A stretch of DNA of 37,963 nucleotides, taken from NCBI GenBank assembly GCA_947476075.1, contig CANJPM010000008.1, positions 1 to 37,963 of the forward strand, read 5' to 3'. Origin of the DNA: Beijerinckiaceae bacterium. Its GTDB lineage: Bacteria > Pseudomonadota > Alphaproteobacteria > Rhizobiales > Beijerinckiaceae. Position 1 is the stretch's first letter. The number at the start of each line of letters is the position of its first letter. This document shows, in pieces, positions 1 through 37,963 of this stretch. The notes beneath the pieces were generated by a model, which was not told where the DNA came from, made no database searches, and saw only the letters and a list, made by a program, of their open reading frames with translations. The translations under genes and the position numbers were made by a program.

Positions 1-2
1 AA

Positions 3-77
3 TGGCGCGACCTAGGGGAGTCGAACCCCTCTTTGCTGCGTGAAAGGCAGCCGTCCTAACCGATAGACGAAGGTCGC
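3..77 (-). tRNA. tRNA-Glu (anticodon TTC)
   Basis: Read on the minus strand, the stretch folds as a complete cloverleaf. A 7-bp acceptor stem (GCGACCT with AGGTCGC) is followed by an encoded discriminator G and CCA. The T-arm carries GGTTCGACTCC. The anticodon stem GCTGC/GCAGC encloses the loop CTTTCAC, whose middle bases TTC pair with Glu codons. The recJ stop codon lies 84 bases upstream on the same strand. Confidence 0.95.
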
Positions 78-160
78 AAGCGCGCTGCGCGGTTGATTGA
101 ACCTCCCGACAGGCGAGGCCGGTATAGGCGGGCTCCGGCGCCTTTGCAAGTCCAGATTAC

Positions 161-1975
161 TCACGTGCCGGGCGAAGCGGGCGCAGCGTCCAGCACGCGC
201 ATCTGCACACGCTCCCTGCCGCCCCAATTGTCCACCGCCAGCGAGCCCGCAACATGCATGCGCTGGCCCCGGCCCTCCAACAACGCCTTGCCCAACGGCC
301 CTTCCGCCGCGCGAAATGCAATGGCTTCGATTCGCGAGCGATCGCCTGATTCGAGCCGCAGCCGCACATGGCCGGCGCCCACAACCGAGGCGTCTGCGAC
401 AACATGTCCGGCCAGCGCGAACACGGGTTCCGGATTGCCGGAACCGAATGGTCCGGCGCGCTCGATTTCGTTGACCAGCTCCGCCTTGGCGCCCCCGGCG
501 CTGATCGCGCAATCAATCGACAACGCCCGCTCGCGTCGCGCGATCTCGACGGCGCCGCCGAGCTCTTCCTCCAGAAAAGCGCGAAAGGCGCCCAGCCGTT
601 CCCTGGCGATGGTGAGGCCCGCCGCCATGGCGTGGCCGCCGCCCTTCACCAGCAGGCCGCTCTCGACCGCACCACGCACTGCGCGCCCCAGATCGACGCC
701 GGGAATCGAGCGCCCCGATCCCACTCCATTCTCGCCAGTCAGCGACACCGCGAAGGCAGGGCGTCCAAAGCGCTCCTTCAGGCGCGCCGCCACCAGCCCG
801 ACGACGCCGGGATGCCAGCCCTCGGCCGCCGTCACGATCACCGCGCCGCCGTCCCCCAGCCCCATCGCGGCCAGAGCCTCGGCCTCAGCTTCGGCCACGG
901 CGCCGGCCTCGATGATCTGGCGGTCCTTGTTCAGCTGGTTCAGCTGCGCTGCAATCTCCTGCGCGGCAATGTCGTCCCGCAGCAGCAGAAGCTTGGCGCC
1001 CAGGGCCGCATCGCCAATTCGTCCGCCAGCGTTGATGCGCGGCCCGATGAGATAGCCCAGCGTATAGCTGCGCGGCGGACCATTGGCGCCGGCGGCGTCA
1101 AACAAGGCACGCAGGCCAGGGCGCCCGCGCTGGCGCATCACTTCAAGCCCGCGCAAGACGAACGCGCGGTTGAGCCCGTGCAGCGGCACCACGTCGGCCA
1201 CCGTCGCCAGCGCGACAAGGTCCAGCATCGCCAGCAGATCAGGCGCAGGACGATCCTCATTCCAGAACCCGCCGTCGCGCAGCGCCCGGTTGAGCGCCAC
1301 CAGCGTCATGAACACCACTCCGGCGGCGCACAAATGCCCCAGCCCCGAAAGATCGTCCTGACGATTGGGATCGACGATGGCCAAAGCGCGCGGCAGGTGC
1401 TCGGGCGCCTGATGGTGATCAAGCACGATGACGTCGAGCCCGAGCTTGTGGGCGTCCTCGAACGGCTCGTGGCTGGTGACGCCGCAATCCACCGTCACCA
1501 GAACCTTGGCGCCGCGTTCGGCGAGCGCGCGAATCGCTTCCGGGTTCGGCCCATACCCTTCGTAGATGCGATCGGGGATGTGGATGATGCTCTCAACCCC
1601 GCATGCGGTCAGAAATTCCGACAGCAAAGCGGACGAACAGGCGCCATCCACATCGTAATCCCCAAAAATCGCAATCGTCTCGCCGCGCTGAACGGCATGG
1701 ACCAGACGGGCGACGGCGAAGTCCATGTCGGACAGGCTGGAGGGGTCCGGCATGAGGGCGCGAAGGGTCGGCTCAAGGAAGTCGATGCAATCGTCGCAGG
1801 CCACTCCGCGCCCCGCAAGCACCCGCGCCAGAGCGTCTGACAGACCGTGTTGCTGCACGATAGCCTCGGCGAGCGCCCTTCCCTTGGGGTCAAGCCGGTC
1901 GCGCCATGCGCGACCCATTACGGAGCGTTCGACCTTAAGGAAAGCTTGAGCTGAAGCAGTGTGGGCGTTAAGCAT
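161..1975 (-). CDS. recJ: Single-stranded-DNA-specific exonuclease RecJ
   Basis: This 604-residue protein is a DHH-superfamily 5'-3' single-strand DNA exonuclease acting in the cytoplasm in RecF-type recombination and mismatch repair. The metal-binding signatures are visible: DYDVDG at residues 106-111, VTVDCG at 160-165 and DHH at 186-188. A DHHA1-type VKGGGHAMAAG motif lies at about residue 440, followed by a C-terminal OB-like region. The length matches the family (about 570-600). ATG at 1975 is the first start in frame. In related rhizobia, as I recall, recJ follows glpX directly. Here about 4.7 kb carrying the methylase/Vsr pair, a Bug protein and others sits between them. Confidence 0.95.
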   Translation of the reverse strand: MLNAHTASAQAFLKVERSVMGRAWRDRLDPKGRALAEAIVQQHGLSDALARVLAGRGVACDDCIDFLEPTLRALMPDPSSLSDMDFAVARLVHAVQRGETIAIFGDYDVDGACSSALLSEFLTACGVESIIHIPDRIYEGYGPNPEAIRALAERGAKVLVTVDCGVTSHEPFEDAHKLGLDVIVLDHHQAPEHLPRALAIVDPNRQDDLSGLGHLCAAGVVFMTLVALNRALRDGGFWNEDRPAPDLLAMLDLVALATVADVVPLHGLNRAFVLRGLEVMRQRGRPGLRALFDAAGANGPPRSYTLGYLIGPRINAGGRIGDAALGAKLLLLRDDIAAQEIAAQLNQLNKDRQIIEAGAVAEAEAEALAAMGLGDGGAVIVTAAEGWHPGVVGLVAARLKERFGRPAFAVSLTGENGVGSGRSIPGVDLGRAVRGAVESGLLVKGGGHAMAAGLTIARERLGAFRAFLEEELGGAVEIARRERALSIDCAISAGGAKAELVNEIERAGPFGSGNPEPVFALAGHVVADASVVGAGHVRLRLESGDRSRIEAIAFRAAEGPLGKALLEGRGQRMHVAGSLAVDNWGGRERVQMRVLDAAPASPGT

Positions 1976-2104
1976 GTCCCCACACTAGCTGGATCAGCGC
2001 CGCTGCGGAACGCGTAAGGAGCCGCTCTCCACTGGCGAAATGACCTCATTGCTGCTAGGCAGAGATTTCACGACTGGGGTAAAACTTGGCCGTCAGGAGA
2101 ATTC

Positions 2105-2905
2105 ATGTCGTATCGCGCAAGTCTGATCGTCAGCGTTCTCGCTCTTCCCGCACTGGCCGGCGCCGCAAGCGCACAGGCCCCTTGGGAAGGCGACTGGACC
2201 GTGACCTTAAAGGGCAATGTCGGCGTCTCGCCGAGATATCCCGGGTCAGACCAGCTGCGTACGATTCCCTACCCTTCGCTATCGGTGCGCCGCGCTGGAA
2301 CGCCGGAGCGATATGCTGTCCCCGACGATCCAATCTCGTTTGGCCTGCTCGATCTGGGCGTCTTTCGCGCTGGTCCGTCGTTTCGTTACGTCGGCGCCCG
2401 CAAGGCCTCAGACAATCCGGAATTGACCGGCCTGCGCAATGTGCCGTGGACGGCTGAAGGCGGCGCCTTCATGGAAATCTGGCCGGCTGAATTCGCGCGC
2501 GCCCGCGTCGACCTGCGCTACGGCTTCCGTGGCCACGAGGGCGTAGTGGCTGATTTCGCCGCCGATGGAATCTATCGCTACGGACCGTGGACCATGTCGG
2601 CTGGTCCGCGCATGACCGTCGCAAGCCGCGATTATATGAATGCCTTTTTTGGCGTCAGCGCAGCGGAAGCCTTCGCCAATCCGGTCATCAACCAGGCCTA
2701 TGCGCCCGACGGCGGTCTTCGCTCCGCGGGCGCCTCGGCCGCGCTCAGCTATCGCTTCTCGCAACAATGGGCGGCGACGGGCTATGCGCGTTGGGATCGC
2801 CTGCTCGGCCCCGCCGCTGACAGCCCGGTGCCAAAGGCGTTCGGCTCGCTGAACCAGTTCAGCTTCGGCGGCTCGGTCGCCTATTCGTTCGACACCCGGC
2901 TCTAG
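2105..2905 (+). CDS. MipA/OmpV-family outer-membrane beta-barrel protein
   Basis: This 266-residue protein starts with a signal peptide ending near residue 24 (AGAASAQA). The rest is amphipathic, aromatic-rich strand material typical of the MipA/OmpV family: DWTVTLKGNVGVSPRYPGSD near the mature N terminus, a segment with paired Gly and Tyr residues (YGPWTMSAGPRM), and a closing strand VAYSFDTRL. MipA was described in E. coli as a scaffold for murein synthesis; most homologues are uncharacterised barrels. The start is supported by the purine-rich CAGGAGAATTC just upstream. It is divergent from recJ with a 129-base gap that must hold both promoters. Its stop overlaps the stop of the convergent vsr gene by four bases. 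Confidence 0.85.
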   Translation: MSYRASLIVSVLALPALAGAASAQAPWEGDWTVTLKGNVGVSPRYPGSDQLRTIPYPSLSVRRAGTPERYAVPDDPISFGLLDLGVFRAGPSFRYVGARKASDNPELTGLRNVPWTAEGGAFMEIWPAEFARARVDLRYGFRGHEGVVADFAADGIYRYGPWTMSAGPRMTVASRDYMNAFFGVSAAEAFANPVINQAYAPDGGLRSAGASAALSYRFSQQWAATGYARWDRLLGPAADSPVPKAFGSLNQFSFGGSVAYSFDTRL

Positions 2906-3315
2906 GGTTTCCGCACGAAGGCGCGCAGCTTGCGCGCCAGAAATTCCCGTTCTTTCAACTCGCACTCCCAAATAACCAGCGCCCGCCAGCCCAGAACGGC
3001 GAGCGCATCCATCGCGCCCGCGTCCCGCGCCTGGTTGCGAGCGATCTTGGCCCGCCAATAATCAGCATTGGTCTTGGGCGCACGGGCGCCGCGGGCGCAA
3101 TCATGCCCGTGCCAAAAACAGCCATGCACGAAGATCGCCCGCTTGGCGCCGATATAAGCAATGTCCGGACGCCCTGGAATGTCCTTGCGGTGCAAGCGAT
3201 AGCCCGGGGCGAATGAACGCAACAACCCCCGCACCGCCAACTCCGGCGACGTATCGCGCGAGCGCACCGCCCGCATGATCGCGGAGCGGGTTGGGGAGGT
3301 TTCTGGGCCTTTCAT
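2902..3315 (-). CDS. vsr: Very short patch repair endonuclease (Vsr)
   Basis: This 137-residue protein nicks DNA 5' of the T in T:G mismatches that arise when 5-methylcytosine deaminates. The Vsr signature is complete. RSAIMRAVRSRDTSPE near the N terminus is followed by LHRKDIPGRPDIAYIG with the catalytic Asp, then FVHGCFWHGHDC with the paired His residues that ligate Mg/Zn. W and E residues follow in VIWECEL. The length (about 135-150) is normal for the family. Its ATG overlaps the methyltransferase stop codon by four bases (ATGA), so the two are translationally coupled: the methylase makes the modified base and Vsr repairs its deamination product. Confidence 0.93.
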   Translation of the reverse strand: MKGPETSPTRSAIMRAVRSRDTSPELAVRGLLRSFAPGYRLHRKDIPGRPDIAYIGAKRAIFVHGCFWHGHDCARGARAPKTNADYWRAKIARNQARDAGAMDALAVLGWRALVIWECELKEREFLARKLRAFVRKP

Positions 3316-4460
3316 GCGGCCGCATCGGCGCGGGTAGCCATATCCAGCAACGGCGCGAACAAATGTTGCGCGAGATGGCGCACGACGGGCGGCGCAACGC
3401 CGTCGCCCAGCAGGTGGAGCGCGTCGGAATAGCGCTGCGGCAGAACGAAATCATCGGGCAGGCCCATCAGCCGTGCGGCCTCGCGCCCTGACAACAGGCG
3501 CGAGCGCACGGCGCCGCCTTCAGTCACGACGATGAATTGACGGCTTGACCCGCCGCCCGGCGTGCGCAGGCATCCCGCCAAACCATCAAAGCGGACCTCG
3601 GCGCGTTGCACTTTCTTGCCAGACGAATCGAGGCGCGTTCGACGAAACAGCGCGCCAATTCTGCGCTCGCCGCTTTGCAGCGCCGCATTCAATTTGGCGC
3701 GATTGACCTCGTCCATCATCGACACCAGCCGCTGCGTTTGCGCCTCACTGCTCCAATCCACGTCACGCGGGTTTGGTTCGATCACATCAATCAATCTCAG
3801 ATTGGAGCCAGCAGGCGCGGGCACGCGCCACCAGCGCCAATTGCGCCGCAAATCTTCCGGCATTGATTCATGAGCGCGCAGAAGCGCGGGCGAAGCGAAG
3901 TCGGAACCGGGCTTATCAGAGATCAGACCGGGAGAGAGCGCGATGTCGGCGCGCACGGCGATCACGAACAGGCGCGGGCGCGATTGCGGCACAAAGCGCG
4001 CGGCGTCAATCGCCATAGCGCCGAACACATAGCCCAGATCGCGCAAGGCCTGGCACAGTGCGATAAAATCCGCGCCCTTTTTGGACGTCAGCGCGCCGAC
4101 GACATTCTCCAGCGCCAGAATGCGCGGCGCGCGGCCCTCTTGCGCAAGGCCCGCCACCAAATCGCGAAAACCATAGAAGGCGCCCGAGCGCTGACCATTC
4201 AGTCCCGCCTGCGCGCCCGCCAGCGATAAATCCTGACACGGGAACGACGCCCATGCCAAATCCGCACGCCCCGGCAGATCGGCGCTTGTCAGCGCATGAA
4301 TATCGCCAAGACGCAGATCGCCCTCGCCCCAGTTCGCAGTATAGGCGCTGCGTTTTTTAGCGTCGAAATCATTGGCGAACAGACAGGTCCAGGAGGGACC
4401 AAGGCCCGCGCGCGCCATGCCTCCGCCTGCGAAGAACTCGTAGAAACAAAGCCTGTGCAT
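3312..4460 (-). CDS. DNA (cytosine-5-)-methyltransferase
   Basis: This 382-residue C5 cytosine methylase has all key motifs in order. The SAM-binding motif I is FFAGGGMARAGLG, the catalytic motif IV is PCQDLSLAG, motif VI is ENV, and motif VIII is QSRPRLFVIAVR. A target-recognition region around RTPGGGSSRQ precedes motif IX (LLSGREAARLMGLP) and motif X (GDGVAPPVV). A TTG codon lies directly upstream, but ATG at 4460 follows CAGGGGCGATTG with good spacing and is preferred. It is coupled to vsr by overlap, and no restriction endonuclease lies within 5 kb on either side. It is therefore either an orphan Dcm-like methylase or a remnant of a restriction-modification system. The recognition sequence cannot be read from the protein. 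Confidence 0.92.
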   Translation of the reverse strand: MHRLCFYEFFAGGGMARAGLGPSWTCLFANDFDAKKRSAYTANWGEGDLRLGDIHALTSADLPGRADLAWASFPCQDLSLAGAQAGLNGQRSGAFYGFRDLVAGLAQEGRAPRILALENVVGALTSKKGADFIALCQALRDLGYVFGAMAIDAARFVPQSRPRLFVIAVRADIALSPGLISDKPGSDFASPALLRAHESMPEDLRRNWRWWRVPAPAGSNLRLIDVIEPNPRDVDWSSEAQTQRLVSMMDEVNRAKLNAALQSGERRIGALFRRTRLDSSGKKVQRAEVRFDGLAGCLRTPGGGSSRQFIVVTEGGAVRSRLLSGREAARLMGLPDDFVLPQRYSDALHLLGDGVAPPVVRHLAQHLFAPLLDMATRADAAA

Positions 4461-4601
4461 CAATCGCCCCTGCTCTGGCAGACACTAGGGGCGCAGCCCT
4501 CACACGTCCAGCGCTCCGCTGCTTGCGGAATTGCTTGAAATCGCGCGCGCCCGCCTCCACAGTCGTCACAAAGATCGCATTGACGATCTGCGGAGGGAAT
4601 T

Positions 4602-5627
4602 ATGCGCTTATCCAGCTTTGCTCTGACACTGGCGTTCGCCGCCGCGCCGATCGCGGCAATCGCCCAGACGCCGGAAGAATTCTGGCGCGGCAAGTCGATC
4701 GACTACATCGTCCCCACCTCGCCGGGCGGCGATTACGATTTGCGCTCGCGCCTGATGTCGCGCCATTTCCCCAAGCACATCCCCGGCAACCCGGCCATCG
4801 TTGTACGCAACATGCCCGGCGGGCTTGGCATAGCCGCCGCCAATTATCTGGCAAAAGCGGCCCCGCGCGACGGCACGGTGATGCACACGATCTTCCAGAA
4901 CATGCCGACGCTTCAGGCCATCGGCACGAAAGAAGTGCAATTCGACGTGCGCGAGTTGGGTTGGATCGGCAACACGACCTCAACGCCCAACGTCATCAAT
5001 TCCTGGCACACGACGGGCATCACCAGGATCGAGGACGTCTACACAAAAGAGCTGGTCGTCGGCGCGCCGGGAGCGGCCTCCACGTCGACCATTTATCCTG
5101 CGGCGATGAACGCCATTCTTGGCACGAAGTTCAAGATCGTGACCGGTTATCCGGGCGGCAACGACGTCAATCTTGCGATGGAAAAAGGCGAAGTCGGCGG
5201 GCGCGGCTCGAACTCGTGGCAATCGTGGAAGAGTGGACATCCGCAATGGATCGCCGAAAAGAAAATCCACATCCTTGTGCAAGTCGCTCTGGAGCGCGCA
5301 AAGGATTTGCCCGACGTGCCGCTGATGCACGAACTGGCCAAAAACGACGAAGACCGCGCTGTGCTGCGCTTCATCTCATCGGACATGGGGATCGCGCGGG
5401 CCATCGTCACCACGCCGGGCGTGCCCGCCGACCGGTTGAACGCGCTGCGCCGCGCCTTCGACGCCATGATGAACGATGCCGATTTCAGGGCCGAAGCTGA
5501 CAAGGTGAAAATGGACTTCGGTCCCTCGACTGGCGAAGAGGCGCAGGCGGTCGCAGAAGCGATGCTGAAGGCGCCGCCGATTGTGATCGAGCGGGCCCGC
5601 GCGCTGATCCTGGGGCCGGTGAAATAG
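4602..5627 (+). CDS. Bug/TctC-family periplasmic solute-binding protein
   Basis: This 341-residue protein is an extracytoplasmic receptor of the tripartite tricarboxylate transporter (TTT) type, which binds small carboxylates. A signal peptide ends around residue 21 (AAIAQT). The family core follows: FWRGKSIDYIVPTSPGGDYD, then IVVRNMPGG, the second-lobe motif ELVVGAPGA and the hinge stretch KFKIVTGYPGGND. The start follows a strong GGAGGGAATT ribosome site. It is monocistronic and divergent from the methyltransferase gene across a 141-base gap. No tctA or tctB gene accompanies it, which is common for Bug receptors. The ligand is unknown. Confidence 0.9.
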   Translation: MRLSSFALTLAFAAAPIAAIAQTPEEFWRGKSIDYIVPTSPGGDYDLRSRLMSRHFPKHIPGNPAIVVRNMPGGLGIAAANYLAKAAPRDGTVMHTIFQNMPTLQAIGTKEVQFDVRELGWIGNTTSTPNVINSWHTTGITRIEDVYTKELVVGAPGAASTSTIYPAAMNAILGTKFKIVTGYPGGNDVNLAMEKGEVGGRGSNSWQSWKSGHPQWIAEKKIHILVQVALERAKDLPDVPLMHELAKNDEDRAVLRFISSDMGIARAIVTTPGVPADRLNALRRAFDAMMNDADFRAEADKVKMDFGPSTGEEAQAVAEAMLKAPPIVIERARALILGPVK

Positions 5628-5782
5628 GCTGTGAGGTTAAACGGTCCAAGCGCGCAACATGGCGGCAAAGACCGCCAACCCAAGGCAGGCCGCGCGCTCG
5701 TAGCCTGTCGTGGATCCCGGCGATCCCGGGACACGCGGAGCGAAGAGCGCAGGCTTTTCAGCCCACAGCCTTCGCGTAGCCA

Positions 5783-6370
5783 CTATCGCCTGCGCTTCTT
5801 GCCTGACTGGGGCTCGCCCTGCGGCTCAATCGGCTCAACCGACGCAAGCAGATCCCCAACATGCAGAGACGTGCGGCCGCGCTTCAACGCAGTTTCCAGC
5901 GCAACGAGATTGGCCTTATCGCCGGCGGCAAATCCTCCGGCGTTCGACAGAGCCACGAAATCGCGCTCGCTATGGTGAGCGCCGCCTTGACCGCGAAACA
6001 CCATCAACCCTTTTGATGTCGCAACCACGTCGCCGCGGCGCAGGGTGGAATCGCGCAGGAATTGTCCAAGCGGGCCCGGCAGGACTTCAGGCGGAATGTA
6101 TTTATCAGGCTTTGCGTCCACTGCCTCCGTCCGGCGCGGCGCAACAGCGGAGCCGCGCGGGCTTCGCAATGGCGAGCTCCGGGTCTCGTAGCCAGGCTGA
6201 TAAAGCGGCGGCGGGGCGGCGAAAATGGACTGGCGGCCAAAGAGAAGATCAAACAGGCTTTGAGCCCTCGCCTGAGTTGTGGCTGTGCCGACGACCAAAA
6301 GAGCGCAGGCTACGAATAGCCCGTACCGGGACGCCCGACGCGCCGGCGCCGGCAACGAAACGGCGTCCAT
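5783..6370 (-). CDS. Secreted protein of unknown function
   Basis: I do not recognise this 195-residue protein. A short basic leader precedes a hydrophobic stretch (YGLFVACALLVVGTATT) and a likely cleavage site at ARAQS, so it is probably exported. The mature part starts with SLFDLLFGRQSIF. It continues through a Pro/Arg-rich linker to a conserved-looking globular end with QFLRDSTLRRGDVVATSKGL and SLHVGDLLASV, and finishes in the basic tail GKKRRR. The GDVVATSKGL segment reads like a small beta-rich domain, but I cannot assign it. The gene is isolated, with a repeat-bearing region on its upstream side and 155 bases before the convergent Bug gene. Confidence 0.6.
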   Translation of the reverse strand: MDAVSLPAPARRASRYGLFVACALLVVGTATTQARAQSLFDLLFGRQSIFAAPPPLYQPGYETRSSPLRSPRGSAVAPRRTEAVDAKPDKYIPPEVLPGPLGQFLRDSTLRRGDVVATSKGLMVFRGQGGAHHSERDFVALSNAGGFAAGDKANLVALETALKRGRTSLHVGDLLASVEPIEPQGEPQSGKKRRR

Positions 6371-6685
6371 CCGACGCTCCCTGTGCTCGATCCTGATTCA
6401 CAGGCTCAACGCGCAGGTCGCGGATGCGTTTCGTATTGATACATCAAGGCCGTGGCGCAGATGAACGCCGCAATCCCAAAAAGCCAGTCATCAATCCATA
6501 AGCCCTCATGGACGGGCTTGACCCTTCCATCCACGAAACGGCGCGAGCCGTGGCTTTGCATGTTGGTCGCGAGGCGCGGAATGGTATGGATGGCCGGGAC
6601 AAGCCCGGCCATGACGTAGAGAGATTTGCGATCATTCTGCAAAACTCAAAAGGCAGAAAGTTGCAACGAACCGCTGGGCCGCAGC
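6371..6685. other. Gene-poor intergenic stretch with repeats and a doubtful short ORF
   Basis: No well-supported gene lies in these 315 bases. A minus-strand frame (6406-6642) is open for 78 codons. Its first half is the palindromic repeat described separately, giving the VMAGLVPAIHT peptide seen at many rhizobial repeat copies. Its second half encodes a single plausible membrane helix (DDWLFGIAAFICATALMYQ). It may be a repeat that drifted into a short membrane gene, or only an open frame. Confidence 0.5.
6508..6612. repeat. Palindromic intergenic repeat pair of the 'MAGLVPAIH' type
   Basis: Two hairpin-forming units lie about 60 bases apart. The unit at 6590-6612 is a perfect 9-bp palindrome, ATGGCCGGG and CCCGGCCAT around a five-base loop. 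The unit at 6508-6530 has the same layout (ATGGACGGG, CTTGA, CCCTTCCAT) with one stem mismatch. Units of this type are abundant between genes in Bradyrhizobium and relatives, where one reading frame gives MAGLVPAIH. Together they resemble a REP-like bounded element. Confidence 0.65.
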
Positions 6686-7681
6686 CTAATCCAGCCGGAA
6701 CTTCGTCATATCGCGATGTTCGCCCTGAATCTTGCGCACGGTGCCGGTGACCGAACGATAGATCACCGTCTCGGTTTCAACGAAGTTCTTGCCGAACTTC
6801 ACGCCCTTGAGCAGCGCGCCGTCGGTGACGCCGGTGGCGCAGACGATCACGTCGCCGGACGCCAGCTCCTTCATGTCGTAGATCTTCTTGGGGTCGGTGA
6901 TGCCCATTTTGAGCGAGCGCTCGCGCTTGGCCTCGGTGTCGAGGATCAGGCGACCCTGCATCTGGCCGCCGACGCAGCGCAATGCGCCAGCCGCCAGCAC
7001 GCCTTCAGGGGCGCCGCCTGTGCCGAAGTAAATATCAACGCCGGTCTGGTCCGATTGCGCGGTGAAGATGATGCCTGCGACGTCGCCGTCGGTGATCAGA
7101 CGCACGGAGGCGCCGACGCGGCGACAGGCGGCGATAAGCTCGGCATGGCGCGGGCGATCCAGAATGAGCGCGGTGATGTCGCCCGGCTTCACACCCTTGG
7201 CCTTGGCCAAAGCATGGATATTTTCCTCAACCGAGGCGTCGATATGCACGACGCCCTGCGGATAGCCGGGGCCGATGGCGATCTTGTCCATGTAGACGTC
7301 CGGCGCGTTGAGCAGCGAGCCCGATTGCGCCATAGCCATCACGGCGATGGAGCCGGGCATGTCCTTGGCGCAAAGCGTAGTGCCTTCCAGCGGATCGACG
7401 GCGATGTCGACCTTGGGGCCGGTGGCCGTCCCCACGCGCTCGCCAATGAACAGCATCGGAGCCTCGTCGCGCTCACCCTCGCCGATCACGATCGTGCCGT
7501 CGATGGGCAGGCGATTAAGCTCGCGGCGCATGGCGTCCACGGCCGCCTGATCGGCGGCCTTCTCGTCGCCGCGACCGCGCAGACGGGCGGCGGCAACCGC
7601 CGCGCGCTCGGTCACGCGAACCAGCTCAAGGGTGAGGATGCGCTCGATAATATCCTGCTGTTTAATAACAAGGTCGGTCAT
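6686..7681 (-). CDS. glpX: Class II fructose-1,6-bisphosphatase
   Basis: This 331-residue cytosolic phosphatase hydrolyses fructose 1,6-bisphosphate to fructose 6-phosphate in gluconeogenesis; some homologues also act on sedoheptulose 1,7-bisphosphate. The GlpX-type metal and substrate motifs are intact: GEGERDEAPMLFIGE, VDIAVDPLEGTT, and the downstream RPRHAELIAACRR and LITDGDVAG segments. The length matches the family. A CGGAGCTCTT ribosome site precedes ATG at 7681. It lies 46 bases downstream of hom on the same strand, and the two are probably co-transcribed. Confidence 0.95.
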   Translation of the reverse strand: MTDLVIKQQDIIERILTLELVRVTERAAVAAARLRGRGDEKAADQAAVDAMRRELNRLPIDGTIVIGEGERDEAPMLFIGERVGTATGPKVDIAVDPLEGTTLCAKDMPGSIAVMAMAQSGSLLNAPDVYMDKIAIGPGYPQGVVHIDASVEENIHALAKAKGVKPGDITALILDRPRHAELIAACRRVGASVRLITDGDVAGIIFTAQSDQTGVDIYFGTGGAPEGVLAAGALRCVGGQMQGRLILDTEAKRERSLKMGITDPKKIYDMKELASGDVIVCATGVTDGALLKGVKFGKNFVETETVIYRSVTGTVRKIQGEHRDMTKFRLD

Positions 7682-7727
7682 AAGAGCTCCGTTAAGCGTT
7701 TATTCGAATGCGCATCCAGCCACGCGA

Positions 7728-9041
7728 TCACTCGCGTTCGATTCTGATCACCTGCGGTTTTTCGGCAATGTACCCGTCTCCGACAGCCGCCTCCAGCGCT
7801 TCGCGAATGTTGGCTTCCGTCGTCGCATAGGTCAGAAGCACTACCTGCACCGGCTCGCCGGTCGTGCCTGCCGAGCGCCCGCGACCCGCAGACTTCTGCA
7901 TGATGCTTTCTAAAGAAATGTTCCGCTCCGCCATCCGCATCGCGATGTTTGCAGCTGCTCCCGGCCGGTCGCGGACGGCGAGGCGGATGTAATAGCCACC
8001 CTCGTGCCGCTGCATGGCGCGTCGCGGCGCCATTTCAAGCGAGGCTGTGGGCAGACCAAACGGTGCCGAGCGGATGCCGCGCGCCACGTCGGAAATGTCG
8101 GCAACCACGGCGGACGCAGTCGCCTCGCCGCCGGCGCCAGGGCCAACCAAAGTCAGCTCCTTCACCGCGTCGGCGTCAATCGTCACCGCATTGGTGACGC
8201 CCATCACCTGTGCGATGGAGGAGGATTTTGGCACCATCGTTGGGTGCACGCGTTGCTCGATGCCCTCATCCGTGCGCTGTGCGACGCCGAGCAATTTGAT
8301 GCGATAGCCCAGCTCGTCGGCCGAGCGCAGATCGTCGAGCGTGATCGCGCGAATGCCCTCAATATGGATCGCCTCGGCGTCGACGCAGGTTCCAAACGCC
8401 AGCGAGGTCAGAATCGAAAGCTTGTGGGCGGTGTCGAAGCCGTCGATGTCGAAGGTGGGATCGGCTTCCGCATAGCCAAGGCGCTGGGCGTCGGCAAGGC
8501 ATGCGTCGAATGCAATCCCCTCACGCTCCATGCGGCTGAGGATGTAATTGCAGGTGCCGTTGAGAATGCCGTAAACGCGGCTGATCTCATTGCCCGCCAG
8601 CCCTTCGCGCAACGTCTTCACAATCGGAATGCCGCCGGCGACCGACGCCTCGAAGGCCAGCGCCACGCGCTTGTCTTCAGCCAGTTTGGCCAGCGCCATG
8701 CCATGTTTGGCGAGCAAGGCCTTATTGGCGGTTACGACGGATTTGCCGGAGGCGAGCGCGGTTTCCACCGCCTTGCGGGCTGGCCCCTCGTCGCCGCCGA
8801 CCAGTTCTACGAACAGGTCGATATCGTTTGAGGCGGCCAGCGCCACCGGATCATCGAACCATTTGGCGCCCGACAGGTCGATTCCGCGATCAAGAGTCTT
8901 GTCGCGCGCACACACGGCGGCGACGACAATCTTGCGCCCGGTTCGGGCCTGAAGGGCCATGTCCTGACGGTTCAGAAGACGAATGACGGAGGCGCCGACA
9001 GTGCCAAGACCGGCTATGCCGATGCGTAAGGAATTGGTCAT
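7728..9041 (-). CDS. hom: Homoserine dehydrogenase
   Basis: This 437-residue enzyme reduces aspartate semialdehyde to homoserine, the branch point to threonine and methionine. The N terminus carries the Rossmann loop GIAGLGTVGASV. The catalytic domain has VTANKALLAKHG, GILNGTCNYILSRM and EADPTFDIDGFD. The C-terminal segment (RLAVRDRPGAAANIAMRMAE onward) is an ACT domain, implying allosteric control, usually by threonine. It is followed by glpX. Its upstream neighbour on the same strand is the GTPase/sensor module rather than the aminotransferase expected from rhizobial gene order. Confidence 0.95.
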   Translation of the reverse strand: MTNSLRIGIAGLGTVGASVIRLLNRQDMALQARTGRKIVVAAVCARDKTLDRGIDLSGAKWFDDPVALAASNDIDLFVELVGGDEGPARKAVETALASGKSVVTANKALLAKHGMALAKLAEDKRVALAFEASVAGGIPIVKTLREGLAGNEISRVYGILNGTCNYILSRMEREGIAFDACLADAQRLGYAEADPTFDIDGFDTAHKLSILTSLAFGTCVDAEAIHIEGIRAITLDDLRSADELGYRIKLLGVAQRTDEGIEQRVHPTMVPKSSSIAQVMGVTNAVTIDADAVKELTLVGPGAGGEATASAVVADISDVARGIRSAPFGLPTASLEMAPRRAMQRHEGGYYIRLAVRDRPGAAANIAMRMAERNISLESIMQKSAGRGRSAGTTGEPVQVVLLTYATTEANIREALEAAVGDGYIAEKPQVIRIERE

Positions 9042-9110
9042 ATGGAATCGTACCCGCGACAGGGCTGCGCCGCAGCAGCGCGCGGTTCATGACTCATTTC
9101 ACGGCGCCGA

Positions 9111-10649
9111 TCAAGGAAACCCGACGAAACGCCCATGCGAATAAGTGCAGGAAGAGCCGGATTTGGAGCGTGGAAAGGTCAGCGCCACCCTCAGCCCAGC
9201 GTCCCAACCGGGGTCCAGCGCCAGCACGCCGCCGTGGATTTCCATGATCCGGCGGCACTCGGGCAGCCCCATGCCGACGCCGCCGCACCCCTGAATTCGC
9301 TCGAAAAACTCGAGCGCACGGGCGCGCAGAGGCCCGGCAAGACCCACCCCGTCGTCGGTGACGCGCACGACAATTCCGCTGTCGTCCTCAATGCAATCAA
9401 TCACCATGTGCGGCGACTCGCCGCCGTGGCGAAGCACATTGCCGATGATTTCGGCAAACATCCGCGTCAACAAAGCAGGATCGCCCACCACCGCCAGCAT
9501 CGGCCTGATCGCGATCTGCGCCCCGGCGCGGCGCAATTCGTCAGCCAGGCCCAGCGCAATTCCTTCGATCAAAGCGCCAAGATCAACGGGAACCATGGGC
9601 GGGCTGGAGCCGAACAGGCTCTCAAACCGCTCCAGAGCCTGCGTCACATCCATCAGCGCCCGCACCTGCGCCAGCGAGAGTCCCTGGTCGCTCGCGCCCT
9701 TCCCGGACGCCTCAGCGCCCGCGCCAGCCTCTCTGCGCCGACCAGACCCTCTGCTCTGCCGGGGACCTTTGCTCTGCCAGGGATCTCTGCTCTGCAATAC
9801 CGGGCGCATGCGCTTCACGGCGCCGCGGATCAGGGCGCGCAGGTCAGCTTCGGCTTTGCCAAGGCGCGCCTTCTCGACCTTGATGCGCTCCAGCCGGAGC
9901 ATGGGCTCGGTCACGTCCTCCGAATACACAAACGCTCCGGCGACCGTCCCGTCTGTCTCGCGCCAGGGAACCTGCTCCCAGCGGGTCCAGACCGGCGAGC
10001 CGTCTCGAATGGTTTTCTCGACGCGCGAGGAAGGCACGCCGTTATCGATCGACATCCGCAAGAATTGCGCGCGCTCTGCTTCGGTGTAAACGCCGCAGCC
10101 TTGCTGCGCGGCGCTTTTGTCCTGCAAGGCGTACAATGCGCGCCAGCGCTCCGAGGCGACTATCTCGGTGAGATCGCGATCGATCACGGCGACGGCGGCG
10201 GGCGCACGCTCGATGAACTGTTTGAGCAGATCGGCGCGCGCGGCGCGATGCTGATCGCGCTCGATCCAGGCGTGTTCATCAAGAATGCGTTGACGACGCT
10301 CGGTCTGCTTGGCTGCGCGCAACAATTCCAGCCGGTCGCCGGCGTCAAGCGAGAACACCGCAAGGCGCTGCGAATTGGGCAAGCGCAGAATGCGGAAGTC
10401 GCAACCCCGCGCACCGATACGCACCGCCGGCAGATGCAACGGAGCGCCATCCAGCGCGACGCGCTGCAAAGCCTCGCCAAGCCCCACGAACAGCGGCGCT
10501 TCATCAAGCAGGCGCCCCGGCTGCGGCGCCCATTCGGCCTGACCCATCAATTCATGCACGCGCCCTTCAGCGTTGACCACGCAAACGCCGAGCACGCCCG
10601 CGTGCATCAAATTTGACGAAAAGCCCTCAGCGACGGGGGTTGCGTGCAT
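9111..10649 (-). CDS. PAS-domain sensor with GHKL ATPase domain, no visible phospho-acceptor histidine
   Basis: This 512-residue protein probably ends a four-gene signalling operon. Residues 15-110 look like a PAS-type or other ligand-binding fold. A clearer PAS domain covers about 142-250 (FIERAPAAVAVIDRDLTEIV ... VYSEDVTEP). A coiled stretch follows to about 285. Residues 355-495 form a GHKL ATPase with an N box (EIIGNVLRHG, 400-409), a G1 box (DDGVGL, 432-437), an F-box-like FFERI and a G2 box (GGVGMGL, 456-462). Residues 250-350, where the DHp helix should present His, contain no histidine at all. Instead there is a QS-rich hexapeptide repeat. It may be an unorthodox kinase or an ATP-dependent sensor. 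Its start lies three bases after the GTPase stop. Confidence 0.8.
   Translation of the reverse strand: MHATPVAEGFSSNLMHAGVLGVCVVNAEGRVHELMGQAEWAPQPGRLLDEAPLFVGLGEALQRVALDGAPLHLPAVRIGARGCDFRILRLPNSQRLAVFSLDAGDRLELLRAAKQTERRQRILDEHAWIERDQHRAARADLLKQFIERAPAAVAVIDRDLTEIVASERWRALYALQDKSAAQQGCGVYTEAERAQFLRMSIDNGVPSSRVEKTIRDGSPVWTRWEQVPWRETDGTVAGAFVYSEDVTEPMLRLERIKVEKARLGKAEADLRALIRGAVKRMRPVLQSRDPWQSKGPRQSRGSGRRREAGAGAEASGKGASDQGLSLAQVRALMDVTQALERFESLFGSSPPMVPVDLGALIEGIALGLADELRRAGAQIAIRPMLAVVGDPALLTRMFAEIIGNVLRHGGESPHMVIDCIEDDSGIVVRVTDDGVGLAGPLRARALEFFERIQGCGGVGMGLPECRRIMEIHGGVLALDPGWDAGLRVALTFPRSKSGSSCTYSHGRFVGFP
9752..9796. repeat. 18-bp tandem repeat inside the sensor gene
   Basis: Two and a half copies of an 18-base unit beginning TGCTCTGC start at 9752, 9770 and 9788. 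In the protein this gives three QS-led hexapeptides (QSRDPW, QSKGPR, QSRGSG) at residues 286-303. Since 18 is a multiple of three, a change in copy number would alter linker length without breaking the frame. Confidence 0.75.
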
Positions 10650-10652
10650 AAT

Positions 10653-11186
10653 CTAATTCCTGTCTCGCTGAATGGATTGCGCGAGCGAAAGAAAAGCCTT
10701 ACGCACGCCGCGCCCGGTTTGCGCGCTCGCCTGTATGACGGGACGACCGCCAAACGGCTTCAGTTCAGCCGCGCCCGGCGCGACAAGATCAACCTTGTTG
10801 AGTACTGCGCATGTCGGCCGGCGCGGCATGGTGCGCTCGAAGCCATCCAGCAACAAAGCCATGCGCGCCAGCGTTTGCGGGCGCGTCGCATCGCCAACCA
10901 CCAGCGCCCCCGAAGCGCCGGCGGCATAGGAACTGGTGAGGATAGATTCCCCGAAATCTCCGTCCGTATCCCAAATCACCAGACGCAGCGGGCGTCCATC
11001 CTGCAATTCGACGTCATAGCTCACGAGGTCAACGCCGATAGTCGTCTTGTAATCATATGAAAAGGTATCGAACACCAGGCGACGCAGCAACGACGTCTTC
11101 CCTACGCCAATAGGGCCGAGCAACATGATTTTCACGGCGGAGCAGCTCTTGTGCGGCAAGCTCTCAGACTGGTTCAATATAGTCAC
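10653..11186 (-). CDS. Ras-like small GTPase (bacterial Rab/Rup type)
   Basis: This 177-residue protein has the full set of G motifs of a Ras-superfamily switch. The P-loop is GPIGVGKT at 24-31, switch I is YKTTIGVD with the G2 threonine at 48 or 49, G3 is WDTDGD at 72-77, G4 is NKVD at 130-133 and G5 is SAQTG at 154-158. Canonical Ras-like G3 is DTAGQ; here the glutamine that positions water is replaced by Asp. No membrane anchor or lipidation motif is seen. Its ATG overlaps the stop of the roadblock-like membrane gene by four bases, and the sensor gene starts three bases after it. Partner proteins are therefore probably its neighbours. Alternatives such as an ARF-like or MglA protein fit less well. 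Confidence 0.88.
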   Translation of the reverse strand: MTILNQSESLPHKSCSAVKIMLLGPIGVGKTSLLRRLVFDTFSYDYKTTIGVDLVSYDVELQDGRPLRLVIWDTDGDFGESILTSSYAAGASGALVVGDATRPQTLARMALLLDGFERTMPRRPTCAVLNKVDLVAPGAAELKPFGGRPVIQASAQTGRGVRKAFLSLAQSIQRDRN

Positions 11187-12373
11187 GGCGCGCCTCCCTC
11201 AAGACGATGATTATCCGGCTCTTTGACGGGTTCAAATTTCTTGTAGGCCGAATGCAGACTGGTGAATGACGTGCGCGCAACAACTCGATATTGCGGCCCG
11301 GCGGCGACTTCAACGACGGCGAGCAGCGCATCGGCTTCAGCGGCTGAACCCGCGAGAACGCGCAATTCCACCTTGCGGGCGCCATGATCGGTCATCAATC
11401 CAAGCGGCATGATTGCGCTTTCGGGATGTTCGCTCATGAACGCCTCAACCGCGGCGGCCGTAGTGCGCTCATGGCGCAAATGCACGCCTGTGCGCCAGCC
11501 ATATCCAACGAGCGCCACCAGAGCGATCACGCCAGCGAGCTGGGCGAGGCGAAGCGAAACCGGCGTGCGTATGCGCGGCCGCGCCGATGAGATGGCGCCG
11601 GCGGCGGCCGCGAGCCTGGATTCTTCAATCGCGCCGCCCTGATGCAACAACAATTCAAGAAAGCGTCCGCTCAGAGCCGTTTCTTGCTCGGGCGCCAGTT
11701 CGGCGTCGGTCTCGGCAGCCACAATCAGATCGTCGCTCATGCGAAGATAGAGACGGCGCCCGCCAAAATCGATGGAGCGCAAGGATTGCTCGCCCAGAGC
11801 GTCGCGCGCAAAGCCGGTAATCGCCGCAATCAACCCGCTGATGAGATCCGCATTGTCGGACGCAGCGCCGCCACGACGCCAATTGGCGATCAACAACCCG
11901 CTCTTGCGCTCCAGAAAAAGCACACGCTCAACCTGCGCCGGCGAATAATGGGAATCCTGCGAAGACTCCCGCGCGCCGAACAGACGCGCAACCCTGTTGT
12001 CGAATTGCTGGAACCGGCAGGCGCGGGCGCAGCGCGCGAGCTGCGGCGCCACAGGACGCAACGCCTCGGCAAGATTGTCGCGCGAAAGGCGCGCCTCATG
12101 GAAGAGCGCCAACACCAGCGACGGCCCCAACGCTTTCGACAAATCCTGCGCACGCTCTCCGCTGGCGCGCTGCAACGCCCGCACCATCACTTCGGCGACC
12201 GCTGTCTCAAACCGGTCGGATGACCCCACCCGTCCATCGAGCGCGCCCACGCGCTGTTCCGCCTGCGCGAGCCGGTCTATTTCCGGGGCGAACAAAAGTC
12301 GCTTCAGCGCCTCCAGCTCGCTGATCTTTTCGGCTCCGGCGCAATCAGGTTCAGCGCGCATGACGTCACCCAT
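11183..12373 (-). CDS. One-pass membrane protein with roadblock/longin-like cytoplasmic domain
   Basis: From the chosen start this is a 396-residue protein. Residues 20-50 form a charged helix opened by KRLLFAPE, and 55-130 are helical. Residues 148-245 alternate strand and helix (VERVLFLERKSGLLIANW, then NADLISGLIAAITGFARDAL, then RLYLRMSDDLIVAAE), which resembles a roadblock/longin fold that often contacts small GTPases. A single membrane helix (about 276-293) leads to a periplasmic end of about 100 residues that may be BON-like. From memory, the layout resembles OmpA-domain proteins with the same central segment, but the OmpA domain is absent. ATG at 12373 overlaps the preceding gene by eight bases; ATG at 12361 is the alternative. 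The fold assignments are inference. Confidence 0.65.
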   Translation of the reverse strand: MGDVMRAEPDCAGAEKISELEALKRLLFAPEIDRLAQAEQRVGALDGRVGSSDRFETAVAEVMVRALQRASGERAQDLSKALGPSLVLALFHEARLSRDNLAEALRPVAPQLARCARACRFQQFDNRVARLFGARESSQDSHYSPAQVERVLFLERKSGLLIANWRRGGAASDNADLISGLIAAITGFARDALGEQSLRSIDFGGRRLYLRMSDDLIVAAETDAELAPEQETALSGRFLELLLHQGGAIEESRLAAAAGAISSARPRIRTPVSLRLAQLAGVIALVALVGYGWRTGVHLRHERTTAAAVEAFMSEHPESAIMPLGLMTDHGARKVELRVLAGSAAEADALLAVVEVAAGPQYRVVARTSFTSLHSAYKKFEPVKEPDNHRLEGGAP

Positions 12374-12740
12374 CCGACGGTTCCGAGATCTTGAGGATTT
12401 GCGCGCCGAGGCTGGCGATGGCCGAACCAATGCCTTGCGTGGCCGACAAATGGCGGCGCTCAACCGCCGCATCGCCATCGGCCATGCGGGCCTCAAGGTC
12501 GGCGAACAAAGACATCATGTCGGCGCGCAGAGCGTTGATCGACTCATGCAGTTCCTGAATGCGATGGTCCGTCTCGCGACGCGCGGGGCCAAACAACAGC
12601 TCGCGAACCTGATCGATGGTCCCATCCGCCGGGGCATTGGCCGGCGCAGGCGCGCTGCTCGCCTGAACGCCGGGCGCATACGCGCCGTCCGTCTGCGGGA
12701 AGTTTTCCACCATCGAAGTGGAGCTTTCGTCGAACACCAT
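12366..12740 (-). CDS. Small coiled-coil protein, first gene of the GTPase module
   Basis: This 124-residue soluble protein has no recognised family. Residues 1-40 are Pro/Ala/Ser-rich and probably disordered. Residues 42-116 are predicted long helix with heptad character (VRELLFGPARRETDHRIQEL, then LRADMMSLFADLEARM). The RELLFGP motif at 46-52 matches KRLLFAP at the head of the coiled segment in the next protein, suggesting that both use the same docking or oligomerisation helix. ATG at 12740 follows an AGGAG site, so upstream in-frame ATGs are not used. The promoter of the whole unit should lie in 12741-12851. Confidence 0.6.
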   Translation of the reverse strand: MVFDESSTSMVENFPQTDGAYAPGVQASSAPAPANAPADGTIDQVRELLFGPARRETDHRIQELHESINALRADMMSLFADLEARMADGDAAVERRHLSATQGIGSAIASLGAQILKISEPSDG

Positions 12741-12851
12741 GTGCCAATCTCCTGTCGCGGGCTGACGCAGCGTGACGTGTCTCAAAATAAAACGTAACGC
12801 CCTCTCTCCCAATAGCACAGGTCAACTTGCAAGCCACGGGCCATTAAGGAA

Positions 12852-12893
12852 AAATTAAAAAACCCGCCCGAGCTGCAAAGGCCGGGGCGGGTC
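12852..12893 (-). terminator. Rho-independent terminator of the aminotransferase gene
   Basis: On the minus strand, ACCCGCCC (12892-12885) pairs with GGGCGGGT (12869-12862), followed at once by a T-rich run (TTTTTAATTTTT). It sits 40 bases after the aminotransferase stop. It separates that gene from the GTPase module, so the module is likely to have its own promoter. Confidence 0.85.
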
Positions 12894-12933
12894 AATTATT
12901 TGGCGAACTTGGCGAATTAGGATCAGCGAGCGA

Positions 12934-14151
12934 TCAGCCGCCGGTCTCGAGGTTCACGACATTGTGCAATGTCTCGTCAGCTGTATCAAAAAAGCGCCGG
13001 ATGCCGCGCGCGGCCTGACGGATACGCTGTTCATTTTCGACCAGCGCCAGACGCAGATAAGCGTCGCCGTGCTCGCCAAACCCGATGCCGGGCGCGACCG
13101 CCACATCGGCCTTCTCGATCAATAGTTTGGAGAATTCCAGCGAGCCCAGATGCTTGAATTTATCGGGGATCGGCACCCATGCGAACATGGACGATGTCGG
13201 CGCCGGGATGTTCCAGCCCGCCTGCGCGAAGCTCTCCACCATCACGTCGCGACGACGCTTGTAGATCGAGCGCATCTCGTTGATGCAATCGTCAGGACCG
13301 TTCAGGGCTGCGGCGGCCGCCACCTGCACCGGCGTATAGGCGCCGTAATCCAGATAGGACTTCACACGCGCCAGCGCAGCCAGCAAACGCTCGTTGCCAA
13401 CGGCAAAGCCGATGCGCCAGCCGGCCATCGAATAGGTTTTCGACATTGAGGTGAACTCGACGCACACGTCGTTGGCGCCAGGCACCTGCAAAACGGAGGG
13501 CGGCGGGTTGTCGTCGAAATAGACCTCCGCATAAGCCAGATCCGAGAGCACGAAAATCTCGTGCTTCTTGGCGAACGCGACCAGATCCTTGTAGAAATCG
13601 AGGCTGGCGACCATCGCCGTCGGGTTGGATGGGTAGCACACCACCACAGCAATCGGCTTGGGGATGGAGTGGATGACGGCCTTCTCCAGCGCCACGAAGA
13701 AGTCCGGCGTGGGTTCAGCCGGCACCGAGCGGATGACGCCGCCAGCCATCAGAAACCCAAAGGCGTGAATGGGATAAGAAGGATTGGGCACCAGCACCAC
13801 ATCGCCGGGGGCGGTGATCGCCTGCGCCATATTGGCGAAGCCTTCCTTGGAGCCCAGAGTCGTGATGACCTGCGTGTCAGGATTAAGCTTCACGCCAAAG
13901 CGACGCTCGTAATAGGAGGCTTGAGCACGGCGGAGGCCGGGAATGCCCTTGGAGGCCGAATAACGGTCGGTTCGCGGCTTGCCGGCGGTTTCAACCAGCT
14001 TGTCGACCACGTGCTTGGGAGCCGGCAGATCCGGATTGCCCATGCCAAGGTCGATGATGTCTGCGCCGCCGGCGCGAGCCTTTGCCTTCAAGCGATTGAC
14101 CTGCTCGAAAACATAAGGCGGCAGCCGCTTCACGCGATGGAAATCCGTCAT
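12934..14151 (-). CDS. Class I/II PLP-dependent aminotransferase (AlaC/LL-DAP-aminotransferase-like)
   Basis: This 405-residue fold-type I enzyme has the PLP motifs DLGMGNPDLPAP near the N terminus, VPNPSYPIHAFGF, CYPSNPTAM, SDLAYAEVYFDD and the Schiff-base lysine in SMSKTYSMAGWRIGF (Lys238). Such proteins are annotated variously as alanine (AlaC), aspartate or LL-diaminopimelate aminotransferase, and sequence alone does not decide. The 405-residue start at 14151 follows GGACAGGACG and fits family N termini; an upstream in-frame ATG at 14187 adds 12 unlikely residues. In relatives I recall, it directly precedes hom, linking it to aspartate-family amino acids. Here 3.8 kb intervenes. Confidence 0.88.
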   Translation of the reverse strand: MTDFHRVKRLPPYVFEQVNRLKAKARAGGADIIDLGMGNPDLPAPKHVVDKLVETAGKPRTDRYSASKGIPGLRRAQASYYERRFGVKLNPDTQVITTLGSKEGFANMAQAITAPGDVVLVPNPSYPIHAFGFLMAGGVIRSVPAEPTPDFFVALEKAVIHSIPKPIAVVVCYPSNPTAMVASLDFYKDLVAFAKKHEIFVLSDLAYAEVYFDDNPPPSVLQVPGANDVCVEFTSMSKTYSMAGWRIGFAVGNERLLAALARVKSYLDYGAYTPVQVAAAAALNGPDDCINEMRSIYKRRRDVMVESFAQAGWNIPAPTSSMFAWVPIPDKFKHLGSLEFSKLLIEKADVAVAPGIGFGEHGDAYLRLALVENEQRIRQAARGIRRFFDTADETLHNVVNLETGG

Positions 14152-14208
14152 CGTCCTGTCCGTATTCCTGAAAAGATTCGCGGCCATAAGGCCGTCAGCC
14201 CCTGCTTA

Positions 14209-14676
14209 TCACTTCTTTTTCTGGACGCCGCTAGAGGCGTTGCAGGTGAGCGTACACCGGACCTCGACTTTTTTCTTCTTTTCCGTTGGCTCGCCAGCCG
14301 CCGAGACGAATTTACCTCGTGTCGGCTTGCGCCCGCTCAACTGATCGTGGCGCGCACGCGCCGCATCCAGCTGGGCTTCACGCTGGCGGATTTCGTCCGG
14401 CGTCAGCAGTTTGCGCGCAGGCTCCGCGCCCGGCTGCACGCGCGCAGGCTCTTTCAGCTCACCGGGACGCCGCGCCTTGACCCAGTCAGCCGGCTCGACG
14501 GGATCGGCCCGCAGCTTCGGGCCCTGAAGAATCGCATCGATGAACCCCGGCTGCGCACGGCGCCCGCCCTGCTCCTGCTGGGCGCTGGCTGGGACGCTCG
14601 AAAAAATCGCAAAAACGCCAGCCAGAATGAAGGCGAGCCGCTCTTGTCGTCTTAAAGTCATGCTCGTCATCGTCAT
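14209..14676 (-). CDS. Secreted proline/arginine-rich protein of unknown function
   Basis: From ATG at 14676 this is a 155-residue protein. It begins with a signal peptide (RLAFILAGVFAIFSSVPASAQ). The mature part is polar and rich in Pro, Arg and Lys: it has LLTPDEIRQREAQLDAARAR, then a lysine cluster EKKKKVEVRC, two Cys residues (CTLTC) and the end GVQKKK. The two close cysteines could form a disulphide after export. I recognise no family. The longer frame to 14781 adds 35 residues without a ribosome site. It ends 57 bases before the aminotransferase start and may share its transcript. Confidence 0.55.
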   Translation of the reverse strand: MTMTSMTLRRQERLAFILAGVFAIFSSVPASAQQEQGGRRAQPGFIDAILQGPKLRADPVEPADWVKARRPGELKEPARVQPGAEPARKLLTPDEIRQREAQLDAARARHDQLSGRKPTRGKFVSAAGEPTEKKKKVEVRCTLTCNASSGVQKKK

Positions 14677-14886
14677 GTCCAACAGATATTTTATGAAATT
14701 CGTCCCAGACGGCTCCGGGCTTTCTTGTCGCAGGCTCGCAGGCGCACCTGCAAGCGGGCCTTCAAACCCAATTTCGGACAAACTTCGCAGCGAAACAACC
14801 TAATGGCCAGTGGCGTGTCGATTGTTTAGCTGCGTATTATGGTCCATTCGAGACATTGGGTTTGCCCCCCAGACGGAGATTTGTAA

Positions 14887-16935
14887 ATGGCCCCCGATGA
14901 AGCGGCGCCCTCCCGGAAGGCCAGACCGACGGCGACCAAGCGCACAAAAGCTGTAAATACAAAGGGCCAGGCGGCCGCCTTGGCGCCGGCTAAAGTCGGG
15001 GCAAAGACCGCGGACAAGGCGAGGGGCAAGAAAGCGCCCGCCCATAAGCCGGTCGAGCCTTTAGCGCCCAAAAAAGCAAAACCCGCGGTGGCCAGCGCGC
15101 CGGCGCCCGAGATCGTTCAAAAGCCGGCCCCACAAGACAAACCGACGGAAGGCGCCTCCGCCCCTCAATCCGTCAATTTTGAAGCCCTCGCCTACAATCT
15201 GGGACGCCTCACCGAGGAAGGCGGCAAGGCGCTCGCCGCCTATATGCGCCCCATGCAGGAGGGGCGCACCAACCCTGACATGGCCGAGCATGTGGAGGAC
15301 GCGGTCAAGACGCTGGGACAGGTCGCGCAATACTGGCTCTCCGACCCAAATCGCGCCATGGAGGCGCAATCCCGCCTGACCAGCGAATTGGTCGACCTCT
15401 GGGGCGCGACGTTCCGGCGCCTGGCAGGCGACGAGGCCGCCCCTGTCCGAACGCCTGAACCCGGCGACAAACGTTTCGTCGATCCTGAATGGCGCAAGAA
15501 CCCGCTTTTCGACTTTTTGCAGCAGGCCTATTCGATCACGACGCATTGGGCGGGCGACATGGTGGCGGGTGCGCAGGACGTTGACCCCGCCACGCGCGAG
15601 AAAGCGTCCTTCTACTTGCGTCAGGTCGCGGGCGCGCTTTCGCCCTCCAATTTCGTGGGAACCAACCCCGAGCTGTTACGCACCACGCTTGAAGAGAACG
15701 GCGAGAACCTCGTGCGCGGCATGAAAATGCTGGCGGAGGACATCGAGGCCGGCAAGGGTGCGTTGAAGATACGCCAGAGCGACAGCACGAAGTTTGAACT
15801 GGGTCGCGACATGGCGGCCACGCCAGGCAAGGTAATCTTGCGCAACGATCTGATGGAGCTGATCCAGTATGCGCCCTCGACGCCGCAGGTCTACAAACGC
15901 CCGCTGTTCATCGTGCCGCCGTGGATCAACAAATTCTACGTGCTCGACCTCAACCCAGAGAAGAGCTTCGTGCGCTGGTGCGTCGACAATGGCCTGACCG
16001 TATTCGTTGTCTCGTGGGTCAACCCTGACGAGCGCCACGCCGACAAGAGCTTTGAGGATTACATCAAGGAAGGCGTGTTCGCAGCGCTCGACGCCATTGA
16101 GCTGGCGACCGGCGAGCGCGACGTCACCGCGATTGGCTATTGCGTCGGCGGCACGCTGCTTTCCATCGCCATGGCGCTAATGGCGGCCAAGGGCGACAAA
16201 CGGATCAGCAGCGCAACGCTTTTCACGACACAGGTCGATTTCACGGATGCGGGCGATCTGAAACTTTTCGTCGACAGCGCACGCATTGGCGCGCTGGAGG
16301 AAAAGATGCGCCAGACAGGCTATCTTGAAGGCGCCAAAATGGCGTCAGCCTTCAACATGCTGCGGCCCAATGAATTGATCTGGGGTTATTTCGTCAACAA
16401 TTATCTGAAGGGCAAGGAGCCGATGCCTTTTGACCTGTTGACGTGGAATTCGGATTCCACCCGGATGCCAGCGGCGAACCATTCATTTTATTTGCGCAAT
16501 TGCTACCTCGACAACACCCTGGCGCGCGGTCAAATGACAATGGACGGCGTGCGCCTCGATCTCAAAAAAGTGAAGATACCGATCTATGAACTCGCGACCC
16601 GCGAGGATCACATCGCGCCCGCCCGCTCCGTCTTCACCGGCGCCAAATTGTTCGGCGGCCCGGTGCGCTACGTGCTCTCGGGGTCGGGCCATATCGCCGG
16701 CGTGGTCAACCCGCCCGCCAAACCCAAATATCAATATTGGACCGGCGCCAAACCTGTCGGCGAGTTCGAGGACTGGCTCGCCAAAGCGCTGGAAACCAAG
16801 GGCTCATGGTGGCCAGACTGGCTGGAATGGATCGTCGGGCAGGCCCCTAAGAAGGTCGCAGCTCGCCAGCCCGGCGACGGCAAGATTAAACCCGTCTGCG
16901 ACGCACCGGGCGAATATGTGCGGGTGAAGGCTTAA
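14887..16935 (+). CDS. phaC: Class I poly(3-hydroxyalkanoate) synthase PhaC with long basic N-terminal extension
   Basis: This 682-residue enzyme polymerises (R)-3-hydroxyacyl-CoA into PHA granules. The alpha/beta-hydrolase core has the nucleophile box GYCVGG with Cys419. The partner Asp574 lies in TREDHIAPA and His602 in [13 protein letters not shown]. Their spacing parallels Cys319/Asp480/His508 of the Cupriavidus enzyme. The first 95 or so residues are extra compared with ordinary class I synthases (about 590). They are Ala/Lys/Pro-rich, histone-tail-like and lack predicted structure. Start at 14887 follows GGAGATTTGTAA. No phasin, phaR, phaA or phaB gene is nearby. The gene is convergent with argC. 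Confidence 0.95.
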
Positions 16936-16989
16936 TCGGCAATTCGGTCCGCGCGCGTCCTTAAAGCCAGCATGCGGGCTACGTTTATC

Positions 16990-17913
16990 TTACAGCCCCA
17001 GCATCAAGTCCAAATTCTGCACGGCGGCGCGCGAAGCGCCCTTGCCCAGATTATCAAGCCGCGCGGTCAGCACCGCATGTTTGCGCGCATCGTTACAATG
17101 AACGCGCAGCTCAATCGCGTTTGTGTCATTGAGCGCTTCTGGCTCCAGCTTGCCGCCCTCATGCGACAATGCAACGCCCGCCACCACTTTCACAAACCCC
17201 TTGTCGCCGTAATGAGCGATCAGCGCCGTCTCAAGATCGGCGCCCGATGGCGAGCCCGGCAGCAGATCAAGATGCAGCGGGATCGACACGATCATCCCCT
17301 GTTTGAAATCGGCGACCGAGGGCACAAACAAGGCGCGACGCGCGAGCCGGGAATAGGCTTGAATCTCCGGAATGTGCTTGTGCTCCAGTCCCAAAGCATA
17401 CAGCTCGAAATCAGGCGCGCGACGCGCCTCATAATCGGCGATCATAGATTTGCCGCCGCCGCTATAGCCCGACACCGCGTTAATGGTGATCGGGTGATCG
17501 GCGAGGATCAGCCCGGCCTCGATCAGCGGGCGCAGCAGCGCGATGGCGCCGGTGGCGTAGCATCCCGGATTTGCGACGCGACTTGCGTTGGCTATCAAAT
17601 CGCCCTGCCCCGCAGCCAGTTCCGCAAATCCATAGACCCAACCCGGTGCGATACGATGGGCGGTGGAGGCGTCCAGAATCTTTGGCGCGCGGGCGCCGAG
17701 CCCGTCGGCCAGCGCCACCGTTTCTTTGGCGGCGTCGTCGGGCAAGCACAGCACCACGCAATCGACGTTAGAAAGCAGGTCCGCCTTGGCGCCCGCATCC
17801 TTGCGCTTGTCAGCCTCGATGCTCACGATCTCAATGTCGGCGCGCGGCGCCAGCAGTTCGCGGATCAAAAGCCCCGTCGTGCCAGCCTCGCCGTCAATGA
17901 ACACTCTGGCCAT
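16990..17913 (-). CDS. argC: N-acetyl-gamma-glutamyl-phosphate reductase, type 2
   Basis: This 307-residue enzyme is the third step of arginine synthesis, reducing N-acetylglutamyl phosphate to the semialdehyde with NADPH. The N terminus has FIDGEAGTTGLLIRELL for cofactor binding. The active-site Cys118 lies in NPGCYATGA, and GYSGGGKSMI and HKHIPEIQAYS follow. The length and the GEAGTTG start identify the short type 2 form (argC2) rather than the 345-residue type 1. ATG at 17913 has GGAG ten bases upstream; the longer frame to 17955 has no ribosome site. It follows the secreted unknown gene at 17968 on the same strand by 54 bases. Confidence 0.94.
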   Translation of the reverse strand: MARVFIDGEAGTTGLLIRELLAPRADIEIVSIEADKRKDAGAKADLLSNVDCVVLCLPDDAAKETVALADGLGARAPKILDASTAHRIAPGWVYGFAELAAGQGDLIANASRVANPGCYATGAIALLRPLIEAGLILADHPITINAVSGYSGGGKSMIADYEARRAPDFELYALGLEHKHIPEIQAYSRLARRALFVPSVADFKQGMIVSIPLHLDLLPGSPSGADLETALIAHYGDKGFVKVVAGVALSHEGGKLEPEALNDTNAIELRVHCNDARKHAVLTARLDNLGKGASRAAVQNLDLMLGL

Positions 17914-17967
17914 AATAGATGCTCCGCTTGATCCTGAAAGCTGCGCGCGATCCAAACAGGCGACCGA

Positions 17968-19218
17968 TTACTTGTTAGCCGTGACGGCGACGTCGACCTT
18001 CGCCAGGAACGCGGATGGATCCGCCAGCGTGGGCGCATCGAGGAAGCGGACAGGCGCGCCTTTGGCTTTCAGCGAGACGCTCAGGCTCTTGGGGTCGCGC
18101 ACGAAAGCGCCCAGGCTTTCGGCGATTTTCAGGCTTGCGGGATCGCCCCCCATCAACATCGGCAGCAGGCCGGTGACGAGCATGGCCCATTCGCTTCGCA
18201 CCGATTCAACGTCCTTGCCGACGCTGGACGCGTAGAAGCCAAGCGCCTTTCCAAACAGGCCGCGATCGACATAATTCAAAGTCAGCGCGCTCACGTCGCC
18301 GCGCGACAAAGCGTTCAGGCGCTCGTCGCCCTCGCCGACCAAGGCCTTGGACTCAAGACCGCCAAACGCGCCGGTGAATTTCAAAGCGCCCGCAGAAACG
18401 CCGCTGATCGTATAATCGTTCAGGGAATAGGCGCGTTTTGCCGGATCGTAGACGCCCTCAAACGTCATGCCGACGTCGAGCTTCTCGTAGCCAAAGCTCG
18501 CCAGAGCGCGCCCGGCTTCGGACGCCAGCGGCGCGACGAACGTCATGCCTTCCAACGCGCCAACGCTCTTCAGCGGAACCTCGCCAGCATAGGTCGTGGA
18601 GCCCTTCAGCGAGGCCAGGCCGATCTTGTAAAGATTTCCGCCAACAGCCGTACGCGGCGTGTCCTTGTCGGGGAAGTTCATCTGCAGTCCGGCCCACGAA
18701 AAGGCGCCCAGCTTCGCCACCCCGTCAAGCATGTCGCCATTGCGCGCTGCGTCCAGCATTTTCGAAAAATCACCATCCTGCATGACAATAGGGCCAGACG
18801 ACAGCGAACCCGCGCCAGCCTCTTTAATCAAGAACTTGCCTTCGATCCCGTCGATCGAAATACGCTCAAAGCGGCCCTTGTCGATATTCACGACCAGCTG
18901 GTTGGAAATGACGATTGTGCCTGTGTCGTCGCCCCGCGCGATCAGCGTCATCTGCGGAATGCTGATGCGCTTGGCTTGCAGCCTGCCCGCCAGCGCGTTG
19001 GCCTCATCGGCGCTCGCGTCCAGCGACAGCAACTTGTTGATCTCCGCGCGCGTGAGATTGGTTTCGGTGATCTCCATCCGCGGGATAGCAAGCTCGGAGC
19101 CATCGGCGCCGCCTTTGATCGTCACATTCTCAAGCACGTGATCCAGCGCCAGCGCGGGGCCGACAATGCTCAAAAGCGCGACCGGGAAAAGAGCGGAACG
19201 AAGGAAGGCGCGGCGCAT
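17968..19218 (-). CDS. Large secreted protein of unknown function
   Basis: This 416-residue protein starts with a signal peptide (FLRSALFPVALLSIVGPALALD). The body is a long series of short amphipathic strands with repeated turns such as LENVTIKGG, ISIDGIEGKF and YSLNDYTISGV. This looks like an extended periplasmic beta structure reminiscent of AsmA/YdgA-type lipid-handling or DUF945-like proteins, but I see no diagnostic motif. The terminal part includes MLVTGLLPMLMGGDP and a final strand LAKVDVAVTANK. A GGAG site precedes ATG at 19218. It lies between the glycine-zipper lipoprotein and argC, all on the minus strand. Confidence 0.65.
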   Translation of the reverse strand: MRRAFLRSALFPVALLSIVGPALALDHVLENVTIKGGADGSELAIPRMEITETNLTRAEINKLLSLDASADEANALAGRLQAKRISIPQMTLIARGDDTGTIVISNQLVVNIDKGRFERISIDGIEGKFLIKEAGAGSLSSGPIVMQDGDFSKMLDAARNGDMLDGVAKLGAFSWAGLQMNFPDKDTPRTAVGGNLYKIGLASLKGSTTYAGEVPLKSVGALEGMTFVAPLASEAGRALASFGYEKLDVGMTFEGVYDPAKRAYSLNDYTISGVSAGALKFTGAFGGLESKALVGEGDERLNALSRGDVSALTLNYVDRGLFGKALGFYASSVGKDVESVRSEWAMLVTGLLPMLMGGDPASLKIAESLGAFVRDPKSLSVSLKAKGAPVRFLDAPTLADPSAFLAKVDVAVTANK

Positions 19219-19265
19219 TGGAATTCTCCAGAGGGAACAAAGGGAAGCTAATTCAAAGCGAAAGA

Positions 19266-19841
19266 TTACCAGCGACCGCCGTAAATCCCGGGACCGTAGG
19301 GGCGACCATAGCCATACGGGCGGCCATAGCCGTAGGAGCGTTGATAGACAATGCTGGGCCGGCTCTCATAGACGACAACGGGGGGCGGCGGCGGAGCCGA
19401 GGCCAGAACGTCGTGGCCGCGCCCGCGCATGCATTGCGCATAGGTCAGATCAAACCGCGCCTGAACGGAGCCGCCCGTTTGCTGGGCGTTGCTGGCGCCG
19501 ATCATCGTGCCGGCTACAAGCCCGGTGCCAGCGCCAATGGCGGCGCCGCGTCCCGCGTTTGCCGAAGCCGATCCAATCGCCGCGCCGGCCAGCGCGCCAA
19601 GCGCCGTGCCAACGGCTGCGCCCGTAACCGTGGAATTATTGCCGACCTCGCCGGGCGATTGATAATTGATCGCCCGCTGCGCGCTCGCCTGGCAGAAGCC
19701 GTCGTCGCGCTGAAAAGCCTCGTAGGATTTCGATTGCCCCGGCATGACCGCGATGCTGGGCGAAGCAGGCCCTGTCGTGGCGCAGGCGCCAAGCGCCGTG
19801 CTGAGCGCGAGGACGGAGAGAACCGCAATCTTCGTATTCAT
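19266..19841 (-). CDS. Glycine-zipper lipoprotein
   Basis: This 191-residue envelope protein has a lipobox (LSTALGAC) in its leader, so it should be cleaved and lipidated at Cys. The middle holds a glycine-zipper region (GAAVGTALGALAGAAIGS, then GAAIGAGTGLVAGTMIGAS), as in the outer-membrane SlyB/Rickettsia 17-kDa surface antigen group. A pair of cysteines flanks it (GFCQAS and AQCMRGRGH). The C terminus is proline-rich (PPPPPVVVYE) and ends in three copies of YGRPYG-like repeats. ATG at 19841 gives the proper lipoprotein leader; the longer frame to 19865 does not. The function is presumably structural. Confidence 0.8.
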   Translation of the reverse strand: MNTKIAVLSVLALSTALGACATTGPASPSIAVMPGQSKSYEAFQRDDGFCQASAQRAINYQSPGEVGNNSTVTGAAVGTALGALAGAAIGSASANAGRGAAIGAGTGLVAGTMIGASNAQQTGGSVQARFDLTYAQCMRGRGHDVLASAPPPPPVVVYESRPSIVYQRSYGYGRPYGYGRPYGPGIYGGRW

Positions 19842-19987
19842 GGCGAGCCCCGATTGATGAAACAAATGCTGATTCGATGTCTGTTATACGAGACGACGGA
19901 GCGGTTTAAAAACGGCGAAGTTAAGGGTGGAGGGGTTAAATTCCAATTTCCGCCCCCTATCACGCTGCAAGCGTGTATTCTGGGAAT

Positions 19988-20218
19988 ATGAACAACGAAA
20001 TCACCAAACGCGTCGCCTCGCGCCAGAACAGGCTAGACGATTACCCTGGAGAGGGCCAACCGCCGGAAGGCGCGCCTTGCGACCTGCTCTGCGAGGACCA
20101 TGTCGGCACCTATCGCATGCCCTATCCATGCGTCTGGATCGAGGGCGGCTGGCGCAACCAGAACACCGGCGAGCTCGTGATGGCGGGTGTCGCCGGCTGG
20201 CGTGTGCGCAAGGCCTGA
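19988..20218 (+). CDS. Small conserved-looking cytosolic protein of unknown function
   Basis: This 76-residue protein has no leader and no family that I recognise. It has the compact segment GAPCDLLCEDHVGTYRMPYP followed by CVWIEGGWRN, with three Cys residues and several Trp and Pro residues, and so looks folded. It lies alone on the plus strand, convergent with the Bug gene at 20225 (six bases between stops). ATG at 19988 was chosen; a GTG at 19973 is possible. Confidence 0.55.
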   Translation: MNNEITKRVASRQNRLDDYPGEGQPPEGAPCDLLCEDHVGTYRMPYPCVWIEGGWRNQNTGELVMAGVAGWRVRKA

Positions 20219-20224
20219 CCGGCG

Positions 20225-21250
20225 CTATTGCTTGAGCAGGGACGCGATTTTCTCAAGGATCGGCTGAGGCAAGGCCAGCGTCTCCACCACAAGCGAATCC
20301 ATCGCTTCGCCCGTCGCAAATTCAAGCGTAACATTTCGCTTTTGCGCGGCAGCCAGCACGCCGGGATCTTTCATCATCGTCTCGAACGCAGCGCGCAAGA
20401 CGGCGACGCGGGCGGGAGGAACATCAGGCGGCAGGATGATCGAGCGCCCGACCTCGGCGGAACTGGATATTGCGCGCGTCACCACGCGCCCCTCGTCCGT
20501 CAACGCAAGCTCCTCAAGCGTAGGCACATGAGGGAGCAGCGGATGGCGCTTCAGGGCCGCCTGATACAGGATCGGCGCCTTGCGTTCGAGAATCCAGCTC
20601 GGGTGGCTGGAAAGCAGGCCCGCAAGGCCGCCTGAGCCGGCGATGTCGACTTCCCCACGCTCCAGCGCAAGCAAGGTTTCGGCTATGCCCTGATAGCCCC
20701 GGATCAGCTTGAATTTTGCGCCGCCATAGACGTTCAGCGCAGACGGCAAGAGGACAGCCGGCGAAGCTCCGCTCGTGGCGCCCACAGTGAACTCGCGCGC
20801 GCGCGCCTCCTCAAACGTCGAGACGGCCCCGCCGGGGCGCCCGATGCCAAGATCAATATTGCTGGTCAGTCGCCCAACATAAACAAAACTGCGCACGTCG
20901 AGACCCACGGCATTGCCCGTCGCAGCATCCAGCGCCAGCGATTGCACAAGACTTCCCATCACCGTGCCGTCTTTGGCCGCGACGGTCTGCATATGTTTGG
21001 CGGCCACAAACGAGCCCGCGCCCGGCATGTTCTGCGGCACGATGTTAGCCTGTCCGGGAATGAAGGGGCCAAGAAATTCAGCGGCGAAGCGCCCGTAAAG
21101 ATCGTAGCCGCCGCCCGGCCCATAGCCAATAATCATGCGCAAGCTCTTGCCCGCGAAAAAATTCGCATCGCTTTGCGGCTGCGCAGCAGCCAATCCGCCA
21201 AATGCGACGAGGGCGCAAAGCACCGAACCGACCAAGCCAAAAGCCCGCAT
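20225..21250 (-). CDS. Bug/TctC-family periplasmic solute-binding protein
   Basis: This 341-residue binding protein has a signal peptide ending near residue 23 (GLAAAQP). The family fold follows: FFAGKSLRMIIGYGPGGGYD, IVPQNMPGAGS, TVGATSGASP and KFKLIRGYQG. A clear AGGGAGATAATT site precedes ATG at 21250. It lies 39 bases downstream of the MFS transporter on the same strand, so the two are probably one operon. That suggests a periplasmic capture protein paired with a secondary transporter rather than TctA/TctB. The ligand is unknown, though Bug proteins usually bind carboxylates. Confidence 0.88.
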   Translation of the reverse strand: MRAFGLVGSVLCALVAFGGLAAAQPQSDANFFAGKSLRMIIGYGPGGGYDLYGRFAAEFLGPFIPGQANIVPQNMPGAGSFVAAKHMQTVAAKDGTVMGSLVQSLALDAATGNAVGLDVRSFVYVGRLTSNIDLGIGRPGGAVSTFEEARAREFTVGATSGASPAVLLPSALNVYGGAKFKLIRGYQGIAETLLALERGEVDIAGSGGLAGLLSSHPSWILERKAPILYQAALKRHPLLPHVPTLEELALTDEGRVVTRAISSSAEVGRSIILPPDVPPARVAVLRAAFETMMKDPGVLAAAQKRNVTLEFATGEAMDSLVVETLALPQPILEKIASLLKQ

Positions 21251-21289
21251 AATTATCTCCCTGACTGCAAACCTTGAGGCGCCGCGCGC

Positions 21290-22555
21290 CTAATCCTCGC
21301 CGCTGCGCGCCACATGGGGGTGGCGCCACAGGTAAAATGCGATGGCGGTCATGGCCGCGCTGACGATGGCGCCGACCACATAGAACGAATTCTCCAGCCC
21401 CACCACTTCCGCAATGGCGCCCATGGCCAGCGGCGCAATAATGGACGCCATGCGGTTGGCGGTGCCGCGCAGGCCAATCGCCTTACCCTGATTGCTGCGC
21501 CCGGCGCCGCGCAGCACCAACGTAATCACCAGCGGTTGCGCCAGCCCGTTCATTCCCGAGCGCATGAACATAGCGATTTGCAGCGCGAGGTACGTGCCCA
21601 GCAGCGGCGTGATGCAGACAAACAAAATGCCGGCCCAAAGCGCCAGCAGCGTGACCCAGAACCCGCTCACGTAACGGGTCAAAGGCGCAGTCATCAGCGA
21701 GAAGACAGCCGCGCCGATCGCCCCCGCAGGGCTCAGCAGGCCAATCGCCGTACCCGCAATGCCCATATCCTTCAGCCACGCGACGTAGAACGAGCTTTGA
21801 ACGGCATTGCCCAGATGCATCATCGCGCCAAGAATGACGATCAGCGCGACGGAGGGCGTGGCCAGCAGTCCAAACGCCGTCAGGTAATCGCTCCATTTGG
21901 GCATTAGCGCCCGCCATTTCGCGCCGCGCAGATGCGCGTTGGAGGCGCCGGGCGTACGGGAATCAGCCGCCAGCGGCGGCAACAGCAGCGCGCAGAAAAA
22001 TCCGCCGCCCGCCCATAAACCCATCAGCGTGAACGCGCCCCATGGCCCCAGCAAATCCCATGTGAGCCCCGCCAGCGGCGGACCCACCAATTGCCCGAGA
22101 CGGATCACGAAACTCAGACGCCCGGCGTAAAGCGTCTTGCCGTGCATGTACTGGCCGATCATCGTCTGCGCGCCGATCCAGCCCATGGATTCCACAAGGC
22201 CCAGAAACATCTGCAAGACGATCAGCGCCCAGATCCACGTCGCCATGGGGTAGAGCAACGGCAAAATGCCGGAAATAACGGTGCAGACAAACATCACCCG
22301 GCGCGCACCCAGCCTGTCCATCAGCGCGCCGGCGTGAATCGAGAACAGGAGCGGCAGCACATGGGCGGCGCTGAACACGAGGCCAAACAGCAACGGCGAC
22401 GGGTTCATCGTATAGACGTAAAGCGGGATGATGATCGAGCCGATATGGAAGATCGAGGTCGTGAACAGGCCGATCCCGTAGACAGCGCTCTGCACGCGCA
22501 GGGAGACAGGCTCCGACGCCAAGGAAGCAGTTGAGCCGCTGACGCCGCCGCTCAA
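21290..22555 (-). CDS. MFS transporter
   Basis: This 421-residue inner-membrane protein has about twelve hydrophobic helices in two halves. The family signature between helices 2 and 3 is present (GALMDRLGARRVMFVC), along with the matching second-half loop. The central loop is charged (ADSRTPGASNAHLRGAKWR). It may move small organic molecules out of or into the cell; no motif tells the substrate. The 22555 start is a TTG with no clear ribosome site, and an internal GTG before the first helix could be used. It is upstream of and probably co-transcribed with a Bug receptor gene. Confidence 0.82.
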   Translation of the reverse strand: MSGGVSGSTASLASEPVSLRVQSAVYGIGLFTTSIFHIGSIIIPLYVYTMNPSPLLFGLVFSAAHVLPLLFSIHAGALMDRLGARRVMFVCTVISGILPLLYPMATWIWALIVLQMFLGLVESMGWIGAQTMIGQYMHGKTLYAGRLSFVIRLGQLVGPPLAGLTWDLLGPWGAFTLMGLWAGGGFFCALLLPPLAADSRTPGASNAHLRGAKWRALMPKWSDYLTAFGLLATPSVALIVILGAMMHLGNAVQSSFYVAWLKDMGIAGTAIGLLSPAGAIGAAVFSLMTAPLTRYVSGFWVTLLALWAGILFVCITPLLGTYLALQIAMFMRSGMNGLAQPLVITLVLRGAGRSNQGKAIGLRGTANRMASIIAPLAMGAIAEVVGLENSFYVVGAIVSAAMTAIAFYLWRHPHVARSGED

Positions 22556-22782
22556 AGCGATTGGCCGCTAGAAACCCGCGCCTTGAGCGCCACTGGTGAG
22601 GCCGACAAACAGAACCTCACTGGGCGTTCCTCCGGGAATCCACGAATTTTAACTGCTGGACTTATAGTTTAGGCTAAACGCCGAAATGCCGCATCGCAAT
22701 GCCGCGCGCGCTAAATGCCCATGGCAAGGGAACGCGCCAACCTGTAAAAGACGCTGAAGAGCCAGCTCAAGGAAAGTCGAAC

Positions 22783-24621
22783 ATGCCCGTCTACCGTTCA
22801 CGCACCACCACACACGGACGCAATATGGCAGGCGCGCGCGGCCTGTGGCGCGCCACCGGCATGAAGGACGGCGATTTCGGCAAGCCGATCATCGCCGTGG
22901 TGAACTCGTTCACGCAATTCGTACCCGGCCACGTCCATTTGAAGGATCTGGGCCAGATGGTGGCGCGCGAGATCGAGAACGCTGGCGGCGTCGCCAAAGA
23001 ATTCAACACGATCGCCGTGGACGACGGCATCGCCATGGGCCATGACGGCATGCTCTACAGCCTGCCCTCGCGCGAGCTTATCGCCGACAGCGTCGAATAC
23101 ATGGTCAACGCCCATTGCGCCGACGGCATGGTGTGCATTTCCAATTGCGACAAGATCACGCCTGGCATGTTGATGGCCGCTTTGCGCGTCAACATCCCCG
23201 CAATCTTCGTCTCCGGCGGACCTATGGAAGCCGGCAAGGTGCTCATCAACGGCAAGGAGCACGCGCTCGATCTTGTCGATGCAATGGTGGCCGCCGCCGA
23301 CGACAAGATGACCGATGAGGAAGTGTCGAACATCGAGCGTTCCGCCTGTCCCACATGCGGTTCTTGCTCGGGCATGTTCACAGCCAATTCCATGAACTGC
23401 CTCACCGAGGCCATGGGCCTGTCGCTGCCCGGCAACGGCTCGGTGCTGGCGACGCACGCAGATCGCCGCGAACTGTTTCTGGAGGCCGGTCGCCGGATCG
23501 TTGATCTGTGCCGCCGCTATTACGAGAAGGACGACGTCACCGCGACTCCGCGCGGGATTGCCTCGTTCAAGGCGTTTGAAAACGCAATGACGGTGGACAT
23601 CGCAATGGGCGGCTCCACCAACACTGTGCTGCATCTTTTGGCAGCCGCTCACGAAGCGGGCGTTGATTTCACCATGGGCGACATCGACCGCCTGTCGCGC
23701 AAGGCGCCCGTGTTGTGCAAGGTAGCGCCGTCGACGCCCGACGTGCACATGGAAGACGTGCATCGCGCCGGCGGCATCATGGCCATTGTCGGCCAGCTTG
23801 ATCGCGCCGGGCTCATCCATAGCGACATCCCCACCGTGCATGCGCCAACCCTCGCCGAGGCGCTGAACAAGTGGGACATCTCGCGCACGAACGACGAGTC
23901 TGTTTCCACCTTCTATCGCGCCGCGCCCGGCGGCGTGCCCACGCAAACCGCATTTAGCCAGGAGCGCCGCTACAAGACGCTGGATGCCGACCGCCAAGCG
24001 GGCGTAGTCCGCGACATGGAGCACGCGTTTTCAAAAGACGGCGGCCTTGCAGTGCTTTCGGGCAATCTCGCGCTTGAAGGCTGCATCGTGAAGACGGCCG
24101 GCGTTGATGAGAGCATCCTCAAATTCTCCGGCCCCGCAAAAGTCTTCGAAAGCCAGGATACCGCCGTGAAGGGCATCCTCGCCGGCGCCGTGAAGGCGGG
24201 AGACGTGGTCGTTATCCGCTATGAAGGCCCGCGCGGCGGCCCCGGCATGCAGGAAATGCTCTATCCCACGAGCTACATCAAATCGAAGGGACTGGGCAAA
24301 GCTTGCGCGCTCATCACCGACGGGCGCTTCTCGGGCGGCACGTCCGGCCTGTCCATCGGCCATTGCTCGCCGGAAGCGGCCGAAGGCGGCATGATCGGAC
24401 TGGTGCAGGACGGCGACCGGATCGAGATCGACATCCCCAACCGCAGCATCCATCTGGCTGTGCCGCAGGACGTTCTGGACGCCCGCCGTATTGCGCAGGA
24501 CAAGGCCGGCTGGAAGCCTGCCGAAGTGCGTCCGCGCAAGATCACGACCGCTTTGCGCGCCTACGCCTCGATGACGACAAGCGCGGCGCGCGGCGCCGTG
24601 CGGTTCGTGCCCGAGGATTGA
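22783..24621 (+). CDS. ilvD: Dihydroxy-acid dehydratase
   Basis: This 612-residue iron-sulphur dehydratase converts 2,3-dihydroxy-3-methyl acids to 2-keto acids, the step shared by valine, isoleucine and leucine synthesis. The cluster cysteines lie in [12 protein letters not shown] and [19 protein letters not shown]. The N terminus [20 protein letters not shown] and the distal [19 protein letters not shown] are characteristic. The length is close to the 616 residues of the E. coli enzyme. ATG at 22783 follows an AAGGAAAG site; an upstream in-frame ATG at 22699 would add 28 unlikely residues. It stands alone with its own terminator. Confidence 0.96.
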
Positions 24622-24651
24622 TGCAACGGGGAGCGCAAAGCCCCTGTTAAT

Positions 24652-24682
24652 GAGCGCGCGCCGACTGGCGCGCGCTCTTCTT
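24652..24682 (+). terminator. Rho-independent terminator of ilvD
   Basis: A perfect 11-bp stem (24652-24662 with 24667-24677) encloses the loop GACT and is followed by TTCTT. It lies 31 bases after the ilvD stop. It also touches the stop codon of the convergent gene at 24681. Confidence 0.85.
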
Positions 24683-25319
24683 AATAAGAAATCATATCCA
24701 CGCGCGTCAGCGTCACCTTCGCAGAAACGCGCGCTGCATTGGCCAGGTGCCACGCTGTATAGGACTCGCTGTAGCTCTCATTTGACGACATACCGTCAAC
24801 AGGCACAATCACGTTGAAGCCACGCAAAGCCGCAGACGCCCCCGTGTGCAGAACGGTGGAATGCGCGGCCGTGCCGGTCAGGATCAGCGTCGTGATCCCC
24901 TTGGCTTTCAGGTCTTTCTCGAAATCGCTGGCAAGAAACTTGTCAGGCCCGAGCGACGGCAAAACCTCTTCGCTGTCGAGCGGCTTGATCTCCGGCAACA
25001 CGTCCTTGCGGTCGGTGCCGACCTGCGCCACGGAGAAGATGACGAGCGCCTTGTTGGCGCGAGCGTCCGCCAGCAGTCTGGCGAGCCCCGGCACGTTTGC
25101 CCAGCAACGCGGACGCACTTTCTCGGTGCAGGTCTGCGTCGTGAAATCAAACAGCAACAACGCCGTCTTCTCCGCCTCCACCTTCGCAGGCTTCAACGCA
25201 GGCGCCGGCGGCGGCTTCACCTGGTCCCATTGCGCAATCACATTATCTGCGATTGCAACAGTGGAAAGGGGCGCCGCCAATGCGACCAAGACGAGCCCGA
25301 AACGCATAAAAGCAAACAT
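24681..25319 (-). CDS. Secreted isochorismatase-fold protein lacking the catalytic cysteine
   Basis: This 212-residue protein has a signal peptide (RFGLVLVALAAPLSTVAIAD) and then a cysteine-hydrolase/isochorismatase domain. Asp58 (LLLFDF) and Lys127 (GPDKFLASDF) match the catalytic Asp and Lys of the family. The expected Cys, normally in a motif such as GVATNVCV, reads GTAAHSTV with Thr155 in its place. Isochorismatases proper can act without the Cys, whereas nicotinamidase and N-carbamoyl hydrolases need it. Three free Cys residues elsewhere (64, 72 and others) could form disulphides after export. A very strong AGGAGGGGGC site precedes ATG. Its upstream gene on the same strand is the bicupin, 20 bases away, so they form one operon. 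Confidence 0.8.
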   Translation of the reverse strand: MFAFMRFGLVLVALAAPLSTVAIADNVIAQWDQVKPPPAPALKPAKVEAEKTALLLFDFTTQTCTEKVRPRCWANVPGLARLLADARANKALVIFSVAQVGTDRKDVLPEIKPLDSEEVLPSLGPDKFLASDFEKDLKAKGITTLILTGTAAHSTVLHTGASAALRGFNVIVPVDGMSSNESYSESYTAWHLANAARVSAKVTLTRVDMISY

Positions 25320-25339
25320 GCCCCCTCCTGATATTGTTG

Positions 25340-26536
25340 TTAGATTGCAGGCCCTTTCAGCTCAGGCGTGCTGATCACGCCAGTGAGCTTCTCCTTCGGG
25401 ATCGCCAAAATCGCGGCCTCGTCGAAGATGTCGCTCATCTCTGACGTAACGCCGAACTTCTGCGTTTCCTCAAGGAACTTGCGATGAATGCGCGGATCCT
25501 GATCCTCGTATTCAATCTGCCGTCCGCCCTGCTTGACTGACGTAGAGCCGCCGCCCTCGTTGCTCACGCGGCGCAGCGAGATCGTGGGATAGCGCGCGCT
25601 GCCGAGGCTGCACGCCAGATAGCGCGCAGGAGTCGGGCAGGTGTTGAAATGCTGATGGAACATCCAGAACGGCGGCGTGTACATGAAGCCGTGACGCCAC
25701 GGAATTTCAACAAACTCTGAATCTCCATCGTACCAAAGCAGCGAATAGCCTTCGCCGCTCACCGCATGCACATGCGTTCCAGCCGCATGGCGGTGGGCTT
25801 TCTTGTAGCGCCCCACCGGAATTTCGGACGTGTGCGCATGCATCGTACCGTCGGTGAGCTGGAAGAAAACGTTACGCGATCCCTTGCCGCGCGCATTCAG
25901 GTCATAGAGCTTGAAGCTCGTCAGATCGCTGACGAAATTCGTCTCCCAGATGTTGATGGTCGCAGCCGCGCCCTTGCGGTCGAACTGGCCTAACTCGCCC
26001 TCGCCCTGAAAGCTGTTGGGCTTGCCGATGCGCTCGGGGAAAACGCATGGGTTGTTAAAGATGAAGTCGAGGCTGTGATAATGGTTGATCGCCAGCGGGG
26101 CGTCGTTGGTGCACGACAGGCGCGCGTTCTCGCGCCCTGACGTGTTGAAGATCTGATACTGGCAATTGAGCGGGATGGAGAACAAAGCCTTCGGGCCCCA
26201 TTCAAACGTCTGCTTCTCTCCGGTCGGCAACCACACGACAGTCGAACCAAAGCCCGACAGCACATAGAAGAAAGCTTCGTAAAGATGCTTGATCGGGCTC
26301 GTCTTCTTGCCGGCCTCAATTTCCAGCACGTAATTGGCGCAGAAATCGCCGCGACCATGCGTATGCGCAAAACAGCCGCGCGCGTCATAGCGATCCCACG
26401 GCGCCGTCTCAAGCGCCAGCAGATCGTGCCCGAAGTTAAGATGAACCGGAACGCCTTCGGCTTCAGCCCAATCCATATAGGGATTGAGAAAATACTTCGG
26501 CGCTTCAGCCTGCGCCTGCTCTTGAGCCTGCGACAT
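25340..26536 (-). CDS. Bicupin protein (double beta-helix, possible dioxygenase or isomerase)
   Basis: This 398-residue cytosolic protein has two cupin domains. The first spans about 70-160 (HLYEAFFYVLSGFGSTV ... PLNCQYQIFNTSG). The second spans about 240-330 and holds a His-rich metal site (KKAHRHAAGTHVHAVSGEGY) and HQHFNTCPTPARYLA. Bicupins of this layout include gentisate-type dioxygenases and oxalate decarboxylases, but I do not recognise a specific family. A tail of about 60 residues is helical and acidic. An AGGGGGAAAC site precedes ATG. It stands between the Bug gene upstream and the exported cysteine-hydrolase-like gene downstream, and probably processes the same compound. Confidence 0.72.
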   Translation of the reverse strand: MSQAQEQAQAEAPKYFLNPYMDWAEAEGVPVHLNFGHDLLALETAPWDRYDARGCFAHTHGRGDFCANYVLEIEAGKKTSPIKHLYEAFFYVLSGFGSTVVWLPTGEKQTFEWGPKALFSIPLNCQYQIFNTSGRENARLSCTNDAPLAINHYHSLDFIFNNPCVFPERIGKPNSFQGEGELGQFDRKGAAATINIWETNFVSDLTSFKLYDLNARGKGSRNVFFQLTDGTMHAHTSEIPVGRYKKAHRHAAGTHVHAVSGEGYSLLWYDGDSEFVEIPWRHGFMYTPPFWMFHQHFNTCPTPARYLACSLGSARYPTISLRRVSNEGGGSTSVKQGGRQIEYEDQDPRIHRKFLEETQKFGVTSEMSDIFDEAAILAIPKEKLTGVISTPELKGPAI

Positions 26537-26602
26537 GTTTCCCCCTGTTGATTGACTACAATATCTCTATCCGAGCGTGATCGCGCCTGTCAGGCCCAGC
26601 GT

Positions 26603-27688
26603 TCACTCGGCGCTCTTTTTGGCCCCCGGCAATTCCTGCATGGCCAAACCCGGTTCAAGCGCATTACGCGCTCGTTCAAGCAAAGCTGGGGGCGTCGAAT
26701 AAAGGTCTTCGATGATCGCCTGTAATTGCTCGCCGGTCATGGAGCGAAGTTCGAGATTCATGCGCGCTGCATCTGCTCTCAGTTTCGGATCCTTGATCGC
26801 AGCGTCAAACGCGGCTCGCAATTCGGCCACGCGCGCGGGCGGAATGCCGGCTGGTGCGAGGAACGGGCGACCGTATATTTGCTGCGAATAGATCAGATCC
26901 ATGATCCTGCGATCTTCCGCGCTCCTGGCGGCGTCGGTCGCGCGATCAAGCTTCATCTCTTTCACGCGCTCGTTGGGGTCGCCGTTCTCCTGAAACAGAA
27001 TCTTGACGGCGCCCTTGCGCAATTCATCGTCAGCCACGCCATGGATGGAGCTTAGCCCCATTCCGCACCATCCCTGCACTTCGTTCTTCAACACAGCCAG
27101 GATCACCTGACTGGAGCCGGGATAGCCTGAGATGATGCGAAACTTGGTGCCAATGAGATTATTCAAAAGCGCCGGCGAAATGGAGGTCGACGACCCCTGC
27201 CCGGTCGCGCCGACGATCAGTTCCTCGCTCTGCAAATCACGCAGGCTCTTAACTTTGGCGTCGCTGCGAACAAAGCAATAATAGGGCTCGCCGTTCATGC
27301 TGCCGATATAGGTGAGCGCCTTGGTGTTGAACTTAACCAGATCAGCACGCCCGAAAGCGGCCTCCGTCAGCGCCTGCGGATACGTGCCCGCAATCACAGT
27401 ACCGTCTTTTGGCGCAGCATTGGCCATGTAAGCCACAGCGACTTTACCGCCAGCGCCCGGCATGTTCTGCGGCACCATGTCGGCCTTGCCAGGCAGATAT
27501 TGCCCCATGTGGCGCGCCAGCAAACGCGCATACGTGTCATAGCCGCCCGCTGCGGACGAGGGAATGATGACAGTAACGGTCTTGCCCTTGTAGAAATCTT
27601 GCGCCTGCGAAGACGACGGCGCGCAAACAGCAGCAATTCCTGCTGCGATTATTGCGCCAAAGCTGCTGCTGATGAACGTATTACGCAT
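26603..27688 (-). CDS. Bug/TctC-family periplasmic solute-binding protein
   Basis: From ATG at 27688 this is a 361-residue binding protein. The leader (FGAIIAAGIAAVCAPSSSQAQ) ends near residue 30. Family blocks follow: FYKGKTVTVIIPSSAAGGYD, MVPQNMPGAGG, LIVGATGQGSSTS and KFRIISGYPGSSQ. GGAGG lies six bases before ATG 27688, but directly abuts ATG 27694, so the former is the start; an ORF back to 27736 overlaps the Rieske gene and is not credible. It lies 41 bases after the Rieske oxygenase gene on the same strand, so it is probably the uptake receptor for that enzyme's substrate or a relative. No TctA/TctB is seen. Confidence 0.88.
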   Translation of the reverse strand: MRNTFISSSFGAIIAAGIAAVCAPSSSQAQDFYKGKTVTVIIPSSAAGGYDTYARLLARHMGQYLPGKADMVPQNMPGAGGKVAVAYMANAAPKDGTVIAGTYPQALTEAAFGRADLVKFNTKALTYIGSMNGEPYYCFVRSDAKVKSLRDLQSEELIVGATGQGSSTSISPALLNNLIGTKFRIISGYPGSSQVILAVLKNEVQGWCGMGLSSIHGVADDELRKGAVKILFQENGDPNERVKEMKLDRATDAARSAEDRRIMDLIYSQQIYGRPFLAPAGIPPARVAELRAAFDAAIKDPKLRADAARMNLELRSMTGEQLQAIIEDLYSTPPALLERARNALEPGLAMQELPGAKKSAE

Positions 27689-27729
27689 AAGCATCCTCCC
27701 TGTTGTCGCCAATGAACGCTTTTTTATCT

Positions 27730-29001
27730 TCACCATTTGGCGACAAGTTCATGCGACAGCGCGTCCTGCCATGTCTTGTCGTCGGGCAGATAATTATCGT
27801 GCGGGCGCACATGGCCATGGCTGGCGGGATCAACGCCCGGCGGAGTCTGGCCATTGGCGACGCCGTCAATCGAGCGCGACATCAGACGACGCATGGCGAC
27901 GATGGCTTTGTCGGACGACCCAAGGTTCTCAAGACTGCGATCAGAGATTACGCCCATACCCTCTTGCAGAGCGTAATCCTGCGTATTCACGCCTGCAATG
28001 CCTGTGAAGGTTTTGTTTTTCTGCATGTCGCGATCAATGAAATAATCATTGCTCTTGTCGGCAAGCAGCTTGAACGAATTGGGCACATGATGTTCAGGCC
28101 CGCGTCCTGCGCGCGATTCCCAGCCCTGCACAATATCATGCGGCAGAGGCGTATTTTCATCATAGCTATACATCATGTTGAAGACGAAGCAGCTCTCGTC
28201 GTCTATCGGTGTCCATATATGCCCGTCAAAACGGGGATAATCGGCCATGCCGCCTTCGATCTTGATGATGCTGCCGCGTATCTGCTGCGCCGGCATGATG
28301 TATTGATAGATGCGCACGTAATTCAGATTTTCGCCGACGCGACGCTGCGAAATGTAGCGATAACCGTAATCGGTCAACTCGACATCAAGGCGTGGCGCCT
28401 TGTCGCGATTGCGCGGCATGTTGCGATTTTTGATGTCGTTGTTGTGCGCGTAAGACGAATGCGCAGTATCGAGTCCGCCCTCCAGCGCTTGCAGATAATT
28501 GCAATGCTCAAACGTCTTCGAAACGAAGCGATGCGAAGCAGGCGCGCGCATCCACTCATAATCAGGCGCCGGAGGAACCGATTCACGCGGCCCCATATAG
28601 GTCCAGATTACGCCGCCCTTTTCTATCGCAGGATAGGCCTTGATCTTGACGCGCGCCTGCAATGGCGTTCCGGCCGGCTCCGATGGCATATCAACGCAAT
28701 CGCCGTCGCGATTGAACTTCCAGCCGTGGTAGACGCAGCGCAGGCCGCACTCCTCGTTGCGTCCGAAAAACATAGGCGCACGGCGGTGAGGACAATAGGC
28801 GTCGACCATGCCGATGAGGCCTTCGCTGTCGCGGAACGCGATCAGATCTTCGCCCAGCAAGCGCACGCGCACGGGCGCGCAATCTGGCCCTTCAAGCTCG
28901 CTCGCCAAAAGGATAGGCTGCCAGTATTGACGAAAGAAATTGCCGCCCGGCGTTCCGGGGCCAACGCGAGTGAGTTTTTGGTTCTCTTCGCTGCGCAGCA
29001 T
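27730..29001 (-). CDS. Rieske non-haem iron aromatic ring-hydroxylating oxygenase, alpha subunit
   Basis: This 423-residue protein carries the Rieske [2Fe-2S] site Cys70-Pro-His72 and Cys89-x2-His92 (PHRRAPMFFGRNEECGLRCVYHGW region). The mononuclear iron site lies in EGGLDTAHSSYAH, where His181 and His186 are ligands. The N-terminal GGNFFRQYWQP is typical of the phthalate 4,5-dioxygenase/vanillate demethylase group, in which a single subunit type works with a reductase. That reductase is not in the window. It would hydroxylate or O-demethylate an aromatic carboxylate. Its neighbours downstream are the Bug receptor and the bicupin. ATG at 29001 is the natural start. Confidence 0.9.
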   Translation of the reverse strand: MLRSEENQKLTRVGPGTPGGNFFRQYWQPILLASELEGPDCAPVRVRLLGEDLIAFRDSEGLIGMVDAYCPHRRAPMFFGRNEECGLRCVYHGWKFNRDGDCVDMPSEPAGTPLQARVKIKAYPAIEKGGVIWTYMGPRESVPPAPDYEWMRAPASHRFVSKTFEHCNYLQALEGGLDTAHSSYAHNNDIKNRNMPRNRDKAPRLDVELTDYGYRYISQRRVGENLNYVRIYQYIMPAQQIRGSIIKIEGGMADYPRFDGHIWTPIDDESCFVFNMMYSYDENTPLPHDIVQGWESRAGRGPEHHVPNSFKLLADKSNDYFIDRDMQKNKTFTGIAGVNTQDYALQEGMGVISDRSLENLGSSDKAIVAMRRLMSRSIDGVANGQTPPGVDPASHGHVRPHDNYLPDDKTWQDALSHELVAKW

Positions 29002-29186
29002 CGCTTCCAGCCCTGAAGTTGACGCGCTCCTCTCGATGGGGCGCGATTCATATTATGCCGTCAATGTCCCGCATTCTCGCCTGCAGAGCAAGCGCGGCGA
29101 TACGATCCGCGACCAACAAACCAGGGGCGCGCGACGAGATCGCCGCACGCCCCGGATGTTCCGTCTTACGGGATGGGCTTGTGAAG

Positions 29187-30203
29187 TCAGCTTGCCCTTA
29201 AGGGCGTGATGACTTCACGTCCAATCGCTTCGATATTTTCAACGCTGGGGATCATTTTGCAGAGGATCAGCTCCATGCCCATGTCGCGATAGCGGCCCAA
29301 TTGGGCGCGCACCTGCGCGGGCGTTCCCACGCAACCAGCCTTCATGGCGGGCAGCATGCGGCGCTTCATCTTGCGCGCATCCGTTTCGGGATCGAATTCC
29401 ATTACGCGATTGACGGTTGCATCAAAGGCGCTCTCCGCGTCAGGGCCAAGCGCCACGAACGGGTTCATGGCAAACTTCATGTTGCGGCCCAAAGCTTGCG
29501 TGCGCTTGCGCATGTCAGCGATGGCGCTCTCGAAACCGCGCATGACGTCCTCGGTGGTTTCCGCATCTTTGGGATAGTTTACGAACCACCAATCGCACGT
29601 CTCAGCCACAAAATCGCGGCCCTCGTCCCCGGAACTGACGGAGAAAATTTCCGGCGACGCACCGGCAGGCTTCAGCAGAAGATGCGCGTCCTTCAACTTG
29701 TAATAATCCCCGTCGATGGTGAACTTATCGTTTTCCCACAGGCCGCGCAGGACCGAGATGAATTCGGTGGAGCGCTTGTAGCGCTCTTCGCCGCTCAGCA
29801 CCTTACCGCCGAACATCATGAATTCTTCGTCGAACCAGCCGTTGACGACATTGAGCGCCATACGTCCCTTGCACATGCGATCGAGCGACACGGACATTTT
29901 TGCGGTCAGAACCGGATCAAGCAGGCCGGGATGGATGGCGACCAGCGCCCGGATGTTTTCAAAGCGCGACGCCAGCGCGCCCGCCAGCAACCAGCCGGAA
30001 AGATCGCTGCCAAGGTGACGCTCGGCGAACAGGCACAGGTCGAACCCGTTTGCATCTGCGGCCATCAGCAGGTTTTCGGCATGGTCCATCTGGCCGTCGC
30101 GCTGCTTGGGAGCCAGCGGCTTCAGCGCGGCCTGATGGGACGCCGAAATCTCCGGGGAGCCGACAGTCGCCATAGGGATAGGAGCATAGAGGCCGAATTG
30201 CAT
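29187..30203 (-). CDS. LLM-class flavin-dependent monooxygenase
   Basis: This 338-residue protein has the bacterial luciferase-like TIM-barrel signature. MQFGLYAPIP starts the first strand. AENLLMAADANGFDLCLFAERH and ALNVVNGWFDEEFMMFG are followed by ISVSSGDEG-like flavin contacts, and the end is an elongated helix (YRDMGMELILCKMIPS). Such enzymes (SsuD, SfnG, RutA and others) use FMNH2 and oxygen to cleave sulfonates, sulfones or N-heterocycles; the substrate cannot be told. ATG at 30203 follows AAGGAAACGTC; the open frame reaches 30386 but lacks a start signal there. It is not overlapped with the Rieske gene (185 bases between) but runs in the same direction. No dedicated flavin reductase is near. 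Confidence 0.88.
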   Translation of the reverse strand: MQFGLYAPIPMATVGSPEISASHQAALKPLAPKQRDGQMDHAENLLMAADANGFDLCLFAERHLGSDLSGWLLAGALASRFENIRALVAIHPGLLDPVLTAKMSVSLDRMCKGRMALNVVNGWFDEEFMMFGGKVLSGEERYKRSTEFISVLRGLWENDKFTIDGDYYKLKDAHLLLKPAGASPEIFSVSSGDEGRDFVAETCDWWFVNYPKDAETTEDVMRGFESAIADMRKRTQALGRNMKFAMNPFVALGPDAESAFDATVNRVMEFDPETDARKMKRRMLPAMKAGCVGTPAQVRAQLGRYRDMGMELILCKMIPSVENIEAIGREVITPLRAS

Positions 30204-30688
30204 GACGTTTCCTTCGTTGGGACATGCCGACTTTGCGCCAGCGTTTGGAAGCGTTTTAAACCCCCGGCCCAATTTCGCAATGCTCAAAAGCATGAGCCAT
30301 ACAAGAGGGCCATAGCGCGATCCTAGAAGCGGAACGGCTGCAAGAATCTGTTTTAATGAGAATAACCGCAAAAATTGCAGCGACAAATCATTATTCAGGA
30401 ATTTGAAAGTCTGATTTCACGCCGCCTGAAAACCAGCGTTCAGCCCTCAATACCCCACGCTGCGCCTTTGAACCGGCCCTCAAGTTATTTGATGAAGATT
30501 TGCCGGATCATGAAGGCGGTGACGACCTTGCCCACATCCATAATGCCAAACGACATTGGCGCCATCGATTGGCGCCCAATGTACAGTCCCTCCAAAAGCT
30601 TTCTGCAAACGCGCACGAACTTGAATTATCGCGGTCCGGCGCATAGCATCAAGCCAACCTAAAGCAATATCAAATGGGAGAGAACGAG
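30204..30688. other. Intergenic region between the LLM and single-cupin genes
   Basis: These 485 bases separate two divergent genes and should contain both promoters. A minus-strand frame at 30485-30616 (GTG start, 43 codons) encodes a hydrophobic-ended peptide finishing GKVVTAFMIRQIFIK. It has no recognised family and no clear ribosome site, so it is not called as a gene. The block at 30565-30580 (GGCGCCATCGATTGGCGCC) is an inverted repeat of GGCGCC that could be an operator. Confidence 0.45.
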
Positions 30689-31282
30689 ATGTCGGACGCG
30701 CAGGCCCTGTTCACGCAATTCCTCAAGGACGTTCACGCCGTTTGGGGCGACGAGGCCGACATGGGCCGCCGGATGGAGAAGACCAAGCCGCTGTTTGAAG
30801 CCCTTGTCGCGCAAAAGGCCATGCAGACTGAATCGCAGAGCTGGCCGTCCACCGAGGGGCATAAGAACCTGCTGCTGCACACTGACGAAACGTATGGCTT
30901 CGTCATCAACGCTGTTGTGCGCACGCCCCATCGCAAAGGCAGCGTCCATGATCATTCGCAGGCCTGGGTGCTTTACGGCCTGCTGGAAGGACACGAATCG
31001 CTGGAGCGTTACGACCGCGTGGACGATGGGTCCGATCCAACTAAAGCTGAAGTGAAGCTCGCCTACGTCACCAACGGCGGCCCCGGCAACGTCGATCTGG
31101 TTCCCCCGTTCTCCATCCATGCCGAACAGGGAGGGCCCGCGCGCTCGGTGGCGCTGATTTTCCGCAGCGAAGTGCTGGTCGGACGCATCTTGCAGCAGGG
31201 TTATAATATGGAAACGAAAGAGGTCGTGCGCCGTTCAGGCCCGACCCAAATTCCGTTCACGCTGGGCCAGCACGCAGCCTGA
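30689..31282 (+). CDS. Cupin-fold putative metal-binding protein
   Basis: This 197-residue soluble protein has a single double-stranded beta-helix. His87 and His89 lie in SVHDHSQAWVLYGLLEGHE, the characteristic metal-binding HxH followed by the second strand; further His residues are in FSIHAEQGG. It resembles the cysteine-dioxygenase-like small cupins rather than gentisate dioxygenases, but I cannot name a substrate. The N terminus is helical (DAQALFTQFLKDVHAVWGDE). GGGAGAGAACG precedes ATG at 30689; an ATG at 30674 is less likely. It stands alone on the plus strand, divergent from the LLM gene, within the catabolic region. Confidence 0.7.
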   Translation: MSDAQALFTQFLKDVHAVWGDEADMGRRMEKTKPLFEALVAQKAMQTESQSWPSTEGHKNLLLHTDETYGFVINAVVRTPHRKGSVHDHSQAWVLYGLLEGHESLERYDRVDDGSDPTKAEVKLAYVTNGGPGNVDLVPPFSIHAEQGGPARSVALIFRSEVLVGRILQQGYNMETKEVVRRSGPTQIPFTLGQHAA

Positions 31283-31286
31283 AAAG

Positions 31287-31323
31287 CAGCGCCCGCCCGC
31301 GTCTAGCGCGGCGGGCGCTTCGT
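31287..31323 (+). terminator. Rho-independent terminator after the single-cupin gene
   Basis: AGCGCCCGCC (31287-31296) pairs with GGCGGGCGCT (31309-31318) around a 12-base loop, and TTCGTCTT follows. It begins four bases after the stop codon and ends inside the tail of the convergent small membrane gene. Confidence 0.75.
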
Positions 31324-31587
31324 CTTGTCCCGGGCGGCTCCAGCCTGCCGCGACGCTTGCCGCAGCATCTGCCGCGTCGGTTTGCCGGAGACAGGCGCAG
31401 CCGCGTCACGCTCACCGCTCCTGGGCGCGGGCAAGAACGGCAAAGCCAAACGCGCAAGCGACCACAGATTGGTCACGAACAGATAAATCCGCGCGTTCCG
31501 CCTGCGCTTGATGAGGTCAACCAGCGTGAACGAAAGTACGGCGGCGATCAGAATGGTGAGGGCGTCAGCAAGGCCAGCCGAAGTCAT
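31303..31587 (-). CDS. Small single-helix membrane protein of unknown function
   Basis: This 94-residue protein has one membrane helix near its N terminus (ADALTILIAAVLSFTLVDLI). A second half-hydrophobic piece follows (IYLFVTNLWSLARLALPFLPAP), then a basic tail (QMLRQASRQAGAARDKTKR). No family is recognised. The frame also starts with TTG at 31599, but ATG at 31587 is preferred. Confidence 0.45.
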   Translation of the reverse strand: MTSAGLADALTILIAAVLSFTLVDLIKRRRNARIYLFVTNLWSLARLALPFLPAPRSGERDAAAPVSGKPTRQMLRQASRQAGAARDKTKRPPR

Positions 31588-31845
31588 TGTCGCCTGCAAG
31601 AAGTCATGAGAATCTCCGAAGGATTACAGGTTCTCTCTACCATTTTGCTGCCTGCTCGGCTGCCCGTAAACCTGTTTCTTCCCGATTGAACCGCCGCCCC
31701 GCTCAGTTTGCGTTGAGGCGCAGCTCGCACGCCGCATAGACAGCTTTTTTTATTGCCTAATGCGGCGCTGCGCTGCACATGCTGGGCGGCCGGCGCCGGT
31801 TGCCATTCAAGCGCAAAGGCGCCCCTTCATGAGCGAACGAGTAAC

Positions 31846-32061
31846 ATGAACCAACGCCCCGCCGATGCAAACGCCCGCCTCGACGCTCTGGAAATGCGCA
31901 TCGCCCATCAGGACCAGATGATCGCGGAGCTAAACGACGTTATTACTCAGCAATGGCGCAAGATCGACGCTCTTGAGCGACAGGGCGCGCATTTGCGGGA
32001 GCAATTCCAGAACATCGGCGCGCAGCGCGATGCACCGGACCAGAAGCCCCCGCATTATTGA
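31846..32061 (+). CDS. slyX: SlyX-family coiled-coil protein
   Basis: This 71-residue protein matches the SlyX family: a short parallel coiled coil with the conserved segment LEMRIAHQDQMIAELNDVITQQW, and a C-terminal Pro/His end (KPPHY). Typical SlyX proteins are about 70 residues and their role is unclear; E. coli slyX lies near slyD. ATG at 31846 begins the characteristic N terminus. It ends seven bases from the convergent Bug gene. Confidence 0.85.
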   Translation: MNQRPADANARLDALEMRIAHQDQMIAELNDVITQQWRKIDALERQGAHLREQFQNIGAQRDAPDQKPPHY

Positions 32062-32067
32062 CCGTCG

Positions 32068-33084
32068 TTATTTCAGCATCTCGGCGGTGCGCTTCACGAC
32101 CGCTTCGGGAATCTGATAGGCTTGAACCAGCATCGCCTCGATGTCTTCGCCCGAAACCGGGCGCACTTCAAAGCCGCCTTTCCCGGCGTCGGCCAGAAGC
32201 GCGGGATCGTTCAATGCGGCCACAAAAGCTTTCCGCAAATCCTGCACGCGCGCTGCCGGCGTCCCCGGCGGGGCGGCAAACGGCCACGCCATGGCCTGGC
32301 GCGCGAACACAAGCCGCAAGGAATCGCGCTGCTCCGCGCTACTGGCAAATTCAAGCGCAAGCGGCACATTGGGAAGATCAGGATGTTTGGCGAGCCCAAG
32401 CTGCGCCAGCACGCGCACCTGTCCGCCCTCAACCCATTTGGAATGTGTGGCGCTGAGGCTCGACCATGACCAGCCGCAGCGTCCCTGCACCTCGCCGCGC
32501 TCCATCGCCAGGCTGATCTCGTTGCCGCCGGGATAGCCGCTGACGATTTTCAGCCTGGCGCCAAGCACGCCATTGAGCAGCGTCGAGAAGATGAACGTGT
32601 CGCCGCCCGCCCCCGTAGAGCCGACCGTCAATTCCTTGGTGAACACATCTTCGAACTTGGCGACGCCCGACGAATTCCACGCAACGCAAACGCTGACTTC
32701 ATCGTTCACGCTGCCAATCCAGGCGAACTTGCGACTGTCGAAGGAATCGCTTTTGGGATTAAGCAGGCTTTCAAACGCGACGCCACGCCCAAAAGTCCCA
32801 ATGGACAGCCCATCGCGCGGGGCAACCGAGTAAAGCCAATTGGCCAAGCGCAAGCCGCCCGCGCCCGCCAGATTCTTCACGACGATCGTCGGCGTCCCCG
32901 GCAGATGTTTTCCAAAATGACGCGACAGCAAGCGCGCATAAAGATCATAGCCGGCTCCAGCGCTGGAACCGGCGTAGATCTCAAGGTTCTTGCCCGCGTA
33001 GAAAGCGTCGGACGATTGCGCCTGAGCGCTGGAGAGCGCAGCGAGCGCGCACGCCATGGTGGAAGCCAGAGCCGTTCTGAACAT
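32068..33084 (-). CDS. Bug/TctC-family periplasmic solute-binding protein
   Basis: This 338-residue protein has a signal peptide (LASTMACALAALSSAQAQS). The family blocks are FYAGKNLEIYAGSSAGAGYD, IVVKNLAGAGG, ELTVGSTGAGGDTF and RLKIVSGYPGGNE. A GGGAGAGCGCG site precedes ATG at 33084. The gene is 70 bases downstream of the amidohydrolase on the same strand, and probably in its operon. That pairs uptake of a carboxylate with an ACMSD-like decarboxylase or hydrolase. TctA/TctB components are absent. Confidence 0.88.
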   Translation of the reverse strand: MFRTALASTMACALAALSSAQAQSSDAFYAGKNLEIYAGSSAGAGYDLYARLLSRHFGKHLPGTPTIVVKNLAGAGGLRLANWLYSVAPRDGLSIGTFGRGVAFESLLNPKSDSFDSRKFAWIGSVNDEVSVCVAWNSSGVAKFEDVFTKELTVGSTGAGGDTFIFSTLLNGVLGARLKIVSGYPGGNEISLAMERGEVQGRCGWSWSSLSATHSKWVEGGQVRVLAQLGLAKHPDLPNVPLALEFASSAEQRDSLRLVFARQAMAWPFAAPPGTPAARVQDLRKAFVAALNDPALLADAGKGGFEVRPVSGEDIEAMLVQAYQIPEAVVKRTAEMLK

Positions 33085-33154
33085 CGCGCTCTCCCGCAGG
33101 GATTTTTTTTAAGTATCAAACCGGATTTCACTTTTGAAATCCGGTTCTGCGACG

Positions 33155-34261
33155 TCAGAGATCGAGGCCGAAAAGCTGGATCGCATTATCGCGCGTCAGG
33201 CGCCTGCGCTTCTCTTCGTCGAGCCCTTGCAGATGGTATTCAACCACTTCGCGCGAATGCGGGAACGTCATGTTGAAATGCGGGTAATCGTTGGACCACA
33301 TGCAATTCTTGTCGCCCCACCACGGGAACGCGCGCGTACCCACATAATCTTCAAGGAACGTGCCGTAGACATGCTCGGCGAAGATCTCGCTCGGCCGACG
33401 CTTGATCGGCAGCGGATCGGTGTTGCGGAAGCGCTCGAAATAATAATCCCATTGCTGCAACAGGAACGGCAACCAGCCGATCTCGCTCTCGGCCAGCAAC
33501 AAACGCAAATCGGGGTGACGATCAAACGCACCGGAGAAGATGAAATCGAACAGCGTGTTTGCTGAATCGTCCTGCTTCTTGTTCACGGCGTTGCGAATGC
33601 GCTCCATGCCAACGGCGCGAACGCCGCCCTTGGTGTAGGAATGGCCTGTCAAAATATGGCAAATGACCGGCTGTTTGGCCTCCGCGCAGGCGGCCCAAAG
33701 CGGCTCGTAATGCTCGGAGGTAAACGGAAGCCGCTCGTCAGGCACTTGCCAAAGCATCGCGCCCTTCAGGCCCATGCCGTGACCGCGCTGCATTTCCTTG
33801 ATGCCCGCCTTGATATCGTAAACGGAGACGCAGGGGACGCCATATAGCTTCTTTGGATCGGTCTTGCAGAAATTGGAGATCCAGTCGTTATACAGCTTGA
33901 AGGATTCCTGCTGCGTCTCGACGTCGTCAATTCCAAACAACGCCATGCCGTAATTGGGAAACAGAATCTCCGCCTCAACCCCGTCCGTCTCCTGGTCGGC
34001 CAGACGCAGATGCGGATCGGTGGCGCCGGGGGGCGAGTTGCGGAACGCTACTTTGGGCAAATGTTGCTGCAAACGCTGCGGCAATTCCTGCCACAAAGCA
34101 TCCGGCTCCATCACATGCGCATCGGTTGAAATCATCTTCGGCATTGCAGCGCTTGCAGCCGCATCAAGCTCAGCGCCGATCAGCGTGCGGCGCGGGAAGG
34201 TCTTGGCCTGCTCTTCCGAAATGCCTGCAAATTGCGCGGCGTCTGTGATAATTTCAAGCAT
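33155..34261 (-). CDS. ACMSD-like amidohydrolase with N-terminal extension
   Basis: This 368-residue protein belongs to the metal-dependent amidohydrolase 2 group (ACMSD, gamma-resorcylate decarboxylase and relatives). The first metal site DAH is in MISTDAHVMEPDALW. Later ligands lie in VICHILTGHS and in SNDYPHFN; the segment HPDLRLLLAESEIGWLPF is typical of the family. Such enzymes decarboxylate or hydrolyse aromatic or muconate-like intermediates. About 38 residues precede the usual start MPKMISTDAH. This extension (GISEEQAKTFPRRTL) resembles the terminal helix found at the C end of the family. ATG at 34261 has a GGGG site, the inner ATG none, so the extension is probably real. Confidence 0.85.
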   Translation of the reverse strand: MLEIITDAAQFAGISEEQAKTFPRRTLIGAELDAAASAAMPKMISTDAHVMEPDALWQELPQRLQQHLPKVAFRNSPPGATDPHLRLADQETDGVEAEILFPNYGMALFGIDDVETQQESFKLYNDWISNFCKTDPKKLYGVPCVSVYDIKAGIKEMQRGHGMGLKGAMLWQVPDERLPFTSEHYEPLWAACAEAKQPVICHILTGHSYTKGGVRAVGMERIRNAVNKKQDDSANTLFDFIFSGAFDRHPDLRLLLAESEIGWLPFLLQQWDYYFERFRNTDPLPIKRRPSEIFAEHVYGTFLEDYVGTRAFPWWGDKNCMWSNDYPHFNMTFPHSREVVEYHLQGLDEEKRRRLTRDNAIQLFGLDL

Positions 34262-34329
34262 AACAACCCCGTATATGTTTCAGATGCGCGCGCGCATTGC
34301 GCGTCGCGAGGATTTCAGGCGCACGCAAA

Positions 34330-34854
34330 TCAGCTCGGCGAGAAGAACTTGCCCGCAGCATAAACGCGAATCTTGGACGTCTCGCCGCTTTTGGAGCCCA
34401 CTTTAACGGCGCCAGCGGAATCGACGGTCTGCGTCGTCACATCTTTGGGCGTGCCAAAGCGCGTGAGATCATCGAGCCCCCGCCCGGTGCGCTGACCGCC
34501 GCCCACGCGCAGCAGAACAAGATTCTCGGTCTCGTCCGCCTCAAACATGTATTGAACGTTCTTGGGGATCATGACCCCCTCATGCACGCCAACGCTCTGC
34601 ACGCGCCCGTCCCCGAACGTGAACGTCGCCTTGCCCTGCAACACGATGAAGGAATGATCCTCGCCGCCGTGCGAATGCAGCGTATTCTCGCCGCCGCTCG
34701 CATAAACTTTAATGTTCACCCAAAGATTTTCAGCGGTGGCGAGAGGATCGTAACTCGTGCCCTGCTCAAGCAGCGGCAAGTCACGCATCGAAAAAACGAC
34801 TGCGGAATCTATTGCGACATTTGGCTGACGCACAACGATCTCCGCATCGTCCAT
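34330..34854 (-). CDS. Cupin domain protein
   Basis: This 174-residue cytosolic protein has one cupin domain. It carries the metal motif in ENTLHSHGGEDHSFIVLQGKATFTFGD (His-x-His and the downstream Glu/His pattern) and PKNVQYMFEADETE. Family members bind Mn, Fe or Zn and may act as oxygenases, isomerases or sensors. A strong GGGAGGAATAATCG site precedes ATG at 34854. It is the first gene of a minus-strand run followed 68 bases later by the amidohydrolase and then a Bug receptor, so it could be an isomerase or accessory enzyme of the same pathway. Confidence 0.8.
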   Translation of the reverse strand: MDDAEIVVRQPNVAIDSAVVFSMRDLPLLEQGTSYDPLATAENLWVNIKVYASGGENTLHSHGGEDHSFIVLQGKATFTFGDGRVQSVGVHEGVMIPKNVQYMFEADETENLVLLRVGGGQRTGRGLDDLTRFGTPKDVTTQTVDSAGAVKVGSKSGETSKIRVYAAGKFFSPS

Positions 34855-34972
34855 CGATTATTCCTCCCGATTTCATTGTTTTAACTTTGGCGCGTTCGAC
34901 GCGCGCTTGTCAACATAAGGCGCCCTTGCCGGAAGGAGCGTTCCGCTCAACAGACGCTTGAAAATTGGGCGT

Positions 34973-35136
34973 TTAATCGAACGCCAGCAGGCGCAAGCTG
35001 GTGAACGCGAACAACGCCAGAAATATCCTGATGGCGTCCGCTTTGACGGATTGGCCCGTCTGAAACACAGATACGCCGCCGCAACAATGGCTGCAAAAAT
35101 AGCCGAAAGCATCAGATCGACCATCAAATCAAGCAC
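34973..35136 (-). pseudogene. Probable frameshifted two-helix membrane protein gene
   Basis: The frame from ATG at 35136 (or 35124) encodes one clear helix, VDLMLSAIFAAIVAAAYLCF. The matching second helix is in another frame downstream, ADAIRIFLALFAFTSLRLLAFD, which ends at the stop 34973-34975. Joining them with a single-base shift near 35070 gives a sensible protein of about 50-55 residues with two membrane spans. The uninterrupted frame to 34873 instead continues as an unlikely Ser/Arg/Cys-rich stretch. Either the gene is broken or there is a sequencing error; bases 35137-35258 show no gene. Confidence 0.4.
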
Positions 35137-35258
35137 AATACGAGCCTTTGTTGGAGCCTCGTATTTTCATTTATGGCGCACCTGGCTTGCGTTGTAACGA
35201 CGCCGGCTCACGGTCTCCGCATCTTGTGACAGATGGGTAGACCATGCAGGATTGCCGT

Positions 35259-35654
35259 TCAGGGGCAGGAATGGCGCATGCCGTCGTATCCAACGTATGT
35301 TCCGCTGTGAACGTCGTAGGAGCGGAACCGCTGGATGCAATAATCGACAGCGCCTTGATCGGGCGCCCCGTATATGGTTTGCGGCTGGCCATATTGATTT
35401 GACAGCGCCCCGCCGATAATGGCGCCAGCAGCCAGGCCGCCGATAATCCCGGCAGCGGCGGCGCCGCCATTGTACCCCCTGCGGTTGCCGTAATATCGGC
35501 GCCCGCCATAGCCCCGGCGGTATTGAGCCTCTTGCGCGCCCACGCCCACGCCATTCAAAAGCGCGGGATCAAGACGAACCTGAGCCAAAGCCAGCGTCGG
35601 CGCCAAGATTGCGGCCCCAATCAAAAGACTGCCCGTCAGCATAATCTTGAACAT
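35259..35654 (-). CDS. BA14K-family secreted protein
   Basis: This 131-residue protein ends in the signature C terminus of the BA14K family (Brucella 14-kDa immunoreactive, lectin-like protein): VDYCIQRFRSYDVHSGTYVGYDG, finishing RHSCP. A signal peptide is followed by a Tyr/Gly/Arg-rich segment (YRRGYGGRRYYGNRRGY) and a glycine zipper (AAAGIIGGLAAGAIIGGAL). The two Cys residues in the end domain can form a disulphide. GGAG precedes ATG at 35654; the longer frame to 35732 lacks a start signal. Confidence 0.9.
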   Translation of the reverse strand: MFKIMLTGSLLIGAAILAPTLALAQVRLDPALLNGVGVGAQEAQYRRGYGGRRYYGNRRGYNGGAAAAGIIGGLAAGAIIGGALSNQYGQPQTIYGAPDQGAVDYCIQRFRSYDVHSGTYVGYDGMRHSCP

Positions 35655-35785
35655 GATGAACTCCAGTTCCTGCGCGCCAAGACTGGGCGGCGCAAGCACA
35701 AAACAACGTAGCGGCAAAGCTATTCGTTCCATCCCTGCGTCAGGGCGCTTGTCTGCCGCCGAGGACAGCCAGAATTTTACGCAAC

Positions 35786-35815
35786 AAAAAAGCCGCTCCT
35801 GCGAGCGGCTTTTTC
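35786..35815. terminator. Bidirectional Rho-independent terminator
   Basis: AGCCGCTC (35791-35798) pairs with GAGCGGCT (35803-35810) around the loop CTGC, with A runs before and T runs after. It can stop transcripts in both directions. On the minus strand it lies 39 bases beyond the stop of the binding-protein gene at 35854, so it ends that transcript. Confidence 0.85.
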
Positions 35816-35853
35816 AATTTGTCTTGCAGGCTGAGAAAGCCTGGCGCTTGGCT

Positions 35854-36786
35854 TCAGCTCTTCCAAAGATGGCTAAACCGCTCGGCGACGATATCTCCCC
35901 GAGCCAGCGGCTTGTCGATCAACCCGTTTGCCATTGCGAACTTGTTCAATCCATCCACGACATCGGGCGAGATGGCGGCGTCATAGAACGGAGCATCGCG
36001 GGCGATCAGGATTGGCATGACCTCCGCCTCTTCTTCACCGGGAAACAGCTCATCGCAGACTTTCTTCGCCAGAGACGGATCGGCCTGAAGCGCCTTCTGT
36101 GTCGCGACGATGGCGCGCACGGCCGCGGCCGCGACTTCGGGCTCCTTTTCAATCAAGGCCTCAGTGACCGTCAGCGCCGCGAAATTGTAGCGATGCGCGC
36201 CTGGCGGTCCGTCGCCCCGGCGAAGGTCGAGATGTAACTTCGCGACACCCGCCTTTTCGGCGAGCGCCAGCCGCATGCCGTTGCCCCAGAAGCCATCGGC
36301 ATGGTTCTGCTGGATGGCCGACACGCCATCACGGCTGTGCCACTCTGAATCCGTCGGCAAGCTCTCAACGATGCGCACTTCGTCATGGTCCATGTCGAGA
36401 CCGGCCTCCACGAGCATGTGGCGCAGCGCCGTGCGCGGAAACGCGAAGGACGAGGAGATGCGCAGACCCTTCAGCGCCTTGATGTCGCCGCGCGGAATGT
36501 CGAGGTCCTTGCGCACGCCCATGAACCAATAAGAGTTCTGCGATAGCGCGCAGAGCAGTTTGGCGCCCTTCCAGGCCGGGAAGGCGCGCGTCGCGGCAAA
36601 CGCCGGCCCGCCAAAGAAATGAATGCCGCCGTCGCGCAGCTGCTCGGGCCCATGCTTGGCGCCATATTCAGGCACGAATTCGACGTCGACGCCCTGCTGC
36701 TTGAAGAAACCGAGCTTGACCGCCGCCGTCGCCACGAAATACGAGGGCGAGTCGACGTCCGCAACCATGAGCCGATATGTAGGCAT
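35854..36786 (-). CDS. NMT1/SsuA-like substrate-binding domain protein without signal peptide
   Basis: This 310-residue protein has the type 2 periplasmic-binding fold seen in ABC receptors such as NMT1/THI5 and SsuA. It begins with YRLMVADVDSPSYFVATAA, then LGFFKQQGVDVEFV, GGIHFFGGPAF, ALKGLRISSSFAFPR and QNHADGFWGNG. These match ligand-cleft positions of the family. No leader peptide is present: it starts MPTYRLM, and the longer frame to 36810 adds MNSIVRKE without a hydrophobic stretch. It may be cytosolic, as in certain decarboxylase or HMP-phosphate synthase-like relatives, or mis-started. An AAGGAAAGAA site precedes ATG at 36786. No permease or ATPase is next to it. Confidence 0.8.
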   Translation of the reverse strand: MPTYRLMVADVDSPSYFVATAAVKLGFFKQQGVDVEFVPEYGAKHGPEQLRDGGIHFFGGPAFAATRAFPAWKGAKLLCALSQNSYWFMGVRKDLDIPRGDIKALKGLRISSSFAFPRTALRHMLVEAGLDMDHDEVRIVESLPTDSEWHSRDGVSAIQQNHADGFWGNGMRLALAEKAGVAKLHLDLRRGDGPPGAHRYNFAALTVTEALIEKEPEVAAAAVRAIVATQKALQADPSLAKKVCDELFPGEEEAEVMPILIARDAPFYDAAISPDVVDGLNKFAMANGLIDKPLARGDIVAERFSHLWKS

Positions 36787-36912
36787 TTCTTTCCTTACTA
36801 TGCTGTTCACAAGGTCCGAGCTAGCGACGTGCTATTCAACGTATATCAAGTTATCAATATACGCTTAAAATAACAGAGGCGGCGGAGCCAAAGTGCACAG
36901 CCAGGCCAGCTT

Positions 36913-37443
36913 CTATACCGCCGTGCGGGTCATCGGGATTGCGCCAAGAAAGCTCATCTTGCCAATATCGACGCCGCTATGACGCAGGATTGCGTAGGCC
37001 GTTGTGAAGTGGAAGTAGAAATTCGCAATCATGAAATGCGTGACGTAAGCGTCACCTTTCATCTCGCCTTTGTATAATTTTCCCAAGGGGAAAACGATCT
37101 GCTTGTCGGCGCCGGCATTGAATGCATTTTCGTCAATGGTTTCGAGAAACGTAATTGTTTCTGTGATTCTCGTCTTCAGCTCAGCAAAGCTGGCTTCTTT
37201 GTCCGCATGCTTTGGCGGCTCGACGCCGGACACTCTTGCAGAACCGTTCTTGGCTGAATCCGTCATAATTTGAATCTGCCTGATCAGCGGAAATTGATCC
37301 GGCGAAAGGCGCATTTGCAGAAGTACGGAATCATCGATCTTTTTTGCTGCCGCAAATTCAACCGCTTTGTCGAGGATGCCCGAAAGGGCGTTCAGTCCGT
37401 TGATGAATACCGGCAAAGCCGATTGTGACATTGTAAAAGGCAT
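36913..37443 (-). CDS. DUF1993 family protein
   Basis: This 176-residue cytosolic helical protein matches the DUF1993 family. It starts with MSQSALPVFINGLNALSGIL, then LLQMRLSPDQFPLIRQIQI, and ends with FYFHFTTAYAILRHSGVDIGK followed by GAIP. The fold is probably a DinB-like four-helix bundle; its function is unknown. A weak GGTTAGGTCA sits upstream of ATG at 37443. It lies between the AT-rich right tail and the NMT1-like gene. Confidence 0.88.
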   Translation of the reverse strand: MPFTMSQSALPVFINGLNALSGILDKAVEFAAAKKIDDSVLLQMRLSPDQFPLIRQIQIMTDSAKNGSARVSGVEPPKHADKEASFAELKTRITETITFLETIDENAFNAGADKQIVFPLGKLYKGEMKGDAYVTHFMIANFYFHFTTAYAILRHSGVDIGKMSFLGAIPMTRTAV

Positions 37444-37571
37444 TGACCTAACCCCAGCTAATGTTGCCTCAGCGACCCGAGCAAAGGGCCAATCGCTGAC
37501 TTTGTATAGAGGAACTCAGCCGGAGGATACAGGCAGCCATCAACCGGATAAACCAGCACATCGCGGGCAAC

Positions 37572-37600
37572 AAAAAAGCCACCCCTTGAGGTGGCTTTTG
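37572..37600. terminator. Rho-independent terminator upstream of the DUF1993 gene
   Basis: AGCCACC (37577-37583) pairs with GGTGGCT (37590-37596) with an A run before and a T run after. The minus-strand direction has the longer T tract (six). It would end a transcript coming from the right edge, separating it from the DUF1993 gene. Confidence 0.75.
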
Positions 37601-37711
37601 TCGTTGATATTTTTGACTGCGCTTTTGAAGTGCAGAAAGGCCTTAGCGCTTCGCATACCGTAAGCTCTACAACGTATTGATTTTATTGGGCTTAAATCAC
37701 TTAAGTACCGC

Positions 37712-37828
37712 TGTACAACAGATGTACAACAGGACTAAATTCCTAATATGTATAATGCTCTGATTTAGCTCAGCTTTTCGACACGATCATATCAATTCAC
37801 CAAGGAACTGCTCAACAGTCTGTACAAC
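37712..37828. repeat. TGTACAAC repeat words
   Basis: TGTACAACAG occurs twice in direct tandem (starting at 37712 and 37723, an 11-base period). The shared word TGTACAAC recurs at 37821. The core TGTACA is self-complementary. It could be a binding or recombination site, but no recombinase gene is visible. Confidence 0.45.
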
Positions 37829-37963
37829 ACGTCATCATATTTTCTGTCACGCACATCACGATCGCGCCACGACGCACGTGCTCTCAGCCAAGCCGGCATC
37901 GTCAAATTGACTTTTGCTTCTGTTCCGCCGACCCTTTGGCGGAGTTAAAACAAAAGACCGGAG

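Follow-up and report, generated by a model that had tools for sequence, protein, structure and literature searches.

A Rup-type GTPase gene cluster encoding a predicted longin/roadblock-domain membrane protein and a histidine-less kinase-like sensor in an uncultured Hyphomicrobiales bacterium

Gene content and recurrence of the cluster

The window (i.e., the whole stretch of 37,963 nucleotides that was analyzed) carries four genes on its minus strand between positions 12740 and 9111, and all features below lie on that strand. Gene 1 (12366-12740) encodes a 124-aa coiled-coil protein, P0001; gene 2 (11183-12373), a 396-aa one-pass membrane protein, P0002, with a predicted longin/roadblock domain and without OmpA; gene 3 (10653-11186, GTG start), a 177-aa Ras-like small GTPase of the Rup type, P0003; and gene 4 (9111-10649), a 512-aa histidine-kinase-like sensor, P0004, comprising an N-domain, a PAS domain, a degenerate DHp region, and an HATPase domain. 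All four frames are intact with overlapping starts, and their coordinates bear out the cluster described in the original prediction, with overlaps of 8 and 4 bases and a final gap of 3 bases. Its calls of a Ras-like GTPase and a PAS/ATPase sensor agree with our Pfam matches to Ras, PAS_4, and HATPase_c. Promoter and terminator scans returned no more matches than were obtained in shuffles. A hairpin (12891-12863) followed by T's was noted by eye upstream of gene 1.

P0003 matched Pfam Ras with an E value of 6e-21 and has a G1 motif (GPIGVGKT, from residue 24) as well as NKVD (from 130) and SAQ (from 154). Alignment of its G3 motif, DTDGD (10956-10970), places an Asp at the position of the catalytic Gln61 of Ras, and none of the 13 aligned GTPases has Gln here, the residue being Asp, Glu, or Asn. 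Ras-type G motifs without the G3 Gln are a feature of Group 1 Rup GTPases that P0003 shares. P0001, for which no Pfam or NCBIfam match was obtained, was judged to be a coiled coil from reading its sequence, and none of its segments matches the hydrophobicity of the gene 2 transmembrane helix.

The same gene order in other genomes had been proposed as a check on the original prediction, and co-occurrence was indeed found. Among the best 80 of 114 candidate loci fetched by GTPase, 75 had a longin-protein relative upstream on the same strand, and 74 had a relative of the coil protein, located upstream of the membrane gene. The five loci without the former (L031, L032, L034, L037, and L100) and the six without the latter (the same five and L074) are all at contig ends. 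Since both relatives recur at these frequencies, the four-gene arrangement is not due to chance. The sensor N-domain was absent from the examined flanks in 11 of these best 80 of 114 loci, with L037 and L073 cut by contig ends. At greater distance, the domain profile matched the gene adjoining the GTPase in 13 of 15 loci, including Nostoc, where the same longin-GTPase pair occurs in a plasmid relative; at locus L188, which has the GTPase, no longin match was obtained despite available upstream sequence. Within the genus, 15 of the 51 genomes carry the GTPase together with a membrane gene that bears the longin domain, 2 carry a membrane gene lacking the longin domain and have no GTPase, and 34 carry neither.

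The membrane protein and its predicted longin/roadblock domain

P0002 had no Pfam match, and its structure was predicted with AF2, which we used on single chains (mean pLDDT, 82.4). The middle domain (residues about 142-266; 11576-11950) is predicted to have the order b-b-a-b-b-b-a-a, with 10-residue means of 82-96 over residues 141-260 and of 78 over residues 261-270. The best Foldseek matches were Mon1-Ccz1, AP sigma, MglB, and p14/MP1 (E values of 1e-4 to 1e-3). The model thus points to a longin/roadblock domain in longin order; a roadblock/longin-like domain had been proposed here originally, and an unrelated fold was not obtained.

Sequence comparisons of the domain gave the following results. 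With hhalign, the alpha set of domain sequences had no significant match to 27 Robl_LC7 proteins (P = 0.25), and a distant domain set had a marginal one to Robl_LC7 (P = 0.0094). Pfam scans of 43 domain relatives yielded Fuz_longin_1 in one (E = 0.0021) and Robl_LC7 in two (best, 0.027), no longin or roadblock match appeared in 13 distant members, and searches of PDB sequences with the domain returned only unrelated proteins at E values of 0.17 or worse. Because no sequence profile links the domain clearly to Robl_LC7, the longin assignment rests on fold, not family. Membership in the Robl_LC7/MglB family was considered and rejected, P0002 itself having given no profile match.

The only hydrophobic segment of P0002, ahead of which the protein carries helices as well as this domain, follows the domain (residues about 272-290; 11504-11560; Kyte-Doolittle mean of 1.99 over 19 residues) and is covered by a helix spanning residues 272-315 in the AF2 model. 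Past it lies a predicted b-b-a-b domain that is perhaps BON-like (residues 324-370; 11264-11404): at E values of ≤1, Pfam found BON in 8 and BON_like in 4 of 61 membrane-protein members, with none in the window copy. An OmpA domain was detected in 60 of the 61 members scanned (60 of the 76 relatives given, plus the window copy), the sole exception being P0002 of the window.

The longin-like domain might serve only for dimerization or ligand binding, without contacting the GTPase. Such an idea draws on the similarity of the PAS and longin folds, as described in the cited part of PMC3521125, on the fact that some domains of this kind bind no GTPase, and on the weak profile match to roadblock. 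However, the best 50 fold matches are longin and roadblock proteins rather than PAS domains, and the relatives G021 and G023 lack the domain and the GTPase together while keeping the rest of the membrane protein, a joint loss that we count as one shared event. We therefore regard a domain without GTPase contact as unlikely, and propose that the longin domain could be a docking or control platform for the GTPase, acting as a GEF, a GAP, or an effector, and that it may keep the GTPase beside the coil at the inner membrane. The OmpA domain of relatives might report on, or tether the protein to, the cell wall, an input that the window copy would have dropped.

A sensor without the phosphoacceptor histidine

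P0004 matched PAS_4 (E = 5e-10) and HATPase_c (E = 5e-13) in Pfam, and its AF2 model had a mean pLDDT of 80.6. The HATPase_c domain (Pfam residues 389-494; 9168-9485) retains the N, G1, and G2 boxes; it is present in all 28 aligned sensors, with N404, D432/G434/G436, and G459/G461 invariant throughout. At the H-box position, the same alignment shows Arg280 (9810-9812) replacing the phosphoacceptor His, a substitution that the original prediction does not mention. That His is absent from all nine members of the P0004 clade (R, N, K, N, E, N, N, D, and D), a grouping whose support of 85 is not strong and which comes from a quick tree with long branches, the window and G341 among them. Outside the clade, the His is present in 26 of 26 distinct comparable sensors, a number obtained by counting once each the protein shared by L109 and L093 and that shared by L106 and L022, and by leaving out L012 and L102 (genome of L097).

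As the phosphoacceptor His is gone, ordinary histidine phosphotransfer by P0004 is unlikely. NifL and DivL are found, alongside many histidine kinases, in its Foldseek results, and P0004 may act as these two do, by binding ATP/ADP and a partner without passing on phosphate. Alternatively, the sensor could still be a kinase or phosphatase that uses another residue and is merely tuned by the GTPase, as may hold in conservons; the conservon protein CvnA8 autophosphorylates in a His183-dependent manner, according to the cited part of PMC13343842, and the ATP-binding boxes are invariant in 28 of 28 sensors. On the other hand, the H-box residue varies across the nine clade members, which therefore have no common replacement acceptor, and no response regulator was seen beside the sensor gene among the frames at 7000-15500. 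We consider use of another residue quite improbable, and favor an ATP-binding sensor that does not phosphorylate.

For the N-domain, the order of strands and helices would allow a roadblock domain, a candidate that was dropped for want of profile support; a profile scan gave one PAS_8 match (0.056, in 1 of 25), and PAS-like was kept as the default. Pfam detected no HAMP in P0004, and its most hydrophobic 19 residues, which lie inside the ATPase region, score 1.5 versus 1.99 for the transmembrane segment of P0002.

The helix after the N-domain carries Gln115 (10305-10307), a candidate trans-acting Gln located in the sensor alignment. In 27 of the 28 sensors of the P0004 class, a Gln precedes the invariant Arg118 by 2 or 3 residues, with a spacing of 3 in 13 sensors (three of which also have one at 2) and of only 2 in 14. 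Group 1 Rup output proteins have an invariant Gln in their N-terminal region, as reported in the cited part of PMC4316618, and equating Gln115 with it is an identification of our own. This helix (Gln115/Arg118) might read the state of the GTPase or complete GTP hydrolysis. In a second sensor class, the NarL class, to which 42 of the best 80 loci (of 114 candidates) were assigned by position and profile, the same Gln occurs in none of the 42 sensors, and judging from these sequences the trans-Gln idea fails there. Of 16 candidate sequences read in checking this class, 15 had the class H-box, and the remaining sequence, from L063, proved to be noise. The regulators read were those of L030, L055, L061, L004, and L006.

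Reduced relatives, proposed mechanism, and known systems

The window lineage has several decay-like features, in that OmpA and the His are lost and two relatives are without the core. These relatives, G021 and G023, lack the codons for the longin domain and almost the whole of the GTPase and sensor genes, while the coil gene and the other parts of the membrane-protein gene remain; at the junction, a stretch of 23 bases agrees with GTPase codons at 20 positions. The module may accordingly be decaying, OmpA and the His having been lost by relaxed selection, with the window copy heading to the G021/G023 state and having little function left. Besides the deleted core, this is suggested by the absence of OmpA from the window copy alone among 61 members, by short membrane-gene frames in G341, G021, and G023, the last additionally broken by an in-frame TGA, and by an identity between the window and G021 of 56% for the membrane protein versus 97% for the neighboring homoserine dehydrogenase. 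Against it stand the four intact window frames with their overlapping starts, the intact GTPase motifs and ATP boxes, and dN/dS values below 1 for the coil (0.16-0.29) and the membrane protein (about 0.33) among the window, G021, and G023; pairs with G341 gave 0.31-0.44. In addition, all five His-less relatives scanned (L021, L024, L025, L026, and L071) carry OmpA, so the loss of the His is older than that of OmpA. Collectively, decay appears doubtful to us, though less so than the two alternatives considered above.

We lean, with some reserve, toward a Group 1 Rup-type GTPase signaling module in which a membrane-held longin platform would control a GTPase gating a non-phosphorylating, ATP-binding sensor. 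We infer every interaction in this scheme, including the relay of a signal across P0002 that the original prediction put forward; the scheme is supported by the agreement of the gene set with the published neighborhood and its recurrence, the predicted longin/roadblock fold, the joint presence and absence of the parts in the genus, the loss of the His in 9 of 9 clade members, the retained HATPase_c, and the fold matches to NifL and DivL. A longin/roadblock domain in the Group 1 Rup slot would name the likely GTPase partner and would bear on the origin of eukaryotic longin-Rab pairs. The His-less clade is a natural setting in which to ask whether a GTPase can signal to a kinase-like protein when phosphotransfer is absent, and the relatives that lost several parts in concert amount to natural deletion mutants. 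More tentatively, and with less confidence than in the module itself, we raise the possibility that bacteria, including cyanobacteria and proteobacteria, have a true longin-ordered domain that sits on a cell-wall-anchored membrane protein and is paired with a Rab/Ras-like (Rup) GTPase, and that in the window clade this pair would drive a kinase-like, GTPase-gated ATP switch without phosphotransfer. If so, the pairing of longin domains with Rab GTPases in eukaryotic membrane traffic would have a counterpart in bacteria that is separate from MglA-MglB.

Among known systems, NifL and DivL resemble P0004 in their PAS plus HATPase architecture and are among the solved folds matched. Neither relies on ordinary His phosphotransfer; both act through binding of ATP/ADP and of a partner, and no GTPase partner is known for either. 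The eukaryotic longin GEFs Mon1-Ccz1 and Fuzzy-Inturned, also among the best fold matches, have longin domains that act on Rab GTPases, as far as the sources drawn on here describe them. They are heterodimeric complexes without a transmembrane segment or OmpA. In MglA/MglB, too, a GTPase adjoins a partner of the longin/roadblock superfamily, and chains of MglB rank with the best fold matches; unlike in the window, the GTPase belongs to a different family and MglB is a separate roadblock protein, and no significant profile match was obtained.

According to the original prediction, no described system was known to combine a GTPase, a membrane-bound roadblock-like protein, and an ATPase sensor, a claim that does not hold. 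Actinobacterial conservons (CvnA-D) also join a kinase-like sensor (a histidine kinase), a roadblock-type protein, and a Ras-like GTPase in a small operon (PMC13343842, cited part). In conservons, however, the MglB-type roadblock protein CvnB stands alone, CvnD belongs to the family of MglA, and His183 of CvnA8 is active, whereas the domain in the window is in longin order and forms part of a membrane protein that neighbors a Rup-type GTPase. Classification of the module as a conservon was rejected, there being neither a separate MglB-type protein (the domain is embedded in P0002) nor a transmembrane HAMP kinase.

The same gene set as in the window is found in Group 1 Rup neighborhoods, which Wuichet and Sogaard-Andersen compared with conservons in their 2014 survey (PMC4316618). 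In its cited part, such a neighborhood consists of a GTPase, a cytoplasmic coiled-coil protein, a protein in which an unidentified partner domain is often followed by a transmembrane helix and OmpA, and an output protein; the GAP was unknown and the Rup family was without experiment. Group 1 was reported there from Bacteroidetes, Chloroflexi, Cyanobacteria, and gamma-Proteobacteria, with alpha-Proteobacteria named for the Rup family in general but not for Group 1. Among the open-access papers listed, we found none naming a longin domain in Rup neighborhoods, and no title on Rup systems among the listed papers citing the survey; a literature search on the Rup family gave the survey itself and one unrelated paper. 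The window shares with Group 1 Rup a Ras-like GTPase lacking the G3 Gln, a coiled-coil protein, a protein with a domain plus a transmembrane helix, and an output protein; unlike in the described neighborhood, its copy is without OmpA and its output is a His-less kinase-like protein. While the gene set has thus been known since 2014, the longin identity of the partner domain and the loss of the sensor His look new.

Organization and distribution of the module

Reading of the frames confirmed the four minus-strand genes (12740-9111), with overlaps of 8 and 4 bases and a 3-base gap. Pfam identified the third protein as Ras and the fourth, the sensor, as PAS_4 plus HATPase_c; the first two, a coiled-coil protein and a membrane protein, had no match in Pfam or NCBIfam. 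The flanking genes, named by reading their proteins and not by family search, look ordinary, namely an aminotransferase upstream (12934-14187) and a homoserine dehydrogenase (7728-9041) and a GlpX-like phosphatase (6686-7681) downstream. A tRNA-Glu (ttc) occupies 3-77 of the window on the minus strand.

Using an alignment of 13 GTPases as the query, we fetched the best 80 of 114 candidate loci, in which the coil and the membrane (longin) protein recur beside the GTPase. Among these best 80, a relative of the longin protein lies upstream on the same strand in 75 loci and a coil relative in 74; the misses (L031, L032, L034, L037, and L100 for both, and L074 for the coil) are all at contig ends. 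The sensor N-domain was present in 69 of the 80 loci, in three settings, lying directly downstream in 27 (HisKA type and the clade without a phosphoacceptor histidine) and within a NarL-type kinase, upstream or convergent, in 42. The NarL assignment is our own (15 of 16 candidate sequences read were true), and LuxR-type or receiver-domain regulators were identified beside a few of the kinases. NarL-type kinases that share the N-domain and lack its glutamine occur near the same core at L023, L027, L029, L030, L036, L061, L064, and other loci, accompanied by a response regulator wherever the surrounding genes were read. Within the flanks examined, 11 loci had no sensor N-domain: L037 and L073, which are truncated by contig ends; L063 and L070; and four Rhodoblastus (L040, L057, L091, and L096) and three Methylocystis loci (L028, L047, and L048) that carry the coil, longin protein, and GTPase. 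On the Mesorhizobium plasmid pWSM1497 (L198:3240-8557), genes for a hypothetical protein, an OmpA family protein, and a Rab family GTPase are followed by one for an adenylate/guanylate cyclase-domain protein, which occupies the output position. The GTPase is patchy: at E 1e-20 it occurs in 26 of the 297 genomes sampled from the order and in 50 of the 398 sampled from the phylum.

Predicted fold of the membrane protein

The AlphaFold2 model supports a longin/roadblock fold for the central domain of the membrane protein, in line with the original prediction, and not an unrelated one. The model was built on an alignment of 61 sequences, with 60 of the 76 relatives included and near-copies mostly left out, and reached a mean pLDDT of 82.4 with a pTM of 0.50, so its domains are loosely placed. 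Residues 148-263 are modeled as strand-strand-helix-strand-strand-strand-helix-helix, with 10-residue pLDDT means of 82-96 that drop to 78 at the end. A Foldseek search of the PDB with this domain gave 43 matches with E no higher than 0.001, and matches included Mon1-Ccz1 (1.3e-4), MglB (2.4e-4), AP sigma, p14/MP1, Fuzzy-Inturned, TRAPP, and Rag GTPase complexes. Judging by their titles, we take the 50 matches listed to be longin- or roadblock-domain proteins. TM-scores normalized by target length were moderate: chains close to the domain in size scored 0.44-0.62, and long chains scored lower. Roadblock domains start with a helix; the two helices that follow the last strand in our model are in the longin order. 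Zhang et al. (2012, PMC3521125) reported that the two folds are related by circular permutation.

Sequence evidence for this identity is weak. Pfam searches found Fuz_longin_1 in 1 of 43 relatives (E 0.0021), Robl_LC7 in 2 of 43 (best E 0.027), and neither in 13 distant members, and hhalign against Robl_LC7 yielded P 0.25 with the alpha set and, over 75 columns, P 0.0094 with the distant set. Compared with one another, the two sets match at 1e-19. In addition, 15 distant loci were taken from other orders and classes in the phylum and from one plasmid each of Mesorhizobium and Nostoc, and in 13 of them the domain profile matches the gene adjoining the GTPase; of the two misses, L190 is truncated by a contig end, though L188 has its upstream sequence present.

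Pfam also detected OmpA in 60 of 61 membrane-protein members, the sole exception being the window copy. Since the stop-to-stop frames of the relatives G341 (438 aa), G021 (326 aa), and G023 (242 plus 117 aa) are short as well, the OmpA loss seems confined to a small lineage.

Histidine loss, linked gene loss, and constraint

HATPase_c was found in all 28 aligned sensors and HisKA in 23. The phosphoacceptor is missing in eight, including that of the window (R, N, K, N, E, N, N, D), and kept as histidine in the other 20. A ninth sensor, G337, has D at the H-box position, and six further distinct sensors have the histidine (L011, L110, L117, L113, L112, and L119; L109 and L106 duplicate L093 and L022 and were not counted). 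Collectively, 9 of 9 sensors inside the clade are non-His and 26 of 26 distinct sensors outside it are His. In a quick tree, a branch with SH-aLRT 85 separates the nine and G341, whose contig does not contain the sensor, from the others. In L022, L031, and L097, a segment aligns with the PAS region and the histidine is retained; therefore, the PAS domain and histidine loss are separate. The sensor model's Foldseek matches were histidine kinases along with phytochromes; NifL (9qq6) ranked second, and DivL (4q20) was among the top 50.

Across 51 genomes of the genus, the GTPase was found in 15 (E 1e-10), a membrane-gene match in 17, and both in 15, on separate contigs in G015 and G035. G021 and G023, whose flanks are 80-89% identical to the window's, have no GTPase; their membrane gene lacks residues about 135-265 (the longin domain), the coil is retained, and the sensor is reduced to its last 44 residues. 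At the G021 junction, a 23-base stretch agrees with the GTPase gene in 20 of its 23 positions, against a maximum of 18 in 200 shuffles. These losses are probably a single event common to both relatives and so count once. Joint loss is what one would expect of a longin domain that serves the GTPase.

The loci of two close relatives, L148:4483-5829 and L149:3006-4502, keep the coil and some membrane-protein parts without the longin domain, GTPase, or sensor body, and the L149 membrane gene is additionally interrupted by TGA. Because the coil still looks constrained between them (dN/dS 0.16), it may serve some separate function.

Weak constraint on the module in the window's lineage is a real rival to retained function, since between the window and G021 the membrane protein (56% identity) has changed far faster than the neighboring homoserine dehydrogenase (97%; dN/dS 0.03). 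However, dN/dS among the window, G021, and G023 was 0.16-0.29 for the coil and about 0.33 for the membrane protein, values below 1 that speak against simple decay; pairs with G341 gave 0.31-0.44. Synonymous divergence between window 9041-12740 and L148 was 0.75 for the coil, 1.05 for the membrane protein, and 0.42 for the adjacent homoserine dehydrogenase, and the excess may reflect allele exchange or codon bias.

Proposed mechanism and known systems

Beyond the observed gene order, motifs, predicted folds, and losses, we infer every interaction, as well as the input and the target. We propose a platform held at the membrane and built from the coil, N-terminal helices, and longin domain, to which the GTPase would bind through the longin domain. 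The sensor's Gln115-Arg118 helix may complete hydrolysis for a GTPase without the G3 glutamine, or read its state, an idea put forward in the 2014 survey by Wuichet and Sogaard-Andersen (PMC4316618). Glutamine stands at that site in 27 of 28 sensors of the window's class; none of the 42 NarL-class sensors has it there, the arginine alone being kept, so such a mechanism cannot be general. Output could be phosphotransfer in the His-bearing relatives and is more likely ATP/ADP-dependent protein binding in the His-less clade.

The module is already described, as a neighborhood, and the original claim that no known system combines such parts falls because the Group 1 Rup neighborhood was published in 2014. 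According to that survey (PMC4316618), Group 1 Rup GTPases lack the G3 glutamine and have three conserved neighbors: a cytoplasmic coiled-coil protein; a conserved unknown-domain protein, often with a membrane helix and OmpA after the domain; and an output protein that carries an invariant glutamine in its N-terminal part and is usually a c-di-GMP enzyme or a histidine kinase. The survey also states that, as of 2014, the Rup family had no experimentally characterized member. Our literature search on Rup returned nothing later than the survey, and the 22 papers carrying its DOI, the survey among them, included no other Rup title. Its authors compared the neighborhood with the actinobacterial conservon (PMC4316618). 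The conservon kinase CvnA8 autophosphorylates in a His183-dependent manner (PMC13343842), whereas the window's clade lacks the phosphoacceptor histidine and thus differs from the conservon kinase.
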